Shown one piece after another: positions 1 to 64,000 of a stretch of DNA of 64,000 bases. The position numbers and the translations under genes are program-made. Origin of the DNA: Ectobacillus sp. JY-23. GTDB lineage: Bacteria > Bacillota > Bacilli > Bacillales > Bacillaceae_G. The DNA is taken from contig NZ_CP095462.1 of assembly GCF_023022965.1 (NCBI RefSeq), forward strand, positions 496,001 through 560,000, given 5' to 3'. The notes beneath the pieces are model-generated. The model was not told the DNA's origin. It did not search any database and saw only the letters and a list, made by a program, of their open reading frames with translations. Every line of letters starts with the position of its first letter. Position 1 is the stretch's first letter.

Positions 1-316
1 TCGCTTTTTTGGACCAGGAGCCTGTATGTATATAATCAGCTGTGCCTGCTTTAAATAGATTGAGAGGCACCATCGAAAATTGAAGTGATGCACCACCCTG
101 TACAAATAACACCTTGTACGTATCAGGTATGTTCATCAATTCTCGCAAAAGTGCCTCTGCTTGTGCAATAATCTCACTAAACGCGCTGGAGCGATGGCTC
201 ATTTCTAATACAGACATGCCTGTGCCGCAATAATCTAAAAACTCTTGTTGTGCTTTCTCTAAAACAGCAAGCGGCAACATAGATGGACCTGCAGAAAAAT
301 TATACACTCGACCCAT
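1..316 (-). CDS. serC: Phosphoserine aminotransferase (N-terminal part, cut by window edge)
   Basis: The first 105 codons read [20 protein letters not shown] and continue with the family's [13 protein letters not shown] and [18 protein letters not shown] segments, the N-terminus of SerC. SerC is a cytosolic PLP enzyme that converts 3-phosphohydroxypyruvate and glutamate to phosphoserine in serine synthesis. The catalytic lysine lies beyond the window. The ATG (314-316) follows a GGAGGGG ribosome site about 5 bases upstream. The gene runs leftward out of the window, so its operon partners cannot be seen. Confidence 0.93.
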
Positions 317-401
317 AGTATCCCCTCCGAATTTACTCTCTTTTTTAAACTTTCTGAATTATAACCCTACTTTCAGCACATGGTCAATGCATTCCCTCTA
401 A

Positions 402-530
402 ATAAGCCAACAAGCGTTGGAACCGTTTGCAAACGCGAAACTTGCAGAGCAAGAAAGAAAACTTTTTGGATTATACGGATTTAAGAAGGAAGTACAAGTA
501 TACATGAATTTTTTAGTACAACACACGTAA
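402..530 (+). pseudogene. Possible C-terminal remnant of an unknown gene
   Basis: An open frame of 42 codons follows a TAA at 399 and ends at TAA 528-530, reading ...KLAEQERKLFGLYGFKK... and ...VYMNFLVQHT. Its composition is protein-like (charged amphipathic stretch, hydrophobic end), but it has no start codon or ribosome site. It lies opposite the flanking minus-strand genes. I do not recognise the family, and it may be chance. Apart from this, the stretch between serC and the DUF378 gene holds only the terminator at its right end. Confidence 0.25.
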
Positions 531-558
531 AAAGAGTGCCAAACATTGTTTGGCACTC
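529..558 (-). terminator. Intrinsic terminator of the DUF378 gene
   Basis: GAGTGCCAAAC and its complement GTTTGGCACTC flank a 3-base loop. On the minus strand the hairpin is followed by five T residues. It sits 22 bases beyond the stop of the DUF378 gene. Confidence 0.8.
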
Positions 559-579
559 AAGGAATAAGTAAAATGATGG

Positions 580-768
580 CTATTTACTGAAAAAACGATC
601 ATAGATTTGATACAATGCAGAGAGACCAACGAGCCAATACACTGTGTCAACAAGTGCGGGAACAGAACCAAATACCTCTTCCACCAAATTGAAATCCAAA
701 GCCACGAACAACCAGTTGAGTCCACCGACAATCAACAAAATTGTAGTGAGATACGATAGGAATTTCAT
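580..768 (-). CDS. DUF378 family small membrane protein (YuzA-like)
   Basis: A 62-residue protein with two hydrophobic segments (about 5-25 and 38-55). The motif GGLNWLFVALDFNLVE followed by a second helix ending in YDRFF is characteristic of the DUF378/YuzA family of two-helix membrane proteins, whose function is unknown. A GGAGGGAC ribosome site precedes the ATG. It appears monocistronic, with its own terminator downstream. Confidence 0.85.
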   Translation of the reverse strand: MKFLSYLTTILLIVGGLNWLFVALDFNLVEEVFGSVPALVDTVYWLVGLSALYQIYDRFFSK

Positions 769-855
769 GATGTCCCTCCAGGCGGATAGTTTTTGAAAGG
801 CCTTTCTGTAATACTATATGCCTGGAAATTACAAACTTTCTTATATGTACAAAAT

Positions 856-1065
856 TTATTTTTGAATTTGAAGCTTTCCCTCAAACACAATTTTCCTACC
901 CCATACCTCTGGTACAGATTTCCCATCTTTCATCACTTCTCGAAAAACAGGCTCTTCTGTGCGGCGCGAAGGTACGTAGCCTTCTGCTTCCATTCTTGCC
1001 AAACAATCCGAAATTGTTTCCTCCGGTAGCACTTCAAACCTCTTTTTAGATACTTGTTTTGTCAT
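856..1065 (-). CDS. NETI motif-containing protein (YebG-like)
   Basis: A 69-residue soluble protein. The core PEETISDCLARMEAEGY with RRTEEPVF matches the small Bacillus NETI-motif family, with PEETI here in place of the canonical NETI tetrapeptide. Function is unknown. AGGTGAG precedes the ATG. It stands alone between the DUF378 gene and a divergent regulator; in B. subtilis the relative lies near the purine operon, which is not seen here. Confidence 0.8.
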   Translation of the reverse strand: MTKQVSKKRFEVLPEETISDCLARMEAEGYVPSRRTEEPVFREVMKDGKSVPEVWGRKIVFEGKLQIQK

Positions 1066-1160
1066 TTTCTCACCTACTTTCTTTTAGTATCATTGTACCC
1101 TACATCTTAAGTAATGATTATTTTCAGAAAATTCATTTAAACAGTTGCTTTTTAAAAGTA

Positions 1161-1193
1161 ATTAGATAATATTCTAATTAGATATCTATCTAA
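1161..1193. promoter_or_regulatory. Two overlapping AT-rich palindromes upstream of the ArsR/DUF2087 gene
   Basis: ATTAGATAATATTCTAAT (1161-1178) is an inverted repeat with 6-base perfect arms. TTAGATATCTATCTAA (1178-1193) is another with 7-base perfect arms. They share one base and end just before the ribosome site of the winged-helix regulator. Such sites usually bind a dimeric repressor, so autoregulation by the adjacent gene is inferred. Confidence 0.5.
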
Positions 1194-1211
1194 CGAAAGG
1201 AGATTTTGTTA

Positions 1212-1781
1212 TTGCAATTAAGTCGTTTGGTTCAATTTCATAAAGTAATGAGTGATCCCACTCGAATTCGTATTCTTGTCTTACTTTCTAAAGGGTCTAA
1301 GCATGGACAAACATTGGCAGGTATACTAGGACTTACTCCTCCTACCGTATCTCATCACATGTCAAAACTACGCGAATTAAATCTTGTAGGTGAACATCGG
1401 AACAAGAACACTGTATATTTTCATGTAAACAAGTCGATTTTGGAGCACTATGCTTCTGGTCTAATAGATATACTACAACAGGAGGAAGATGTAATGAAAT
1501 ATAACGCGGAGCATCAAAAAATCGTAGACAATTTCTCACTGAAAGACGGGCGCTTGAAAACAATTCCAGCGCAGCGGAAAAAGAAGCTTATCCTTTTGCA
1601 TCATATAGCTAAAGGGTTAAAGCGTGGCAAAGTGTATGAGGAGAAAGAAATTAATGAATACATTAAACAGTACCATGATGATTATGCGACCATCCGCCGT
1701 GAATTCATTATAAACCAAATCATGTACCGTGAAAAAGGTAGATACGAGCTAAATCCAGAGGAAATGTGGCAAAAACCATGA
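1212..1781 (+). CDS. ArsR-type winged-helix regulator with DUF2087 domain
   Basis: The N-terminal half (about residues 5-75) is a winged HTH. It has FHKVMSDPTRIRILVLLS, the recognition region LTPPTVSHHMSKLRELNLV and a beta wing ending in YFHVN. The C-terminal half (about 100-185) is DUF2087, with RKKKLILLHHIAKGL, KVYEEKEINEYIKQYHDDYATIRRE and a final YELNP. No metal-binding cysteine cluster is visible, so a non-metal ligand is likely. I prefer TTG 1212, nine bases after AGGAG; TTG 1206 is also open but too close. Two palindromes lie directly upstream. Its target could be itself or the convergent MFS gene. Confidence 0.85.
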   Translation: MQLSRLVQFHKVMSDPTRIRILVLLSKGSKHGQTLAGILGLTPPTVSHHMSKLRELNLVGEHRNKNTVYFHVNKSILEHYASGLIDILQQEEDVMKYNAEHQKIVDNFSLKDGRLKTIPAQRKKKLILLHHIAKGLKRGKVYEEKEINEYIKQYHDDYATIRREFIINQIMYREKGRYELNPEEMWQKP

Positions 1782-1807
1782 GAAGGCCGACAATTATATG
1801 CCGGCCT
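1782..1807. terminator. GC-rich hairpin between convergent genes
   Basis: AGGCCG and CGGCCT arms enclose an AT-rich loop between the regulator (plus strand) and the MFS gene (minus strand). The T-tract is weak on both strands and the hairpin touches the MFS stop codon, so it is only a probable shared terminator. Confidence 0.45.
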
Positions 1808-2987
1808 AAAAATTTTCTATTCGCTTCTTATTAATGGGGATCTCTTGACGTCTTGTACGTGTGATATAAATCAAACAGACAGCACCGAGTAGTAAAGAAA
1901 TACTAATGTAAAAACTAATACCTGTTAAATATTCAATAAAAATACCGCCAAATATAGGACCTGTAATACTTCCAAGGCTAAAAGCAATTCCGCACAATAT
2001 GTTTCCTGCCGGAAGGAGATATTTTGGTAAGGTGTCTGTCATAAATCCAAGTCCCATCGAAAAGGTTGATCCTACCACCATACCAGCAAGAAAAACGCAA
2101 AGCAATTGTAACCAGTAGTGTTGTTCACCTGCAGCTGCCAACATAAACAGCAGTGCACCAACTCCAAACACCCATGTTAAAACTGTCCTTCTTCCTATTT
2201 TATCACTTAATACCCCAAGCGGAATTTGCGTTAGAATACCCCCGATAGAAAAAACAGGTAGTAAAAAAGAGATTTGCTCGATTGTTAATCCGTTACGCAG
2301 TCCGTATACAGGTAGGTTGCTGTTAAGCATTGCTTCTAGTAAACCATAAACGAACGGTGCCAATAACGCTAGCCAACTTAGCTGCAACACTTTTTTATAC
2401 CGAATAACAGATGAACCTTTTTTTTCTCCCATTTCCTGCTCAGGAAAGGCATTTTGCGTAGGAATCATCAATAACCAACCGATTAAACACAAAACGGTCG
2501 AAATCATAAACGGTGTCGCTAGTCCGTACGATACTGTGCTCGCTAAATACGGACCAATCGCAAATCCAGCACTAAAGGATACGCCATAAATAGATACATT
2601 TCTACCAACGCGGTGTGGGTCAGAAGATGTAGTAATCCATGTTTGTGTTCCAACATGAAGCATATGATCTCCCACACCAACTATAAATCGAAGTGCAAAC
2701 CAAATCCAAAATGAGAAGATTTGTGTAAAGAAGAAAAGAGACAAAACAACCATGAATCCGCCTAACATAATAACAGGTTTCATGCCAAATCGTTGCATGG
2801 GCTTTTCTAAAAATGGGGAAATAACTAAAATACCGATGTATAATGCAGTAGCATGCAAACCGTTCACGCTGGAGCTTACACCTTTTGCCTCAAAAATCAT
2901 TGCGATGGCAGGCAACAGCATACCCTGAGACAATCCTGAAATTGCCACAATGCTTACCATCATCCAAAATGTATACGTTTTATTCAA
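1806..2987 (-). CDS. MFS transporter (drug efflux type)
   Basis: A 393-residue protein with about 12 hydrophobic segments. The FLEKPMQRFGMKP loop lies between helices 2 and 3, and the central repeat of that motif is GVLSDKIGRRTVLTW near residue 260, a signature of the major facilitator superfamily. It probably exports small molecules with a proton gradient; the substrate cannot be read from sequence. The start is TTG (2985-2987) behind GGGAGTGAG. It is convergent with the ArsR/DUF2087 regulator, which may control it, though the operators seen lie on the regulator's side. Confidence 0.85.
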   Translation of the reverse strand: MNKTYTFWMMVSIVAISGLSQGMLLPAIAMIFEAKGVSSSVNGLHATALYIGILVISPFLEKPMQRFGMKPVIMLGGFMVVLSLFFFTQIFSFWIWFALRFIVGVGDHMLHVGTQTWITTSSDPHRVGRNVSIYGVSFSAGFAIGPYLASTVSYGLATPFMISTVLCLIGWLLMIPTQNAFPEQEMGEKKGSSVIRYKKVLQLSWLALLAPFVYGLLEAMLNSNLPVYGLRNGLTIEQISFLLPVFSIGGILTQIPLGVLSDKIGRRTVLTWVFGVGALLFMLAAAGEQHYWLQLLCVFLAGMVVGSTFSMGLGFMTDTLPKYLLPAGNILCGIAFSLGSITGPIFGGIFIEYLTGISFYISISLLLGAVCLIYITRTRRQEIPINKKRIENF

Positions 2988-3040
2988 ATATGCTCACTCC
3001 CACATGCGAAATCAACAGCTTTCATTATACATCTGAACAC

Positions 3041-3076
3041 AAAAGGAAAACCAGCATTTTCGCTGGTTTTCCTTTT
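3041..3076 (-). terminator. Strong intrinsic terminator after the hydrolase gene
   Basis: A 15-base perfect stem (AAAAGGAAAACCAGC and its complement) with a 6-base loop lies 19 bases past the hydrolase stop. It insulates the hydrolase from the MFS gene. Confidence 0.85.
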
Positions 3077-3095
3077 TCTTATGTGTCGATGGACA

Positions 3096-3986
3096 TTACG
3101 CTATAAAATTACGAATATGTGCGACAAGCTCGTCTAGGCAGTCGACAAGCGGTGAATGACCACAATCTTCAAGAACAACAAGTTTTGAATGAGGAATGGC
3201 TTCATGAATGCCCTCCGCCATTGTCATCGGTACAACATAATCACGATCACCCTGTATAATTAAAACAGGGGCTTTAATGTTAGAAACTGCTCCACTTCCC
3301 TCAACAACGCCGTTATGTTGATGAGAAATATTGAACGTCACTAAACTGTAATTCACATCTACAAGGTTTCTCTGGGTAAGCATATCGGCAAGATACGCCT
3401 CGTATTGTTCTGGAGCAGGCTGTTTTTGGGTATAAATGACCATATTCCAAAGCGTGCGATAGAAGTTTGTATCTTTATGTTGTAAGGCTTGGAGGACAGG
3501 TGCCACTTGAATAGGGTCAGTGGCAATTTCATCTTTTGTCTTCAAAAACTCTCCAATGAGCGGTGCGCCGTTCTCATCCTTTTTAAATATTGGATAACCA
3601 GAAATACCGACTGATTCAATCAACACTATCGATTTTACAACTTCAGGATAGGTTGCTGCAAATTGCATAGCCACACCGCCGCCGGTAGACCAACCGACAA
3701 GTGTAAATGAAGACAAGCCCATTTCATCTGTAAACAGCTTTACATCATCTGCAAAATCCTGAAGGGAGTTAATTTCATTGTTGTATGTAGAAAAGCCAAA
3801 TCCGCGTAAATCAACAGCGTACACTTTATAATCTGTAAGTTCGTTCATGACAACATCCCAATGCTTGGATGATGTCATATTGCCGTGAACTAATATGATT
3901 ACTTCATTACCAGAACCACTCTCACGATACGCCATTGTCTCTCCGTTAGAAAGCACAATGGATTTTACTGCCAATTCGACTGCCAT
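3096..3986 (-). CDS. Alpha/beta-fold hydrolase
   Basis: A 296-residue cytosolic alpha/beta hydrolase. Visible are the oxyanion HGN motif (VILVHGNMTSSKHW), the nucleophile elbow GWSTGGG with the catalytic serine near 103, the acid in IQGDRDYVVP and the histidine in LEDCGHSPL. The substrate is unknown. ATG 3984-3986 is chosen because AGGGGTG lies seven bases upstream; an earlier in-frame start has none. A cre-like sequence (TTGTAAACGCTTTAA, 4002-4016) overlaps the leader and may bring catabolite control. The gene is alone, with a terminator behind it. Confidence 0.88.
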   Translation of the reverse strand: MAVELAVKSIVLSNGETMAYRESGSGNEVIILVHGNMTSSKHWDVVMNELTDYKVYAVDLRGFGFSTYNNEINSLQDFADDVKLFTDEMGLSSFTLVGWSTGGGVAMQFAATYPEVVKSIVLIESVGISGYPIFKKDENGAPLIGEFLKTKDEIATDPIQVAPVLQALQHKDTNFYRTLWNMVIYTQKQPAPEQYEAYLADMLTQRNLVDVNYSLVTFNISHQHNGVVEGSGAVSNIKAPVLIIQGDRDYVVPMTMAEGIHEAIPHSKLVVLEDCGHSPLVDCLDELVAHIRNFIA

Positions 3987-4130
3987 TTCTCCACACCCCT
4001 TTTGTAAACGCTTTAAAAATATCATATCATACCGGGTTTAAAAACTGAATATTTTAATTATTTTCATACTCATAAAATGAGCTGTTCTTTCTCATACTAC
4101 AAACGTACTTTAAAAAAGGAGGAAATGATG

Positions 4131-4322
4131 ATGCAAAAGAACGCAAGAGGTCATGTACAAGATTCCTGCACAGCGTTAAATGAAGCTATGTCTTGTCTGC
4201 AAAGCGCATTGCAAACAGTTGAAAAAGCTGATAATCGCAGCCGCATTGAACAATCTTTACATTCTGTACAAAGCGCATTGCAAGAATGTGACAGTACCGC
4301 ACAAATTCTGTCGCAAGAGTAA
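4131..4322 (+). CDS. Small helical protein with an internal repeat, unknown function
   Basis: A 63-residue soluble, probably coiled protein. The peptide SALQ appears in two similar heptad-like units (CLQSALQTVEKAD and SVQSALQECDS). At DNA level a 15-base repeat, CAAAGCGCATTGCAA, occurs at 4200 and 4269, suggesting internal duplication. Three ATGs follow one another; the third (4131) is eight bases from the perfect AAGGAGG site and is chosen, while the first (4125) is only two away. A strong terminator follows immediately. I do not recognise a family. Confidence 0.7.
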   Translation: MQKNARGHVQDSCTALNEAMSCLQSALQTVEKADNRSRIEQSLHSVQSALQECDSTAQILSQE

Positions 4323-4350
4323 AAACACCCATCTTGGGTGTTTTTTTTTT
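4323..4350 (+). terminator. Intrinsic terminator of the small helical protein gene
   Basis: AACACCC, loop ATCTT, GGGTGTT, followed by a run of T residues, directly after the stop codon. Confidence 0.92.
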
Positions 4351-4419
4351 CAAAAAAACTTCATCAACTAGCTATTGAAACTAAATGATGTCTGAAAAGT
4401 GTGGATGCGTTTCTGTAAC

Positions 4420-4446
4420 AAAAAAGGCACTCCCCTAAAGGAGTGC
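4420..4446 (-). terminator. Intrinsic terminator of the SDR operon
   Basis: GCACTCC and GGAGTGC enclose a 6-base loop. On the minus strand the hairpin is followed by CTTTTTTG. It ends the SDR/oxidoreductase transcript about 60 bases past its stop. Confidence 0.8.
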
Positions 4447-4507
4447 AATGGAGGCAAACTATGTAGTCGCGACCCTACATCCTCACTATATGAGACAACA
4501 TTTCCCC

Positions 4508-5254
4508 TTATTCCGTATAAATCATTTTCTTCGTCATGCCCCCATCAATTATGATATTTTCACCATTAATGAAGTCATTTTTTTCATCTGTTAAAAATAA
4601 GCACGCATTTACAATGTCCTCAGGTCTTCCAACCCGTAAAGAAGGATGCTGCTCGTGGTCTTGCTCAGCAAGTTCCTCATAATGATCTGTTTGAATCCAT
4701 CCAGGACTAATACTATTCACGGTAATATGTTCTTTACTTAATGATATGGCTAGGGCATGCGTCAGCGCGACAATACCGCCTTTAGAAGCAGCATACGCCT
4801 CGGAATGCGGTTCTGACATAAATGCACGTGTGGAAGCGATATTAACGATGCGGCCGTAAGAAGTTCCTTGGTTTTGCTTAGCAAAAGCTTGTGCGGCAAA
4901 TACCATGCCTCGTAAATTAACGTTTAGCACTTCGTCCCACTCTTCCACTGTTAACGTGAAAAACGGTTTAAACTTACTGAGACCAGCATTATTAATCAGA
5001 ATTTGTACGTTTCCATGCTCATCAGAAACCTCTTCAAACATGTGCTGTATATGCTGCACATGTTGTAAATCAATTGGATAAAAGAAGACTTTATATCCCT
5101 GATTTTGGTATATCGTTGCCAATTTTTCACCTTGCTCTTTATCAATGTCTGCCATAATAACGGTTGCACCGGCCTTGGCATAGGCTGCTGTAATACTTTT
5201 TCCAATTCCATTTGCGCCGCCTGTTACAAGTACTATTTTGTTTTTATAATTCAT
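4508..5254 (-). CDS. SDR family NAD(P)-dependent oxidoreductase
   Basis: A 248-residue classical short-chain dehydrogenase. It has the TGGANGIG cofactor loop near residue 11, the NNAG motif near 88, a catalytic serine in IVNIASTRAF, and YAASKGG with the Tyr-x3-Lys pair near 150. The C-terminal GENIIIDGGM is typical. Asp after the second strand (MADID) suggests NAD preference. Its start lies 15 bases after the stop of the CrtI-like oxidoreductase gene, so the two are co-transcribed and may modify the same substrate. AAGGAG precedes the ATG. Confidence 0.9.
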   Translation of the reverse strand: MNYKNKIVLVTGGANGIGKSITAAYAKAGATVIMADIDKEQGEKLATIYQNQGYKVFFYPIDLQHVQHIQHMFEEVSDEHGNVQILINNAGLSKFKPFFTLTVEEWDEVLNVNLRGMVFAAQAFAKQNQGTSYGRIVNIASTRAFMSEPHSEAYAASKGGIVALTHALAISLSKEHITVNSISPGWIQTDHYEELAEQDHEQHPSLRVGRPEDIVNACLFLTDEKNDFINGENIIIDGGMTKKMIYTE

Positions 5255-5269
5255 ACTTTTCTCCTTTAT

Positions 5270-6748
5270 TTACGGTAATTGATATTTGTTATTAGTGATA
5301 GAGCGAAATACATGATATCCGCTCACAGAAACACCAATTGTCCCAGCACCTGGAAAAATAGTATCACCGCAGAGCCAAAGTCCTGGAATTCCCGTGCGAT
5401 GGGACACACTTTGAAACAAGGCATGCTCTGTACTTTGCGGAAATCCACCTACACCAGCTCTTCCTGTGAATCGTTCCCAAGCGCGCGGCGCCCCTGCAAT
5501 TATCTCTATTATTCCCTCGTGAAGCTGTGGGAAAACACATTGTATACTTTCAAGCATTTTTTCTGTCATATAGCTTTTTCGTTCGTCGTATGCATCCTTT
5601 GTTTTCCATTTTGACAAATCAATGTGTGTAGAAACAGTAAGAGTTCGTGTTCCGCTCGGGGCTCGCTTGCGATCATCAGGATGTGAAAGCGATAAAAATA
5701 AGTGCTCTCCCTCAGACATCCCTTTTCCTGTAAGTACCTGTTGAAACAAAGGTGTATGAGCGGGAATAACCTCCTCTTTAATAGCCAGGTACAGTGTAAA
5801 CGCTCCCCACTGCATAGTAGCTACTTTGTTATGAAACGACCTTGGCAGTTTACTTATAATAGTGGGCGCTAGAAACTGCTGTAGGTTTCCAATTGGTACA
5901 TTACTAATCACATGTTGTGCTCTGTAACAATCACCGCGGTGATCTCTTACCGTCCACCCTTCATCTGTTTGATCTACGGCAACGACCCTTCTTCCCAATT
6001 TTGTGTTTCCATTATGTTCTGTAATACATTGTGCCAAAGAATTTGCTACTTGGAACAAACCACCTTCCACGTAAAATGCACCTTCATGATAAATATCAAG
6101 TGCAAGACATCCTAATAGCAGTGAACAAGTTTCATTCGTTACTTGCATACTATCGATAATCTGCGCGTCAATAAGATGAACGAAATCTGTGACATCTGAC
6201 AAACCATGTTTATGAAGAAGCATAGAAAGTGTCTGATTAAAATATGGTAGTAGACGCGGAGATGTAATAGATAGGGAACCGAATAGCATTACCCACTCTT
6301 TAAAAGTTGTTGGCGGTAAAACAGGTAATGGTTTCATGAGCTTACGGATTTCACTGGCAATGGCATATACATCTTGATAAAAAGCTCTTAGATTACTCCC
6401 TTGTGAAGGAAACACCTTTTGTAATTCTGTCATATGTTGGTCACGATTACGTTGAAAAATAAACGTTTGATTAGGCATATGAATATGCATAACTTCCTCT
6501 AACAACAAAGTCCTTACTGAAATATCCAGAAAATGCAAAATACGCTCATGTATTCCTCCATCTTCAAACCCCATGCCAAGTGTGGCACCAACAGGAAACG
6601 TATAGGGACCGCGCTTAAATTTCCCAGCACACCCGCCCCATTCTTTTGATGCTTCTAATATAGTTACGTCATAACCGACTTTCGCTAGTAATGCGCCGGC
6701 TGTTAAACCACCAATCCCGCCGCCAATTACAATTACGGATTGTGTCAT
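5270..6748 (-). CDS. CrtI/CrtH-like FAD-dependent oxidoreductase
   Basis: A 492-residue flavoprotein of the phytoene desaturase/carotenoid isomerase superfamily. An N-terminal Rossmann GGGIGGLTAGALLA (residues 7-20) is followed by EASKEWGGCAGKF. A C-terminal GLWLCGDTIFPGAGTIGVSVSGY is the FAD-binding end motif of this group. It oxidises or isomerises a hydrophobic polyene or a related substrate; the exact one is unclear. ATG 6746-6748 is six bases after GAGGTG; the earlier in-frame GTG overlaps that site. It is first in an operon with an SDR and lies 55 kb from the carotenoid genes at the other end of the window. Confidence 0.82.
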   Translation of the reverse strand: MTQSVIVIGGGIGGLTAGALLAKVGYDVTILEASKEWGGCAGKFKRGPYTFPVGATLGMGFEDGGIHERILHFLDISVRTLLLEEVMHIHMPNQTFIFQRNRDQHMTELQKVFPSQGSNLRAFYQDVYAIASEIRKLMKPLPVLPPTTFKEWVMLFGSLSITSPRLLPYFNQTLSMLLHKHGLSDVTDFVHLIDAQIIDSMQVTNETCSLLLGCLALDIYHEGAFYVEGGLFQVANSLAQCITEHNGNTKLGRRVVAVDQTDEGWTVRDHRGDCYRAQHVISNVPIGNLQQFLAPTIISKLPRSFHNKVATMQWGAFTLYLAIKEEVIPAHTPLFQQVLTGKGMSEGEHLFLSLSHPDDRKRAPSGTRTLTVSTHIDLSKWKTKDAYDERKSYMTEKMLESIQCVFPQLHEGIIEIIAGAPRAWERFTGRAGVGGFPQSTEHALFQSVSHRTGIPGLWLCGDTIFPGAGTIGVSVSGYHVFRSITNNKYQLP

Positions 6749-6866
6749 ATATATCACCTCGCTTTTGCTTTAGTATAGCAAGGCAAGGAGTTTTTTTTCT
6801 TGTTTTGTGTTTCATTAATTTATATTTTACTATAAATACGGTAAATGAAATTTAACACTGTCGTGT

Positions 6867-6888
6867 AAAAAAGCATGCTAGGGCATGC
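6867..6888 (-). terminator. Terminator of the cobalamin-uptake operon
   Basis: Two GCATGC palindromes form a short stem with a 4-base loop. On the minus strand six T residues follow. It lies six bases beyond the DUF2164 stop and ends the ECF operon. Confidence 0.7.
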
Positions 6889-6893
6889 CTCTC

Positions 6894-7130
6894 TCATTTT
6901 TTTATTGGTTTTTCAAGACCATATAGCTCTTCTTCTATGTTTTGTATACGTTCCGAAATAAGTTTTTGCGCGTCTTGTACCGCTTCATTATACATATACG
7001 GACCTGTTTCTTTCATCATGTAGTCTAAAAAGGCTTCTGCCTCTAAATTTCCAATTCTCTCCCATCCCTGCTCAGAAAAGTATTCTTGTATCTTTGTTGC
7101 AATATTCATTTTTTCTTCGCGTGTCATCAT
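6894..7130 (-). CDS. DUF2164 family protein
   Basis: A 78-residue soluble protein with the family core REEKMNIATKIQEYFSEQ, IGNLEAEAFLDYMM and GPYMYNEAVQDAQKLI. Function is unknown. AGGAGG lies seven bases before the ATG. Only 11 bases separate it from the ECF S-component gene, and the operon terminator follows, so it is the last gene of the cobalamin-riboswitch transcript. That may reflect position rather than a role in transport. Confidence 0.85.
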   Translation of the reverse strand: MMTREEKMNIATKIQEYFSEQGWERIGNLEAEAFLDYMMKETGPYMYNEAVQDAQKLISERIQNIEEELYGLEKPIKK

Positions 7131-7141
7131 ATAGCTTCCTC

Positions 7142-7825
7142 CTATTCTAATAACCCATACTTCCCTTTAAAACGTGTTAGTATTTTGATCCACTGTTTTC
7201 CAAATACAGCTAAGAAAAAAGCATTGGAGGCCGCATGCGCTAGATCAAAATAAAAACTTGTGACATAAGTCAGTAATAACGTTTGCCAAGTTAGCTCACC
7301 TAGAAACGTGATAAACACTGAGATATTTGTGAACCACCCAAACACAAACCCAGCTACAATACCAAACGTAATACGACCAATGTGCTTTTGCATAAACGTG
7401 TAATTTCGCAGCATACCTGTGATAAGCCCCATTAAACCCCAACCACACATTTGCCACAGTGTCCACGGTCCTTGTCCTAAAAAGAGATTAGATACAAGTG
7501 CCGCCGTCGCACCAATTAAAAAGCCAACCTCTCCCCCCAGTACCAGAGCAGAAACAATAATAACAAATGAAGTGGGTTGTACACTAGGTAGAACAGAGAA
7601 CGGCACGCGGCTCACTGCTGCAATGGCTGCCAAAACAGCAATTAACACAATCTCTCTCGATGCGAAAGCCTTTTTCTCAAAACGAATGTAAAACGGAAGT
7701 ATCGTCATAGCTAAAATTAAGATACTAATCCATAAAAAGTGTCTCGCATTCACAAATGATAGATAAGCCAATGCTCCTATCATTGTGAGACATACACCTA
7801 TGATTGCAGCATTGTGCTTGGACAT
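7142..7825 (-). CDS. ECF transporter S component, predicted corrinoid-specific
   Basis: A 227-residue membrane protein with six or seven hydrophobic segments. It resembles small substrate-capture (S) subunits, with REIVLIAVLAAIAAVSR, LGGEVGFLIGATAALVSNLFLGQGPWTLWQM and a conserved WGLMGLITGML. In an ECF transporter the S component binds the vitamin and topples on the T subunit. The corrinoid substrate is inferred from the cobalamin riboswitch and DUF4430 partners in the same operon. ATG 7823-7825 overlaps the ATPase gene end; ATG 7846 is also open, and neither has an ideal ribosome site, so translational coupling is likely. Confidence 0.82.
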   Translation of the reverse strand: MSKHNAAIIGVCLTMIGALAYLSFVNARHFLWISILILAMTILPFYIRFEKKAFASREIVLIAVLAAIAAVSRVPFSVLPSVQPTSFVIIVSALVLGGEVGFLIGATAALVSNLFLGQGPWTLWQMCGWGLMGLITGMLRNYTFMQKHIGRITFGIVAGFVFGWFTNISVFITFLGELTWQTLLLTYVTSFYFDLAHAASNAFFLAVFGKQWIKILTRFKGKYGLLE

Positions 7826-9429
7826 GTATGCACCACATCCTCCCATATTAATGCCTGTGGTAATTGCTTCCGAACAAGTCGATTAATTGCTGTTGTGTAA
7901 AAGAAGTTTTCACTAAAAAACTGTTGCGGCATATGCTCAGAAATGATTTGTCCGTCAAACAACATCACGCAGCAATCTGTGTACTTTGCGGCAAACTCCA
8001 CATCGTGTGTTGCCATCATGATGGTTGTTCCTTCCTTTTGCAACTGACTCAGCTGATTGGCAAGCTCTTCCTTCTTCTCTGGATCTAACCCTTTCGTCGG
8101 TTCATCTAAAATAAGAAGTTTTGGCCGTTGTAGTAACACACTGCAAATTGCAAGCAATTGCTGTTCACCGCCACTGCAATCATGCGGATGACGACGCTTT
8201 GTTCCTTCCATATGAAAACGAGACAACAATGCAGTGACAACCTCTTCGGGCTGTTTATAGCCAAGTTCTTGCGCTTGTAAGAACAGCTCTTCCCACACGG
8301 TATCCTGTGTAAAATGATAAGAAGGCTGTTGTGATACATAACCGATTTGCGCATCTGTTTTGTGAAGCTGCTTTCCTTCCCATAACAGCTTCCCGCGCCT
8401 AATGCTACGCAATCCTGCTAGTACAGTAAGAAGTGTTGACTTACCAGTCCCGTTTTTACCAACAAGACTTACCCATTCCCCTGTTTGAATGGCGAGAGAT
8501 AAGTTTTGCAAAATAAGCGCGCCGTTCTTTTCGTATTGAAAATAAATGCCTTTTGCTTCTAGTAAAACATTGCGTTTCTTCCTTTCATATACAGCAGACT
8601 GTACGGGTGTTAGATTTGGTAAGATTCGTTGTCCATCACGTACCGTCAGTGGTGGCACTGTCACTCCCCATTCTAAAAACAAACGCGGAATTTGTGGCAA
8701 ATATAGCCGAAGCTCATTGCGTTCCCATAAACGTGCCGTCACTTCTATAGGAGAGGCATCGTATAAAACACTTCCATTCTCCATAAATACAAGACGATCG
8801 GCAAGGGGTAATACCTCATCTAATCGATGCTCACTCATTATAATTGTTATACCAAGTTCTTCATGAATACGTTTCAGTAAAGTTAAAAACTCTTTTGCGG
8901 CGATCGGGTCAAGCTGTGCTGTGGGTTCATCCAGCAACAGTAGCCTCGGCTGCAGAATAAGAACCGCAGCTAAATTAACAAGTTGCTTTTGCCCACCAGA
9001 CAGCGTATGGACCGAACGATGAAGCAAATCCTGAAAGCCAAGAAAGCTAATCAACTCAGCAATCCGCTTTTGAATTGTACTCGTATCATACCCCAGATTT
9101 TCTAGTGAAAACGCCAACTCTTGTATCACAGTATCCATCACCAATTGATTTTCTGGATTTTGAAACACCATACCAATTTCTTGTGCAGATTGCATAGATG
9201 ACAATTCCTGCACGTGTTGTCCTTCGTACAACACTTCTCCACTGCATCGACCAATTGGCTGCAATTCCTTCTTTAGGTGACGCAACAACGTCGTTTTTCC
9301 TGAACCGGAACGCCCCGCTAATACAACAAATTGCCCCTTTGAAATCGCTAGCGACACAGAGGACAACGCCGGCTTAGTTTCATTTGGATATTGAAAAGTA
9401 AGATGTTTTATTTCTGCATACGCCACCAT
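7798..9429 (-). CDS. ECF transporter energizing subunit, two fused ABC ATPase domains
   Basis: A 543-residue protein carrying both ATPase halves in one chain. Domain 1 has Walker A GRSGSGKTT (about 39-47), Q-loop FQNPENQ, signature LSGGQKQ and LLLLDEPTAQLD. Domain 2 has Walker A GKNGTGKST (about 315), signature CSGGEQQ (about 418) and LLILDEPTKGLD. FQNPENQ is typical of ECF A subunits. Most ECF systems use two separate proteins or a homodimer, so this is the fused form. ATG 9427-9429 follows AAGGGAG. It overlaps the T gene by 22 bases and the S gene at its other end. Confidence 0.92.
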   Translation of the reverse strand: MVAYAEIKHLTFQYPNETKPALSSVSLAISKGQFVVLAGRSGSGKTTLLRHLKKELQPIGRCSGEVLYEGQHVQELSSMQSAQEIGMVFQNPENQLVMDTVIQELAFSLENLGYDTSTIQKRIAELISFLGFQDLLHRSVHTLSGGQKQLVNLAAVLILQPRLLLLDEPTAQLDPIAAKEFLTLLKRIHEELGITIIMSEHRLDEVLPLADRLVFMENGSVLYDASPIEVTARLWERNELRLYLPQIPRLFLEWGVTVPPLTVRDGQRILPNLTPVQSAVYERKKRNVLLEAKGIYFQYEKNGALILQNLSLAIQTGEWVSLVGKNGTGKSTLLTVLAGLRSIRRGKLLWEGKQLHKTDAQIGYVSQQPSYHFTQDTVWEELFLQAQELGYKQPEEVVTALLSRFHMEGTKRRHPHDCSGGEQQLLAICSVLLQRPKLLILDEPTKGLDPEKKEELANQLSQLQKEGTTIMMATHDVEFAAKYTDCCVMLFDGQIISEHMPQQFFSENFFYTTAINRLVRKQLPQALIWEDVVHTCPSTMLQS

Positions 9430-10265
9430 AGCCACTCCCTTCCTTCTATAACTAACGGTATACTCACATACAAGATGCACAGCATGTATGAAAGGATACC
9501 TATACCACGTAACATAAGCGATGGTAGCTTTGGATAGATGACCAAAACACCGATTCCTTGAGACGCAAGAACTACAGCACCAAGAAATAGTCCCAGTAAA
9601 ACTGCAAAAAGCCGGTAATCTCGATTGCTCATTCTGTAACGAATGTATGTACTTCGCTTTGTTGTCCCAAAACCTCTGGCGCTCATTGAGTCAGCAGTTT
9701 GCAGGGCCTCTTCCAAAGAACATACAAGAAGCACCGATAAAAGCTTCATTCCCTGTGATACCTTCGCTTTTATACCAACTCCCTTATGCTTATGCACGAG
9801 TTGAATTTGTCCAAGACGTCTCATAAACAGTGGTACAAATCGAATGGAAATCATAGTTAAGAGCGCTACTTTTGGGGAAACACGCGAAAATAAATATAAA
9901 AATTTATGACTCGACACAATTGTCTGATAAGATACAAAAGCAAAGGACACCGCCAAAAATGACAGTGCCATTGTATAGCCATACGTAATTGCCTCAAGTG
10001 TAACGGGATTATCTTGCACATAAAATAAAATCGTACTGCCGCGATGGGTAAACAGCGGATTCATCACTGCGATAAAAACCGCAATCACAAATGAACTGAA
10101 CAATAAAGGCTTCATCGTGGTGCCGTGTATATAATTTAATAGAGATAAAAGCAACACCATACTCAGTAAAATAAACGGATGCAAAAGTGTCATTGCTAAC
10201 ACGATAACTCCTATATAATAAGAAAATAAAACAGCCGGATGAAATTCCGCAAATGCGCTTCTCAT
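9408..10265 (-). CDS. ECF transporter T component (CbiQ family)
   Basis: A 285-residue protein with an N-terminal group of membrane helices, a cytosolic coupling region and a final helix pair. SMSARGFG near residue 200 contains the Ala-Arg-Gly motif by which ECF T subunits contact the ATPases. Its role is to link ATP hydrolysis to movement of the S component. Its ATG overlaps the lipoprotein stop (ATGA, 10262-10265), showing tight coupling. An in-frame ATG 10 codons upstream lies inside the lipoprotein gene and is not favoured. Confidence 0.9.
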   Translation of the reverse strand: MRSAFAEFHPAVLFSYYIGVIVLAMTLLHPFILLSMVLLLSLLNYIHGTTMKPLLFSSFVIAVFIAVMNPLFTHRGSTILFYVQDNPVTLEAITYGYTMALSFLAVSFAFVSYQTIVSSHKFLYLFSRVSPKVALLTMISIRFVPLFMRRLGQIQLVHKHKGVGIKAKVSQGMKLLSVLLVCSLEEALQTADSMSARGFGTTKRSTYIRYRMSNRDYRLFAVLLGLFLGAVVLASQGIGVLVIYPKLPSLMLRGIGILSYMLCILYVSIPLVIEGREWLWWRMQK

Positions 10266-10957
10266 GGGTTTTCTCCGTCCACTGTATATACCCATTCAAT
10301 CACATCACCAGTTTTTACTGCTGTTTTTCCAGCACCAGTTTTCGCTTGTACGCCATTTCGCTTGTAAATCCAGCCACTCAATGGCCCCTTATCTTTTTCA
10401 TATAAGTTGTTAATACCTTCTATATAAATAGAAGCACCTGCACCACTGTATTCCATTTGAATTCCTTTTTTCTTCACAGTTCGTGCCAAAACAGAAAATA
10501 CCGTATCGCCATTTTCCAGTTCCACTTCTGTTTTTCCTAAAATGGTATTACCAGCACCGCGAATGGTTAAAAATACGCTTTCCGCTTGTTTGACCGGTTC
10601 CGCTGGTTGTGGCGGCGGTAGAGTTGATGGTGTTGATGGTGTTGATTGTGTCGATGGCACCGAAGAACTAGATGGCGGCGGGCTTGCAGGTACAGGTTCT
10701 GGTTTGGAGGCTTTCGGTTTGACTGCTTCTTGTACCGGCGCATTACTTTGTTTACTTTCTTGTTTTGGCTCTTCAGGCTTTGCTTCCTCTGTTGGTTGTG
10801 CCTTTTGTTCCGCTGGTTGCTCTTGTACCTTAGGGCTTGCTTGTTCACTCACCTTCGGCTTTTCCTGCTTTATGTCTGTTTTCGTTTTTGTTTCCTCTTC
10901 ACCGTTACATCCCACCAAAGCAACAAATAAACCAAGCGTTATCATCCATTTGTACAT
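10262..10957 (-). CDS. DUF4430 lipoprotein, transcobalamin beta-domain-like
   Basis: A 231-residue lipoprotein. The signal MYKWMITLGLFVALVGC ends in lipobox LVGC, so it is anchored to the outer face of the membrane. A long Lys/Glu/Pro/Gln- then Ser/Pro-rich spacer (about 20-125) lifts a C-terminal DUF4430 domain (about 128-231). This contains GDTVFSVLARTVKKKG, YSGAGASIYIEGI and GPLSGWIYKRNG. DUF4430 is the fold of the C-terminal part of human intrinsic factor and transcobalamin. It is the second gene of the cobalamin-riboswitch operon and probably hands corrinoid to the S component. Confidence 0.88.
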   Translation of the reverse strand: MYKWMITLGLFVALVGCNGEEETKTKTDIKQEKPKVSEQASPKVQEQPAEQKAQPTEEAKPEEPKQESKQSNAPVQEAVKPKASKPEPVPASPPPSSSSVPSTQSTPSTPSTLPPPQPAEPVKQAESVFLTIRGAGNTILGKTEVELENGDTVFSVLARTVKKKGIQMEYSGAGASIYIEGINNLYEKDKGPLSGWIYKRNGVQAKTGAGKTAVKTGDVIEWVYTVDGENP

Positions 10958-10972
10958 AATATCACATCCTTT

Positions 10973-11001
10973 AAAAAGCAAGCAGGGGCATCTACGCCCC
11001 C
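10973..11001 (-). terminator. Intergenic hairpin, possible partial terminator inside the cobalamin operon
   Basis: GGGGC-ATCTAC-GCCCC lies just after the stop of the wall-anchored protein gene. On the minus strand TGCTTGC then TTTTT follows. It could reduce read-through so that the abundant surface protein is made in excess of the transporter, or protect the upstream message end. Confidence 0.5.
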
Positions 11002-11007
11002 GTCTCA

Positions 11008-12594
11008 TTATATAATTCTTCTCCAAACTAGAACTGCAGTCATAATAAGTATGAATCCTGCAGCTAGACTGGACCAAAATACTGTGTCAAGCAGTGCTGT
11101 ATCAGGAAGCGTTTGTTTGACTTCCCCTTTTACTGGTTCTGCTGTTTTCGTTTCGCTTGGTACAGGTTTAGTAACTGTTTCTGTCGGTACTGAAATTTCT
11201 GGTGTTTCTGGAATAGATGGTTGAGATGGCTCTGGTGTTGTTGGTTCACTTGGCGTTTCTGGTTCGTTAATTGGTTCACCGCTCCAATCGAAAATTGAGC
11301 CCTTTTCTTGTGTAAAGTACGTGTATTGTACTAACGCATACAGTGCTTGCTCAGATGAAAGCGCATCGCTTGCTTCACTTGTATGCTGCCATTTAAATCC
11401 ACCGTCTGTTTGTTGGAAGGTAACGAGATTTTCAATGACATTCGCTTCTTTCGTCCACTCCGCATCTGTAGGGTCAATATCCAGAATGGATAAAGCTGTA
11501 AGTACCAATGCAGTGCTGTTGGCATTTTGATCAAAGCCGCCATCCTTACCTTGCATACTTTGCAAAAGTTTTAAGGTTGTTTCTTGCGCTTTTGCTACTT
11601 CCGGCTTCTCACTATACGGTGCCAATGCAATCAGCATCATACTATTTGTATCCGCATCTGTGCCCCATCCACCTTCAGCTCGTTGCTGTGATAAGATTGC
11701 ATCTACAAGCTTCTCGCGGCTCCAAAATGCGCCAGCAGGAATATCATACTTTCTACTATCTAGTGCCAATAAAGCAGCGCTGTAAGCATAAACATCAGCA
11801 AGTGTTTGGTCATTGTATAACTTCTCAACTAAATTTTGATTTGCAAACTTTGTAGGGTCACTTCCAATAGCATTAATTGCCAAAATTGTTTTTGCTAATT
11901 TGCCGCCTTGCATTCTTTTATTTTGTACATTATCTTTTAATTGCTCTATGTAACTCGCTTTTACATCATCAGAGATTACTGCACCTGAGCGCAACAACCC
12001 AATGGCTTCCCACTCAGAATTGATACCGTCTCTTAATAGATAGGCAGCCGCATCGGCAATCGCTTTATTTGTATCTACTTCCCTTGGTGTAGTTCCTGGG
12101 TCTGGTGTTGTAGGCGGTTCCTTAACCGGCTCTAGTAAACTCAGATCGCATTCGCTGATTTTTTTTAACTGCTCCTTCAATGTATCAGTAGGCGCTGTAT
12201 TCCAATCTTCAATAAATCGCATGGCAATAATATCACCATTCTTTACTTGGTAACCACCTACTCCTACCATCGCCATTTCGTTATTTGTTTCCAGCGCCCA
12301 ATAGCTTTGCTTATACTTCTCACCAGCAACAAGACCGTCAATACCTGTTAGGTATAACGTTGTTCCTGTGCCACTGTACACCAGCTTATTCGGAAATACC
12401 TCGTTCAATACATCAAATGCTGTTGCACCTTCTTCAAACTCTACCTTCTTTGGACATAAAATTGCTCCGCGTTCTGAGTCTCCAACAACAACAAGCGTTG
12501 CTGTACGTCCCTCAGCAAACACCACGCCAATATTCGCAAACGTCGACACCACCATACATACGGTGAGGACGAATGCAGCAAGCCACTTCTTCAT
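11008..12594 (-). CDS. Wall-anchored transcobalamin-like protein: DUF4430, alpha/alpha repeats, LPDTA signal
   Basis: A 528-residue exported protein. A signal peptide (about 1-27, ending VFA) precedes a DUF4430 beta domain (about 30-115, with TAFDVLNEVFP, YSGTGTTLYLTGI and SYWALET). A Pro/Thr linker leads to an alpha/alpha-barrel of prenyltransferase-like repeats (about 155-440: LLRDGINSEWEAIGLLRSG, RAEGGWGTDADTNSMMLIAL, GKDGGFDQNANSTALVLTAL, QQTDGGFKW). A Pro/Thr/Glu spacer and TLPDTA, a hydrophobic helix and RR form a sortase signal. This is the domain set of intrinsic factor in reversed order. It is the first gene behind the cobalamin riboswitch, so corrinoid capture at the cell wall is inferred. 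ATG 12592-12594 follows AGGGGG. Confidence 0.9.
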   Translation of the reverse strand: MKKWLAAFVLTVCMVVSTFANIGVVFAEGRTATLVVVGDSERGAILCPKKVEFEEGATAFDVLNEVFPNKLVYSGTGTTLYLTGIDGLVAGEKYKQSYWALETNNEMAMVGVGGYQVKNGDIIAMRFIEDWNTAPTDTLKEQLKKISECDLSLLEPVKEPPTTPDPGTTPREVDTNKAIADAAAYLLRDGINSEWEAIGLLRSGAVISDDVKASYIEQLKDNVQNKRMQGGKLAKTILAINAIGSDPTKFANQNLVEKLYNDQTLADVYAYSAALLALDSRKYDIPAGAFWSREKLVDAILSQQRAEGGWGTDADTNSMMLIALAPYSEKPEVAKAQETTLKLLQSMQGKDGGFDQNANSTALVLTALSILDIDPTDAEWTKEANVIENLVTFQQTDGGFKWQHTSEASDALSSEQALYALVQYTYFTQEKGSIFDWSGEPINEPETPSEPTTPEPSQPSIPETPEISVPTETVTKPVPSETKTAEPVKGEVKQTLPDTALLDTVFWSSLAAGFILIMTAVLVWRRII

Positions 12595-12625
12595 ATCTAC
12601 TTCCCCCTTCATTTTTGAGCCCAAT

Positions 12626-12645
12626 AAAAAAAGCCCGTTACGGGC
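12626..12645 (-). terminator. Riboswitch-controlled terminator
   Basis: GCCCG-TAA-CGGGC followed on the minus strand by seven T residues, 31 bases before the first gene and downstream of the cobalamin aptamer. It is the expression platform for transcriptional attenuation: cobalamin-bound aptamer favours this hairpin. Confidence 0.85.
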
Positions 12646-12698
12646 GTGCGCAAGCATATATGTACTTACACAACACCTCCCTATTCCTCGTAGGATTT

Positions 12699-12868
12699 CG
12701 GTGCATCGTGCATAGGCAGGTCTCCTGGCTCGTGTGTCGTCAATTTTGTGCGCCTTCCCGGGTAACAGTGGCTTATGCACAAAATCTCTTCACTTACAGT
12801 GGCGGGACCGCGTCGGATTCACACCGACTTCCCTTTTAAACATAGCGAGCGCTCGCTCACTATGCACC
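12699..12868 (-). promoter_or_regulatory. Cobalamin riboswitch
   Basis: Read on the minus strand, the region has the class hallmarks in order. There is an outer helix (GGTGCATAG pairing with CTATGCAC), AAGGGAAGTCGGTGTGAATCC, CGGTCCCGCCACTGTAAGTG, AAGCCACTG, CCGGGAAGG and GAGCCAGGAGACCTGCC. These correspond to the AdoCbl-type aptamer with its B12-box. It lies between a good promoter and a T-rich terminator, so it should switch off the transport operon when cobalamin is plentiful. The rest of the stretch from 12595 to 13037 holds only that promoter and the start region of ybaK. Confidence 0.96.
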
Positions 12869-12901
12869 TATACTCGTCACAATATTCGAAATTATGATAC
12901 T

Positions 12902-12930
12902 ATTCTACTATGGAATTATGATTCTGTCGA
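12902..12930 (-). promoter_or_regulatory. Sigma-A-type promoter of the cobalamin-uptake operon
   Basis: On the minus strand TCGACA (-35), a 17-base spacer and TAGAAT (-10), each one base from consensus. The predicted transcript starts about 25 bases before the riboswitch outer helix. Confidence 0.7.
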
Positions 12931-13037
12931 CAATATTTCATAGTATCCCTCTAAAAGTTGTAACACATATAGGTAGGAATAGCTATATAAATCCGTTTAA
13001 AATTTTGTATACTGATACATGAAAGGTGTTGATACAT

Positions 13038-13508
13038 ATGGCGAGTAAAACCATCGCATGTCGGCTGCTAGATACGAAGAAAATTGCGTATACGCTCCAT
13101 GAATATGAATGGGATGAAAATAATTTAGATGCCAAGCATGTAGCGAATTTGGTAGGTCTGCCTTATGAACAGGTGTTTAAAACACTTGTACTAAAAGGCG
13201 ACAAAACAGGTGTTGTTATGACTTGCATTCCTGCTAATAGCGAGTTGAACATGAAAGCACTCTCATCCATCAGCGGCAACAAAAAGGTAGAAATGGTGCC
13301 GGTAAAAGACATACAGAGTCTAACCGGTTACATTCGTGGCGGTGTTTCCCCGCTTGGTGTTAAGAAAAGATATCCCTTGTATGTTGACAAGTCAGCTTCT
13401 GCATATGATACCATCAGCATTAGTGCAGGTAAACGCGGCTTGCAGATTTTCTTAAACGGTACGGAATTTATAGAAATAACCGATGCGAAAACAGCAGACT
13501 TGACTTAA
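13038..13508 (+). CDS. ybaK: YbaK/EbsC-type Cys-tRNA(Pro) deacylase
   Basis: A 156-residue protein of the YbaK/ProX-like editing family. It has the conserved KTLVLKGDK near 50, a lysine-rich middle and the GGVSPLGVKKRYPLYVDKSA stretch that marks the YbaK subgroup, followed by ISAGKRGLQIFL. The enzyme hydrolyses cysteine wrongly attached to tRNA-Pro in the cytosol. ATG 13038 follows AAAGGTG; an upstream GTG overlaps this site. It is divergent from the cobalamin operon and shares a perfect palindrome with the convergent ABC permease gene at its end. Confidence 0.92.
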   Translation: MASKTIACRLLDTKKIAYTLHEYEWDENNLDAKHVANLVGLPYEQVFKTLVLKGDKTGVVMTCIPANSELNMKALSSISGNKKVEMVPVKDIQSLTGYIRGGVSPLGVKKRYPLYVDKSASAYDTISISAGKRGLQIFLNGTEFIEITDAKTADLT

Positions 13509-13540
13509 AGAAGATGCTAGCTAGCATCTTCTTTAAGTCA
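13501..13540. terminator. 40-base perfect palindrome, shared bidirectional terminator
   Basis: The left arm TGACTTAAAGAAGATGCTAG (13501-13520) is followed directly by its exact reverse complement (13521-13540), with no spacer. It contains the stop codons of both convergent genes (TAA 13506-13508 plus strand, TGA 13538-13540 minus strand). A T-rich arm faces each direction, so it probably terminates both transcripts. Confidence 0.7.
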
Positions 13541-15193
13541 TCCTTGTACGTTGTCTAAGATCTTCTCCGCATCCACTTGTAAAGCCCGAATCATAATTGT
13601 ATTTGCAATACCATATACAAGTAGCAATATAAAAAACGTCAGCCCAATTCCTGCATGTAATATGAAATACAACCCCATTACAATGCCTACTGTTGCTGCG
13701 GCAATTAGGAAATTTACGAGCAAGTTCCATAGCAGCGTATAACGACCTTTAAACAATTTTTGCTCATTTTCCCAGTGTACATCCGCTGTTTTTGCATCCC
13801 ATCTCACACCAATCATATTGGTAAGCCATAAGCCGTTTAAACATAAAATGAGCCAAAGGGTCACGAATAATAGAGACACCTTTAAGAGCGCAACCATGAC
13901 AATGCCGAATAATGCTAAAATACTAACACTGACGAGCCACGATGCAAAAATTTTAGCAAATAAAATAGTTTGCGGTGCAATAGGCAAATAACGATTTACA
14001 AACCAACTGCTACCGTCCCTGGAAAAAGCGGTTATTGCAGTCACATTAGAGCTTAATAAAAACATACCAGCACAATAAGCAACACCAAGGACCAAACCTG
14101 CTTGATCAGGGTTCGTGACACTCCTCTTCATCCATTCTATACTACCGTTTTGTTGAAAGAACGCAAAGAAAAAAATGATTGGTGTCGTTAACCCCTGAAT
14201 GACGCAATTTAAAAAGAAAGCCGGTGTGCGCATTAAAATACGTAGCTCCTTTTTTACATACGTTAACCATTTAGATGTTTGCTTTACCTGTTTCACATAC
14301 GCAGCGTTACCTACGGTTTTACGCTTCACCACACCTCCGGAAAGACCAATAACTCCCTTTAAATAATATGTTTGTGCGGTTACATAGAATAGGCTAAAGG
14401 CCATCATTGAAATAACTATAAATATAAGCACATATAAAAGCCCCATGGCAGTGTTATATTGTGACAGCCCCGTCGCTGCGAAATATGTGGTAGGAAAATA
14501 CGTCGTCATACTTACTAATATCTCACCACTTCCACCAGTCAACAAGTTCTCCACCTGCTCTTGTGAAGCGCTACGATTATTCCATTGCATAAACACATTA
14601 ATACCTACTACAAAAAGAATTGAAAACAGCCCCACAATAAGGCGACCGCTGTCTTTGTTTTTGGAAAGGTTTGTAAAGCGCATCAATACCATAAGCAGCA
14701 GTGAGATAAGTACAAGTGGAATGATTGGAAAAATCGCATAAATAACAACACTATACAAGTAGTACACTATGCCTGCTCCGCTTAATACGCCGTATATGAC
14801 AAGAATTGGAATAACAAAGAACGAAGATAGCACATACTGCGTCAGCAACACTGTCAAAAACTTAGCTGTAACGATTTGTGAGGGCTGAAGCGGTAGTGGC
14901 AATAGATTTTCAATATCGTCTTCGTAATAAAACACTGTTAAGACGGAGGTGACGCTCGTAAGAAATACCCAAATACTTGCAACAGCGAGTCCGATACCAA
15001 GTAACGCTTTTTGTTGTCCATACTGTGCAAACACACCATAAACGCCATATGACATTGTACCAAAGAAGATAAAACCAACGCCCAACAGCATAACATATGA
15101 AAATAAATAGAGCGCAACTTTCTTTTTACTTGCAAACCACTCCGCATAACTCATTTTCAATAATACGTTTGTAAGTCGCCATATCTTATGCAT
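13538..15193 (-). CDS. ABC-2 type transporter permease (YthQ-like)
   Basis: A 551-residue membrane protein with about 12 hydrophobic segments and a cytosolic N-terminus. The segment YYEDDIENLLPLPLQPSQIVTAKF near 90 is typical of large Bacillus ABC-2 permeases of the YthQ type. Eight bases overlap the ATPase gene upstream, so the two form one exporter. Its substrate is unknown; relatives are often tied to membrane-protein handling or antibiotic resistance. The stop codon lies in a 40-base perfect palindrome. Confidence 0.85.
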   Translation of the reverse strand: MHKIWRLTNVLLKMSYAEWFASKKKVALYLFSYVMLLGVGFIFFGTMSYGVYGVFAQYGQQKALLGIGLAVASIWVFLTSVTSVLTVFYYEDDIENLLPLPLQPSQIVTAKFLTVLLTQYVLSSFFVIPILVIYGVLSGAGIVYYLYSVVIYAIFPIIPLVLISLLLMVLMRFTNLSKNKDSGRLIVGLFSILFVVGINVFMQWNNRSASQEQVENLLTGGSGEILVSMTTYFPTTYFAATGLSQYNTAMGLLYVLIFIVISMMAFSLFYVTAQTYYLKGVIGLSGGVVKRKTVGNAAYVKQVKQTSKWLTYVKKELRILMRTPAFFLNCVIQGLTTPIIFFFAFFQQNGSIEWMKRSVTNPDQAGLVLGVAYCAGMFLLSSNVTAITAFSRDGSSWFVNRYLPIAPQTILFAKIFASWLVSVSILALFGIVMVALLKVSLLFVTLWLILCLNGLWLTNMIGVRWDAKTADVHWENEQKLFKGRYTLLWNLLVNFLIAAATVGIVMGLYFILHAGIGLTFFILLLVYGIANTIMIRALQVDAEKILDNVQG

Positions 15194-15911
15194 GGTCAGT
15201 CATCTCCAAGAACATCTTTTCAAGTGATGCATCAGACTTAAAATGATCACGCATTTCTTGCAGATTACCACAAAACTGTAAATTCCCTTTGTTAATAATA
15301 CCAACTCGATCACAAAGCTTTTCAGCAACCTCTAGCACATGTGTCGAAAAGAAAACTGTCTTTCCTTTATCCGCGTGCTCGCGCATCATCTGTTTTAATA
15401 CGTATGCGGACTTTGGGTCTAATCCAGTTAACGGCTCATCTAAAATCCATACATCCGGCTCATGTAGCAGTACACCTATCATAATAATTTTTTGCCGCAT
15501 ACCATGTGAGTAAGTTTGAATTTGATCACCAAGTACATAAGATAAATCAAACTGTTTAGCCAACATTTCAATGCGATTTAAACGTAGCTTGCTCGGCACC
15601 TCATACATATCACCCATAAAATTTAGATACTCCATACCCTTTAGGCGTAAAAATAAATCGGGACTATCCGGTACATAGCCAAAGGTTTTCTTCGCAGCAA
15701 GCGGCTCCTCTTGTATGTTTTTCCCATTAATGAAGATAGCCCCCCTATCCGGTGCATGAATACCTGTCATCATTTTAATAGTTGTAGATTTTCCGGCACC
15801 GTTCGGGCCAAGGAAACCAAAAATTTGTCCGCTCGGAATGGTTAAACTCAGATCTCTCACTGCATACGAAGCACCTCCATAGCTCTTCGAAACATTATGA
15901 ATCTCAATCAT
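15186..15911 (-). CDS. ABC transporter ATP-binding protein (YthP-like)
   Basis: A 241-residue ATPase with Walker A GPNGAGKST (about 37), Q-loop FGYVPDSPDLF, signature YSHGMRQK, Walker B VWILDEPLTGLD and the switch histidine in FFSTHVLEV. It powers the ABC-2 permease encoded immediately downstream. GGGATGTGAAG precedes ATG. A possible promoter is at 15948-15976. Signature YSHGM rather than LSGGQ is usual for this exporter subgroup. Confidence 0.9.
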   Translation of the reverse strand: MIEIHNVSKSYGGASYAVRDLSLTIPSGQIFGFLGPNGAGKSTTIKMMTGIHAPDRGAIFINGKNIQEEPLAAKKTFGYVPDSPDLFLRLKGMEYLNFMGDMYEVPSKLRLNRIEMLAKQFDLSYVLGDQIQTYSHGMRQKIIMIGVLLHEPDVWILDEPLTGLDPKSAYVLKQMMREHADKGKTVFFSTHVLEVAEKLCDRVGIINKGNLQFCGNLQEMRDHFKSDASLEKMFLEMTDHA

Positions 15912-15947
15912 GTTTCTTCACATCCCTTCTATATGTCTATAAAATAT

Positions 15948-15976
15948 ATAATAATACAGACAGGAAAAAATTGTAA
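15948..15976 (-). promoter_or_regulatory. Possible promoter of the YthP/YthQ-like operon
   Basis: TTACAA, a 17-base spacer and TATTAT on the minus strand, with a short leader before the ATPase gene. The area is AT-rich, so the match is only suggestive. Confidence 0.4.
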
Positions 15977-16021
15977 TGTTTTTGTATTATCAAATATATC
16001 CTTTATCTGTTTACACGTATA

Positions 16022-16056
16022 AAAAATGAGCATTCGCAATTTTACGAATACTCATT
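16022..16056 (-). terminator. Terminator of the SGNH-like gene
   Basis: On the minus strand ATGAGTATTCG and CGAATGCTCAT pair with one mismatch and are followed by TTTTTT. It lies eight bases beyond the stop codon. Confidence 0.8.
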
Positions 16057-16063
16057 TTTATAT

Positions 16064-16867
16064 TTATATATTTTGTTTCTCCGATACGAAACTCTTCTTC
16101 ATAATTTCAAACCAATACTCATGCCCAATTGCTGTTAAATGTTGATCGTTGAAGATAATATCATTAATGTCCTGTTTATTTTTTGCTTGTAACGCTTGCA
16201 TTTCTTTATACACATCAACCATATCTAGGTGATGATTTTTAGCTGCTGTAATCGTTGTTTCAACATAACGATCATAGCTGTAGCCTAAACGGTTTTTTAT
16301 TGTACTGTTAATAGGCGCAGACGATTGCACTAAAATGATAGCTTCTGGTAACGCGTTCTTTAAATCAGCCAATATACGAGAAGCATCCTGTGCGGTTTGC
16401 TCCAACGTAATATTTTGCTTGTAATTTTCAAGTACAGGTAAATCAACAATAATAAGATTTGGCTTATTTGCAATTAATTCAGCCATCTTATTTTCTTTGA
16501 CAAATCTTTGTGTGCCATAGCCTGTATAGGTGTAATTTTTTACCGAAACAGTCGATAAATTGTGGATTGTATGTAAATAATTTTGCAATAGTGTATGTCC
16601 TTGTTTCGTTACATCACCGTTCTTTCTTGCTGTTTCATTTCCAAATATCGCAATATGTACGTTTGATTTTTTCTTAGATTGATGTTGTAGCCAATCTATG
16701 ATGCTATTGGACTTTGTCTCCAAAGACTTCATAGTCCCTACCTCTATGGTATTTGATGTTTGTGCAGCCTCTACCGTCTTTAAAATTTCTTTGTCGTAAT
16801 GCCATTTGCCAAATGCTAGTACTAAAGCAGTGCAAATCACTAACAACATAAGTGATACTTTTTTCAA
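16064..16867 (-). CDS. SGNH/GDSL-hydrolase-like exported protein with altered catalytic block
   Basis: A 267-residue protein with an N-terminal hydrophobic signal-anchor (about 3-20). The fold signs of the SGNH family are present: HIAIFGNETARKNGD (block I), PNLIIVDLPVLEN, an internal IILVQSSAPIN and a terminal NDQHLTAIGHEYW (block V with Asp-x-x-His spacing). In block I the usual GDS is GNE, so the nucleophilic serine seems missing. It may bind rather than hydrolyse its ligand. The start is TTG 16865-16867, seven bases after GGAGG; no ATG is well placed. Confidence 0.75.
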   Translation of the reverse strand: MKKVSLMLLVICTALVLAFGKWHYDKEILKTVEAAQTSNTIEVGTMKSLETKSNSIIDWLQHQSKKKSNVHIAIFGNETARKNGDVTKQGHTLLQNYLHTIHNLSTVSVKNYTYTGYGTQRFVKENKMAELIANKPNLIIVDLPVLENYKQNITLEQTAQDASRILADLKNALPEAIILVQSSAPINSTIKNRLGYSYDRYVETTITAAKNHHLDMVDVYKEMQALQAKNKQDINDIIFNDQHLTAIGHEYWFEIMKKSFVSEKQNI

Positions 16868-17091
16868 AATCAGTCCTCCTATTCCTATAAAACACTCTAT
16901 TAACATTATATAGAAAAAAAGCACATCTACAACTTTTTTCTATTATAAATTATACAGATAGTTCATTCTATAAAAAAACGAATGCTATTAAAATGATTGA
17001 TTTAGTTTGGTATCACCTTTCTTTTACGCCCTTTTTCATAACTCTCTTCTTCAAGCGTAACAATAACGGGGGATTGCCCTCACATCATTAA

Positions 17092-17126
17092 AAGTAAAAA
17101 GAGCAACAAAGTAGCTCTTTTTACTT
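17092..17126 (-). terminator. Terminator of the DUF3889 gene
   Basis: AAGTAAAAAGAGC and GCTCTTTTTACTT, a 13-base perfect stem with a 9-base loop, seven bases beyond the stop codon. It is symmetric enough to work in both directions. Nothing else is seen between here and the SGNH-like gene. Confidence 0.8.
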
Positions 17127-17133
17127 CTTGACG

Positions 17134-17448
17134 TTAAATCGGTGATTCGCGAAATGTGATACGGCGCACCTGTTCATCAGGTAGCTGCAGTTCAATGTCA
17201 ATAAATAACCCGTATTCTCGTTCTCCGTCTCGTACCCAGAACTTAAATTTTTCCACAGCGATATCCGCAGCTAGTTTTTCTCGTCCAACATACAAATAAT
17301 CAATGATATCAAGTTGTGGGTACTTTTCTTTCGTTGTTAATACGGCGAGTTTTCCCCATTTTGCATAAGAAGGATCTTGCCGCGCTGCATATACCTGTGC
17401 AGTTGTTAGAATAAGCAAACAAACGAGTAGCATAGCAAAGCGCTTCAT
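17134..17448 (-). CDS. DUF3889 domain-containing exported protein
   Basis: A 104-residue protein with a signal peptide (about 1-21, ending VYA). The mature part reads YAKWGKLAVLTTKEKYP, IIDYLYVGRE and EKFKFWVRDGEREYGLFIDIE, matching the small secreted DUF3889 family of Bacillus. Its beta-rich end may adopt a cystatin-like fold. Function is unknown. AGGAGG precedes ATG by seven bases. It is monocistronic. Confidence 0.82.
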   Translation of the reverse strand: MKRFAMLLVCLLILTTAQVYAARQDPSYAKWGKLAVLTTKEKYPQLDIIDYLYVGREKLAADIAVEKFKFWVRDGEREYGLFIDIELQLPDEQVRRITFRESPI

Positions 17449-17497
17449 ACGATCCCTCCTTTTCCTTATGTTGTGTTAACACACATTGTTTATACAC

Positions 17498-17530
17498 AAA
17501 AAAGAGGGCTCCGCCGCGAGGAGCACCCTT
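17498..17530 (-). terminator. Terminator of the 55-residue membrane protein gene
   Basis: On the minus strand GGGTGCTCC pairs with GGAGCCC around a GC-rich loop, followed by TTTTTT. The stem has a one-base bulge. Confidence 0.7.
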
Positions 17531-17598
17531 GTTGCAAATCTAACATTATTAAGCAGAAAGGAGAATTTGTATACTCGCATGAAAACAATGTAAATTCT

Positions 17599-17766
17599 TT
17601 ATTCCCCTCGCCCCCGAACATGCCGAGTTTCTTCGGCTTGTTCTGTTGTACTGTATCTAATCTCATCGTAAGGCTCGTACGTATCGTTTGGTCTTTTTGT
17701 TCGAAGCAGTCCAAATGCTGTAAAACCAATTAGCATAACAACACTGATAATAAGACCTGTAACCAT
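17599..17766 (-). CDS. Small membrane protein, DUF3951-like
   Basis: A 55-residue protein with one membrane helix at its N-terminus (MVTGLIISVVMLIGFTAF) and a charged tail with PNDTYEPYDEIRY. The helix plus Y-x-PYDE pattern resembles the small DUF3951 proteins of Bacillus, but this is only a likeness. GGAGGAGG lies six bases upstream of ATG 17764-17766, and a terminator follows about 70 bases downstream, so it looks like a real gene. An ATG five bases earlier is out of frame. Confidence 0.65.
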   Translation of the reverse strand: MVTGLIISVVMLIGFTAFGLLRTKRPNDTYEPYDEIRYSTTEQAEETRHVRGRGE

Positions 17767-17849
17767 TTCATTCCTCCTCCATCATCTATAGTACTTTGTT
17801 ACATTGTATGTACAAACTTGATTTGTCAGTATACTTTGCACAGCAAAAT

Positions 17850-17879
17850 AAAAGTCGGCTCTTCATTAGCCGACTTTTT
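17850..17879 (-). terminator. Terminator of the aldehyde dehydrogenase gene
   Basis: AAAAGTCGGCT and AGCCGACTTTT with a 7-base loop, ending two bases before the stop codon of the dehydrogenase gene. TTTTATTTTG follows on the minus strand. Confidence 0.85.
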
Positions 17880-17880
17880 G

Positions 17881-19302
17881 TTACCATTTAAACGTAATTA
17901 ATTTTAACTCTGTCATTTCTTCAATCGCATATTTAATACCTTCGCGGCCAAAACCGCTTTCTTTGATGCCTCCGTACGGCATATGATCGAGGCGGAACGT
18001 TGGTACGTCATTAATCATCACACCACCTACCTCTAAGTGCTTAGCTGCTTCCATAGCATGCGTGAGATTATTTGTGAATACCCCAGCCTGCAACCCATAT
18101 TTAGATGTATTTACATGAGAAATTGCGTCCTTAAAGTTATCGAAACGATGAAACACGACAACTGGACCAAAAATCTCTTGACAAGAAACTTCCATTTCTG
18201 CATTTACATTTTCTAAAATCGTTGGCTCGTATATGCGCTCGTTATGCATATTGCCGCCAAGTACAATGTTAGCACCACCTGATACAGCTGTTTGTACCCA
18301 ACGATCTATCCGCTTAACATCGCTTGTAGAAATGAGGGCTGAAATATCCGTTTGTTCATCAAGTGCATCTCCAACCACTAATTTTCCAGCTTCTTCTGTA
18401 AACATCTTTTTAAACATATCGTATATATCATTGTGGATATAGATACGCTGTACAGACACACATACTTGGCCATTGTTCACATAAGAGCCCCACACAATGC
18501 GCTGTACCATTTCTTTTGTGATGTTTGTATTATCAACAATAACTGCCGAATTGGCTCCGAGTTCCAAGGTCACGCGCTTTAAGCCTGCTTTTTGTTTTAA
18601 ATCAATGCCGACTTCAGGACTGCCAGTGAAGGTTATACCTGCGACATCCCGATGCTTGACCAATTCCTCTCCCACTACAGAGCCTTTTCCTGTAATGACG
18701 TTAAAGGCTCCTTTTGGCAGTTCAGTCGTGTCAAGCATTTCCGCAAGCAACAAAGCGGACAGCGGTGTTTGACTGGCAGGCTTTAATACAATTGTATTGC
18801 CAGCAGCAATAGCAGGGCCCACTTTATGTGCGACCAGGTTAGCCGGAAAATTAAACGGCGTAATTGCTGCCACTACACCAATTGGTTGACGTGTTGTATA
18901 AGCCACTCTTCCTTCTCCGCCCATCGCTGCATCAAGTGGAATGGTCTCACCATGAATGCGCTTCGCTTCTTCTTGTGCAAATTGATACGTAGCAATCGTT
19001 CGATCGACTTCTCCTCGCGCAGCTTGAAGCGGCTTACCCGCTTCAAGCGCAATGGTCCTTGCTAATTCTTCATGACGCTCCTTTAATTGTGCAATCAATT
19101 CTCCAAGAATAGTAGCTCGTTTATGAGCTGGTAGCTCTTTCATCGCTCCTGTTGCACGTTTGGCTGCTTGAATTGCCACTTCTACATCCGTTTTGGTTGC
19201 CTGTGGTATCTCAGCAATTACTTCTCCTGTGTAAGGTGCACGCAAAGACGCATATTCCGTCCCTTCACGCCACTCACCGTTTATGTACCATTTTTTAATC
19301 AT
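17881..19302 (-). CDS. NAD(P)-dependent aldehyde dehydrogenase
   Basis: A 473-residue ALDH-superfamily enzyme. It has ITPFNFPANLVAHKVGPA (cofactor entry), GNTIVLKPASQTP, ITFTGSPEVG, the general-base glutamate in LELGANSA (about 248) and the catalytic cysteine in NNGQVCVSVQR (about 283). EIFGPVV and the terminal PYGGIKESGFGREG follow. It oxidises an aldehyde to its acid in the cytosol; the overall pattern recalls lactaldehyde/semialdehyde or GapN-like members but the substrate is not certain. ATG 19300-19302 is preferred over the adjacent GTG. It is monocistronic. Confidence 0.9.
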   Translation of the reverse strand: MIKKWYINGEWREGTEYASLRAPYTGEVIAEIPQATKTDVEVAIQAAKRATGAMKELPAHKRATILGELIAQLKERHEELARTIALEAGKPLQAARGEVDRTIATYQFAQEEAKRIHGETIPLDAAMGGEGRVAYTTRQPIGVVAAITPFNFPANLVAHKVGPAIAAGNTIVLKPASQTPLSALLLAEMLDTTELPKGAFNVITGKGSVVGEELVKHRDVAGITFTGSPEVGIDLKQKAGLKRVTLELGANSAVIVDNTNITKEMVQRIVWGSYVNNGQVCVSVQRIYIHNDIYDMFKKMFTEEAGKLVVGDALDEQTDISALISTSDVKRIDRWVQTAVSGGANIVLGGNMHNERIYEPTILENVNAEMEVSCQEIFGPVVVFHRFDNFKDAISHVNTSKYGLQAGVFTNNLTHAMEAAKHLEVGGVMINDVPTFRLDHMPYGGIKESGFGREGIKYAIEEMTELKLITFKW

Positions 19303-19410
19303 CACGTCACCCCCAATTAAACTCCTACCTTTTGATATTCTTTGTTAAAAGTGGAACTCCTTTTTGATAGCTGAATTGTACAAACGTTGTTACTGTAACA
19401 ATATAACATG

Positions 19411-19448
19411 GATAAGAAAACCAGTTCCAATGAACTGGTTTTCTTATC
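19411..19448. terminator. Long hairpin terminator beside the oxidase remnant
   Basis: A 17-base perfect stem (GATAAGAAAACCAGTTC and complement) with loop CAAT. It overlaps the stop of the berberine-bridge oxidase remnant and would end transcripts running leftward from the kam locus. Confidence 0.8.
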
Positions 19449-19812
19449 TTCTTTGAATACTTTGCGGAAATCGAAATACTTGCAACGGATCATATTTCTC
19501 GTTTACTTTACGCAGCATCTTCACATTGCCACCAAAATATGATTTTTCATAGTTCTGCAAAGGGCTAATCGGAAAGTTAATATAAGAACCAGTTGTAATA
19601 TTTTCTTTGCCTCACCCTCTGTTCCGGAAAAGAAACCTCTTCCAAAAATACCTATACCCTCTTCGGCTGAATGATATAAACTGGCACTGATAGTCATTCT
19701 AGGATCCAAATTTGGAAGCCAACGTTGCCCAGTTTCCAAGAAACGTTCCATTATGGTATGAAAAATATAGTTATATGGATTGTACTTGTCTTCATCAGCT
19801 GAAATTAAAGTA
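19444..19812 (-). pseudogene. C-terminal remnant of a berberine-bridge-type FAD oxidase, frameshifted
   Basis: Starting near 19812, one frame gives ...SADEDKYNPYNYIFHT..., MERFLETGQRWLPNLDP and SASLYHSAEEG. A neighbouring frame continues with TGSYINFPISPLQNYEKSYF, NVKMLRKVNEKYDP and VFRFPQSI to a stop at 19444. The last part is the BBE domain that ends YgaK-like FAD oxidases. The FAD-binding N-terminal two thirds are absent and a frameshift lies near 19600. The fragment abuts yokU, so a deletion probably joined them. Confidence 0.75.
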
Positions 19813-20070
19813 ATTTCTCTTAAGAATCCGTTCCTTATACATAAGCTCCTTATACGTTAATTGCTTATTTAATTCGTTTGTATCAATTAAAAACAATTGA
19901 TCTTCTATCGCTCGTGTCGTTTCTTCTGTCTGATACTCCATTCCACAGGCTGTGCAGCGCACGCACGGCGTTTCTGTAATACAAATCACTTTCCTGCCAT
20001 CCGGTAATTCCCAATACACTGTATTGGTTGCATGTGTAGCATGTGAAACTTCACACCATTCGCAAATCAT
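19795..20070 (-). CDS. yokU: YokU family protein
   Basis: A 91-residue protein with two CxxC pairs (CEWC at 3-6, CTAC near 39), probably binding zinc, and a C-terminal EDQLFLIDTNELNKQLTYKEL. YokU genes are regularly found next to kamA in Bacillus. Here the start overlaps the kamA stop by four bases (20067-20070), showing translational coupling. Its role is unknown; an accessory function for lysine aminomutase is only an inference. The remnant of an unrelated oxidase abuts its end. Confidence 0.88.
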   Translation of the reverse strand: MICEWCEVSHATHATNTVYWELPDGRKVICITETPCVRCTACGMEYQTEETTRAIEDQLFLIDTNELNKQLTYKELMYKERILKRNYFNFS

Positions 20071-21476
20071 TCTGCTTCACCGGCACGAACAAATGCTTTA
20101 GATAACTGCGCCTGATACTTTTTCTCTTTTAATTCGTCGCGCTTATCACGCTTATCCTTGAGCGAAGCATGCTCCGGATTTCCTTTATAACTTTGACGAA
20201 GATGCATGCGCTGTAAACCTTCCGGTGTTAGCACTGTTTTTGACTCATTCAAGAGACCAGCAATTCCGGCATTTGAGCGTTTTTCTTCCATGTCTGGATA
20301 AACTTCCTTAAAGTATGCTTCTGCTCTGCCTGGCACATAGTTTTGGGGCTCAGGATACGTTGTGATTACCCCTTCAAAATTGCGCAATACGATTTTATCC
20401 GCGCTTTGTGACACAACATAGTTCGGTTGCAGAGCAATCTTACCGCCACCGCCCGGTGCGTCGACAACAAAGGTAGGTACCGCATAACCCGATGTATGAC
20501 CTCGCAATCCTTCTATAATTTCAAGACCTTTTGAAACCGGTGCACGGAAATGACTAATACCTTCTGACAAATCACACTGATAAATATAATAAGGACGAAC
20601 ACGAATTTTCACAAGATCATGCATCAGCTTTTTCATAATAGGAACACTGTCATTAATTCCTGCTAAAATGACAGCTTGATTGCCCAGCGGTACCCCGGCA
20701 TTCGCAAGCATCTCACAAGCTCGTTTTGATTCCTCTGTAATTTCAATGGAGGTATTGAAATGTGTATTCAGCCAGATCGGATGGTATTTCTTTAAAATAT
20801 TACATAGATTTTCAGTAATACGCTGCGGAAATACAACAGGCGCTCTCGTACCAATTCGGATAATCTCTACATGCGGAATATCACGCAAATGCTTTAAGAT
20901 ATATTCCAAAATATTGTCGTTAATAAGTAAACCATCACCACCAGAAATTAATACATCGCGGATTTGCGGCGTTTCTCGAATATATGTGACAGCAGCATCT
21001 AGCTGCTTCTTTGGCACGCCCATCCCTATTTGCCCTGAAAAGCGACGTCTTGTACAGTATCTACAATACATCGAACATTGGTTTGTTACTAAAAATAAAA
21101 CACGATCCGGATAGCGATGTGTAAGTCCCGGCACGGGGGAATCTTCGTCCTCATGAAGAGGATCTTCTGCATCGTAACGTGTTTTATAAAGTTCAGCAGA
21201 AATAGGTACACTTTGCATACGAATGGGGCAACGCGGATCATCAGGATTCATTAAAGACGCGTAATATGGTGTAATGTTGAGCGGAATCGTTTTTGTAGAA
21301 ATACGCACACCTTCTTCTTCTTCTGGTGTAAGATTCACAACCTTCTTTAAATCCTCCAGCGTTTTAATCGTGTTGGTCAGCTGCCAAATCCAATCATTCC
21401 ATTGCTCTTGTGTAACATCTTTCCAAAGCTCAACTTCTTTCCAATGTCTACTTGATGTGTATACACTATGTACCAT
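20067..21476 (-). CDS. kamA: L-lysine 2,3-aminomutase
   Basis: A 469-residue radical-SAM, PLP-dependent enzyme that interconverts L-lysine and beta-lysine. The iron-sulfur ligands are CSMYCRYC (Cys 134, 138 and 141) and the PLP lysine lies in PGGGGK near 338. Also visible are TRRRFSGQIG and LISGGDGLL. GAGGGGG precedes ATG by eight bases. A sigma-54-type promoter lies 36 bases upstream, so kamA-yokU should depend on the neighbouring enhancer-binding activator. Length is as expected for the Clostridium/Bacillus enzymes. Confidence 0.96.
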   Translation of the reverse strand: MVHSVYTSSRHWKEVELWKDVTQEQWNDWIWQLTNTIKTLEDLKKVVNLTPEEEEGVRISTKTIPLNITPYYASLMNPDDPRCPIRMQSVPISAELYKTRYDAEDPLHEDEDSPVPGLTHRYPDRVLFLVTNQCSMYCRYCTRRRFSGQIGMGVPKKQLDAAVTYIRETPQIRDVLISGGDGLLINDNILEYILKHLRDIPHVEIIRIGTRAPVVFPQRITENLCNILKKYHPIWLNTHFNTSIEITEESKRACEMLANAGVPLGNQAVILAGINDSVPIMKKLMHDLVKIRVRPYYIYQCDLSEGISHFRAPVSKGLEIIEGLRGHTSGYAVPTFVVDAPGGGGKIALQPNYVVSQSADKIVLRNFEGVITTYPEPQNYVPGRAEAYFKEVYPDMEEKRSNAGIAGLLNESKTVLTPEGLQRMHLRQSYKGNPEHASLKDKRDKRDELKEKKYQAQLSKAFVRAGEAE

Positions 21477-21511
21477 TCTCCCATCCCCCTCTGGCTCTTT
21501 TTCTTTTTACA

Positions 21512-21528
21512 AGCAAATTTCATACCAA
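21512..21528 (-). promoter_or_regulatory. Sigma-54 (-24/-12) promoter of kamA
   Basis: The minus strand reads TTGGTATGAAATTTGCT. The GG and GC pairs are separated by exactly 10 bases, as sigma-54 requires, and the -12 element TTGCT is consensus. It lies just upstream of kamA and next to a sigma-54 activator gene. The activator's distal binding sites were not identified. Confidence 0.72.
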
Positions 21529-21654
21529 AACTACAAACGGGACGGAAAAATAGATTTTTTCTTTATTTACACAAAAAATACACTGTTCTCATAGAAATAA
21601 CAAATAAACTCACATGTATAGAGCAACTTTGCAGTAACTCTAATATCGCGACAT

Positions 21655-21680
21655 AAAAAAATACGCCGAAAATCCGGCGC
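21655..21680 (-). terminator. Terminator of the sigma-54 activator gene
   Basis: On the minus strand CGCCG-GATTTT-CGGCG is followed by TATTTTTTT, directly after the stop codon at 21681. It separates the activator from the kamA transcript. Confidence 0.85.
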
Positions 21681-23057
21681 CTATACCTTAGTTTGTTTTT
21701 GCAATTTATATTGTAGTGTTTGACGCGGTAAATCCAGTAAAATAGCTGCTCGTTGAATATTTCCGCCTGTTTGCCGAAGCGCCTCTTGAATGAGTGCAGT
21801 CTCTGTTTCCTGCAATACTTCACGAAGCGGCCGTATTTTGGTTTCACCGCTTTTTTTCATTTGCTGCAATTGCAATGGTAAGTGTATAACAGAAAGCTTC
21901 ACGCCATCTGCCATAATCATCGCATGTTCGATCGTATGCTTCAGTTCTCTCACATTTCCAGGCCAATGATATTGATGGAATAGCTGTAGTACACTATGAT
22001 CAACGTTTTGAACGTTTTTTTGAAAGCGATGATTAAACATTTCAATAAAATGGGACGTCAGCAGTTCAATGTCAAAGCTACGCTCCCTAAGAGGTGGAAT
22101 CAACAAGGAGAACACATTTAAACGATAATATAAATCAGGTCGTATCGTTCCTTTTTGTACGCAGTCGAGTGGAGATTCGTTAATAGCCGCAATAATCCTT
22201 ACGTTAACACGGCAGGTTTTTTGATTACCGATTCGCCTTACAATCCCATCCTCCAATACGCGAAGCAACTTCGCTTGCAATTCAAGTGGCATTGAATTCA
22301 TCTCATCTAGAAACAATGTACCCCCGTCCGCCAATTCAAATAAGCCAGGTCTATCTACAGCACCTGTATAACTCCCTTTTGTTGTCCCAAACAAAAGACT
22401 CTCCAAAAGCGACTCTGGGAGTGCGGCGCAGTTTTGTGCAATAAAGGCATGTTGATTGCGGGGGGACAGGGCATGAATAGCTTGCACAAATAACTCTTTC
22501 CCTGTACCTGTTTCACCCACCACAAGTACTGATGAGTCTGCATAAGCCACTTTTTCCAGCTGCTTTTTTACTTGTAGCAAAGCGGGGTCATTCGTTAAAA
22601 TATCAGCCGTCGTATACAGTTGATTTTTTGCGTCCCTTTTTCGCGAAGGAGGATTTACACGTGCTTGCAAATCCAACACCTTTTCACCTAACTTCTTGAT
22701 TGTTGAATAGTCTTTAGCAATTTCAACTGCCCCTACAAGCTGACCTTGAAGCATGATGGGGATTGTGGTATTGATTGTATCAATAAATTGTCCATTTATA
22801 TTTTGATAGCGCTGCGCTTGCTGCACAATGGCTTGCTTGGTTTGAAGCACTTGTAATAGGGTACTTGTTTCCTTTGTTAAAGAAGGAAACGCCTCTAGCA
22901 CATGCTTGCCGAGTACTTCCCTTGGCGTCAATCCATCATGTCTGGCCGCTACTTCATTATAAAAAATGGTAATTCCGTTTTTATCCACCGCATGAATAGC
23001 TTCATCAATCGCATTCAAAATGCCACGAATCATTTCACCTTCACTATTTTTTCTCAC
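21681..23057 (-). CDS. kamR: Sigma-54-dependent activator of the kam locus
   Basis: A 458-residue enhancer-binding protein. A PAS-type sensor (about 10-115) is followed by a central AAA+ domain (about 150-385). That domain has Walker A GETGTGKE, the sigma-54 contact loop GSYTGAV (usually GAFTGA), Walker [12 protein letters not shown] and R-finger region [22 protein letters not shown] Fis-type HTH ([21 protein letters not shown]) ends the protein. It should open the -24/-12 promoter of kamA, perhaps after sensing lysine or a product. GTG 23055-23057 is chosen; the upstream region forms the yodP terminator. Confidence 0.88.
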
Positions 23058-23076
23058 ATTCTCACCATCCCCTAAC

Positions 23077-23114
23077 TGCCGAAAAACAAGCATTTATGTG
23101 CTTGTTTTTCGGCA
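23077..23114. terminator. Terminator between yodP and the activator gene
   Basis: TGCCGAAAAACAAGCA and its exact complement flank loop TTTATG. It is the end of the yodT-to-yodP transcript. The distal arm reaches to within 20 bases of the activator start, so the activator transcript may begin inside or downstream of it, or depend on read-through. Confidence 0.8.
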
Positions 23115-23145
23115 CCCCAACATAAAAGTAGCTAAAATTCTGTTT

Positions 23146-24000
23146 CTACGCTTTACTTATATCCTTTACCCACACATTCATATCCTCTAGCTTATCAAAA
23201 ATATAACAATTGTTTACCAGACGTCCTCTATATTGATAGCCTAGCTTCCAAAATGCAGCATTCATGCCATACGACAAAGAGCGCGCGATTGTATAAGCAC
23301 AGTAAATTGATTCATCCTGCAAATCGCACTCTAATTGTTTTAGAAGCTCCTTCATTAAGCCATACTGACGATCTTCCTCTAATGTAGCGCAGTTTGTAAG
23401 CTCCGCATTTTTTTGCAATGCATCTATTTCCGCAGATGCCGCGCTGACAATAACACCATCTTTTTCATACACACGATATATAGTTCCTTCTTGCATCGTT
23501 TGTGCAACATAGCTTGCTTCATTTAAAGGAGTGGGGTAGATTTGAAATACAGTCCCGTATAATGCCGCCAGTTGCTTCGCATCCGCCACTGTTGCTTTTC
23601 GGCTATGGTAGTCAATTGGCACATTTTTCTCCTTCGGTGTGCTGTTTCGTACAGAAGCAACAATGTGGTCTCCTTGGGACCAATAATTGCTGTTGCGCCG
23701 ATTTTGATCGCTATATTTCACCATAAACAACATATGACTGCCTTGAAAATAGCCATCTACTATCGCTTCCATTATATAACCAGCATGTAAAAACTGCTGT
23801 ACATGCTCTCCTCTTGCTTTAATAATCAGTTTTGTGTACTGATAATGCCGCGCTAATTCTTCTGTTTTGTCAATCATATCTCTCACACTACCTCTATACA
23901 AATCTACTCGAATTCTTTCGTTAAAATGATCAAGTGCTGCTTCCATATAGAAAGTAGGTGCCTTAAGCTTGAAATTTTCATAGTATGTGTTCGCTTTCAT
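23146..24000 (-). CDS. ablB: Beta-lysine N-acetyltransferase
   Basis: A 284-residue GNAT enzyme, the YodP/AblB family. It has an N-terminal NERIRVDLYRGSVRDM, KLIIKARGEHVQQFLHAGY and GYFQGSHMLFMVKY, and the acetyl-CoA fold in the C-terminal half (ATVADAKQLAALYGTVFQIYP, AELTNCATLEEDRQYGLMKEL, SYGMNAAFWKLGYQYRGRL). It acetylates beta-lysine made by KamA to N-epsilon-acetyl-beta-lysine. ATG 23998-24000 follows GAGG; the longer frame upstream lies inside yodQ. It is the last gene of the yodTSRQP operon, overlapping yodQ by 23 bases. Confidence 0.9.
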   Translation of the reverse strand: MKANTYYENFKLKAPTFYMEAALDHFNERIRVDLYRGSVRDMIDKTEELARHYQYTKLIIKARGEHVQQFLHAGYIMEAIVDGYFQGSHMLFMVKYSDQNRRNSNYWSQGDHIVASVRNSTPKEKNVPIDYHSRKATVADAKQLAALYGTVFQIYPTPLNEASYVAQTMQEGTIYRVYEKDGVIVSAASAEIDALQKNAELTNCATLEEDRQYGLMKELLKQLECDLQDESIYCAYTIARSLSYGMNAAFWKLGYQYRGRLVNNCYIFDKLEDMNVWVKDISKA

Positions 24001-25270
24001 ATACGTCCTCACTTTCCTGCACACCACACCAATCCAATAATGTACATGCAATTGTCTCAGCTGCAATCCATATTTGCTCCAAGTCTATATATTCATCTGG
24101 ATAATGAGCCACTTTTGTTTCACCAGGACCAAACACAATCATTGGTATACCAGACACCTGCGTAAACAGCCCTCCGTCCGTGCCCCAGGGCGCCGCTTCT
24201 ATAATTGGGGCAAGACTAGTTACTTCTGCGTAATTTATAATCAAGGTTTGTACAAGCAGATGATCATGTTCGATTGTTCCAGGTACCCATCTTGCACCAA
24301 ACCACTCCAGTTCAGGCGGATTGACCTGAAGCCATTCATCCTGTAATTGTGATAACATTTCCTCCAATTGTGCTTGTGCATCCTCCATTTTTTCGTTGGG
24401 CGCAACGCCTAATCGTCCCTCGAGAATAACTAAATCAGCTACTGACGAAGGCCAAGTACCTCCTTTAATGGTGCCTACATTAATGGGGATAGGAATAGGT
24501 ATACCATCATACAACGGATCTTGTATTTGTTCATTTCGTCTTCTTTCAAGCTGCTCAATCGCCTTTAATACGAGCATACTTTTCTCGATAGCACTTACCC
24601 CTTCATATCTTGTACCACCATGTGCCACTTTGCCTTTCACCTTAATACGAAACCACATAGAACCCTGTTGTTTTACAAAAAACTTTAAATTTGTTGGCTC
24701 TGGAATAATTACACCATCTGCGCGGTAGCCCCGTAAAATAGTTGCCAATGTTCCTGCTCCACCGCTTTCTTCTTCAATGACACTTTGAAAATAAACATCT
24801 CCTTTTAAAGTAACACCGGTATTTTTTATCGCTTCAATTGCTAACAACAATGCCACGTTTCCGCCCTTCATATCTGTAGCTCCTCGGCCATACAACTTAC
24901 CTTCTTTCACTTCGCCGCCATACGGGTCTATACTCCAGCTTCTTATATCTCCTTCCGGCACAACATCTATGTGACCGTTTACAATCATAGATTTACCGCC
25001 GCCCACTCCTTTTAAAATACCAACTACATTGGGACTGCCCTGAAAATGCTCACGTGCTGAAATAAAATAAGGATGCTCTTTCAGTTCCTCAATGTCCGGC
25101 TCCCATATATCTAAATCCAATCCCATTTCGCGCAATTTTTCAATGACGATTGCCTGCGCCCGGCTTTCGCTTCCCGATACACTGCACTCCTGCACCAAAC
25201 GTCGTAGCAGTACAACCGCTTCTTGTGTATGCTTCCGAATATAACACTTTACCCTATGCTTTTCCTGCAA
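23978..25270 (-). CDS. yodQ: M20-family deacetylase/peptidase YodQ
   Basis: A 430-residue metallo-deacylase of the ArgE/DapE group. The metal ligands are visible in VNGHIDVVPEGD (His, catalytic Asp), GRGATDMKGGN, the base pair IEEESGG and IIPEPTN; the last histidine lies in KVAHYPDEYI. In the locus it may remove an acyl group from an acetylated lysine or beta-lysine intermediate. TTG 25268-25270 is chosen because GAGAGGTG lies six bases upstream; the GTG three codons earlier overlaps that site. A lid domain spans about 180-290. Confidence 0.88.
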   Translation of the reverse strand: MQEKHRVKCYIRKHTQEAVVLLRRLVQECSVSGSESRAQAIVIEKLREMGLDLDIWEPDIEELKEHPYFISAREHFQGSPNVVGILKGVGGGKSMIVNGHIDVVPEGDIRSWSIDPYGGEVKEGKLYGRGATDMKGGNVALLLAIEAIKNTGVTLKGDVYFQSVIEEESGGAGTLATILRGYRADGVIIPEPTNLKFFVKQQGSMWFRIKVKGKVAHGGTRYEGVSAIEKSMLVLKAIEQLERRRNEQIQDPLYDGIPIPIPINVGTIKGGTWPSSVADLVILEGRLGVAPNEKMEDAQAQLEEMLSQLQDEWLQVNPPELEWFGARWVPGTIEHDHLLVQTLIINYAEVTSLAPIIEAAPWGTDGGLFTQVSGIPMIVFGPGETKVAHYPDEYIDLEQIWIAAETIACTLLDWCGVQESEDVYESEHIL

Positions 25271-25282
25271 AGCATTCACCTC

Positions 25283-25945
25283 TCATGAAATGATTTTTAT
25301 GTTCGAATCTATAATAAGCGGTGCGCCGGTTGCTTTTACAACCTCTTGTACCGTATAGGGATGCATAAGTTCTCGTAATATAAGCCCCTCTCCCGTTACC
25401 TCTATCACAGCCATCTCAGTGATAATTAAGTCCACGCATCGCTTAGAGGTTAAAGGTAGTGTACATTCCTCTACAATCTTTGCCCCTCCGCTTTTATCCA
25501 TATGATTCATCACCACCACAACACGCTTCGCCTTTTGAGCTAAATCCATTGCTCCGCCGATACCTGGTACACGCTTTCCTGGCACAATCCAATTCGCTAA
25601 ATCTCCTGATTGACTGACCTGTAACGCCCCTAAAATTGTAACATCAAGCAAGCCGCGTCTAATGATGCCAAATGCTAGGGCGCTATCGAAGTAGCTTGCT
25701 CCTTTAAGTACAGTGACCGGAAAACCACCTGCATTGCACAGATTCTCGTCTTCTTCTCCCTTACTCGGACTCGGTCCAATACCAATAATGCCATTTTCCG
25801 CATGGAACATAACGTGCACATCTGCAGACAAATGATCAGGCACCAACGAGGGGATACCAATTCCTAAATTTACAATCATACCGCTTTGAATTTCTTTTGC
25901 GGCCCGCTTGGCAATTTTATGGCGAAAATCTATTCCCACGCCCAT
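25283..25945 (-). CDS. yodR: CoA-transferase subunit B, YodR
   Basis: A 220-residue class I CoA-transferase beta subunit. The catalytic glutamate lies in AENGIIGIG (about 50). MIVNLGIGIPSL and IVPGKRVPGIGGAMDLA are family motifs. With YodS it should move CoA between an acid intermediate of lysine/beta-lysine breakdown and a donor such as acetyl- or acetoacetyl-CoA. ATG 25943-25945 overlaps the end of yodS by 16 bases. The yodQ gene follows after 12 bases. Confidence 0.9.
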   Translation of the reverse strand: MGVGIDFRHKIAKRAAKEIQSGMIVNLGIGIPSLVPDHLSADVHVMFHAENGIIGIGPSPSKGEEDENLCNAGGFPVTVLKGASYFDSALAFGIIRRGLLDVTILGALQVSQSGDLANWIVPGKRVPGIGGAMDLAQKAKRVVVVMNHMDKSGGAKIVEECTLPLTSKRCVDLIITEMAVIEVTGEGLILRELMHPYTVQEVVKATGAPLIIDSNIKIIS

Positions 25946-26628
25946 TTCCAATTCACTCCCTTTGACGGTACAATATGATGAACGAATACACCTGGTGTGA
26001 CAATCTCTTCCGGATTCAACGCGCCTACCGGTACAATTTCTTCCACCTCTACAATGGTAATATCACCCGCCATCGCCATAAGTGGATTCATATTTCTTGC
26101 GCTTTTATCAAACACCAAATTGCCAAATGGATCTGCTTTCCTTGCGAATATGATACTAACTTCTGCTGTCAACGCCTCTTCAACCAAATATTGTCTACCG
26201 TGCACAGTTACTTTTTTCTTATCGCTTTCCACAATGCTGTCAAGCCCCACATCAACGAGCACACCACCAAGTCCCACACCACCTGCACGAATTCGTTCTG
26301 CAAGTGTCCCTTGCGGTGAAAATTCAACTGCAAGTTTTCCTTCTGTCATCAATTTTCCTGCAAACGGATTGGAACCAATATGTGAAGTAATAATCGATTT
26401 AATCCTCTCATTTCGTACCATCCTCCCTATTCCAATATCAGGAAAACCGGTATCATTACTGATGAGATGAATATCTTTAATGCCACTGGCAAGCAAAGCT
26501 TCTAAGATGGTAGGAGGTGAACCTACCCCGCCAAACCCACCAACCATGAGCGTCATTTCATCATGGAAAAGTGGCATAATGCGGTCAATAGTTGTGAGTT
26601 TGTGATATGTGTTTGCAATTGCACTCAT
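25930..26628 (-). CDS. yodS: CoA-transferase subunit A, YodS
   Basis: A 232-residue class I CoA-transferase alpha subunit. It has the glycine-rich LMVGGFGGVGSPPTILEAL near 28, LISNDTG, SHIGSNPFAGKLM, and GTLAERIRAGGVGLGGVLVDVGLDS. It pairs with YodR, encoded directly downstream with overlapping ends. Its start overlaps the yodT stop (26625-26628), and AGGAGAG lies before the ATG. The substrate acid is inferred from the locus. Confidence 0.9.
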   Translation of the reverse strand: MSAIANTYHKLTTIDRIMPLFHDEMTLMVGGFGGVGSPPTILEALLASGIKDIHLISNDTGFPDIGIGRMVRNERIKSIITSHIGSNPFAGKLMTEGKLAVEFSPQGTLAERIRAGGVGLGGVLVDVGLDSIVESDKKKVTVHGRQYLVEEALTAEVSIIFARKADPFGNLVFDKSARNMNPLMAMAGDITIVEVEEIVPVGALNPEEIVTPGVFVHHIVPSKGVNWKWAWE

Positions 26629-27941
26629 ATAGGCTCTCCTTTGTATGTTGTTCGTTCGGTTGCTCTAACAGCTTCTGTTAACAGCAGCAATAACTCATCC
26701 ATCTCCTCGTAGGTAATGGTAAGTGGCGGTGCAAGCAAACAGGCGCTATCATCTTTTCCTGTTTTACCAGCTACCGCAGGATACAATAAAAGTCCTTGCT
26801 TCATTGCTGTTTGAATCAATGTACTAGCCTTTATCCCTTCTACAAACTCAAGACCAATCAATAATCCTTTTCCGCGCAAGTCTCCTATAAGCTGCGTTTG
26901 ACTCTTAAGTTCATGAAGCTTTTTCATCAGGTAATTGCCTTTTTCCGCCGCTGCCTGCACGAGTCCATGCTGCTCTACATATTCAATAACCGCAAGCGAA
27001 ACAGCTGCAGACAAAGGGTTTGCGCTAAATGTATGACCGCTCATCACAAGCTTAGATCCATTTAGAATGGGCTCAATGACTTTATCGCTCGCAACAGTCG
27101 CTGCCATTGGGGTATAACCGGATGTCATCCCTTTTCCAAGCGTTACAATATCAGGTTGTACATCCCAATGCTCCATCGCAAACATTTTTCCTGTTCGTCC
27201 GAGGCCTGTCATGACTTCGTCTGCGATAAATAAAATATCATACTTTTTACAAATGCTTTGGATGCGTTGATAATAGCCTTGCGGTGGTACAATGGCACCA
27301 CCAGCTGCACCGATAATAGGTTCAGCAATAAAAGCGGCAATATGCTCTGCTCCAATTCTTTCAATTGCAGCCTCTAATTCCGAGGCGCATGCTAGATTGC
27401 AAGAAGGGTAGGCACGGTCAAAAGGACAGCGATAGCAATACGGGGCTGATACTGACGGGTAATCCTCCAAGACTGATACAAAGCGTTGTCTTCTTAACGG
27501 ATGTCCAGACATAGACAGCGCACCAATAGTAATGCCGTGATAACTCATCCAGCGAGACAAGATTTTGTTTTTTCCTTTTATCCCCTTTTCTTGATAATGC
27601 TGAATTGCTAGCTTCATAGCCGTTTCCGTTGCTTCTGTACCACTGTTGACAAAAAAAGACCAGTTGAGATCACCCTGTGTAATCTCGCTCATTTTTTTCG
27701 CTAACTTTTCTGCTGCATCACTTGTAAATTGCGAGCGATATACAAAAGACACCTGCTGAGCTTGTTTATTCATCGCCTCTAGAATCTCAGGAACTCCATG
27801 ACCAATGCCAACAGTAATTGCACCTGATGAACCGTCAAGATAACGCTTTCCTTTCGTGTCAAAGAGATATATACCCTGCCCGTGTGACACAGTAGGATAG
27901 TGTGTACCGATAAGCGGCTTAATTAAATACTCTCTCTCCAT
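26625..27941 (-). CDS. yodT: Class III PLP aminotransferase YodT
   Basis: A 438-residue fold-type I aminotransferase. It has the acceptor SGTEATETAMKLA, SYHGITIGALSMSGH, FIADEVMTGLGRTGKMFA (Asp that binds the PLP nitrogen) and VTLGKGMTSGY with the PLP lysine (about 267). A short cysteine-rich insert (YCYRCPFDRAYPSCNLAC) is present near 165-185. It probably transaminates an amino group of beta-lysine or its product. It is first in the yodTSRQP operon. AGGGGG precedes ATG. No clear sigma-54 promoter is visible upstream. Confidence 0.9.
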   Translation of the reverse strand: MEREYLIKPLIGTHYPTVSHGQGIYLFDTKGKRYLDGSSGAITVGIGHGVPEILEAMNKQAQQVSFVYRSQFTSDAAEKLAKKMSEITQGDLNWSFFVNSGTEATETAMKLAIQHYQEKGIKGKNKILSRWMSYHGITIGALSMSGHPLRRQRFVSVLEDYPSVSAPYCYRCPFDRAYPSCNLACASELEAAIERIGAEHIAAFIAEPIIGAAGGAIVPPQGYYQRIQSICKKYDILFIADEVMTGLGRTGKMFAMEHWDVQPDIVTLGKGMTSGYTPMAATVASDKVIEPILNGSKLVMSGHTFSANPLSAAVSLAVIEYVEQHGLVQAAAEKGNYLMKKLHELKSQTQLIGDLRGKGLLIGLEFVEGIKASTLIQTAMKQGLLLYPAVAGKTGKDDSACLLAPPLTITYEEMDELLLLLTEAVRATERTTYKGEPI

Positions 27942-28247
27942 GCCCTACCCCCTAACTCTTTTCTTCCCATACCAAACCATGTGGCTGTAGTAAAAGGATA
28001 TTCATACTATTCTGTCTTTCTGACAGTACTCCTGTTTATTTTGTTGAATGTATTTATAAAAGATAATTATAGTACGTGAAATTTAACAATGATGTGCAAG
28101 AGCATCTACAGACGTTGATTGGCTATTTTTCTGATAAAATGGCTAATTGCATCTTGAAGTTGATATTACTGAATGTGCCCGAAAAGCAACTCCAAAGAGG
28201 ACAAGCTCTGTAGTGTATTAACAGTTCCCTTTCACAGAGCGTAAAAA
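27942..28247. other. Intergenic stretch before yodT, with an inverted repeat and a possible short remnant
   Basis: CTGTC-TTTCT-GACAG (28012-28026) is a perfect small inverted repeat about 75 bases upstream of yodT and may be a regulator site. A plus-strand open frame from GTG 28076 to TAG 28214 gives VKFNNDVQEHLQTLIGYF... (45 codons). It has protein-like composition but no ribosome site and no family I recognise, so it is probably a gene scrap or chance. I found no convincing sigma-54 or sporulation promoter facing yodT. Confidence 0.35.
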
Positions 28248-28282
28248 TAAAAAAAGCGCCGTTTCTATTTAATAGAACGACA
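28248..28282 (-). terminator. Terminator of the small lipoprotein gene
   Basis: On the minus strand GTCGTTCTATT pairs with AATAGAAACGGC (one bulge), followed by GC then TTTTTTTATTTTT. Confidence 0.75.
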
Positions 28283-28294
28283 CTCTCATGCTTC

Positions 28295-28657
28295 TTATTT
28301 TTTATACACACACATCTTTTCTGCACTCTCAAAATACACACGCAGCGTACGATCATCTAGATGCAAACGCTGACGCACTGTAAAGGCATCACCGTAATCT
28401 AGCAAATAGCTGTCCGTGTCTTCATCGACAAGACTATATGTTCCCTTATATGTGTTGGCTTTCTTTTTATCCGTTGTATACATCTCTACAACATTCACGA
28501 GCATTTTTTTATTATTTTCGTCTGTCTGCTGCTCCTGGCCAAATGTATATTCAATTGGACAATTCTTATCATTTTCTGCCAGCTCCCATGTACCTAGCAA
28601 CGTTTCATTGCCACAGCCAGCCAGTAACAACAATGCAGAAATCGCTAATTTTTTCAT
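28295..28657 (-). CDS. Small lipoprotein, unknown function
   Basis: A 120-residue lipoprotein. The signal MKKLAISALLLLAGCGNE has lipobox LAGC. The mature part begins LLGTWELAEND, followed by CPIEYTFG, TYKGTYSLVDEDTDSYLLDYGD and LRVYFES, a pattern like small lipocalin-type beta barrels (GTW motif at the start). It has a pair of cysteines that could form a disulfide. I do not recognise a named family. It is monocistronic with a terminator. AGAGGT precedes ATG. Confidence 0.75.
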   Translation of the reverse strand: MKKLAISALLLLAGCGNETLLGTWELAENDKNCPIEYTFGQEQQTDENNKKMLVNVVEMYTTDKKKANTYKGTYSLVDEDTDSYLLDYGDAFTVRQRLHLDDRTLRVYFESAEKMCVYKK

Positions 28658-28731
28658 ATATGTACCTCTTCATTCGCGCGATATTGTACACCGATTTTAT
28701 CACGCTCGGGAAGCGATGACAACATCACTCC

Positions 28732-29763
28732 TTATGAATCAGCCGTCTTGCTATGTACTGATGCCGCCGCAAATTGAAACCCCTCATGTTTTTTGTATGG
28801 TGTTTTAGGTTGTTTGATGGATTTAGTAATTACAAGTACCCGTTTCTCCATCGCATCTTTTACACCAGCAGCAATTAGGTTTAAAAAGAAAATGGTAATT
28901 GCAAATGCAAACATCGGACCGAGCACAATCCAAGGTGCCAAATTATATTCATATCGGTCAATTCCGATTAAACCAGACCATTCACTTGTAAGCGATATCG
29001 GCTTATATTCACCGAAATCCATCTCAATGTCACGTGTACCACCAATAAAACACTGCAATAAGCCAAGATGCGCAAATAGAATCATGCTTTGCACCACATG
29101 CTGCATAAATAAAATGAACAACTTATCTTTTAAAAACAAACGAATATGCGTGCGAATGATATACCATTTGGAACCGCCCATTAACTGCGCACTGATGATG
29201 TATTCCTGTTTGCTATGCTCATCGACTTCATTCATAATGAACACTGTGAGGGCCGGTAATGCAACACCCACCGCGACAGCAAGCTGAAACAAAATAATAA
29301 TCCATTGTGTTGGGGGCACGGGGTCATTGATACCTAAAGTAATGTAGACAGGTATTATGAGAATGTATGCCATGAATATAGTAGGAATGTTATAAAACGA
29401 TTGACTGATCCCTTTTGTTATTCCTTTTAAGCGCTTTGCATACATGCTGAGAAGAATACCGGTTGCAGCCCCAAATATGATGCGAAATACACTGACAAAT
29501 ATCGCAAATCCAATTGTATATTTTGCACCTTCTAGTATTTTGTACAGTAGCGGCACACCCAGACGATCAGAACCGAATGGCGGCGCTTGCAACGGGTTGT
29601 ACGGCGCCTTGTCAATTAATTCTTGCTTTTCATTATATAAAAAGCGCTCTGGTTGTGGAAGATGCTTCTCATATAACGGATAAGACAGACTTGCACTCAG
29701 CAACAGCGCAAGAAACATCATACCAATCCATACACGCTTAGAAGAAATGATATGTCTCATCAT
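28732..29763 (-). CDS. Peptide-type ABC transporter permease (DppC/OppC-like)
   Basis: A 343-residue membrane protein with an N-terminal helix, an extracellular segment (about 35-75) and five further helices. The cytosolic EAA-type loop is YIISAQLMGGSKWYIIRTHI, and FGSDRLGVPLLYKILEGAKYTIGFA resembles the start of OppC-like permeases. It should pair with the permease whose gene overlaps by four bases upstream. No ATPase or binding protein is encoded nearby, so the rest of the transporter is elsewhere. Substrate unknown. Confidence 0.8.
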   Translation of the reverse strand: MMRHIISSKRVWIGMMFLALLLSASLSYPLYEKHLPQPERFLYNEKQELIDKAPYNPLQAPPFGSDRLGVPLLYKILEGAKYTIGFAIFVSVFRIIFGAATGILLSMYAKRLKGITKGISQSFYNIPTIFMAYILIIPVYITLGINDPVPPTQWIIILFQLAVAVGVALPALTVFIMNEVDEHSKQEYIISAQLMGGSKWYIIRTHIRLFLKDKLFILFMQHVVQSMILFAHLGLLQCFIGGTRDIEMDFGEYKPISLTSEWSGLIGIDRYEYNLAPWIVLGPMFAFAITIFFLNLIAAGVKDAMEKRVLVITKSIKQPKTPYKKHEGFQFAAASVHSKTADS

Positions 29764-30635
29764 GTTTCATTCCCTCCTGTCAGCTTATTTGTTACAAATG
29801 ACCCAACCACAAACAATACATAAAATGGGATAAACACAAGTGCGACAACTGCAAATGCGATCACCGTATTCGACGGACCGTGATCAATCAAGAATTTCAT
29901 AATACCGTTTATGTTAAAGATGTACTCTAAAACGAACAAGTTAGAGAGCATAAACAAAAAGATGGTTTTTGCATGATAAAATAAATGAATAAGGACATTT
30001 CGGTACAGATGAAGCATTGTAATATAGGAACGTGAAAAACCCTTTCCCCTTACTACATCTACATACGGCTTCACCTGTTCTTCTTCTAAATATATAATCA
30101 ACATGCGGAACATTTGAATCGTAGGTAAAATACATAAACAAATAATTGGCAAAAGATAGGCTTTCTTCTCGCCAAATGTCAGTATACGCATCGGCATATC
30201 ACCGGTTTGCTTGAAATACCAAATTAGCGAGGTCTGTAAGCCGACAATAATCATAATGTCCGGAATGGCCTCAAAACAAAACAATACCGCTCGCATTACT
30301 TTTCTAAATTGCATTGATAAAAGCATGTAACAGTATCCTAAGAACATTGCTACTACCAATGCAATGAAAAATGCCCCTCCAAGTAATAGTAAAGAATACG
30401 TGTACGGTTCCAAAATGGTCGGAAACAACGGATAAGTTTTCTCTTTGACGTGAAAAGTAATTTCCTTTGCCTCCATAAGTAGTTTGATTGTGTCTTCTAT
30501 TTTAAATACATATAAAAATGGCTGAAATGAAACCTTGCCATCATATGTAAATAAAGAAGGCAAACAAAGCAGTAGAAACATCATGATTAGCGTGCCTATG
30601 AAATAGATAGACGCTTTTGAAAATCGAACAAGCAT
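29760..30635 (-). CDS. Peptide-type ABC transporter permease (DppB/OppB-like)
   Basis: A 291-residue membrane protein with six hydrophobic segments. The coupling loop reads YVDVVRGKGFSRSYITMLHLYRNVLIHL, which matches the OppB/DppB pattern of an EAA loop followed by RN. An extracellular loop (about 30-75) follows helix 1. It forms the first gene of a two-permease operon. AGGAGGG lies before ATG. The pair lacks ATPase and binding-protein genes, which is unusual for this class. Confidence 0.8.
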   Translation of the reverse strand: MLVRFSKASIYFIGTLIMMFLLLCLPSLFTYDGKVSFQPFLYVFKIEDTIKLLMEAKEITFHVKEKTYPLFPTILEPYTYSLLLLGGAFFIALVVAMFLGYCYMLLSMQFRKVMRAVLFCFEAIPDIMIIVGLQTSLIWYFKQTGDMPMRILTFGEKKAYLLPIICLCILPTIQMFRMLIIYLEEEQVKPYVDVVRGKGFSRSYITMLHLYRNVLIHLFYHAKTIFLFMLSNLFVLEYIFNINGIMKFLIDHGPSNTVIAFAVVALVFIPFYVLFVVGSFVTNKLTGGNET

Positions 30636-30737
30636 TACATCCCTCCTGAAAGATAAATTTACTAAATTTATAGAGTTTTAAGAAAAATTATATCATAGTA
30701 TGCTAAAATAGGGAATAATTAGAAACGGAGGGGGCAT

Positions 30738-31448
30738 ATGCATAAATCTATCTCTATTATTCCTTTTATAATTGCAGGTAATCTGCTTCTAACAGGATGT
30801 ACTGCCGATATTCAAACCACAAGACCAGAAGCAACTACAAAAAAGGTGACAGCGACTGAACTGGATACAGTTACATTTCACCAAGGACAAATATTCAACT
30901 TACCACGTCTTCTCATCTTTACAGATCGTACTAGTAAAAGAATTACCGATCGGATTACATTACAATTCGTGCAAAAAAACAAAACACATAGCAGTACACT
31001 GTCTTACGATGGAGCACAAGTTTCTTTCATAAACGGCAATAGTAAAAAAGAAGCACTCCTTTGTCAAGACTTTATATTAAATGAAGAAAAGGGCATAGCG
31101 GTTTTCCAATTAAAAGGCTGTGGAGACGAATCACTTATTGATATACTCCCTGTATCTCCTCATATGTTAGCCAATGCAAAACGAGAGCTGGGCTGGGACA
31201 CTGGTAATAACACAGCTACCTACGTATATTCTTCACAAGTCTGGCAAATCACAAAACAAACAACTTATCAACAAGCCGTAAGTATTTTTGGTTTTGAGGG
31301 TACGCTAATTGAAGAAACAGGAACAAAAGGTAATGATGGATATGCAGCTATTTACAAATGGGCTGGTGAACAACCTGACGCTTTTGTTAGAATTACCTTT
31401 ATTAATAATGTGGTTCGTAATATTGAAACACACAATTTAACGGAATAA
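30738..31448 (+). CDS. Lipoprotein with C-terminal SmpA/BLIP-like domain
   Basis: A 236-residue lipoprotein with signal MHKSISIIPFIIAGNLLLTGC (lipobox LTGC). Residues about 35-150 are a beta-rich region I do not recognise. The C-terminal 60 residues, starting TTYQQAVSIFGFEGTLIEE and ending with FVRITFINNVVRNIETH, follow the BLIP/DUF3862 pattern of tandem helix-plus-sheet units. CGGAGGGGG precedes ATG. It is divergent from the ABC permease operon and followed closely by a GNAT gene, perhaps as one transcript. Confidence 0.75.
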   Translation: MHKSISIIPFIIAGNLLLTGCTADIQTTRPEATTKKVTATELDTVTFHQGQIFNLPRLLIFTDRTSKRITDRITLQFVQKNKTHSSTLSYDGAQVSFINGNSKKEALLCQDFILNEEKGIAVFQLKGCGDESLIDILPVSPHMLANAKRELGWDTGNNTATYVYSSQVWQITKQTTYQQAVSIFGFEGTLIEETGTKGNDGYAAIYKWAGEQPDAFVRITFINNVVRNIETHNLTE

Positions 31449-31474
31449 TTGGACGTATAAAAGGAGTTTTGACG

Positions 31475-31954
31475 ATGCAATTACATATTCAGCAAGCCAC
31501 GCTGTCTCAAAAAGAAGTAATAGCTCACTTACTGCAACTATATAAATATGATTTTACGGAATTTGATCCAGAGGATGTTAATGAGCAAGGATTATATGAA
31601 TATACATACTTTCATAACTATTGGACTGATGACGATCGCTTTCCATTTTTATTTACGGTTGATGGCATGTATGCAGGGTTTGCTCTCGTTCGCAAATTGG
31701 AGCATGATACATATTCAATTGCAGAGTTTTTTGTAATGAAAAAATATCGTCAATATGGCATTGGTAGACAGGTTGCATTTCAGTTATTTGACTCATTTTC
31801 GGGTACTTGGGAAGTTGCGCAGATGAAGGAGAATATCCCAGCGCAGCTCTTTTGGCGCAACGTAATCGGAACATATACGAAGGGGAGCTATCAAGAGATC
31901 ACCAAGGAAGATTGGGATGGGCCAATTCAACGTTTTCAAACGTCATACCGTTAG
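31475..31954 (+). CDS. GNAT family N-acetyltransferase
   Basis: A 159-residue acetyltransferase. The central strand and acetyl-CoA loop are SIAEFFVMKKYRQYGIGRQVAFQLF (QYGIGRQ in the place of the Q/RxxGxG/A motif). WEVAQMKENIPAQLFWRNVIG follows, as in the aminoglycoside/YitI-like GNATs. AAGGAG lies eight bases before ATG 31475. It begins 26 bases after the lipoprotein stop. Its last codons overlap the dead end of a quinone-reductase remnant on the other strand. Confidence 0.88.
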   Translation: MQLHIQQATLSQKEVIAHLLQLYKYDFTEFDPEDVNEQGLYEYTYFHNYWTDDDRFPFLFTVDGMYAGFALVRKLEHDTYSIAEFFVMKKYRQYGIGRQVAFQLFDSFSGTWEVAQMKENIPAQLFWRNVIGTYTKGSYQEITKEDWDGPIQRFQTSYR

Positions 31955-32092
31955 GACGATTTTCCCCGTGCTGCTGCGGCTTTCAACTAGCTCATGCACT
32001 TCTGCCGCTTGCATAAGCGGAAATTGTGCGCCGATATGAATGCGGAGCTTTTCTCCTTGCAAATAACGAAGCACCGCTTCAACACACTGCAT
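31943..32092 (-). pseudogene. C-terminal remnant of a zinc-type alcohol dehydrogenase/quinone reductase
   Basis: The minus strand encodes VEAVLRYLQGEKLRIHIGAQ, FPLMQAAEVHELVESR and SSTGKIVLTV before TGA 31943-31945. FPL-x-QAAEVHELVESR-x-STGKIVLTV is the characteristic end of MDR-family quinone oxidoreductases. Nothing of the remaining roughly 280 residues is present upstream, and the frame closes near 32092. It is a deletion remnant whose tail overlaps the GNAT gene. Confidence 0.8.
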
Positions 32093-32133
32093 ATATTATC
32101 TATTCTTCTCTCCCGTTTAACGGAGGGTGAGCT

Positions 32134-32955
32134 TTACTTGTACGTATATAGTTTGTTATTAACTATTTCTCTTTTATTAGGTGGTTGCACCGGCCGGTGA
32201 TTATCTGGAAATACTGCTCGGTATGCTAAAATTTGCTCTCTAGATAGTTCAATGGGCTGGTGCAGCACAGCCCATTGAACTCCTTCTGTGCAGGGCGGTG
32301 TTGTTAAAGAGCCATTATAAGAGAAATACTGCGGATTATCCGGTAATACATTTCTCATATTAAGTGACTTAATTTGCATAAAGGATTCACCCGTTTCCTT
32401 CGGCAATGCTTTCCACATCGCCTCCAACTCTTTGTTTACTGCTCCTTCTTTTATAAACACTCCCAGCACGGCAATTGCTCCGTCTTGCTTTTGGTGAACA
32501 AAATGCACCTCGAGCGGAAAACTTTGTCCGTTCAAGAGATGTTCACTTTGCGTATGAAAATGAAATCCTTTAAACTCATACTTTTCTCCTTCAACCACAA
32601 CATAATTACTAGTAGACTCTGGAATTACATTAATTGTATGACCGTTGTTTTGTACAGAGAATAATACAGGCTCATAATAAATCTCCCACCCTCCCCCTTT
32701 TGTTACCTTTGCTTCATGCGTATCAATATCAATAGGAGATTGCTGCTTTCCTTTCCCGCAAAGTCGATAATTCGGATTCAGCATACTCCAATGCATCGGT
32801 CCGATATTACCTTCATAAGACCAATCGCTTTCAGACTGAATCACCGTAGGTATTTCTACTAATCGCCCCGTATAATAGATGCTGAGGAGAAGGATGCCTA
32901 TTATACACATTGCGCCTATATATTGTTTATTAATCTTGTCCACCACCAAACTCAT
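32134..32955 (-). CDS. Alpha-class carbonic anhydrase, membrane-anchored
   Basis: A 273-residue alpha-carbonic anhydrase. A hydrophobic segment (about 13-30) anchors or exports it; WSYEGNIGPMHW and GKQQSPIDI begin the catalytic domain. The three zinc histidines are in FHFHTQSEH and EVHFVH, and YNGSLTTPPCTEGVQW holds the active-site threonine and a cysteine that may pair with CGKGKQQ. It hydrates CO2 outside the membrane. The ATG at 32953 has no strong ribosome site; a start about 15 residues later is possible. It stands alone. Confidence 0.93.
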   Translation of the reverse strand: MSLVVDKINKQYIGAMCIIGILLLSIYYTGRLVEIPTVIQSESDWSYEGNIGPMHWSMLNPNYRLCGKGKQQSPIDIDTHEAKVTKGGGWEIYYEPVLFSVQNNGHTINVIPESTSNYVVVEGEKYEFKGFHFHTQSEHLLNGQSFPLEVHFVHQKQDGAIAVLGVFIKEGAVNKELEAMWKALPKETGESFMQIKSLNMRNVLPDNPQYFSYNGSLTTPPCTEGVQWAVLHQPIELSREQILAYRAVFPDNHRPVQPPNKREIVNNKLYTYK

Positions 32956-33145
32956 ATTCTAGTTTTTATATAGATATATGAGTCAAGGTATAAGGAATAG
33001 AACGAGCTCTCTAGATGAACATAACAGTTCCCTAAAGCGCCTCATTTTTTCGTTTGTACAATGTAGATTTATTGCAGGGCTATAACACTTCCATACCTGT
33101 TTTTATTCTCTATAAAAAGTAAAGTTATTTCTTATTTATGACAAT

Positions 33146-33185
33146 AGAAGAAAGCTACGGATTTTATCAACCGCAGCTTTCTTCT
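33146..33185 (-). terminator. Terminator of the 11-gene mannoside operon
   Basis: AGAAGAAAGCT(A)CGG pairs with CCG(C)AGCTTTCTTCT around a 10-base loop that holds the manA stop codon. The U-tract on the minus strand is short (TTCTTCTATTG), so termination may be partial. The 210 bases to the carbonic anhydrase gene hold nothing else I can name. Confidence 0.55.
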
Positions 33186-34120
33186 ACCTCACCTATAATC
33201 CATTCCATATTTCCAGATGTAGTTACATATTTTGCTTCTCTTGTAATAATAAAATGATGACCTTTTTGTAAGGGATACGATGTGCCGTCAACAGTCAGCA
33301 TGCCCTTTCCTTCAATCACAGACACCATTTGAAAGTGATCTTTTACTGAAATTTCACATTCGCCGGAAAGTTGCTGATGCCACACTGTAAAATAAGGACA
33401 TTTTACTAATCTTGTTATGTTACCTATGCTGATGCGATGCGTATCACTTTCTGTTCTTTTCCCGATATGGATAACCTGCATAGCTTTATCTAAATGAAGT
33501 TCTCGTGTTTTCCCTTGTGCATCTACTCTATCATAATCATAGATGCGATATGTTGTATCGCATGATTGTTGAATTTCAAGAATGACAATGCCCGCACCAA
33601 TTGCATGCACAGTGCCGCTTTCGACAAAAATAAAATCTCCGCGCTTTACTGGTTGCCGATGAAAAAGCGCAGCCCAGCTTTTCCCTTGTATATGTCGATT
33701 TAATTCTTTTTTTGTGTTAGCTTTATGACCGTAAATAATATGCGCGCCGGGTTCAGCATCAAGTACATACCAACATTCCGTTTTTCCATATGCTTCCCCT
33801 TCAAGCGCTTTTGCTTGCTCGTCATTCGGATGTACCTGAACAGACAAATCATCCGCAGCATCTAAAATCTTAACAAGAAGAGGAAACTCTTCCACTTCAT
33901 ATTTTCCGAATAAGCTATCCCGCGTTCTCTTCCATAGCTCGCTAAGACGCAGCCCTTTATACGGCCCATTCTGAATGATGCTTTCACCGTTAGGATGCGC
34001 AGAAATGCCCCAGCACTCACCAATATTGCCATCCGGAATATCGTACCCAAAATGAGTTTGTAACTTGCGGCCTCCCCAAATCCGTTCTTCAAAGTGACTG
34101 GACAGCTGCAAAATAGACAT
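33167..34120 (-). CDS. manA: Mannose-6-phosphate isomerase, class I
   Basis: A 317-residue cupin-fold isomerase of the short Bacillus type. Zinc-site motifs are LSVQVHPNDEQA, GKTECWYVLDAEPGA and the histidine in VESGTVHAIGAG; LEIQQSCDTTYRIYDYDR is a family signature. It converts mannose 6-phosphate to fructose 6-phosphate. As last gene of a mannoside operon it feeds released mannose to glycolysis. ATG 34118-34120 is used, with AGGGGTG six bases upstream; the stop of nanE lies in that site. Confidence 0.94.
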   Translation of the reverse strand: MSILQLSSHFEERIWGGRKLQTHFGYDIPDGNIGECWGISAHPNGESIIQNGPYKGLRLSELWKRTRDSLFGKYEVEEFPLLVKILDAADDLSVQVHPNDEQAKALEGEAYGKTECWYVLDAEPGAHIIYGHKANTKKELNRHIQGKSWAALFHRQPVKRGDFIFVESGTVHAIGAGIVILEIQQSCDTTYRIYDYDRVDAQGKTRELHLDKAMQVIHIGKRTESDTHRISIGNITRLVKCPYFTVWHQQLSGECEISVKDHFQMVSVIEGKGMLTVDGTSYPLQKGHHFIITREAKYVTTSGNMEWIIGEVEESCG

Positions 34121-34125
34121 AGCCT

Positions 34126-34818
34126 TCACCCCTGCTGCACGGATTGCATTTCCTGTACGAAACGCGCCGTAATTTGCTGTGGACGTGTAATTGCACCGCC
34201 TACTACAACCGCATGTGCACCGTATGTAAGCACATGTGCAGCCATTTCCGGTGTCATGATATTCCCTTCAGCAACAACCGGTACTTTCACATGTGCAGCA
34301 ACATCGCGTAAAAATTGAAAATCATGATGATAAAGCTTTTGACCTGCTGTTTGTCCTGTATAACCATGCAGCGTTGTGGCGACGCAGTGAAAACCAAGCT
34401 GCTCCGCACGTATACACTCTTCCAACGTCGCGCAATCTGCCATCCATTTCTGATTTGGATATCGTGACTTAATTTCATACATAAAGGTTTCTAGATCCAA
34501 ACCGCCTGGTCTGATGCGATCCGTCGCGTCGACAGCAATTAAGTCAATATCAAGTGCTACGAGCTGATTAACCTCCTGTAAAGTTGGCGTGATATATACG
34601 TCAGAATCCTCGTATTCTTTTTTAATGATACCGATGATAGGAAGATTCACATACTCCTTGATTGCGCGGATGTCCGCAACACCGTTCGCACGAATCGCCA
34701 CAGCTCCTCCCCGTTTAGCTGCATCGGCCATTCGTTTCATAATGTCCGCACCGTACAACGGCTCATCCTCCAATGCCTGACAGGATACAACCAAGCCTGA
34801 TTTGATTTTTGTTAACAT
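34126..34818 (-). CDS. nanE: N-acetylmannosamine-6-phosphate 2-epimerase
   Basis: A 230-residue TIM-barrel epimerase. It has LVVSCQALEDEPLYGADIMKRMA near the N-terminus, AIRANGVADIRAIKE, PIIGIIKKEYEDSDVYITPT, WMADCATLEECIRAE and the terminal VVAEGNIMTPEMA and VVGGAITRP, all NanE signatures. It converts ManNAc-6-phosphate to GlcNAc-6-phosphate. Its presence with manA points to a substrate with both ManNAc and mannose, or to a broader role. ATG 34816-34818 follows GGGGGG. It overlaps the DUF4127 gene by seven bases. Confidence 0.95.
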   Translation of the reverse strand: MLTKIKSGLVVSCQALEDEPLYGADIMKRMADAAKRGGAVAIRANGVADIRAIKEYVNLPIIGIIKKEYEDSDVYITPTLQEVNQLVALDIDLIAVDATDRIRPGGLDLETFMYEIKSRYPNQKWMADCATLEECIRAEQLGFHCVATTLHGYTGQTAGQKLYHHDFQFLRDVAAHVKVPVVAEGNIMTPEMAAHVLTYGAHAVVVGGAITRPQQITARFVQEMQSVQQG

Positions 34819-36344
34819 ACAGATTCCCCCCCCTTTGTCACCACAAGCAGTATGCCGCACTCAAACATGCGATTCCATGGCGCGAAAGTTTGAAGCTTTA
34901 ACTTTCGATTTTTAAAGCTGTTACGAATTAACGCTTCATAGCTCTTTAACATGCGGCGGTTCCGCTCTTCGTTCACCGTCTGGGCTTCATTCTTCAAATC
35001 AAAATACGTCAGTCCACGGGACGGTAAAAAGTCTGCTACCATCTCCATTCGAATTTCAGCTTGATAGAAATAGTCATCCAGTAGATGATAGATAATATTC
35101 TCTTCAACGATATCGCGCTTGCCGCCGTGCGCAATTATCCCTTGACAAAGGGTTGTTCCCAATGTGTTGCAGTTTGTGTTCCACCCTTTATAAGAATGAA
35201 GCCTCTCAAGAATACACTCTTCGTCAAGTAACATGATAAGCTCGCGGTCTCCTCCGTTCGCATAAGCTGCATCAGCAACAATTACCGGCTTTCCTTTATG
35301 GATATAGGTTTTTATTTGCTCAGTGAACATAAGCAAATTGCGGAAACTTGTATAGGTAATATCCTTTTCATGCTGTTCCCATGACTCTTGCATGACACGT
35401 CCAGGTGTGTTGTATGCCAAAATCAAATCCGCATCCTCAGCATGTTCTGTTAACATACAGCCTGCCGCCAAAATATGTGCCTTCATGCTTTCGGCATATG
35501 GACGGTCCTCATACATCGGTACAAGCTGCGGTCCTAATGTACTGCTCCATAGCGGGTAAATTTTCGGACACTGCTTATAATACTTGTTATACGCACGTGT
35601 CAACAAAGTAGCTCCTACTTCATCGGCGCCAGGGTACATATGTACCTTTTTATACACCCGTAGCTCTTCCCGCTTTTTGACAACCTTCTTTTGATCCATA
35701 GCAGTATATCCATACTCTGCACTATCATCCTGCGGAATCGCTAAAAATGAAAGAACACCCTCTGCCGTTAATTCCAACATGCTGAGGTTGATGTTAAGAT
35801 TAAAAGCGCGGCGTTTCTCATAATCTTGTATATACGATGCCGGAAGCATGTCTGTGATTTCACGCAACTTCACTTTTTCTTCCTCAGAAAGCGCCTCACG
35901 TGCTTGCTTGTCCGTCAAGTAGGCACGTAAAAAGATTTCCCGCCCCCATTGCTCATAATAATCGGGTTCTTCATCACTTGAACTGTACTTTGGCGTTCGC
36001 ATAATCAAATTAGAAGCCAAAATCGGTATGTTTGGGTACAACTGACGCAGTGAACGTAGCCGCTCTATCCAACGCAAACCATCTTCTTCAGACAACTGAT
36101 GCAAACGAGACGGAAGTAATCCACCATACACGAGCATATCAATGCTAAGAATCAATGCGTCGGCCGTTTTTACCTGTTCTATTATCCATTGCCATAGCCT
36201 TTCTGTATCCGCCGCCTTCTTTTTTCGGCCAAGTACGTTTCTATCTGGTACAATTAATGTCAAATCAGATGAAGAATGAGCAATTCGTTTCACATAATCA
36301 ATGTTACATGGTCTTTCATCAATCGGTATGTATACAACTCGCAT
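34812..36344 (-). CDS. DUF4127 family protein, unknown function
   Basis: A 510-residue cytosolic protein, starting MRVVYIPIDERPCNIDY and containing LIVPDRNVLGRKKKAADTERLW, ILSIDMLVYGGLLPSRLH, LASNLIMRTPKYSS, DLILAYNTPGR, PVIVADAAYANGGD and GWNTNCNTLGTTLCQ. These are the hallmarks of DUF4127. The DERP, DML and H-rich patches suggest a metal-dependent active site, but no reaction is established to my knowledge. Its place between a CE7 esterase and NanE ties it to breakdown of a modified amino-sugar glycan. GGGG precedes ATG. Confidence 0.88.
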   Translation of the reverse strand: MRVVYIPIDERPCNIDYVKRIAHSSSDLTLIVPDRNVLGRKKKAADTERLWQWIIEQVKTADALILSIDMLVYGGLLPSRLHQLSEEDGLRWIERLRSLRQLYPNIPILASNLIMRTPKYSSSDEEPDYYEQWGREIFLRAYLTDKQAREALSEEEKVKLREITDMLPASYIQDYEKRRAFNLNINLSMLELTAEGVLSFLAIPQDDSAEYGYTAMDQKKVVKKREELRVYKKVHMYPGADEVGATLLTRAYNKYYKQCPKIYPLWSSTLGPQLVPMYEDRPYAESMKAHILAAGCMLTEHAEDADLILAYNTPGRVMQESWEQHEKDITYTSFRNLLMFTEQIKTYIHKGKPVIVADAAYANGGDRELIMLLDEECILERLHSYKGWNTNCNTLGTTLCQGIIAHGGKRDIVEENIIYHLLDDYFYQAEIRMEMVADFLPSRGLTYFDLKNEAQTVNEERNRRMLKSYEALIRNSFKNRKLKLQTFAPWNRMFECGILLVVTKGGESVC

Positions 36345-36371
36345 CCATATACCCCTTTCCTTTACGGTGCG

Positions 36372-37298
36372 CTAAAAAAATTCACTTAAAAAACGCAATT
36401 TTTCCTCTTCATGCACAGGTGGCAATTCATGACCGTACTCCGGATATACCCTCATTTGCTTCTCTCCGTGCAAATGATGATACAATCCAAACGCACCAAG
36501 TGGTGGACATGCGGCATCTTTCATGCCAATGCCGAGCAATGTTGGACATGACACATCGCTTGCCAAATTCATACAATCTATATAACTCAGTGTAGCGAAT
36601 ACACTCGCTTTTGTTCGATACAAAGGGTCATGCACTTTAAAATAGTGCTGCAGTTCTTGATATGGTCCATCGGCTGCGAGATTTACTGTTTGCTCAATAT
36701 TTGTAAGAAAAGGAATATCAGCGCACACAAGCTTAATGTCCTTGTGTAACGCAGCTGACGCGATAGCCAATGCCCCTCCTTGACTACTACCCTCTACTAC
36801 AATCTCAGCCTGACCGGAAAGCTCCTTCACCACTTCAATACTTCGATAAGAATCCATATAAACATAGCTGTAATAATATTGATCAGGATTCATAATTCCA
36901 AGCAACATCCATCCCGCCGACCCGCCATTCTCGTATACATTTTGATCCGGCGACAATATATTCTGTCCGCGCACATCCAACTGTAAAACCGGGATGCCTT
37001 GCAGAACGTATTTAAACGTATGGTGCGGCTGTAATGTATTCCAATTATAACCATGAAACATAACAGCAGCGGGTCCTTTTACTTCTTTCGGCTTCACATA
37101 CACACCATGGATACGTGAGTTACGAAATCCATCAAAATACACATCATATACCTCAACATCTGGCACAGTGTACGGTCTTGGCTTTGTAATCAAAGCAAGC
37201 GGCTGCAAATGACTTTCTGCGATCCGCTTACACCAAAACGAATCAAAATCGACCTGCTTGGTTTGTGATGTTTGATACGATAGCTCTGCTAGATTCAT
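36372..37298 (-). CDS. Acetyl esterase, CE7 family (cephalosporin-C deacetylase/acetylxylan esterase-like)
   Basis: A 308-residue serine esterase without a signal peptide. CE7 motifs are VLQLDVRGQ (RGQ), the nucleophile VVEGSSQGG (about 180), GIGMKDAACPP with the acid and YPEYGHELPP with HE. It removes acetyl groups from imported oligosaccharides in the cytosol. The start overlaps the ROK kinase stop (ATGA). In this operon it would deacetylate O-acetylated mannoside or ManNAc units; that substrate is inferred. Confidence 0.9.
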   Translation of the reverse strand: MNLAELSYQTSQTKQVDFDSFWCKRIAESHLQPLALITKPRPYTVPDVEVYDVYFDGFRNSRIHGVYVKPKEVKGPAAVMFHGYNWNTLQPHHTFKYVLQGIPVLQLDVRGQNILSPDQNVYENGGSAGWMLLGIMNPDQYYYSYVYMDSYRSIEVVKELSGQAEIVVEGSSQGGALAIASAALHKDIKLVCADIPFLTNIEQTVNLAADGPYQELQHYFKVHDPLYRTKASVFATLSYIDCMNLASDVSCPTLLGIGMKDAACPPLGAFGLYHHLHGEKQMRVYPEYGHELPPVHEEEKLRFLSEFF

Positions 37299-38185
37299 AT
37301 ATGTACCTCATCCGTATTCATAAGTTTTCTTACAGCTAGTGCTAACGCACCTTGCAAACCAGCAAAATCGCCAAGACCAGGTGGTACAATATACGTATCC
37401 AAATCATTGATATACAGATTTGTGATATAACCGCTCATATATGCGTTAAACTTATTACGGACCAGTGGGAATAACTGTGCTTGCTTCATAACTCCGCCTC
37501 CTAACACCATGCGTTTCGGTGCAAGAATGAGTGCATAATTTACCAACGCTTGTGCAATATAATTTGCCTGGAGTTCCCAAACTTCGTCTTTATTTTGTAA
37601 TTCGCTTCCCTTCGTACCCCAGCGCTTTTCAATTGCTGGTCCAGAAGCCATGCCTTCCAAGCAGTCACGATGGAACGGACATACTCCTTCAAAATAATCA
37701 TCCTTCTGGCGTCTCACTAGAATATGCCCCATCTCAGGATGAGACATTCCGTGCAGCAATTTACCTTCTATTACGGCGCCAACACCGATTCCTGTGCCAA
37801 CTGTCATATATATACAGCTGTCTAATCCTTTGGCAATGCCCCATGTTAATTCGCCAAGCGCGGCAGCATTCACATCGGTATCCAGGGCGATTGGAACACC
37901 GAAATGAGCTTGCAATGTACGAAGCAATGGAAAGTGCAACCATTTCTCCTTCGGTGTTGTCGTGATGTTACCGTACGACACATTTGTCTGATCTAATTCA
38001 ATGGGACCAAACGACCCTACTCCCAACACCTTGATTTGAAATGGCGCAAAAAAGGCAAACACTCGTGCAAGTGTTTCCTCAGGTTCTGTTGTCGGGATTG
38101 ATGTAGAGTGAAGAATTTCGCCGTTTTCTGTTCCTACACCGCATATGAATTTTGTTCCTCCTGCTTCAATCGCCCCTATCAACAT
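37295..38185 (-). CDS. ROK family sugar kinase (fructokinase-like)
   Basis: A 296-residue ROK kinase. IGAIEAGGTKFICGVG binds ATP phosphate, DTDVNAAALGE holds the catalytic Asp and VGTGIGVG is the second phosphate loop. The zinc set is GHILVRRQ...CPFHRDCLEG (His-Cys-His-Cys), as in Bacillus fructokinases such as GmuE/YdhR, which also phosphorylate mannose. A mannose kinase feeding ManA is the simplest fit; ManNAc kinase activity is an alternative. ATG 38183-38185 follows GGGGTG. Confidence 0.9.
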   Translation of the reverse strand: MLIGAIEAGGTKFICGVGTENGEILHSTSIPTTEPEETLARVFAFFAPFQIKVLGVGSFGPIELDQTNVSYGNITTTPKEKWLHFPLLRTLQAHFGVPIALDTDVNAAALGELTWGIAKGLDSCIYMTVGTGIGVGAVIEGKLLHGMSHPEMGHILVRRQKDDYFEGVCPFHRDCLEGMASGPAIEKRWGTKGSELQNKDEVWELQANYIAQALVNYALILAPKRMVLGGGVMKQAQLFPLVRNKFNAYMSGYITNLYINDLDTYIVPPGLGDFAGLQGALALAVRKLMNTDEVHI

Positions 38186-38199
38186 GACATTCACCCCGT

Positions 38200-39873
38200 T
38201 TATATTTTCCGATTCCATTTCTTGATTTTACTAACCGATAGTTCTTTGAGAATCACATCTGATAGATAAAATGCGGAAACTTCATTCACAGAACTGTCCT
38301 TTTCTCTTTCATCAATCGCTGGAATTAATAGACGAATATCAGACACATGAGATAGCGGAGAGTCCTGTTGACTCGTGATACCAATCGTCACCGCTCCCGC
38401 CTTGCGTGCGGCCTCCATCATACTGACAACTTCATCCGCATATCCTGTCGTGCTAAGACCAATTACCACTGTTTCCGGCGTCAAAGCGTATGCGGACATA
38501 TGCATTTGATAACTGTCGGAAAATGCATCAACAGCCATTCCAAATTTCATGAGTTTATACTTTAATTGATTGGCGACAAGTCCCATTTCATCTGCCCCGT
38601 ATAAATAAATACGATTTGCGGACAAAAGTTGGCTCGTGAATTTTTGAATTTCTTTTAATTCATATAGCGTGTCACACTTTTTCAACATATTTGTGTATGT
38701 TTGCTTAACCTCTGTCAAACTAGTCATTTCCGATTGCTCATATAAGCGTGTACTTACTGTTGCTTCCTTCGCCATAAGACGCAGCTTGTTGTAAGAGCCG
38801 AATTCTAGTTTTTGACAAAAGCGAGTAATGGTTGCTTCCGATACGTTGATTTGACGTGACATTTCTGAAATCGTCTTATTTGGTACTGCTTCTAAATTCG
38901 TGATGATAAATTGTGCAATCATCTGTTCTCGCTTCGTTAATTTATGACGATTGGATTCAATAATGGTAGTAATACTTTTTAACGGCTGCATAGATTCTTG
39001 TAGCAAAAAATGGCGTAATGCTCCGATCATACCGGCATCGTTTAAATTGCGGGCAATTTGAATTTTGGTTTTATCCAGAACTGCAGGAATGAGATCTTTT
39101 TTTAGTTCTTCCATGATTAACGGATATAGGTAGTCCTTTTGTGCCGTAATACCACCGCCAATGATAATCATTTCCGGATTCATCATGTAAGCGATTGTCG
39201 CGATTCCCTTAGATAAGTAGTACACCAAGCGTTTGATTTCTTGAACACATACTTCATCTCCTTGATGTGCTAGGGCAAAAATTTCCTTACCATTAATTTC
39301 GTTCTCTCCTATTCCTTTCGCTTTAGCAACGTTACGTACCAAAATACGAGTGGAGGCAAGTTCTTGAAATTGCTCTCCTTCAATTGGAATATAACCGATT
39401 TCTCCCCCGCTGAAGCTATGACCAGTGTGAAGTTTGTTATCCAAAATATAACTACCGCCAATTCCGGTTCCAATTGTCAAACAAAACAAGCTTTTAGCGT
39501 CTTTTCCCGTCCCAATCCAAGATTCTGCAAGCCCTGCGCAGTTCACATCGTTTTCCACCTCGACGGGCAATTGAAAATAGGCTTCTAATTCCTGCTTTAA
39601 AGGCGTACCTGTATATTCTGGAATTAAAGAAGATGCGTATAAAATGCGGCCTTCCTTAGAGTCAACCTGTCCTGCTGTACTAATACAAATCCCACTTATT
39701 TTGTGCTGGGCAATCAACGTTTTGCCAAAATGCTTTACTTTTTCTAAAATGGCCTTTCCACCCAAATGCGCTTCTGTGTCTATTTCATGCTTTTCAACAA
39801 ATGTTCCGTCCTCTGTTAGTACACCGTACTTGATAAACGTTCCGCCGATGTCCATAGCTAAAAAATTTCTCAT
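38200..39873 (-). CDS. Fusion protein: ROK sugar kinase plus RpiR-type regulator
   Basis: A 557-residue protein of two normally separate families. Residues 1-290 form a ROK domain (MDIGGTFIKYG, VENDVNCAGLAE, TIGTGIGGS, MIIIGGGI), lacking the usual CxCGxxGC zinc motif. Residues about 300-375 are an RpiR HTH (KLTKREQMIAQFIITNLEAV, SEATITRFCQKLEFGSYNKL) and about 410-545 a SIS sugar-phosphate domain (IYLYGADEMGLVANQLKYKL, VIGLSTTGYADEVV). It probably phosphorylates a released sugar, perhaps ManNAc, and controls the operon by sensing the sugar phosphate. AAGGTG precedes ATG. Confidence 0.92.
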   Translation of the reverse strand: MRNFLAMDIGGTFIKYGVLTEDGTFVEKHEIDTEAHLGGKAILEKVKHFGKTLIAQHKISGICISTAGQVDSKEGRILYASSLIPEYTGTPLKQELEAYFQLPVEVENDVNCAGLAESWIGTGKDAKSLFCLTIGTGIGGSYILDNKLHTGHSFSGGEIGYIPIEGEQFQELASTRILVRNVAKAKGIGENEINGKEIFALAHQGDEVCVQEIKRLVYYLSKGIATIAYMMNPEMIIIGGGITAQKDYLYPLIMEELKKDLIPAVLDKTKIQIARNLNDAGMIGALRHFLLQESMQPLKSITTIIESNRHKLTKREQMIAQFIITNLEAVPNKTISEMSRQINVSEATITRFCQKLEFGSYNKLRLMAKEATVSTRLYEQSEMTSLTEVKQTYTNMLKKCDTLYELKEIQKFTSQLLSANRIYLYGADEMGLVANQLKYKLMKFGMAVDAFSDSYQMHMSAYALTPETVVIGLSTTGYADEVVSMMEAARKAGAVTIGITSQQDSPLSHVSDIRLLIPAIDEREKDSSVNEVSAFYLSDVILKELSVSKIKKWNRKI

Positions 39874-39911
39874 TATTTATCACCTTCATTCCATAAAGTA
39901 AGAACATCGTT

Positions 39912-42455
39912 TTATTCTTGTTCTTTCCACGTCACACGGATCGTTTTAATTTGCTTTGGTTTAAAATTCACTACAATTTGCTTGGTTGCATCATACACGG
40001 CTTGCGTGATACCTGTAAAATCTACCTCTTCAATGGATATTGGTGTAAAACCAAAATGTAATTCTGTTGTTTGCTGCTTTGTAAAAGAATTGAACATACG
40101 AATATCCATAGAATGCTGCTTTTTTCTCATAAAAGCGGAAAACGCAATAGCAGTGGAGGATTGCGAAAATAGTTTTTTCTCATCTCGCATTTCATATGAT
40201 TGCTGCACCAACACTTCGTTTCGTAGCATTTTGGCATAGTTTAAAGACATATGCTCTTTTCCAAGAATCAATCCATATTGAAATTCATACGTACCCAGAC
40301 ATTGTGCACCCGGCGTTTCAAACCCAGGGCCTGCTCCATTTCCTCGTGTCCGCAAGTCACGTCTTGATAACCAGCCTACACTTCGAATCATCGTCAAAAA
40401 CACATAGTCTTGATCAAAAGCACGATCTACTTCATATTCCTGCATGCCACGATGCACAAGCTGATGTTCATTTGCGATAACAGTCGAATATGTTGGATAT
40501 TGATTCATCACCGCTTCCTTATTTTTTGGCATATCCCATTGCTTTTCACGTCGCGTATCACGGCGTACTAGATCAAACGCGGTGTCACTGTAACTAACAT
40601 CTGCCTGCGAGCAAGCAAAACCGATGCGAAGCTTTTGGTCTTTCGCGGCGTTGTTTACTTTCGTATGGAAGTAAATCATTCTCTTATTTGTATACAGCCT
40701 TATCTCTGTTTCCATTGTATTGACCACGTATTCATTGCTTGGTCCTGTTCTCTCTTCGTTCAATGATGCTGGTATTTTCATTTCATAATAGAGCGTTACC
40801 GATTGGTACGTACGGCCCTTCATTACGTCTCCTACTTTTTTAATAGTTGCCTTTGTTTCAACATCGTGCACAGGCGGCGAGTAGTTATATGTGTCGCCCG
40901 CATCTAGAGAAGAAAGGAAAACATGTTGATTCTCATATACAGTGTCGGATTCTAAATCTGTAATTTCTAAGCTATCGTCGGACCATGTAATGCGATAAAA
41001 TTCATTTTGGATGTCTGTTCCGCCTGCCCCTATTGTACGATTAACTTCTTCAGAAATACGCTCAATTTGTACGCGTTTTGTTTCTACCCCAGTAAAAGAC
41101 AAGTTAAACATCACATCATACACCACATATTCCCCATAGTGAGGCTCAGCCAAAATATGACGTAAAAATTCCTCACGTTGTACACGACTTATCATATCAA
41201 ACGGGATGGAAACACCCTCATGAACCAAGCGAATTGAACCCGTATCAAGGGTTGCTGGAATCATAATACGCGCCTTCACTGGATACATACCTGCAATCGG
41301 TGTATTATTGATTACATATAAAAATGGATTTTCCATTGTCTCGTTTAGGTATTCAAATGGATATTCAGTCTGGAGAGTATCCTTCGCGAATTGTCGAATG
41401 GCACCCAATACCTTTTTTGTTCTTGTTTCCATCTCTTCATGAACTTCATCCACACTGCATCCACAAATGCTATCATGTGGTTGATTTTGTAAGATAAGTT
41501 TCCACACATAGGCAAGAAACTGCTCTGAATCTGTATTTCCATCTGTCCACACATGTAATGCTTCCATTACACTCACAGCTTGATCTTCACACAGCTGATT
41601 TTGCTGCTTCAAATAAGAACGCGTAGAATAAACACCTGGCAAAATGAAAATCTTAGAGGGATCACGCTGTTCCCCGATGATACGACCGGTTGGTTCTGCA
41701 CCTACAAACGCTTCCATATACTCCGACATAAGCGATTGATGAACGGTCACATCAGGAATACTTTCCTGTAATCTTTCAAGACGTTCGTTTAAATCGGCAC
41801 ATGTATACGTATGGTCCGCACCGTTCATAACTAGCGCCTTACCGAACGTAAGGTACGGTTCGTTTCTATTTAAATAATCTTTGGCCTTTTCTATGAAATT
41901 ATCGTGCTTCAAAAAGGTTTGATAATAGCCTTCCATGAGAGGAAGCACAAATGTGAATACTTCACTGCCATCCGCACCCTCCCATGTATTTTCAAAGGTA
42001 TCAGACACTGCCCCCCGCCATACTATTGCTGTATTGATATTATAGCCTTTGAAAATTTGCGGCATTTGACTTGCATGACCAAACGTGTCAGGCAAATAGC
42101 CAATGCCGTGAGCCGAACCATGGGCTTTTGCCGTTTGGATACCAATCTCCAGGTTTTTCAGAATTGATTCGCCTGATACCAAAAATTCATCGGCAAGTAA
42201 ATACCATGGTCCTACCTCGATTTTTCCTGCCTTTATATATGAAGCAAGACGCTCATATTCCTCTTTACTAACAACCTCTCGGTAATCATCCAGCACGATG
42301 GTTTGTCCGTCTAGAAAAAAGTTCTCAAGCCGGCCTGATTCTAACAAGCTCTGCACATATCGCAAACCGTTGCGCAACTTGTAGCGAAACTCTTCAAATG
42401 TCTCGTACCACTCCCGATCCCAGTGCGTATGATTTAACACATGTACTTCTTTCAT
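39912..42455 (-). CDS. Glycoside hydrolase family 38 alpha-mannosidase
   Basis: An 847-residue cytosolic enzyme. The zinc and catalytic residues of GH38 are visible: NHTHWDREW (His 11, Asp 13), the nucleophile in GYLPDTFGH (Asp 123) and QNQPHDSICGCS (third zinc ligand His, near 340). Two beta-rich domains follow. Length and the absence of a signal match bacterial MngB-like enzymes that act on imported oligosaccharides. It releases alpha-linked mannose, or a related residue, from the sugar brought in by the ABC importer. ATG overlaps the FAD oxidoreductase stop by one base. Confidence 0.94.
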   Translation of the reverse strand: MKEVHVLNHTHWDREWYETFEEFRYKLRNGLRYVQSLLESGRLENFFLDGQTIVLDDYREVVSKEEYERLASYIKAGKIEVGPWYLLADEFLVSGESILKNLEIGIQTAKAHGSAHGIGYLPDTFGHASQMPQIFKGYNINTAIVWRGAVSDTFENTWEGADGSEVFTFVLPLMEGYYQTFLKHDNFIEKAKDYLNRNEPYLTFGKALVMNGADHTYTCADLNERLERLQESIPDVTVHQSLMSEYMEAFVGAEPTGRIIGEQRDPSKIFILPGVYSTRSYLKQQNQLCEDQAVSVMEALHVWTDGNTDSEQFLAYVWKLILQNQPHDSICGCSVDEVHEEMETRTKKVLGAIRQFAKDTLQTEYPFEYLNETMENPFLYVINNTPIAGMYPVKARIMIPATLDTGSIRLVHEGVSIPFDMISRVQREEFLRHILAEPHYGEYVVYDVMFNLSFTGVETKRVQIERISEEVNRTIGAGGTDIQNEFYRITWSDDSLEITDLESDTVYENQHVFLSSLDAGDTYNYSPPVHDVETKATIKKVGDVMKGRTYQSVTLYYEMKIPASLNEERTGPSNEYVVNTMETEIRLYTNKRMIYFHTKVNNAAKDQKLRIGFACSQADVSYSDTAFDLVRRDTRREKQWDMPKNKEAVMNQYPTYSTVIANEHQLVHRGMQEYEVDRAFDQDYVFLTMIRSVGWLSRRDLRTRGNGAGPGFETPGAQCLGTYEFQYGLILGKEHMSLNYAKMLRNEVLVQQSYEMRDEKKLFSQSSTAIAFSAFMRKKQHSMDIRMFNSFTKQQTTELHFGFTPISIEEVDFTGITQAVYDATKQIVVNFKPKQIKTIRVTWKEQE

Positions 42456-43804
42456 CACAATTCCCCCATACCTAGTTGCGACCTTAATATAGCACCATTT
42501 AGTTTATTTAGTGCGATGTCGTGCTTAATCGCATACGCACAGGCAAGCCCTGCCGCTTCTCCAATATCGCGGACCGTTGGCTGAATTCGAAGCGACGCCT
42601 GCATGAGAAATGTGCTAGAAATATGGCGTCCGGCCACAATAAGATTGCTGATTTGCTCTGTCACCAAAGCACGATACGGGATTTCATAATATTCCCCTCG
42701 TGAAAATTTTGGCTTTTCAACATGTTCCTTCGTTACACTGTGTACATCAATATACCAATCACCGCGCGCAATTCCGTCTTGAAAACGTGCCCGATTTATA
42801 TAATCATGCTCTGTCATCACGTATTGCCCAATGATGCGGTACGATTCCCGGATACCAAGCTGCGTTGCTTCCTTTAATAAATACGAATTCTCAAACCCCG
42901 GCAAATATTGTGGTAAAAACTTGGTCAATCTGCGAATCATTTCCCGCCCCTTAATTACTGCTTTGGAGCGTAAACGAGGATCTGTCGTTTGATAAATATC
43001 TGGGATGTGCGGACAATTAAAGGACATCACACCTGGCTTCCCCGGCTGCGTGAACGCCTGAAAATACCGTAAATCTTCTTCTTTCAGGTATCCTTCAGCA
43101 AGACCCTTCCTAAAAAGAGGTTCCAGTACATGCCCCTTGCCCGGAACCATTGCAATTTCAAAAAAGTTAGGATTTTCAATTTGGCAGAAGGTTTCATGTT
43201 GGGACAAAATGAACGCACGAAGTGCCGAAATATCAATTCCGCCCATTTCAAAGCGAAACGAAATCTGTTGGTTTTGTCCATCCTCATTTCCCGATGTAAC
43301 AGGAACACCTGCTGTACGTGATACTATGGCATCAGCCGTTGCATCAACGAACGTTTTTGCTTTCGCAGCAATCAAGCCAGCACATGTATTGATAACAATA
43401 TGCGTAATACGGTTATCTTCCTTGATACAATCAACATAATTGGCGTCATATAAAATATGACCACCGCGCTCTGTAATTAACACCTCTAGCACAAAACTTA
43501 ACGTTTCCGTATTGAACCAACTGCAGGTCGTTGTACCATCATTCGTTTCAATCTCCTTGTTTAGCCGTTCAATAATGAGGCGATTGACACGTTGCCCTTT
43601 CACATATGTTGGCATCATAGGCGAAACAAGCGCATTTGTCTGTGTGCCTCCCAAAGAAATCGTCTTTTCAATCACCAATGTTTTCGCTTGCTCTGAAAGT
43701 GCGGAAATTGCCGCCGTGGCACCTGCTGTTCCGCCTCCAACCACGATGCAATCTACCTCATATATGACAGGAAGCTCCCGGCCAAAAAAAGAGACTGTAT
43801 TCAT
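42455..43804 (-). CDS. FAD-dependent oxidoreductase (FAD_oxidored/xanthan-lyase-associated type)
   Basis: A 449-residue flavoprotein. YEVDCIVVGGGTAGATAAISAL is the FAD-binding Rossmann start and IEKTISLGGTQTNALVSPMMP is typical of the PF12831 group. The C-terminal part reads IVAGRHISSTFLMQASLRIQPTVRDIGEAAGLA. Members sit in many sugar-use clusters with unknown substrates; oxidation of a sugar or sugar acid is plausible. ATG 43802-43804 follows GAGGTG by six bases. It is between the ABC importer and GH38 genes. Confidence 0.85.
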   Translation of the reverse strand: MNTVSFFGRELPVIYEVDCIVVGGGTAGATAAISALSEQAKTLVIEKTISLGGTQTNALVSPMMPTYVKGQRVNRLIIERLNKEIETNDGTTTCSWFNTETLSFVLEVLITERGGHILYDANYVDCIKEDNRITHIVINTCAGLIAAKAKTFVDATADAIVSRTAGVPVTSGNEDGQNQQISFRFEMGGIDISALRAFILSQHETFCQIENPNFFEIAMVPGKGHVLEPLFRKGLAEGYLKEEDLRYFQAFTQPGKPGVMSFNCPHIPDIYQTTDPRLRSKAVIKGREMIRRLTKFLPQYLPGFENSYLLKEATQLGIRESYRIIGQYVMTEHDYINRARFQDGIARGDWYIDVHSVTKEHVEKPKFSRGEYYEIPYRALVTEQISNLIVAGRHISSTFLMQASLRIQPTVRDIGEAAGLACAYAIKHDIALNKLNGAILRSQLGMGEL

Positions 43805-43843
43805 TCCATTCACCTCATACCTGATTTTTTAAAGAATCGGCTG

Positions 43844-44668
43844 TTATCCTTTTACCGCACCATCTGTTGCACCTGAAATAAAATATTTTTGCAGCCAAAT
43901 GAAGATTAATAATGTAGGCAATGTTGTTAAAATAGACGCAGCACTAATGAGCTTTAGGTTTGAACCATCGAAATTTTGCGACAATTGCGCCAAACCAATG
44001 GATAACGTATACATATCGCTGTCCGTAGAGTTCAATAGCGGCCACAAATAATCACCCCATGTTCCCATAAATGTAAAAATAGCAAGTGTCACAAGTGTCG
44101 GCTTTACTAAAGGTAATGCAACCATGTACCATACCTTGAACTTATTCGCTCCGTCCAAATATGCCGACTCCTCCAGCTCCTTTGGAATACGCAAATATGC
44201 TTGACGCATCAAGAAAACTCCAAATGCAGTAGAAACTTGCATGACAACCAAACCTAGATGCGTATTTCTTAAACCAAGCTCGCCTGCAAGCTGAAACAAA
44301 GGTGCCATGTAAAGCTGAAATGGTACCATCATAGTTGAAATAATCAACGCCAGTACAACACTTCGTCCCCTAAAATCCATACGCGCCAGTGGATATGCCG
44401 CCAAGCTGCAAAACAGCAAATTCAGCGGAATAGCGAGGATTGTGACAAGCGCTGTGTTCAGAAAATACGTGCCGAAATTTGCCTTATCGAAGGCATCTAT
44501 AAAGTTTACAAAGGTCGGATGATTCGGTAATACGCTTTCATAAATTCCTTCGCTGGCCGACTTCATCGCCATGAACAGCGTGATTAAAAATGGTCCCACC
44601 GTTAATAACGTAATACCAATCATTAATATGTAAAGCCAAATCTTTTGTATATTGCGCTTTCTTTTCAT
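43844..44668 (-). CDS. Carbohydrate ABC transporter permease (MalG-like)
   Basis: A 274-residue permease of the CUT1 sugar importer class, with six helices. The coupling loop EELEESAYLDGANKFKVWYMVALPLVKP is the classical EAA motif. It lies 12 bases after its MalF-like partner, and AAGGAGGGG precedes the ATG. No ATPase is encoded; CUT1 systems in Bacillus commonly share the global MsmX ATPase, which is likely here. Confidence 0.92.
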   Translation of the reverse strand: MKRKRNIQKIWLYILMIGITLLTVGPFLITLFMAMKSASEGIYESVLPNHPTFVNFIDAFDKANFGTYFLNTALVTILAIPLNLLFCSLAAYPLARMDFRGRSVVLALIISTMMVPFQLYMAPLFQLAGELGLRNTHLGLVVMQVSTAFGVFLMRQAYLRIPKELEESAYLDGANKFKVWYMVALPLVKPTLVTLAIFTFMGTWGDYLWPLLNSTDSDMYTLSIGLAQLSQNFDGSNLKLISAASILTTLPTLLIFIWLQKYFISGATDGAVKG

Positions 44669-44680
44669 TTCGGCCCCTCC

Positions 44681-45619
44681 TTACGCTCTTAAATCGTCTT
44701 CGCGCTTACTCGTCAGTTTCATTTGTAGCAAGGAAGCAGCAATTGCTAACACAAGCAATACCAAACCAGCAGCAGAAGCTGTGCTCACCTGCAAGCTCAT
44801 GAATTTTTCGTAGATGTACATAACTAGCGTTGTCGTCGCTCCAGATGGTCCCCCGCCTGTAGTCAACGCAATTTCTTCAAATACTTTCATACCGGCAATA
44901 ATGGTCATTACTGATACAAGTGTGATAGAAGGTACTAACATCGGTACTGTAATTCTTGAAAACTGCTGAAAAATGGAGGCTCCGTCAATGCTAGCAGACT
45001 CGTATACATCTTGTGGAATCGATTGCAGACCTGCCAAATAAATGATCATATAATAGCCAAGCCCCTTCCAAACTGTAATGGCAGCTACTGCGGCCAACGC
45101 TGTCGACGATTGCACCAAAAGATTTGTCGGCTTATCAAAAACACCTAAAGTCACAAATAATTCAGAAATAAGTCCGCTTTGTGAATACAGCATTTTCCAC
45201 ATCAATGCCGCTACTACCATTGGCGTGATAACTGGTAAGTAATATAAAATCCGAAAAGCTGAAACACCTCTAATTTTTTGATTAACCAAAACTGCTAAAA
45301 TCATTGGTAAAAAGATATTTAATGGCAATACAATCACCAAAAATATCAACGTATTGGTAAGTGCCATCCAGAAGTTCTTGTCAGCAAATATCTCTTTAAA
45401 ATTATCCAGCCCTACAAACTCACCGGTGTCCGCAATGATTTTATAGTCCAGCACACTCCACTTAAACGCCTCCAAAATTGGAACGACAAGAAATGTTCCT
45501 AAAATAATGATAGACGGTAACAGAAACAACCACGGTGTTACGTTCTTCATGCCCCATTTTTTCTTGTTCGGAGCGGTTTTTACTTTCGTATTCGGCAAGA
45601 TCACAGGTTCTCTGCTCAT
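44681..45619 (-). CDS. Carbohydrate ABC transporter permease (MalF-like)
   Basis: A 312-residue CUT1 permease with a cytosolic N-terminus, six helices and the EAA loop PQDVYESASIDGASIFQQFSRITVPMLVP. It forms the channel with the MalG-like subunit for an oligosaccharide delivered by the lipoprotein encoded upstream. AAGGAG precedes ATG. A stable hairpin separates it from the binding-protein gene, likely setting different message levels. Confidence 0.92.
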   Translation of the reverse strand: MSREPVILPNTKVKTAPNKKKWGMKNVTPWLFLLPSIIILGTFLVVPILEAFKWSVLDYKIIADTGEFVGLDNFKEIFADKNFWMALTNTLIFLVIVLPLNIFLPMILAVLVNQKIRGVSAFRILYYLPVITPMVVAALMWKMLYSQSGLISELFVTLGVFDKPTNLLVQSSTALAAVAAITVWKGLGYYMIIYLAGLQSIPQDVYESASIDGASIFQQFSRITVPMLVPSITLVSVMTIIAGMKVFEEIALTTGGGPSGATTTLVMYIYEKFMSLQVSTASAAGLVLLVLAIAASLLQMKLTSKREDDLRA

Positions 45620-45643
45620 TACGGTATCTCCTTCCCAAAAATA

Positions 45644-45675
45644 GAGACTAGCTTTTGGGTAAAAAAGCTAGTCTC
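45644..45675 (-). terminator. Hairpin between binding-protein and permease genes
   Basis: GAGACTAGCTTTT pairs with AAAAGCTAGTCTC (minus strand), directly after the binding-protein stop. Only a weak T-stretch follows (TATTTTTGG). Such elements after sugar-binding-protein genes partly stop transcription and protect the upstream message, so the binding protein is made in excess. Confidence 0.65.
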
Positions 45676-45686
45676 CTGGTCATTCC

Positions 45687-47012
45687 TTAGAACGTTACTT
45701 TTTCACCTGATTTTTCAAATGCTTTGTTCCACTCTGCAGCTAGTTCTTTTAAAGCCTCTTCAGGCGTTACTTTTCCTTGCAAATTCTTCACAAAAATATC
45801 TTTCGTTGCTTTGCGTAGATCTGCACTGTTTTCAGTTGGCGGAATTAATACCTTCGCGCGACTCAAAGACTTAGAAGCCTCAAGCATACCTAAAGCTTTT
45901 GGCGAATTACCAGGGTTTTTGAAATAATCATCTTCTAACGATTTTTTCGTAGAAGGTAAAACTGTACCTGCCGTTTTTGCAAACGCCAATTGGTTTTCTG
46001 CGTTTGTTACGAATTCAGCTAATGCCACAGCAGCTTCTTTATTTTTTGTTTTCGCAGGAACTGCGAAGTTCATAACAGCTACATTTACAGGTGCATCTGT
46101 AGCATTAAGCGGTTGACCAGCTTTTGATGCTTTAAACACTTCAGGAGCGCCAGATTCAACCGGACCAAGGAATGTTACACCACCTTCAAGGAAGGAAACA
46201 TTGCCCGCCATATATAACTGCTGTCCTGTTTTTAGTGAGCCTTCCGCTGTTTCTTGCGGAATTAAGCCTTCTTTATACATCGTTTGTGTTAGTGTAAAGT
46301 ATTCTAAAATCGCTTTGTTATCAGCGAATGATGCTTTGCCATCCTTCACAATCGGTTTGCCGCCAGCTAAAGAAACCATTTTCTCCATTACAACGTTGCC
46401 ATCATTGATTACCGGGTAGAAAGAAGGCTTACCAGTTGCAGCTGTCACAGCCTTCGCTGCATCATAAATACCCTTTGTATCTTTCGGTAATTCTTTAATA
46501 CCGGCCTTCTCGAAGTTAGCACCATTGTACCAGCCAACCGTTGTCGTTAAGTACCAAGGAAGCGCATACAATTTCTTTTCATACATACCAGAGTTATAAG
46601 GACCTTCTACAAAGGACTCCTTCGTTTTACTGCTTACCATTTTCGTCAAATCCAAAAGCCCGCCTTGCGCCGCAATGTTGGACATGTAATGCGGATTAAG
46701 GTTCACAACGTCTGGAACATCTGATCCAGTTAAAGAAGTTAAGACTTTCTGTTCCATTTCGTTTTGTGGTACGTCTTGAATGACAACGTCCAGTTTTGGA
46801 TGAAGCTCTTCAAATTTCTTTTCAACATTTGCAAAATACGTTTTGAATGGCTCACCTGACAAAGACGCGGTCCACAGTGTCACTTTTCCTGACAGCTCTT
46901 TCGTATCTGTCACCTTTGCATTGCTTTCTTCTTTTTTCCCACAAGCCATCAAGCTCATGGAAAGCATAGCCGCAAGCGTACCCGCCGCAATCTTTTTTGT
47001 TCCTTTCTTCAT
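45687..47012 (-). CDS. Extracellular sugar-binding lipoprotein (family 1)
   Basis: A 441-residue lipoprotein. The signal runs to SMSLMACGKKEE with lipobox LMAC. The mature part has VTLWTASLSGEPFKTYFANVEKKFEELHP, DVPQNEMEQKVLTSLTGSDVPDVVNL and WYLTTTVGWYNG, all typical of CUT1 sugar-binding proteins, and ends with the conserved AEWNKAFEK. It binds the oligosaccharide outside the membrane and is the first gene of the mannoside operon. ATG 47010-47012 is nine bases after AAGGGGG; the earlier ATG is too close. Confidence 0.93.
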   Translation of the reverse strand: MKKGTKKIAAGTLAAMLSMSLMACGKKEESNAKVTDTKELSGKVTLWTASLSGEPFKTYFANVEKKFEELHPKLDVVIQDVPQNEMEQKVLTSLTGSDVPDVVNLNPHYMSNIAAQGGLLDLTKMVSSKTKESFVEGPYNSGMYEKKLYALPWYLTTTVGWYNGANFEKAGIKELPKDTKGIYDAAKAVTAATGKPSFYPVINDGNVVMEKMVSLAGGKPIVKDGKASFADNKAILEYFTLTQTMYKEGLIPQETAEGSLKTGQQLYMAGNVSFLEGGVTFLGPVESGAPEVFKASKAGQPLNATDAPVNVAVMNFAVPAKTKNKEAAVALAEFVTNAENQLAFAKTAGTVLPSTKKSLEDDYFKNPGNSPKALGMLEASKSLSRAKVLIPPTENSADLRKATKDIFVKNLQGKVTPEEALKELAAEWNKAFEKSGEKVTF

Positions 47013-47038
47013 CCCCATTGTCCCCCTTTGAAACTATT

Positions 47039-47053
47039 AGAAAGCGTTTTCTT
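47039..47053 (-). promoter_or_regulatory. cre (CcpA) site of the mannoside operon
   Basis: The minus strand reads AAGAAAACGCTTTCT, one mismatch from the cre consensus WTGNAANCGNWNNCW. It lies immediately downstream of the -10 box, over the likely start point, the usual place for CcpA repression. Confidence 0.65.
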
Positions 47054-47059
47054 ACATTC

Positions 47060-47088
47060 ATCATACAAGCAAATGATTCAGAATTCAA
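47060..47088 (-). promoter_or_regulatory. Sigma-A-type promoter of the mannoside operon
   Basis: TTGAAT, a 17-base spacer and TATGAT on the minus strand, about 50 bases before the binding-protein ATG, with a cre-like site just downstream. RpiR-type operator sequences were not recognised. The stretch from 47089 to 47271 is AT-rich and shows nothing else I can name. Confidence 0.75.
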
Positions 47089-47271
47089 TGCTTTTTTAAA
47101 ATTATTTTTAAACATAATCAAGAAATGAAAATTAATTTCTTTTTATAAGTTATTAGGGAGTTTTAAACAATATGTCCAGTGATTGTTTATATCCCTTTCT
47201 ATTTAAAAGGCTTAATAAACTAAGGCTCTTTTCTAGGAGATTGTTGTTTTTAGATAGGTTTCTTTGTTTCA

Positions 47272-47396
47272 GGTTGGTTGGAGCGGAAGGTGCGAGACTC
47301 CTGCGAGAGCAGCGAGTCAGGTGAGACCCCACAGGCCGTAAGTCGAGGAGGCTCACCTGACCGCGGAAAGCGAGCAACCTGGAGCGAAAATCAACC
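47272..47396. repeat. Interspersed GC-rich Bacillus-type repeat with inverted ends
   Basis: About 125 bases with a composition unlike the flanks. It contains GGAGCGGAAGGTGCGAGACT, CCTGCGAGAGCAGCGAGTCA, GGTGAGACCCCACAGGCC, GAGGAGGCTCACCTGACC, GCGGAAAGCGAGC and CTGGAGCGAAAATCAACC. The two ends are near inverted repeats (GGTTGGTTGGAGCG against CGCTCCAGG...), and TCAGGTGAG pairs with CTCACCTGA inside, so the RNA would fold into a long branched hairpin. It closely resembles a short element I know from many Bacillaceae intergenic regions; it carries no ORF. Confidence 0.8.
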
Positions 47397-47449
47397 ACTC
47401 GCCACTATCTGTTACATCGCAACAAAGTTTGCGAAAACAGCCTAAACTA

Positions 47450-47480
47450 AAAAGGCAAAGTCATGAAGACTTTGCCTTTT
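47450..47480 (-). terminator. Terminator of the GH10-like glycosidase gene
   Basis: GGCAAAGTC-ATGAA-GACTTTGCC with flanking A/T pairs, then TTTTTAG on the minus strand, eight bases beyond the stop codon. Confidence 0.88.
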
Positions 47481-47487
47481 GGGTTTC

Positions 47488-49845
47488 TTATTGATGTTTT
47501 AATGCGTATTGTACCCATGTATTCGCATCAGTAAGTTGTTCTTTCATACGCTTGCCTACAATACTATGAATCTTACCCTCCGCAACATCAGTATCTAGTT
47601 GCTGCATCATCGCTTGGAACAAACCGTCGCTTTGTGCTGGTATTTTTTCGGCTGTTAATGCCGCAGCGCGCAGTGTTTGTTTATACGCTTCACCTTTCTT
47701 CTTGCTCATCGCACCCTGCTTCACATAAATATTTTGAATATGCTCTTCCATCTCTCTTAGTAAAGCCTTAGTTGCTGCAATGGGTTCTTCACCAGGGTTG
47801 ACGGCATCTTCGCGCCAAGGCCCTTTTCCAAGTGCATCAACGGATGGCGCGCTCGCCTGACCGAAAGCGAACATATTCACCCCTGATGTACTATGCTTCG
47901 CAGATAATACATCGCTTACGCTGGCCATTTCACTTAAGTGATGATAAAACGAATAAATACCTGTGTAGTACATGGTTCCAGCAGGCATTAACTTTTTGCT
48001 GTCCTGTACTGTTTTTTGAATGCTGTTAAAGTCATGTCCGTATGCCTGCGGAATAACACCGTCAATATCATCCTGCCAGTCGCTAATAAGTACCGCCTCT
48101 GGTCCCGGCTCTGGTGTTGCCGTCATCATAAACTTTTTGTTCATGCCCTTTGTTTGGTCATGAAGCTTAGCAACAAATTCATTTTCCTTTGTGCGAAGCC
48201 ACATTTCCCAGGCATGCCACTCCTCAGAATTCGCTGTAGGAGTCAAATTATATGGGTCTATACCAAACTGCTCCTTGTACATCGTACGAATCGTTTGACT
48301 AAAGCCATAGCTCTTATCAAAGCTGTGATGCGGATAACGCATATAATCAATATTTAAGCCTTTAATATCATACTTTGTCTGCATTTCTTTATAAATATCT
48401 AGCATAAAGGTTTGTACTTCCGGCTGCGCGATATCAAGCCAATAATATTTGCTAGCAGAATCCGGTGCCGGCTGTCCTGTTGTGTTCTGACGTTGCATAG
48501 CTGCCCACTGCGGGTATTTTGTAAACTGCGGTGGCGTACCAATGCTTGCTTCTCCAACCATGAAGCCATCTGTCCATGCCTGTATCGTCATGCCGCGCTT
48601 TTTTCCTTCTTTCACGTATGCCGCCAACAAATCCTTACCATATGGACCATAGTCCCCATTTTGAAATCTTGGATGTTGCGCTGGCAAACCATAGGCTTGC
48701 ATCGCCTCACTTGGGTAAACTGTATAACCATGGAATGTGGTTTCTAAATATACAGAATTAAATCCCGCCTTTTCCATGCGGTCAAGCACCTGCTTCACGC
48801 CTTCTAACGTTGTTTCTTCTGGACGATACCAAATCGCACGCTGCTCAGCGACATTTGAAGGTAGTGAGTAATAATAGGCATCATATGCAGCTTGCGTTGC
48901 TTGGCGCGTCAAATCAAGTGCTTTTACAGGGTCTGTTTCTCGAATACTTTCTACTTCTACAAGCAACGCTTCAGCTGTTTGCACGGACTCTTCCGCTTGC
49001 TGCATCGCCACATCTAAAAACTCGGCTTTCGCTTTCTCAATGGATTTCTTCGCTTGGTTTACAGCTTGCTGACTTTGAAATGCAAAGCTTTCAACATCCT
49101 GCACAATCGTAACCACACCTTGCTCATCGACAGTGACCTTCGCGCCGATAATAGAATTAGATGATAGCCACTTAGAAGCTACACCATGCCCGCTTACGAC
49201 AAACCCGTTTTGCGGAATCTTTGAACTGCCACCGCCAAGCTTTGTGACAAAACCGTTCTCAACTGTAATTTCGTAACCGTACTGGTTTGTTTTTGTTGTT
49301 TCTCCAAACTTAGGTGTATATACGATTAACTGATCAGGACCACGGAATCCATCAAAAGGAGCGCCTGCTGGATTCGATTCTTTTGTCGGATCAACAGCGT
49401 TGGCTTTGTTTTCTACACGCTTTTCTGTTGGCTCAAAGAGAGTAATCGTTTCCCCACCTTGAAGCTGTGAAATAAATTCTTTAATAGCTGCAGTTGTCTG
49501 CAGTCCTGTAGATAAAACAAGTCCATTTTCCGGAATTGCGCTATCTCCATCTGTTTTTTTCACAACACGGTATGTATTGAGGCCGATTTTTTCAAGTACA
49601 ACCTCCTGACTTCCCTTCCGTGTTTCTGTATAATAGCTGAACGTATCATTAAATAACACAAGCTTGTTATCATTGGAAAGCTGATTGACCGCATCGATTG
49701 CAAAACGATCGCCAGATTCATCCTGCACAGTCAACACTTTTACAGGCGTATCACTAGCCACGACACTTCCCATCATGCCAAAAGAAGATAATAATAGACT
49801 TGAAGCAAGAACAGAACCTGTTACGACATACGACTTTTTCCCCAT
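47488..49845 (-). CDS. Secreted glycoside-hydrolase-like protein (GHL10/DUF187) with N-terminal beta domain and coiled region
   Basis: A 785-residue exported protein; a signal peptide (about 1-30) ends VVA. Residues about 35-245 are beta-rich, with GLVLSTG- and GFVVSGHG-type motifs that suggest a phosphodiester glycosidase-like or binding domain. A coiled segment (about 255-335: QQAVNQAKKSIEKAKAEF) follows. The GHL10 barrel (about 345-660) has WYRPEETTLEGVKQVLDRMEKAGFNSVYLET, GMTIQAWTDGFMVG, YYWLDIAQPEVQTFMLDI and GLNIDYMRYPHH. It probably cuts a polysaccharide outside the cell. It has its own promoter and a perfect cre. Confidence 0.85.
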   Translation of the reverse strand: MGKKSYVVTGSVLASSLLLSSFGMMGSVVASDTPVKVLTVQDESGDRFAIDAVNQLSNDNKLVLFNDTFSYYTETRKGSQEVVLEKIGLNTYRVVKKTDGDSAIPENGLVLSTGLQTTAAIKEFISQLQGGETITLFEPTEKRVENKANAVDPTKESNPAGAPFDGFRGPDQLIVYTPKFGETTKTNQYGYEITVENGFVTKLGGGSSKIPQNGFVVSGHGVASKWLSSNSIIGAKVTVDEQGVVTIVQDVESFAFQSQQAVNQAKKSIEKAKAEFLDVAMQQAEESVQTAEALLVEVESIRETDPVKALDLTRQATQAAYDAYYYSLPSNVAEQRAIWYRPEETTLEGVKQVLDRMEKAGFNSVYLETTFHGYTVYPSEAMQAYGLPAQHPRFQNGDYGPYGKDLLAAYVKEGKKRGMTIQAWTDGFMVGEASIGTPPQFTKYPQWAAMQRQNTTGQPAPDSASKYYWLDIAQPEVQTFMLDIYKEMQTKYDIKGLNIDYMRYPHHSFDKSYGFSQTIRTMYKEQFGIDPYNLTPTANSEEWHAWEMWLRTKENEFVAKLHDQTKGMNKKFMMTATPEPGPEAVLISDWQDDIDGVIPQAYGHDFNSIQKTVQDSKKLMPAGTMYYTGIYSFYHHLSEMASVSDVLSAKHSTSGVNMFAFGQASAPSVDALGKGPWREDAVNPGEEPIAATKALLREMEEHIQNIYVKQGAMSKKKGEAYKQTLRAAALTAEKIPAQSDGLFQAMMQQLDTDVAEGKIHSIVGKRMKEQLTDANTWVQYALKHQ

Positions 49846-50026
49846 CTCTCATTCTCCTTTTTGATCGTATTAGCGCTTTGCTGTATCAGCACACCATGTA
49901 TGTTTGAAGACAAAATAAAGAGAAGACTATTCTCTTCTCTTGTCAAAGTCATGTTGTTTATGTGCATGCAGCATTTTGAGATAACGCTTTCAAAGTTAAT
50001 ATAAACATTTCCGTTTCATTTTACAA
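49846..50026 (-). promoter_or_regulatory. Promoter, cre site and leader hairpin of the GH10-like gene
   Basis: On the minus strand TTGTAA (50021-50026), a 17-base spacer and TATATT (49998-50003) form a promoter. TTGAAAGCGTTATCT (49979-49993) directly downstream matches all fixed positions of the cre consensus. The leader contains AAGAGAAGA-GAATAG-TCTTCTCTT (49918-49941), a small hairpin that may protect or attenuate the message. Beyond 50026 the region to the histidine phosphatase is AT-rich without other signals I can support. Confidence 0.75.
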
Positions 50027-50154
50027 CATAAAATTAAAAATATTTTTAATTTTTAATCGTAAATGAAATTAATTTTCTTAAGAACTGTATTGAGTTAATT
50101 TTTAGACAATTACCCCTTTATGTTATATTCTCAAAACATAAGGAGGGGAATTTT

Positions 50155-50727
50155 CTGACTACGATTTATTTTGTGCGTCATGCGCACTCAAGCTATACAC
50201 CAGATGAACTGCAAAGACCGTTATCACCAGCAGGATTTCTACATGCAGAACGGGTCGCAAAAATATTGCAAAATGAGCCTATCAATGCGGTACTTTCCAG
50301 CCCATACAAACGCGCTATGCAAACGATTGCAGGGATTTCGAAACATTTAAACATTCCCATTCGAGAAGAAGTTGAATTGCGCGAACGTTTGCTCTCTGCT
50401 TACCCATTAGAAGATTTTGAGATTGCTGTTAGAACGGTTTGGGAAGAACCTTCTTTCTCATGGCCGGGCGGAGAATCAAATAAAGAGGCTCAAAGACGAG
50501 GTGTAAACTGTTTACTGCACCTATTAGAGCAGTATGAAGGAAAAAGCATTGTTATCGGTACACACGGCAATATTATGGCACTTATCATGCAGCATTTTGA
50601 TCCAAAATATGATTTTGCCTTTTGGCAATCATTAAGCATGCCAGACATTTATAAGCTTGTGTTTTCTCAGCATATACTGCTTTCTGTTGAACGTTTGTGG
50701 GAGGTGAAAAATAATGAAGTATCGTAA
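50155..50727 (+). CDS. Histidine phosphatase family protein (probable CTG start)
   Basis: A 190-residue phosphoglycerate-mutase-like phosphatase. TTIYFVRHAHSSYTPDE holds the catalytic RH-x-H at the N-terminus, SSPYKRAMQTIAGI carries the second Arg, and IVIGTHGNIMALIM the second catalytic His. The first beta strand (TTIYFV) lies upstream of the only GTG candidate (50173). The in-frame codon eight bases after AAGGAGG is CTG (50155), which I take as the start. The substrate is unknown. The gene ends inside the start of an aldo/keto reductase remnant. Confidence 0.85.
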   Translation: MTTIYFVRHAHSSYTPDELQRPLSPAGFLHAERVAKILQNEPINAVLSSPYKRAMQTIAGISKHLNIPIREEVELRERLLSAYPLEDFEIAVRTVWEEPSFSWPGGESNKEAQRRGVNCLLHLLEQYEGKSIVIGTHGNIMALIMQHFDPKYDFAFWQSLSMPDIYKLVFSQHILLSVERLWEVKNNEVS

Positions 50728-50843
50728 GCTTGGTCACTCAGGACTTAAAGTGAGTGAAATTAGTTTGGGAAGTTGATGCTGTTTCAAAAGAAATTCCAAA
50801 TGAATTATTTAATGAGATTGATAACATTCTTACAAAACTATAA
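50714..50843 (+). pseudogene. Aldo/keto reductase reduced to its two ends
   Basis: From ATG 50714 the frame reads MKYRKLGHSGLKVSEISLGS and stops. The next frame then reads DAVSKEIPNELFNEIDNILT followed by KL and TAA 50841. The first is the N-terminus and the second the C-terminus of YhdN/IolS-type aldo/keto reductases. Some 270 codons between them are missing and the junction (about 50773-50776) is out of frame. Gene order suggests the reductase was once coupled to the phosphatase, which it overlaps by 14 bases. Confidence 0.88.
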
Positions 50844-50850
50844 AACTAAT

Positions 50851-50890
50851 ATGAAAAGAAACAGTTTTTACAAAAACTGTTTCTTTTCAT
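50851..50890. terminator. Bidirectional terminator between convergent units
   Basis: An 18-base perfect stem (ATGAAAAGAAACAGTTTT and complement) with loop TACA. It serves the alpha-amylase gene on the minus strand and the phosphatase/reductase remnant on the plus strand. Confidence 0.85.
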
Positions 50891-50898
50891 CTATCACA

Positions 50899-52461
<1,563 letters not shown>

Positions 52462-52467
52462 TTAATT

Positions 52468-52530
52468 TGTAGAACGCTTACATTTTAAAAATAACATAAA
52501 ATCATATTTATTTGTATTGAGAAAATTCAA
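52468..52530 (-). promoter_or_regulatory. Promoter and cre-like operator of the alpha-amylase gene
   Basis: TTGAAT (52525-52530), an 18-base spacer and TATGAT (52501-52506) on the minus strand. TGTAAGCGTTCTACA (52468-52482), downstream of the start point, is a 15-base near-palindrome resembling the cre of Bacillus amylase genes but with one extra base in its right arm. Confidence 0.65.
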
Positions 52531-52630
52531 CATAAACTTGTTTTTCGGAAAATGATTCTACTTCTTTGCTCCCTGACTCGACACAAGGTTTAATATCCAA
52601 TATATCCCCTTATCAAACCTGCACTACTAA

Positions 52631-52668
52631 CAACAAATAGGGGTGCATACAGCACGCCTTATTTGTTA
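52631..52668 (-). terminator. Probable terminator of the 58-residue membrane protein gene
   Basis: AACAAATA(G)GGGTGC pairs with GCACGCC(T)TATTTGTT around loop ATACA. There is no long T-run, and the base of the stem reaches the stop codon. Confidence 0.5.
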
Positions 52669-52842
52669 TAAAAAGCTTGAATCATTCCGAGGACTATTAT
52701 AATCCAACTTTGCCGACTCTTCATAAAACTCTTGATGATCACTTTTATATGGCTCACTGCTTCTATATTTACGCTGCATCCAGAAGCTCCCGCCAATTAA
52801 CACAGCACAAAGGCCCCAAAATACATAACCAATTATTGTCAT
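52666..52842 (-). CDS. Small membrane protein, unknown
   Basis: A 58-residue protein with one N-terminal helix (MTIIGYVFWGLCAVLIGGSFW) and a polar, acidic tail (YKSDHQEFYEESAKLDY). The second in-frame ATG (52840-52842) lies nine bases after AAAGG and is preferred; the first touches the site. It is divergent from another small membrane protein of similar design (YYKSDHEQ in its tail), so the pair may be related. No family recognised. Confidence 0.6.
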   Translation of the reverse strand: MTIIGYVFWGLCAVLIGGSFWMQRKYRSSEPYKSDHQEFYEESAKLDYNSPRNDSSFL

Positions 52843-52938
52843 ATGTTTCATCCTTTCGTCTCGTCTTTTCTACTTTATATATTCGCTTCATACTATCTAT
52901 TTGTCCTGCAACATATCTTGTAAAAGGAGGTGTTTGAA

Positions 52939-53100
52939 ATGTCCATTATCTTTTTATGTGTATGCGGCTTTCTTTTCTTATCTTCTGTTTTTGTGCTGTA
53001 TATCCAAAGAAATAACATGCCTGCGCCCTATTATAAAAGTGATCACGAACAAATGATTGCTTGTATGAGATCTGTTACAAGAAAGCAATATTGGCAGTAG
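52939..53100 (+). CDS. Small membrane protein, unknown
   Basis: A 53-residue protein, MSIIFLCVCGFLFLSSVFVL as membrane helix followed by YIQRNNMPAPYYKSDHEQ and MIACMRSVTRKQYWQ. AAAGGAGGTG lies seven bases before ATG, one of the strongest ribosome sites in the window, supporting a real gene. Its tail shares YKSDH with the divergent 58-residue protein. No family is recognised. There is no clear terminator behind it; a TnpB scrap follows. Confidence 0.65.
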   Translation: MSIIFLCVCGFLFLSSVFVLYIQRNNMPAPYYKSDHEQMIACMRSVTRKQYWQ

Positions 53101-53166
53101 TAACTTCTATTCTTGCGTACTTCTGCTATTCCATCTAAAACAACGGCTCTGATGAACCTCCCCTCC

Positions 53167-53289
53167 TTACCGGCTCCCGCCGCTTGAAGAAGGAGATTTC
53201 TTTTGGGATATGTTAATTTCTGCTACAGAAGTTCGCTTTTCTCGTAGGAGTCTCTCCCTTTCATTCCCACCAACAAGTGCTAATTCGCA
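53167..53289 (-). pseudogene. C-terminal remnant of an IS605/IS1341-type TnpB
   Basis: The minus strand encodes ELALVGGNERERLLREKRTS, VAEINISQKKSP and SSSGGSR before TAA 53167-53169. This is the typical disordered end of IS605-family TnpB proteins in Bacillus. About 65 bases of GC-rich sequence after the stop (53101-53166) could be the old right end of the element. No other part of tnpB or a tnpA is present. The rest of the gap, 53290-53434, is AT-rich and shows only the ribosome site of the next gene. Confidence 0.7.
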
Positions 53290-53434
53290 ACATTAAGCTC
53301 TGATAAAAAATCTAATATTAAGATTTTAAAACTTTCTCAAATATTTTTTGAATATTGAGATTTTTTAAAAGGAGGATTTTCTTCCTCTTTTGTAGAATAA
53401 ATGGTGTTGTACAAAAAAGAAGGAGAATTTTCGC

Positions 53435-54355
53435 ATGATTACACTACAAGAAGCTACATTTGAAGATGCCCATGCTTTGACAGCCTTACAGACAGCTGCC
53501 TTTGATTGCCATGCTTTACAATGGGGCTCTTGGACAAAAGATGGTTCTTCAAATGGACCGGGCGGATATAATTCACTACAGCACATTCTTTACAGCATTA
53601 AAATTACCCATTTCTATAAGATTATGTTTAATCATACAATCGCAGGCGGTATCTCCATATTCACATCCGGTAACAAACATGCAGTTGTTGATAAACTATT
53701 TATTGCTCCTGAATTTCAAAATAAGAACATTGGAACACAGACCATGTATTTGATAGAGCGTGAATTTCCCCGTGTATATCGCTGGGAGTTAGGAACATCT
53801 GCCAAAAGCAAAGCCAATCATCATTTTTATGAAAAACTCAGCTATAAGAAAACATTTCAAGATGAAAACTATATCTATTTTGAGAAAAAGAAAGCTCATT
53901 TATCAGATTCGACTGTTAAGTTATTTTCAAATAGCGATTTATCTCGTGCTGAGTTTGAAGATTGCTCGCTTACAAGTGCAGACTTCTTCTCTGTTAATCT
54001 AGAGAAAGCCACAATTTCAAATGCTAATATGAGTCATATGACCTTACATGATATTAATCTATCACAAACAACACTACATAATATTAATATGAGCGGTGCA
54101 AACTTTGGTGATATGAACCTCAATCATATCGAGCTTTGCCAAGCTTCTCTTGGCGGTGCCTATATACATGATACAAACCTCGGTTGGCATGAATCGCACG
54201 GTCCTATTACATTTGAACGTTGTGACCTGACAGAAAGTACCTTATCAAACTGTGTGCTGCGCGGCGTAAACATCCAAGATTGTGATATAACAGATATGAA
54301 AATTAACGGTGTTTCAGTGGAAGAGCTATTACGTATATACCAGGAAAAAATATAA
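53435..54355 (+). CDS. Fusion of a GNAT acetyltransferase and a pentapeptide-repeat domain
   Basis: A 306-residue cytosolic protein. Residues 1-150 form a GNAT domain (LQEATFEDAHALTALQTAAF, VDKLFIAPEFQNKNIGTQTMYLIE with QNKNIG in the acetyl-CoA loop, KSKANHHFYEKLSYKKTF). Residues about 160-290 are pentapeptide repeats of the A(D/N)Lxx type (NSDLSRAEFEDCSLTSADFF, SNANMSHMTLHDINL, SGANFGDMNLNHIEL), expected to fold as a right-handed beta helix. GNAT and pentapeptide domains occur separately in resistance proteins; the joint function is unknown. AAGGAG precedes ATG. Confidence 0.88.
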   Translation: MITLQEATFEDAHALTALQTAAFDCHALQWGSWTKDGSSNGPGGYNSLQHILYSIKITHFYKIMFNHTIAGGISIFTSGNKHAVVDKLFIAPEFQNKNIGTQTMYLIEREFPRVYRWELGTSAKSKANHHFYEKLSYKKTFQDENYIYFEKKKAHLSDSTVKLFSNSDLSRAEFEDCSLTSADFFSVNLEKATISNANMSHMTLHDINLSQTTLHNINMSGANFGDMNLNHIELCQASLGGAYIHDTNLGWHESHGPITFERCDLTESTLSNCVLRGVNIQDCDITDMKINGVSVEELLRIYQEKI

Positions 54356-54387
54356 ACTAAAAAGCAGCACTCATGCTGCTTTTTAGT
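54356..54387. terminator. Bidirectional terminator
   Basis: ACTAAAAAGCAGCA-CTCA-TGCTGCTTTTTAGT, a 14-base perfect stem, directly after the GNAT fusion gene and facing the DUF2651 gene from the other side. Confidence 0.88.
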
Positions 54388-54420
54388 TTGGTAAGCGATT
54401 GCATTGCTCTACTATATATT

Positions 54421-54654
54421 TCATACAAGCAATTGTATTGTAAACTTCATGATAAGACTTACTAGCAATGCTAATGCTGTATACACAAACACCCAAAAGA
54501 AAAAAGTCGTATTAAACAGGATCAATGTTAGCATCAAAAAGAATCCAAATACCGCAAGCGGTACAACATACCACTTTTTTAGGATGATATACCCTGCAAT
54601 CGATGCCCCCACTACTAAAATTGGAAAAATAAACAGTACCAAAAGAAATTCCAT
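54421..54654 (-). CDS. DUF2651 family membrane protein (YbeF-like)
   Basis: A 77-residue protein with three hydrophobic segments. MEFLLVLFIFPILVVGASIAGYIILKKWYVVPLAVFGFF, followed by ILFNTTFFFWVFVYTALALLVSLIM, matches the DUF2651/YbeF family of small Bacillus membrane proteins of unknown function. GGGAGG lies before ATG. It is convergent with the GNAT fusion gene, sharing its terminator region. Confidence 0.82.
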   Translation of the reverse strand: MEFLLVLFIFPILVVGASIAGYIILKKWYVVPLAVFGFFLMLTLILFNTTFFFWVFVYTALALLVSLIMKFTIQLLV

Positions 54655-54824
54655 ACGAAACCTCCCTACATATACTTTCCATATATTTATATTCTTGCAT
54701 TACACTATATTTACCTTTAAGAAAATATATTAACTACGGGTAGAAAAACAAGCATGTTAGCAGGAATTTTCTAATTTTCTACGAATATATGTATGCTTTA
54801 TGTCATATAAAAAAGGATGGTTTT

Positions 54825-55388
54825 ATGAAGATACTTTTTATTGCGTATCCTCAATATGCTGACTTCGAGATTGCTCACACCTTATTTTTCCTTCGTAAAG
54901 CTGGGAAGGCTACTATTGTTACTGCGACCGTGAATGGAACATCAGTAGAGAGCTTAGGAGGATTGTATACATCATCGCAACTGGCTATTGAGGATGTCTC
55001 CTTGCAAGAATATGCGCTTATTTTACTTTCCGGTGGTGATGGTATTGATGAAATAATGGATAATCAACACGTTCAATCCTTGTTACAGGAAGCTGTTTCC
55101 TTACAAGTCCCGATTGCTTCCATATGTGCGTCGGCAGTGCTGCTTGGAAAAGCCGGTTTATTACAAAACAAGGCATTTACTTGTTTGCCAAATACATATG
55201 AAATGTTTAAAAAAGCCTTTAACGGTGCCATTTATACAGGTGCAAATATTGAGGTTTCAGATGCATTCATTACTGCAAAAGGAACGGCCTTTGCGGAGTT
55301 TACAGTGGCGGTCGGCCGTACACTCAGAATATGGAAAGATGAGGGGCACGCTGCTCATACTTTACGTTTTTGTAAGGGAGATTTATAA
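54825..55388 (+). CDS. DJ-1/PfpI family protein
   Basis: A 187-residue class I glutamine-amidotransferase-like protein. The nucleophile elbow is PIASICASAVLLGKAGLL with the conserved cysteine (about 101), and LILLSGGDGIDEIMDN and a Glu near the N-terminus (YADFEIAHTLFFLR) complete the pattern. Relatives act as glyoxalase-type deglycases or stress chaperones; which applies here is unknown. ATG 54825 is used, eight bases after AAGG. A YhhN gene follows after 39 bases, perhaps in one transcript. Confidence 0.9.
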   Translation: MKILFIAYPQYADFEIAHTLFFLRKAGKATIVTATVNGTSVESLGGLYTSSQLAIEDVSLQEYALILLSGGDGIDEIMDNQHVQSLLQEAVSLQVPIASICASAVLLGKAGLLQNKAFTCLPNTYEMFKKAFNGAIYTGANIEVSDAFITAKGTAFAEFTVAVGRTLRIWKDEGHAAHTLRFCKGDL

Positions 55389-55427
55389 CAAAAGAGGTTG
55401 AACATATATAATGAAAGGAAGAACAAC

Positions 55428-56105
55428 ATGAAGTGGATGTATATGTTGCTTTTAACTCAAGTTCTTGTATTTATCATCGGATGGGTGACAGCCTTACAAA
55501 ACAAGAGTAGAGAAACAAATAAAGAGCTACCTCTTTGGACAAGGCTCACTCTCAGCTTTTCACTGAGCGGCGTAGCTTTGTTGTTTTGGTTAAATCATTT
55601 AGATTCGCCCTACCATAGATGGGTATTTTGGGGTATGCTATTGTCCACGCTGGGAGATTTATTTATGGCCGGCTTAATCCCCTTTGCAAATCATTTGATT
55701 GGCGGGATGATTACATTCAGCATCGCACATGTTTTTTATGTTGTTGCATTTATCCAAACTGCAGACGTGACAGAACACCTCTTTACGAGCGTTCTCATCT
55801 ACGGCGCTTTCCTTATTATTGGATGGATATTCTTTATCAGAAATCCGGCAGAATCTAAAATTTTCACAGTCGGTGCTTTGCTATATGGTTTGTGGGTGGG
55901 GGGCATGGCGGCTGTAGGGTTGGCATTGGCATTGAAGCTAGGTGGCGCATGGTGGTGGGTTGCTATCGGCGGTTCTCTGTTTGTTCTATCTGATTTTTTA
56001 ATTGGTATGACCGAAATTGGTAAACATCCGCTGCGCCACGCACCATTATGGATTTGGGGAACTTATGTTGCCGCACAAATGGGAATTATCTATGCCTCTC
56101 TATGA
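55428..56105 (+). CDS. YhhN family membrane protein (lysoplasmalogenase-like)
   Basis: A 225-residue membrane protein with about eight hydrophobic segments. LLSTLGDLFMAG, GGMITFSIAHVFYVVAF, VGALLYGLWVGGMAAVGLAL and GGSLFVLSDFLIGMTEIG are conserved in the YhhN/TMEM86 family, whose animal member cleaves the vinyl ether of lysoplasmalogen. The conserved Asp residues of the family (GDLFM, SDFLIG) are present. ATG 55428 follows AAAGGAAG. A strong terminator follows. Confidence 0.88.
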   Translation: MKWMYMLLLTQVLVFIIGWVTALQNKSRETNKELPLWTRLTLSFSLSGVALLFWLNHLDSPYHRWVFWGMLLSTLGDLFMAGLIPFANHLIGGMITFSIAHVFYVVAFIQTADVTEHLFTSVLIYGAFLIIGWIFFIRNPAESKIFTVGALLYGLWVGGMAAVGLALALKLGGAWWWVAIGGSLFVLSDFLIGMTEIGKHPLRHAPLWIWGTYVAAQMGIIYASL

Positions 56106-56133
56106 ATCAACATACACTCTTACAATGGAAATT

Positions 56134-56166
56134 AAAAAAACGAGGTGCTTGTAACACCTCGTTTTT
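56134..56166. terminator. Shared terminator of YhhN and TetR genes
   Basis: AAAACGAGGTG-CTTGTAA-CACCTCGTTTT with T-rich sequence on either side. The right arm ends at the TetR stop codon (56165). Confidence 0.88.
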
Positions 56167-56815
56167 ACTTCGGTTTCGTAATATCATTCACAATAAAATA
56201 AATCGCATCTTCTATTTCTTCATCACTTACGGTTTGCTTGTTTAACAGCACGAACCGGGAAACGAAAAAGCCGCCAAAAAACGTAAGCAGCATATTTAAA
56301 ATTTTTTCACTCGGCAAATTGATTAACTCACCGCGCTCCTTAAATGCATCAATGATGCGTAGTAAACGGGATGAGATATTTTCATATAACAAAGGAAGCA
56401 ATTCTTGTTTCATTTCCTCTTTATAGATTACTTCTTTAATAATTACTTGAAAAATTTCGCGATTTTCGGTGATAAAGGCGACTCGGTTTTGCAATAACAC
56501 CCGCAAAAATTCCTCAAAGGTAGTAAGCGGATTCTTCATCACCTGCCCCATCACCTCTTCCGCAATGGCAGGGAAAAACTCTTTTATATACGGAACAATA
56601 ATAGACAATAATAACTTATCCTTTGTACCGAAATGCTTAAAGATCGTTCCTTCTGCAACGCCTGCCAACTTGGCAATTTCCGCTGTTGATGTATTCGAGT
56701 ACCCTTTTTCTGCAAATATTTGAATTGCCGCATCTACAATTTGCTTTTGCTTTTCTGTTTGTTTGGTTGTATGCATTTGTGTCATGATTTCTTCTAATAA
56801 TCTGCCTTTAGACAA
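56165..56815 (-). CDS. TetR/AcrR family transcriptional regulator
   Basis: A 216-residue regulator. The HTH is at about residues 18-65 (KQKQIVDAAIQIFAEKGYSNTSTAEIAKLAGVAEGTIFKHFGTKDKLLL), followed by a helical ligand domain typical of the YhgD-like group. It is third in the operon behind the ABC exporter and should repress it through two palindromes at the promoter; ligand unknown. The TTG start (56813-56815) has AAGGGAAG nine bases upstream. ATG 56785 is the alternative. Confidence 0.88.
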   Translation of the reverse strand: MSKGRLLEEIMTQMHTTKQTEKQKQIVDAAIQIFAEKGYSNTSTAEIAKLAGVAEGTIFKHFGTKDKLLLSIIVPYIKEFFPAIAEEVMGQVMKNPLTTFEEFLRVLLQNRVAFITENREIFQVIIKEVIYKEEMKQELLPLLYENISSRLLRIIDAFKERGELINLPSEKILNMLLTFFGGFFVSRFVLLNKQTVSDEEIEDAIYFIVNDITKPK

Positions 56816-56842
56816 GCCGTTCCACTTCCCTTCGCCCCTTCA

Positions 56843-57895
56843 TTATAGCTTGCGATACTTTTTTAAAGCAAATAAATTCAAAATGATAAATGCGGTGGCA
56901 AAGGCAAGTAACACATATAAATCATAACGAATTTCATAAAGTTCTACCCCTTTATACATGACACCCTTTAATGCATGACCTGCATAGTAAAGCGGCATGA
57001 TTTTCCCAATCCATTGTAGCCAATTTGCCATACTCTCTAACGGGAAAATCCCTGAGAAAAACACCTGTGGAATTGCTACAATTGGGATAAACTGCATCAT
57101 TTGAAACTCGGACGTTGCAAAAGAAGAAAGAAGCAATCCTAGCGATAAAGCAACTAAAGCTAATAAGAGGTTGATAAGAATTACACTTCCAATAGAACCA
57201 ACCATTATAATGTCTAATACATGAACTGCATATAAAACAACAATAACAGTCTGTATAACGGCAAACGTGCCAAACCCGATTAAATATGCGGTCACAATTT
57301 CCCATCTTCTAATCGGCGTAGCCATGAGGCGTTCTAGTGTACCGGTTGTTTTTTCATTTAACAAGCCAATTCCAGAAATTAAAAATACAAAAAACAGAAC
57401 GAAAAAGCCAATTAAAATGGGGCTGAATACATCAAAAACCTCTGTTTCTTCACTTCCGTATACATATTTAGTTTGAATAGAGCTTTGCTGAAGTGATGCT
57501 GTATTCATCTCAGCTTGTTGTAAAGATTGACTGCTGATCACTTGTTTAATTCTGAAAAGGAGACCTTTAGCCGTTGTCGGATCGCTATTTAATAACGTAA
57601 TCGTTGTTTGTTCATTTGTAATTTTTAGGAATCCGTCTAACTCCTTCTCCTTCATGACCTCTTTCACATTTGAAGCATCACTGAACTTCACAACATGAAT
57701 ATTTGTATCTTCTAATTGCTTTACAATTGACTCACTTACGTTTTGAACACCTAATTTCAGCTTCGTTTCATCACCATTAAAAACTAAGCTCATAAGAGTA
57801 AGGATTAGCAGCGGCGCTACAAACAATAATGCCATCGTGCGTTTGTCTCGGGACATTTGCTTAAAAATTCGTTTAACCAGTGCAGTTATTCTCAT
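56843..57895 (-). CDS. ABC-2 type transporter permease
   Basis: A 350-residue exporter subunit. An N-terminal helix is followed by a large extracellular domain (about 40-175), then five helices. The segment IGLLNEKTTGTLERLMATPIRRWEIVTAYLIG is the ABC-2 signature and FFSGIFPLESMANWLQWIGKIMPLYYAGHAL a common C-terminal motif. It overlaps the ATPase gene by four bases and precedes the TetR gene, forming a regulated export system for an unknown, probably toxic compound. Confidence 0.92.
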   Translation of the reverse strand: MRITALVKRIFKQMSRDKRTMALLFVAPLLILTLMSLVFNGDETKLKLGVQNVSESIVKQLEDTNIHVVKFSDASNVKEVMKEKELDGFLKITNEQTTITLLNSDPTTAKGLLFRIKQVISSQSLQQAEMNTASLQQSSIQTKYVYGSEETEVFDVFSPILIGFFVLFFVFLISGIGLLNEKTTGTLERLMATPIRRWEIVTAYLIGFGTFAVIQTVIVVLYAVHVLDIIMVGSIGSVILINLLLALVALSLGLLLSSFATSEFQMMQFIPIVAIPQVFFSGIFPLESMANWLQWIGKIMPLYYAGHALKGVMYKGVELYEIRYDLYVLLAFATAFIILNLFALKKYRKL

Positions 57896-58617
57896 TTTCC
57901 TTTCCTCCCTGCATACAGGAATACTTCATCAAAATTGTTTGCATCGTAGCGCTCCTTCAATTCCCCAGGTGTACCCGTCGCAATAATGGCTCCGTCTCTA
58001 ACCATGGAAATATAATCGCACCTTTCTGCTTCATCCATCACGTGTGTGGTTACAATGATGGTTTTTCTCTCTTCAGTTTTTAATCTTATCAGTTCATTCC
58101 AAATACTCAATCGTAATTCCGGATCGATTCCGACAGTCGGCTCATCTAAAATAAGGACTTGTGGATTTTGCACCAAAGCGATAGCTAAAGAAAGACGGCG
58201 CTTCATCCCTCCGGAATATGCCGCAACTTTTTTGTTTAAATCGTCTGTTAGATTCACGAGACGAGCTGCATAGGAAATTCTTTCATTCATTTCCGTCTTG
58301 CGAAGCTTATAAAGGGATGCAAAAAACAATAAGTTTTCCTTGCCAGTCAGCTGTGTGTATAAGGCATCGGACTGGGCCATGTAGCCAATGTTCTGTAAAA
58401 TCTGTAGGTTGGGCATTTTCTGATCCAATACATGAATAGAACCGGAATCCGGTACATCCATGCCGACAATCAATTTAATTAAGGTTGTTTTCCCTGCACC
58501 GGAAGGTCCAATGAAACCATAAATATTTCCCTGCTCAATTGTAAAATCCACTTTACGTAATACAACCTTTTTACCATAACTTTTACTGACATTTTGAATT
58601 TTAATTGTTTCTTTCAT
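57892..58617 (-). CDS. ABC transporter ATP-binding protein
   Basis: A 241-residue ATPase with Walker A GPSGAGKTT (about 36), Q-loop GYMAQSDALY, signature YSGGMKRRLSLA, Walker B VLILDEPTVGIDP and switch His in IVTTHVMDEAERC. It is the first gene of a three-gene operon with the ABC-2 permease and TetR. AGGAGGGG lies before ATG. Upstream are two palindromic operators around a promoter. Confidence 0.94.
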   Translation of the reverse strand: MKETIKIQNVSKSYGKKVVLRKVDFTIEQGNIYGFIGPSGAGKTTLIKLIVGMDVPDSGSIHVLDQKMPNLQILQNIGYMAQSDALYTQLTGKENLLFFASLYKLRKTEMNERISYAARLVNLTDDLNKKVAAYSGGMKRRLSLAIALVQNPQVLILDEPTVGIDPELRLSIWNELIRLKTEERKTIIVTTHVMDEAERCDYISMVRDGAIIATGTPGELKERYDANNFDEVFLYAGRKGK

Positions 58618-58634
58618 AATACCCCTCCTACAAA

Positions 58635-58705
58635 AGTGAGTGATTACTCACTATTATATTAACACTCCTCCCAGAGGGTTTCAACCAAAAAGTGAGTAAT
58701 CACTT
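58635..58705 (-). promoter_or_regulatory. Promoter flanked by two TetR-type operators
   Basis: On the minus strand TTGAAA (58679-58684), a 17-base spacer and TAATAT (58656-58661). Operator 1, AGTGAGTGATTACTCACT (58635-58652), sits just downstream of the -10 box. Operator 2, AAGTGAGTAATCACTT (58690-58705), sits just upstream of the -35 box. Both share the half-site AGTGA-GTNAT, so binding at either should block the exporter operon. Confidence 0.8.
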
Positions 58706-58748
58706 CATTTTGTTTTTAAATTAAGGATGCGCACATTGCTATATGTAT

Positions 58749-58776
58749 AAAAACAGCTCTTCTATACAGAAGAGCC
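58749..58776 (-). terminator. Terminator of the manganese catalase gene
   Basis: GCTCTTCT-ATAC-AGAAGAGC with TGTTTTTATAC following on the minus strand. Confidence 0.85.
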
Positions 58777-58780
58777 TGAT

Positions 58781-59677
58781 TTAGATTCCCGCTGACCGCT
58801 GTAAACGCTGTAAAATCTCCATAAATTCCGCCTGCCCTATTCCTGGTGCAAATTCCTCGGGCAGTTCATCAAGCTCCGGCACTGGTCCGCCTGTTGGTAA
58901 TTTATCTTCTACTACAAGCGGCCGGCCGTCTTCTGGATGCGGTCCCTTCCAAATCTTTGAAAGATCCTTATAATCATCGTCACTAAAGCGATACAGCTTT
59001 AAATGCAGTCCCTGGTCTTCAAACTTTTTCGCTGCTGAAAAAGCTTTGTTAGACAAATTAGGAATTGGTAGCATTTTTGTAACATCTACCCCTGTCGCCA
59101 TTTCAAGTGCACGAGCATAAGCAACAACATGCACACCCCCGCGTACAAGTAAATAACCAATCATTTCACGCGCCACCGGATGCTCCGTCATTTCGTATAC
59201 ACGCATTTTATGCGTACGTGCACCACATTCGAGGAAAAAGTTATGCAGCAGATCCATAATTAAATTACCGCTACTAAATACATTATCTCCCGTCCAAGCT
59301 CTACCCATGGAATCTGCGACAACAGCTGTTTGCGCAGTTGCGATAAAGTGGTGCGTATTGCGCTTGTCTTTGCCATGCTGCATAGGTGTAACATCCGGGT
59401 CACCTGGGAAAGTGGTACCGGTCAAGCATAGGTTAATCGCAGTCGTAACAAGTTCCACATGCCCAAATTCCTCTGCGGTAATATTAGCAACTAGGTCATA
59501 AAATGGCTTCAGTTTCTTCTTACCGCGAAAGTTAAAGGATTGAAACATATAGTTATTTAAAGTAGACATTTCCCCGAATTTACCGCCCAGCAGTTCCTGT
59601 ACAGCAGCGGCGGCGTTCGCATCCGCATACTTGGATTCCGGAAGTGGAATTAACAGTCGATCGATGCGTTTGAACAC
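58781..59677 (-). CDS. Manganese catalase
   Basis: A 298-residue ferritin-like catalase that splits hydrogen peroxide at a two-manganese site. Ligand regions are AAAAVQELLGGKFGEMSTLNNYMFQSFNFRG (first Glu), NITAEEFGHVELV (Glu and His) and the later LLHNFFLECGARTHKMRVYEMTEHPVAREM with Glu and His ligands. The C-terminal tail carries FAPGIGQAEFMEILQRL. The full length distinguishes it from the shorter CotJC. The start is GTG, eight bases after GGAGG. It appears monocistronic. Confidence 0.94.
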   Translation of the reverse strand: MFKRIDRLLIPLPESKYADANAAAAVQELLGGKFGEMSTLNNYMFQSFNFRGKKKLKPFYDLVANITAEEFGHVELVTTAINLCLTGTTFPGDPDVTPMQHGKDKRNTHHFIATAQTAVVADSMGRAWTGDNVFSSGNLIMDLLHNFFLECGARTHKMRVYEMTEHPVAREMIGYLLVRGGVHVVAYARALEMATGVDVTKMLPIPNLSNKAFSAAKKFEDQGLHLKLYRFSDDDYKDLSKIWKGPHPEDGRPLVVEDKLPTGGPVPELDELPEEFAPGIGQAEFMEILQRLQRSAGI

Positions 59678-59744
59678 AATGCGTTCCTCCTTTTCATCAT
59701 AACCGTCTCTATGTTTCTATGAAAAGAAGGGGTTGTTTCATACC

Positions 59745-59990
59745 TTACAATTCTGGCATAATCCAAACGATTTGCTGAATACGAACAAAAAACGGTGCGT
59801 TTTTCTCCTCAATAACGATGTGATCAGGCTTGACATCTTTTAGTACACCTCTTACTGCACCGCGTACTGTATCTACAACCAGCCGTTTACCTACAACGGA
59901 TTGTAATGTTTGCACAACATACGGATCTACTGACGAAACAACTTCTCCTTTTAACTGATAACCGTTGCGAAAATCATGGTCCATATACAT
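59745..59990 (-). CDS. yuzF: YuzF family protein (DUF2642)
   Basis: An 81-residue protein of the LSm-like DUF2642 group. It has VVSSVDPYVVQTLQSVVGKRLVVDTVRGAVRGVLKDVKPDHIVIEE and FFVRIQQIVWIMPE. YuzF relatives are small, often sporulation-linked proteins of unknown role in Bacillus. ATG 59988-59990 follows GAGGGGAG by seven bases. It is alone between the catalase and the carotenoid genes. Confidence 0.85.
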   Translation of the reverse strand: MYMDHDFRNGYQLKGEVVSSVDPYVVQTLQSVVGKRLVVDTVRGAVRGVLKDVKPDHIVIEEKNAPFFVRIQQIVWIMPEL

Positions 59991-60051
59991 GACACATCTC
60001 CCCTCTGTCATTCATTCGATTCAGTGTATGAACACAGAGTCATACATGTGC

Positions 60052-60510
60052 CTATTTTTGCTTGTGTAAAATTCGTGACAAGCGAATGCGGTTATAACGC
60101 TGAATGATAATAAGTGGTATATTCAAACATAGAGCATATATGACCATAGCCCACCCCACCACTATCTCGTTCCATAAAAAGAAAAGAAACGCAAACGGAA
60201 TCGGCAGCCAATGCGCCAGTTCCGCCCGTTTTGTTTCCAGTAGAAATACTCGCAAATGCTCCTCAGTCATATTTCGCAGGTTCTTTTTGTGAAAGCCTCC
60301 CTTAAACAAACGACTAGCATCCGGTGCCCATTGTTTCCAGCGCTTTACACCAAGTTTTTCGTACAAGCGACCATTCTTTTCCCAACTTCGTTCGCGGTAG
60401 AGCCAATAATCCCCTTCAAAAGGTATTGTCCCAAGCTTTACACAGCTATATGAAATAAAAAGATGGATAAAAACCCAAACACCGATATCTGCTAGGATGA
60501 TCCCGTTCAT
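60052..60510 (-). CDS. crtO: Carotenoid glycosyl ester acyltransferase (CrtO-like)
   Basis: A 152-residue membrane protein with an N-terminal helix and two helices near the end. The pattern WLYRERSWEKNGRLYEKLGVKRWKQWAPD, FKGGFHKKNL and ELAHWLPIPFAFLFFLWN ... NIPLIIIQRYNRIRL is that of staphyloxanthin CrtO, which adds a fatty acid to a glycosylated diaponeurosporenoate. ATG 60508-60510 is nine bases after AAAGGA. It follows the glycosyltransferase gene by five bases, so the two are co-translated. It supports a C30 carotenoid pathway. Confidence 0.88.
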   Translation of the reverse strand: MNGIILADIGVWVFIHLFISYSCVKLGTIPFEGDYWLYRERSWEKNGRLYEKLGVKRWKQWAPDASRLFKGGFHKKNLRNMTEEHLRVFLLETKRAELAHWLPIPFAFLFFLWNEIVVGWAMVIYALCLNIPLIIIQRYNRIRLSRILHKQK

Positions 60511-60515
60511 GTCCA

Positions 60516-61586
60516 TCATTCCTTTTTCGTTGAAATTGTGCGACCTTTCCAAGACACATTTCGATGTACAAACAGTTTTATACATGAGAGCGCAAATACA
60601 AGCAAAAACACCATAACATGCAACGGATATGTCAAAGCGGTGATGATGCCAAAATTGCCAATGCGCCGCAGCATCCAATAGACCTGTGCGACAAACAACA
60701 TATAAAACACAAACACACCTTGTTCACCCAAATGCAAGCATGAGGTAACAATACCATTCATCCATAACCCGATCCATAAAAGCAGCCATGGATTGGTACC
60801 GCTAGCTCCTTTTGCAAAACTTTTACTCCAGCCCTCCACAAAGGTTTTGAAACCTTCTGGATACATCCGCATGGAAATAGCTCCTCTTCCGCTTACACAG
60901 GCCACTTTTCCCCCTGCTTGCAGAACGCGCTGCGCTAGTGTCATGTTTTCAAGCAGTTCACCTTTTCCAGCTAGATGTCCCCCAAATTTAAAGTAATCTC
61001 CTCGTTTACAAATAAGGCACTGTCCAAACGCACCAATCGCTTTTTGTTTGTTCCCAAACATATGAAAGGCACGCAAAGCGCTAAATAACAACAGATGAAA
61101 AAAAGAAGAGAAAAATTCGTACGGTCGCACCATTCTATGATAGGGGTGCACAGACAAAACGGTCGCTCGGCATTCATAATACGTTGCAATAAGATGACGT
61201 ATTCCCTCGCCCTCTAACACCGTATCTGCATCTAAAAAGATAAGAATCTCTCCTTGAGCCATTTTGGCGCCGTTCCAGCATCCCCATGCCTTACCTTGCC
61301 AGCCACTTGGGAGCGGCGGTAATGAAATAACATTCGCGCCCATGCGCTTTGCAATGACAGCAGTTTCATCTGTAGAGCCATCATCCATCACTAATACCTC
61401 GACATGTGGATACATCTGATCCTGAAGCGACATCAGCAAGCGTCCAATATTGCGCTCCTCATTACGTGCTGGGATAATAATGGTCACATTCTTTACTTCT
61501 ATCAAGCTTCTGCGCCGTACGCAATCCGGAATATATGCTAGCAACATAACGCCGATAAAAACGGATACTATCATTATCAAAAACAT
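60516..61586 (-). CDS. crtQ: Carotenoid glycosyltransferase, family 2 (CrtQ-like)
   Basis: A 356-residue membrane glycosyltransferase. The GT2 domain has VTIIIPARNEERNIGRLLMSL, VLVMDDGSTDETA, ILIFLDADTVLEG (metal DxD) and GELLENMTLAQRVLQ; hydrophobic segments lie at the N-terminus and in the last 80 residues. SGWQGKAWGCWNGA is conserved in CrtQ. It glycosylates a C30 carotenoid acid. ATG 61584-61586 follows GGGG. It is divergent from a desaturase gene over a 111-base shared control region, where no strong promoter could be assigned. Confidence 0.88.
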   Translation of the reverse strand: MFLIMIVSVFIGVMLLAYIPDCVRRRSLIEVKNVTIIIPARNEERNIGRLLMSLQDQMYPHVEVLVMDDGSTDETAVIAKRMGANVISLPPLPSGWQGKAWGCWNGAKMAQGEILIFLDADTVLEGEGIRHLIATYYECRATVLSVHPYHRMVRPYEFFSSFFHLLLFSALRAFHMFGNKQKAIGAFGQCLICKRGDYFKFGGHLAGKGELLENMTLAQRVLQAGGKVACVSGRGAISMRMYPEGFKTFVEGWSKSFAKGASGTNPWLLLWIGLWMNGIVTSCLHLGEQGVFVFYMLFVAQVYWMLRRIGNFGIITALTYPLHVMVFLLVFALSCIKLFVHRNVSWKGRTISTKKE

Positions 61587-61697
61587 CCGCTTCTTCCCCT
61601 TTCCTGTTGGAAGTATAATTCTTTGTTTTTCTGTCAAAACAGTTGTTATACATGCAGTGTAGTCTGATTTTGGTTTATTTATAAGGAGGATTTCAAA

Positions 61698-63200
61698 ATG
61701 AAAAAAAAAGTTGTGATTGTAGGTGGCGGTCTGGGGGGGCTTTCCACAGCAATGAAATTGGCGGGACAAGGATATAGTGTAACCGTATTAGAAAAGAATG
61801 AGCGTGCTGGGGGTAAATTGAACGTTCGAAGCGGGAAGGGTTTTACCTTTGATACCGGCCCCTCTATTTTAACTATGCCCTGGGTGCTCGAGCAGCTGTT
61901 TCAGAGCGTGAATCGCAACGTACATGACTATATGAAAATTGTCCGTGTCGAGCCGCAATGGCGGACATTTTATAAAGATGGTACAACGATTGATTTCATT
62001 GGCGACTTACCAGCTATGCTGGAAGAATTGAAAAAAGTGGATCCAAAAGATGCAGAGTCATTTTTTGCCTATATGGATTATTGTAGCCGGATGTACGAGC
62101 TTAGTACCAAAAGCTTCTATAAACAAAGTCTAGACGGTTTGTCTGAGCTACGTTCTTTACATACACTGAAAGAGTTAATGAGCATGGATCCAATGAAAAG
62201 TATGGATCAAATCACGAAAAAACATTTTAAAAACGAAAAAATTCAGCAGCTGTTCAACTTTTTAATTATGTATATCGGCTCTTCGCCATATCATGCACCG
62301 GCTATTTTATCTCAGCTTTCTTATGTACAGCTCGGCCTTGGCATTTATTACGTACAGGGCGGTATGTACAATATTGCAAAAGGTATGCTGAAGGTGCTTG
62401 ACGAACTTGGTGTAGAGATGAAAACAAATGCGAAGGTGGAGCAGGTTTTAACAGAAGGCACGCGTGCAACTGGTGTTCGTCTTGAATCGGGTGAAGTGAT
62501 AGCTGCCGACATCGTCGTTTCTAATCTAGAAGCCATCCCTGCTTATAACAGTATCTTGGATGAATACGGCATGTCTAAAAAGGCAGCAAAAGATTTGGAA
62601 AAATACGCACCGACTGTATCTGGACTTGTTCTGCTTCTTGGCGTAGACAAAGAATACAAGCAGCTTGCCCACCACAACTTTTTCTTTTCAGAAAATCCAG
62701 AGCGTGAGTTTCATCAAATCTTTAATGAAGGTGTGCCAGCGGACGATCCGACGATTTACATTGGTGTCTCCTCTAAGTCCGATCCATCTCAAGCGCCAGC
62801 CGGGAAAGAAAATCTGTTTATTTTAACACACGTTCCACCGCTCAAGGACGGTGAAACATGGGCGGCGCGTAAGGAAGAATATCGCGAGCTCGTTCTAACA
62901 AAGCTCGAACGCATGGGAGTTTCTCTCAAATCTCACATTGAATTTGAATATATCTTCACGCCTGATGATTTACGCGAGCTATACGGCGCAAACGGCGGTT
63001 CTATCTATGGTGTTGTCACCGATAGAAAATTAAACGGCGGCTTTAAAATTCCAAGCCGCAGCAAAGTAGTGGAGAATCTGTATTTTGTAGGAGGATCTAC
63101 GCATCCTGGTGGCGGTGTGCCGATGGTGACACTATCCGGTCAGCTAACAGCGGACCTTGTCACTGAAGACCATGGTCATCAACAGCGTTCGATTGGATAA
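61698..63200 (+). CDS. Carotenoid desaturase/oxygenase (CrtN/CrtP family)
   Basis: A 500-residue FAD enzyme. KKVVIVGGGLGGLSTAMKLAGQGYSVTVLEKNERAGGKL is the dinucleotide fold and FTFDTGPSILTMPWVLEQLF a family core. The C-terminal NLYFVGGSTHPGGGVPMVTLSGQL is the bacterial phytoene-desaturase-type signature. It may desaturate diapophytoene (CrtN) or oxidise a terminal methyl (CrtP/CrtNb); the split cannot be made by eye. AAGGAGG precedes ATG. Its divergent partners (CrtQ, CrtO) belong to the same pathway; no crtM is in the window. Confidence 0.9.
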   Translation: MKKKVVIVGGGLGGLSTAMKLAGQGYSVTVLEKNERAGGKLNVRSGKGFTFDTGPSILTMPWVLEQLFQSVNRNVHDYMKIVRVEPQWRTFYKDGTTIDFIGDLPAMLEELKKVDPKDAESFFAYMDYCSRMYELSTKSFYKQSLDGLSELRSLHTLKELMSMDPMKSMDQITKKHFKNEKIQQLFNFLIMYIGSSPYHAPAILSQLSYVQLGLGIYYVQGGMYNIAKGMLKVLDELGVEMKTNAKVEQVLTEGTRATGVRLESGEVIAADIVVSNLEAIPAYNSILDEYGMSKKAAKDLEKYAPTVSGLVLLLGVDKEYKQLAHHNFFFSENPEREFHQIFNEGVPADDPTIYIGVSSKSDPSQAPAGKENLFILTHVPPLKDGETWAARKEEYRELVLTKLERMGVSLKSHIEFEYIFTPDDLRELYGANGGSIYGVVTDRKLNGGFKIPSRSKVVENLYFVGGSTHPGGGVPMVTLSGQLTADLVTEDHGHQQRSIG

Positions 63201-63202
63201 CA

Positions 63203-63233
63203 CAAAAACGCGGGGAATACCCGCGTTTTTTAT
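63203..63233. terminator. Bidirectional terminator
   Basis: AAAACGCGGG-GAATA-CCCGCGTTTT with T-rich flanks, between the desaturase gene and the convergent SH3-CAP gene. Confidence 0.88.
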
Positions 63234-64000
63234 TTACCAATAAACTGTTGTGTCCAAATATTTTTATCCGCTACATATCCTACACCAATATGTGTAAAGG
63301 AATTGTTCAAGATGTTAGCGCGGTGACCTGGGCTATTCATCCATGCTTTTACTACTTCTTCTGGTGTACGTTGTCCCATCGCGATATTTTCACCTGCCGC
63401 GCGATATGTAATGCCGTTTGCACGCATCATATCAAACGGTGAACCGTATGTTGGGCTCGTATGACTAAAATAATTATTTTTTAACATATCCTCTGATTTC
63501 AGTCTTGCAACTTTGCTTAAGTTTGTATCAATTTGCAGTACGTTTAACCCAGCTTTTTGACGTTCGACGTTTGTAAGCTCCACTACTTTTAACTCATACG
63601 CGCTCATTTGACTTGTGCTTGTTGTTGGTTTTGTTGGCTTTGTTTGTACTGTTGTTGATGGTTTTGTCGTTGTTACATAAGCACCGTTTACATAAGCAGC
63701 CTTGCCGTTGTATACAATTTGCACCCAACCGTTTGTGTACTTTTGTTTAATAGTCACAGCCGCTCCTTTTGGTAACCTTCCAATAATCGCCCCGTTAATA
63801 GAAGGCTGTGTGCGAACATTGAGTTCTGGTGCGGTAACGAATGCTTGTACTGTCAATGCTTGTACGGCTTGCGTTGTTGATTGTATATATTGCGCGTTCA
63901 CATAAGCTGCTTTTCCTTGATACGAAATTTTCGCCCAGCCATTTATCATACCATTCACGGTGATGGTTGTGTGTTGTGGTAGTTTACCAAGAATTTGACC
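63230..64000 (-). CDS. Secreted SH3-repeat and CAP-domain protein (N-terminus beyond window)
   Basis: At least 256 residues, open to the window edge. One SH3_3 repeat is cut (GQILGKLPQHTTITVNG, GWAKISYQGKAAYVNAQYI). A second is complete (LNVRTQPSINGAIIGRLPKG, GWVQIVYNGKAAYVNGAYV). A Thr/Pro/Lys linker leads to a CAP domain (about the last 130 residues: ELTNVERQKAGLNVL, HTSPTYGSPFDMMRANGI, AGENIAMGQRTPEEVVKAWMNSPGHRANIL, HIGVGYV). The CAP cavity histidines and glutamates are present. It resembles YkwD-type wall proteins of Bacillus; SH3 repeats probably bind peptidoglycan. Confidence 0.93.
   Translation of the reverse strand, partial: GQILGKLPQHTTITVNGMINGWAKISYQGKAAYVNAQYIQSTTQAVQALTVQAFVTAPELNVRTQPSINGAIIGRLPKGAAVTIKQKYTNGWVQIVYNGKAAYVNGAYVTTTKPSTTVQTKPTKPTTSTSQMSAYELKVVELTNVERQKAGLNVLQIDTNLSKVARLKSEDMLKNNYFSHTSPTYGSPFDMMRANGITYRAAGENIAMGQRTPEEVVKAWMNSPGHRANILNNSFTHIGVGYVADKNIWTQQFIGK

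Follow-up and report, generated by a model that had tools for sequence, protein, structure and literature searches.

The window (the whole 64-kb stretch of DNA that was analysed) carries on its minus strand an operon in which a candidate promoter and a cobalamin riboswitch precede genes for a surface protein, a DUF4430 lipoprotein and the EcfT, ATPase and S components of an ECF importer (Table 1). The earlier note had described a single operon with overlapping genes, and the riboswitch and all five gene products were confirmed. At the starts used, the lipoprotein and EcfT genes overlap by 4 nt, the EcfT and ATPase genes by 22 nt, and the ATPase and S genes by 28 nt. A DUF2164 gene on the same strand was considered as a transporter part and rejected, as it lies behind the S gene in only 3 of 17 compared operons (the window, L062 and L064); it is probably outside the transporter.

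Table 1. Features of the operon region, with positions in the window
Feature	Position	Strand	Basis
Sigma-70-type promoter candidate, TCGACA-17-TAGAAT	12902..12930	-	10/12 consensus positions
Cobalamin riboswitch aptamer, whole (RF00174)	12698..12886	-	123.3 bits, model 1-189 of 189
Terminator-like hairpin + T7 past the aptamer and ahead of the first gene; candidate expression platform	12633..12645	-	Hairpin scan
Surface protein, 528 aa: signal peptide, DUF4430, alpha/alpha barrel, Pro/Thr linker, anchor	11008..12594	-	Pfam, sequence, AlphaFold model
DUF4430 lipoprotein, 231 aa	10262..10957	-	Pfam; lipobox LVGC from sequence
EcfT, CbiQ family; matches the name CbrV	9408..10265	-	Pfam
Fused double ECF ATPase; matches the name CbrU	7798..9429	-	Pfam, TIGR04520
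ECF S component, CbrT-like, 227 aa	7142..7825	-	Pfam, PDB sequence match to 6fnp
DUF2164 gene, same-strand passenger	6894..7130	-	Pfam, 85 bits

Riboswitch control and the ECF importer

That a cobalamin riboswitch heads the operon was borne out by a match to RF00174 far above the gathering score (123.3 vs 31.5 bits; E = 1.8e-30), which covers the full model and is the sole Rfam match above gathering within the 64-kb window. A hairpin, GCCCGTAACGGGC-T7 (12645-12633), sits between the aptamer and the start codon; terminator-like hairpins numbered 7, against 4.3 (sd 2.2) in shuffles. The proposed promoter fared less well: the candidate at 12930-12902 is well placed, but such sites are no commoner in the region than in shuffles (10 vs 14.0) and are thus not enriched.

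The importer placed under this control was likewise recognized. EcfT reached 27.9 bits for CbiQ (cut-off 25), the double ATPase contains two ABC_tran stretches by Pfam and two TIGR04520 stretches (374 bits, cut-off 315), and the S component scored 43.4 bits for ECF_trnsprt (cut-off 30.7). The best PDB sequence match of the S component was 6fnp (E = 2.9e-14, residues 52-224; next match E = 0.17), which we take to be the structure of ECF-CbrT, the B12 S component; the window protein has an additional N-terminal membrane hairpin. In the lipoprotein, an LVGC lipobox and a long Pro/Glu/Gln linker are followed by DUF4430 at residues 150-225 (62.7 bits, cut-off 23.8), and a profile of lipoprotein DUF4430 domains retrieved zero PDB chains at E ≤ 0.1.

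The importer together with the lipoprotein is not new but an already named, predicted B12 ECF transporter, whose names presumably stem from SEED. The names CbrT, CbrU and CbrV have been published, and a CbrV-CbrU-CbrT operon is found on plasmid pMF1298-5 (PMC6722938, in excerpt). An 'Additional lipoprotein component of putative cobalamin ECF transporter', which we infer to be the DUF4430 lipoprotein, has also been listed (PMC9963975); it shares with the window protein the tie to a cobalamin ECF transporter, and in the excerpt of that source it is a bare name, with the surface protein not covered. ECF-CbrT and the plasmid operon have in common with the window a CbrT-like S component, EcfT, ECF ATPases and a B12 gene context (excerpts of PMC5997447 and PMC6722938). 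In Lactobacillus delbrueckii, however, CbrT and other S components draw on a common ECF module (Santos 2018, PMC5997447, in excerpt), whereas the window operon has a dedicated module with fused ATPases, an S component with the N-terminal hairpin and two additional proteins, the DUF4430 lipoprotein and an alpha/alpha protein anchored to the wall.

The wall-anchored surface protein

The first gene had been described as encoding a wall-anchored protein with DUF4430 and alpha/alpha repeats. This holds: Pfam places DUF4430 at residues 56-127 (56.3 bits, cut-off 23.8), the barrel spans approximately residues 170-445 and is helical in the model, and the C-terminus, read directly from the sequence, ends in LPDTA, a membrane stretch and a WRR basic tail. 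The alpha/alpha repeats themselves stayed under the Pfam cut-offs (Prenyltrans 21.5 of 26.5 bits; Cobalamin_bind 17.4 of 25). PF01122 (Cobalamin_bind), the model of the animal alpha domain, gave this 17.4 bits for the whole protein and 18.4 bits for residues 28-447 (cut-off 25), and assignment of the protein to this family was rejected because these scores lie below the cut-off. At E ≤ 0.01, PF01122 was found in 1 of 35 family members and in none of the 20 members of a set with alpha-beta order, as compared with 35/35 and 18/20 for PF14478, both sets having been picked for domain presence.

The animal carriers intrinsic factor, transcobalamin and haptocorrin pair an alpha/alpha barrel with a beta domain of DUF4430 type, which comes last. 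The window protein shares both domain types but in reversed order, beta then alpha; relatives such as L117 and L134 have alpha then beta. Further differences are that the surface proteins are wall-anchored, often present in multiple copies, below the PF01122 cut-off and differ in domain placement in the model.

The AlphaFold model of the window protein (pLDDT 91.3) has a helical repeat region that aligns with alpha/alpha barrels. Transcobalamin chains occupied Foldseek ranks 1-11 (E = 2.2e-6 to 3.5e-5), many rows being chains of the same few proteins, and haptocorrin and intrinsic factor were also among the matches. The best TM-score to transcobalamin was only about 0.43-0.46; the reversed domain order restricts it mainly to a match of one domain. 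For L117 (pLDDT 94.6, pTM 0.90), ranks 1-15 were transcobalamin, haptocorrin and intrinsic factor (E = 4.7e-11 to 7.7e-9, ~400 columns), with the next best match at E = 5.7e-5. Superposed jointly over both domains, the alpha-beta relative deviates from the animal carriers by an rmsd of about 19-20 Å, the models being ligand-free. By VIA Z score, the alpha/alpha half came closer to terpene synthases/cyclases (up to 22.0) than to human intrinsic factor (18.8). The earlier description of the protein as intrinsic-factor-like, put to the fold comparison proposed for it, holds for the two domain types and the Foldseek ranking but is limited by the beta-first order, the PF01122 scores and the VIA Z scores.

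Alternatively, the alpha/alpha protein might act outside the cell as an enzyme of the terpene cyclase or prenyltransferase kind, in line with annotations in public records. Its best VIA Z scores are to squalene-hopene and drimenyl-diphosphate cyclases, 29 of the 35 members match Prenyltrans at E ≤ 0.01, and a plasmid relative is annotated 'terpene cyclase/mutase'. The acid motif of squalene-hopene and other class II terpene cyclases is DxDD; followed by T/S/A it occurs in 0/35 and 0/20 members, and any DxDD is confined to two of the 35 (L139 and L128), in both before the barrel, and to none of the 20. As the motif is missing from the barrels, we rejected this enzymatic role, which the signal peptide, wall anchor and B12-gene neighbourhood also oppose and which we regard as very improbable. 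A thioester (TED) adhesin was rejected as well: weak PF07678 matches occur in 14/35 and 8/20 members, yet the CG[EQ]Q motif is found in 0/35 and 0/20, and cysteine is absent from residues 170-447 of P0001.

Recurrence of the gene layout

The proposed synteny search for riboswitch, DUF4430 and ECF genes returned the same layout repeatedly. The order surface protein-lipoprotein-EcfT-ATPase-S was kept in 15 of 15 fetched relatives, and the riboswitch in 14. We also compared 80 loci, chosen with the S component as the sole criterion; being the best 80 of 569, they favour close relatives. At least three of the 15 relatives (L108, L109 and L138) recur among them, which makes the sets interdependent. 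HMMs for DUF4430 and for the alpha/alpha proteins were built in this analysis and iterated on the same 80 loci, and the riboswitch model for the loci (R1) is sequence-only, made from 13 aptamers. Among these best 80 of 569, EcfT and the double ATPase were present in 77, a separate DUF4430 protein in 74, an alpha/alpha protein in 69, and both of the latter in 67. A same-strand upstream riboswitch was matched in 66 of the 80, at a median of 163 nt ahead of the first DUF4430/alpha-alpha ORF; the other 14 had no match (12) or one on the opposite strand (2). A terminator was counted in 40 of the 66 riboswitch-bearing loci, a figure with no control set. Given the 15/15 gene order and the counts from the best 80 of 569, chance synteny was rejected.

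Not every locus has the alpha/alpha protein. A solitary DUF4430 gene with a short CbrT-like gene was found under a cobalamin riboswitch in 5/5 loci fetched from eight further genomes, with no alpha/alpha match in any of the five, and L089, L094 and L099 have the lipoprotein and importer with the alpha/alpha protein absent. CbrT by itself binds cobalamin at nanomolar level (PMC5997447, in excerpt) and could in principle do without a carrier. The operon could then encode a corrinoid importer whose lipoprotein and S component bind the small molecule while the wall protein captures other cargo, such as a foreign B12-loaded protein or a polymer. We consider this unlikely: among the best 80 of 569, a riboswitch was matched in 68 loci, in 62 of which the first DUF4430/alpha-alpha ORF is the alpha/alpha protein (57 with and 5 without DUF4430), and the models of the alpha/alpha proteins match B12 carriers best by Foldseek.

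Predicted uptake route and comparison with known systems

The host has MetH, methylmalonyl-CoA mutase and an IcmF-type enzyme, and a metE-type gene is also under a cobalamin riboswitch. A search for CobB and CobQ alone found neither; taken together with the B12-dependent enzymes, this indicates that the host probably requires external corrinoid. We consider it likely that the window operon serves high-affinity corrinoid scavenging by wall capture, a lipoprotein and a CbrT-like importer, with transport assigned by homology and capture and handover proposed from fold and context. Judging from the layout, low cellular coenzyme B12 would cause the riboswitch to let transcription past the hairpin ahead of the first gene. 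The sortase-anchored beta (DUF4430) plus alpha/alpha surface protein would most likely bind corrinoid at the wall, and the membrane DUF4430 lipoprotein would most likely take it over and present it to the CbrT-like S component, powered, by homology, by EcfT and the fused ATPases.

Instead of complete cobalamin, the operon might import a corrinoid precursor or some other tetrapyrrole. CbrT accepts cobinamide besides cobalamin (PMC5997447) and an ECF importer for heme has been reported (PMC7299338), both sources in excerpt. The riboswitch class and the relationship to CbrT point away from such cargo, as does the CobB/CobQ result given above, and we hold this to be quite improbable.

Returning to corrinoid capture at the wall, a broader reading is offered tentatively, at somewhat less than even confidence: that wall carriers with exchangeable anchors (sortase, SLH, CWB2, cohesin-dockerin), often multi-copy, hand corrinoid via a DUF4430 lipoprotein to a dedicated CbrT importer, and are Bacillota relatives of the animal carriers by shared ancestry. 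If true, animal B12 carriers would share ancestry with a bacterial two-domain family.

The novelty claimed earlier narrows, with importer and lipoprotein already named, to what appears to be the new element, a wall-displayed alpha/alpha plus DUF4430 surface protein predicted to be a B12 carrier. No description of such a wall protein for B12 was found among the literature matches listed. On bacterial DUF4430 proteins, excerpts of the matches listed touch on B12 only through the lipoprotein name and one gene neighbouring rtpR. Gram-positive B12 uptake is thinly described in the literature found, and corrinoid competition is thought to shape microbial communities. BtuG and BtuH are outer-membrane lipoproteins whose folds differ from that of the window surface protein. 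These Bacteroides surface B12 binders (BtuH, PMC8941943, in excerpt; BtuG, PMC6143338, as cited in PMC6593275) have in common with the window system, as predicted, a surface protein that catches B12 ahead of the importer; unlike them, the window system has Gram-positive wall proteins next to an ECF importer. Should the wall proteins bind corrinoids, ECF transport would gain a surface-capture step, a function would be found for genes whose present annotation is terpene cyclase, prenyltransferase-repeat protein, DUF4430 protein or lectin, and bacterial two-domain proteins could be used to test where intrinsic factor and transcobalamin came from.

Surface location of the alpha/alpha proteins is supported by their changing anchors: LPxTA, SLH or CWB2, with dockerin plus cohesin in a second operon carried by this genome. 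Three surface proteins had no Pfam DUF4430 match, namely the SLH-anchored ones of L075 and L076 and one of the two in L074. Non-cellulosomal cohesin-dockerin pairs are known, and the second operon resembles them in having a cohesin beside a dockerin-like protein but differs in its B12-uptake context. Excerpts of the literature matches listed for cohesin, dockerin and cobalamin have adhesion as one topic. In the second operon, a cohesin protein with an N-terminal membrane stretch (PF00963, 28.9 bits, cut-off 24.1) adjoins a surface protein that has a dockerin-like module at its end (PF00404, 20.9 bits, below the cut-off of 22.9; E = 4.2e-4). The pair is kept in G240, where the cohesin protein is 69% identical.

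Gene content and boundaries of the operon

The window, at 496001–560000 of a single-contig genome of 3.89 Mb from a Bacillus-like bacterium, carries a minus-strand operon that the earlier note had described as led by a cobalamin riboswitch, with overlapping genes for a DUF4430 surface protein, a DUF4430 lipoprotein and an ECF importer. This was borne out by the riboswitch score, the Pfam domains and, with the starts chosen, overlaps of 4, 22 and 28 nt among the last four genes. The promoter proposed ahead of the riboswitch is suitably positioned, but as a pattern it is no better than chance. Extension of the operon to position 6894 did not hold: the terminal gene encodes a DUF2164 protein and lies behind the S gene in just three of 17 operons compared (the window operon, L062 and L064); it was therefore left out of the system.

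Features of the window operon and of two proteins from a paralogous operon (L010)
Feature	Position	Strand	Evidence or remark
Promoter-like site	12930-12902	minus	
Cobalamin riboswitch	12886-12698	minus	123.3 bits
Short T-tailed hairpin	12645-12633	minus	between riboswitch and first gene
Surface protein, 528 aa	11008-12594, first of five genes behind riboswitch	minus	DUF4430 (Pfam)
Lipoprotein, 231 aa	second gene	minus	DUF4430 (Pfam)
EcfT	third gene	minus	CbiQ (Pfam)
Fused double ATPase	fourth gene	minus	two ABC domains (Pfam)
S component, 227 aa	7142-7825, fifth gene	minus	ECF_trnsprt (Pfam)
DUF2164 gene	6894-7130, sixth gene	minus	directly behind operon, co-directional
L010 surface protein, 884 aa			C-terminal dockerin-like module, 20.9 bits (cut-off 22.9)
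L010 cohesin protein, 219 aa	adjoins L010 surface protein		N-terminal membrane stretch; 28.9 bits (cut-off 24.1)

Conservation of the layout

Of 100 genomes, our own plus relatives that mostly belong to the order, 24 matched the window surface protein, 16 of these (own genome included) with a long alpha/alpha stretch. All 15 relatives with such a stretch retained the order surface protein, DUF4430 lipoprotein, T, double ATPase, S (one, L074, having two surface genes), and RF00174 exceeded its gathering score in 14, once as a merely partial match of 38.6 bits. Loci from five of the remaining eight genomes were examined; in each, a DUF4430-type protein (138–189 aa) adjoins a CbrT-like protein (166–184 aa) under cobalamin riboswitch control, and an EcfT match was absent from all five. 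One of these solitary loci, L079, has two ORFs on the other strand with ATPase matches of ∼80 bits.

As selection by the surface protein was to be avoided, we also used the S component alone as query against a named genome collection and took the best 80 of 569 relatives, which include Paenibacillus, Bacillus, Neobacillus, Oceanobacillus, Sporosarcina, Desulfosporosinus, Desulfotomaculum, lactobacilli and others. Among these best 80 of 569, T and double ATPase were present in 77 loci, a separate DUF4430 protein in 74, an alpha/alpha protein in 69 and both proteins in 67. A model derived from 13 riboswitch aptamers matched 68 of the 80 loci, in 66 of them upstream on the same strand at a median distance of 163 nt from the first DUF4430 or alpha/alpha ORF; the 12 loci lacking a match include five lactobacilli and five contigs <12 kb. 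The layout of riboswitch, surface protein, lipoprotein and importer recurs in both sets and forms a system.

The names CbrT, CbrU and CbrV (excerpts of PMC6722938) and 'additional lipoprotein component' (excerpts of PMC9963975), the latter taken here as the DUF4430 lipoprotein, are in print, and the importer and lipoprotein are therefore already known by prediction. No account of an alpha/alpha plus DUF4430 wall protein for B12 was found among the literature matches listed. In three matched plasmid records the alpha/alpha protein is annotated as a prenyltransferase/squalene oxidase repeat protein, an LPXTG protein or a terpene cyclase/mutase, whilst a plasmid gene at the corresponding place, equated by place and size only, is termed 'fucose-binding lectin II'. 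Two Lactobacillaceae plasmids typed as mobilizable (L182 and L183) carry operons for the CbrT-like importer; beside these lie a DUF4430 gene and a gene of surface-protein size, in one case annotated as a lectin.

Substrate, predicted relay and host B12 use

The sole clear match of the window S component among solved chains was 6fnp (E 2.9e-14 over residues 52–224; next match, E 0.17), which we take to be the ECF-CbrT complex of Lactobacillus delbrueckii. According to excerpts of PMC5997447, ECF-CbrT of this species imports cobalamin and cobinamide, binding them at the nanomolar level. The riboswitch, the CbrT-type importer, the DUF4430 proteins predicted at wall and membrane, and their conserved order are shown by sequence or homology. 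In the mechanism we propose, the surface protein would trap corrinoid at the wall, the lipoprotein would take it over via its DUF4430 domain, and the S component would receive it from the lipoprotein. A small further hint is that, relative to the five solitary CbrT-like proteins in the same alignment, the S components of 12 dedicated operons (227–242 aa) are extended at the N terminus by ∼50 residues of membrane-like hydropathy; speculatively, the lipoprotein or the dedicated T component might dock there.

Of the genome's five cobalamin riboswitches, one leads the window operon, one precedes a methionine synthase gene and three lie in tandem ahead of a second operon copy. The methionine synthase encoded behind its riboswitch at L011:3896-6459 is cobalamin-independent, an arrangement expected where the host prefers MetH when B12 is available. 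B12-binding proteins of the genome include methylmalonyl-CoA mutase (1202 bits), together with MetH and an IcmF-type mutase, which scored 926 and 984 bits on truncated pieces against cut-offs of 1010.85 and 1500, respectively. A CarH-like regulator and a protein of the B12 radical-SAM type also matched, both well under curated cut-offs. The only GATase_3 matches in the genome were PdxT, PurQ and HisH; CobB/CobQ was therefore not found, making de novo B12 synthesis unlikely. Four strong FecCD permeases lie in two adjacent pairs distant from all five riboswitches, and one of them may be BtuC.

Fold, architecture and anchoring of the surface protein

An AlphaFold2 model of residues 28–447 of the window protein (35 sequences; pLDDT 91.3, pTM 0.73) was compared with solved structures using Foldseek. 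The likeness to human intrinsic factor predicted by the earlier note was recovered at the level of the carrier family, transcobalamin chains occupying ranks 1–11 (E 2.2e-6 to 3.5e-5; TM-scores 0.38–0.46), with terpene synthases starting at rank 12 (E 4.2e-5), haptocorrin at rank 23 and intrinsic factor itself at ranks 33 and 40. The human transcobalamin beta domain alone gave a TM-score of 0.74 on its own length. For the Paenibacillus sinensis protein (L117), which has the animal-like domain order, the model (20 sequences; pLDDT 94.6, pTM 0.90) returned transcobalamin, haptocorrin and intrinsic factor at ranks 1–15 (E 4.7e-11 to 7.7e-9 over ∼400 columns), followed by farnesyltransferase (E 5.7e-5). 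A bold reading would be that animal carriers and bacterial wall proteins share ancestry.

Domain architectures comprise beta-beta-alpha (21), beta-alpha (8), alpha-beta (8), alpha-beta-beta-alpha (7) and others, with up to nine beta domains in series; in several lactobacilli alpha and beta are separate genes. One 2063 aa surface protein (L115:369-6560) has nine serial DUF4430 domains, then two alpha/alpha units parted by one more. The anchor changes while the remaining architecture stays: an LPxT-type motif (mostly LPxTA) with a membrane tail ends 27 of 80 alpha/alpha ORFs, and among eight other surface proteins scanned with Pfam, SLH ends five, CWB2 occurs in one and Big_6 ends two from one locus. 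A Pfam DUF4430 match was absent in three of eight surface proteins scanned (L075, L076 and one of L074). The anchor motif of the window protein is LPDTA. Three sortase matches occur in the genome, and at L011:2341-3685 a sortase gene adjoins a gene whose product has an MPKTG-type tail.

The second, paralogous corrinoid operon (L010:4108-13331; G000:C1:2849107-2858330), preceded by the three tandem riboswitches, further encodes a DUF4430 lipoprotein, T, double ATPase and S. The dockerin-like end and cohesin protein there and in G240, from another genus, suggest cohesin–dockerin docking, instead of sortase, as a possible means of holding the trap. The cohesin set was matched in two of 299 genomes, our own and G240, whose locus (L181) has the same genes behind two tandem riboswitches and a cohesin protein 69 % identical to that of L010.
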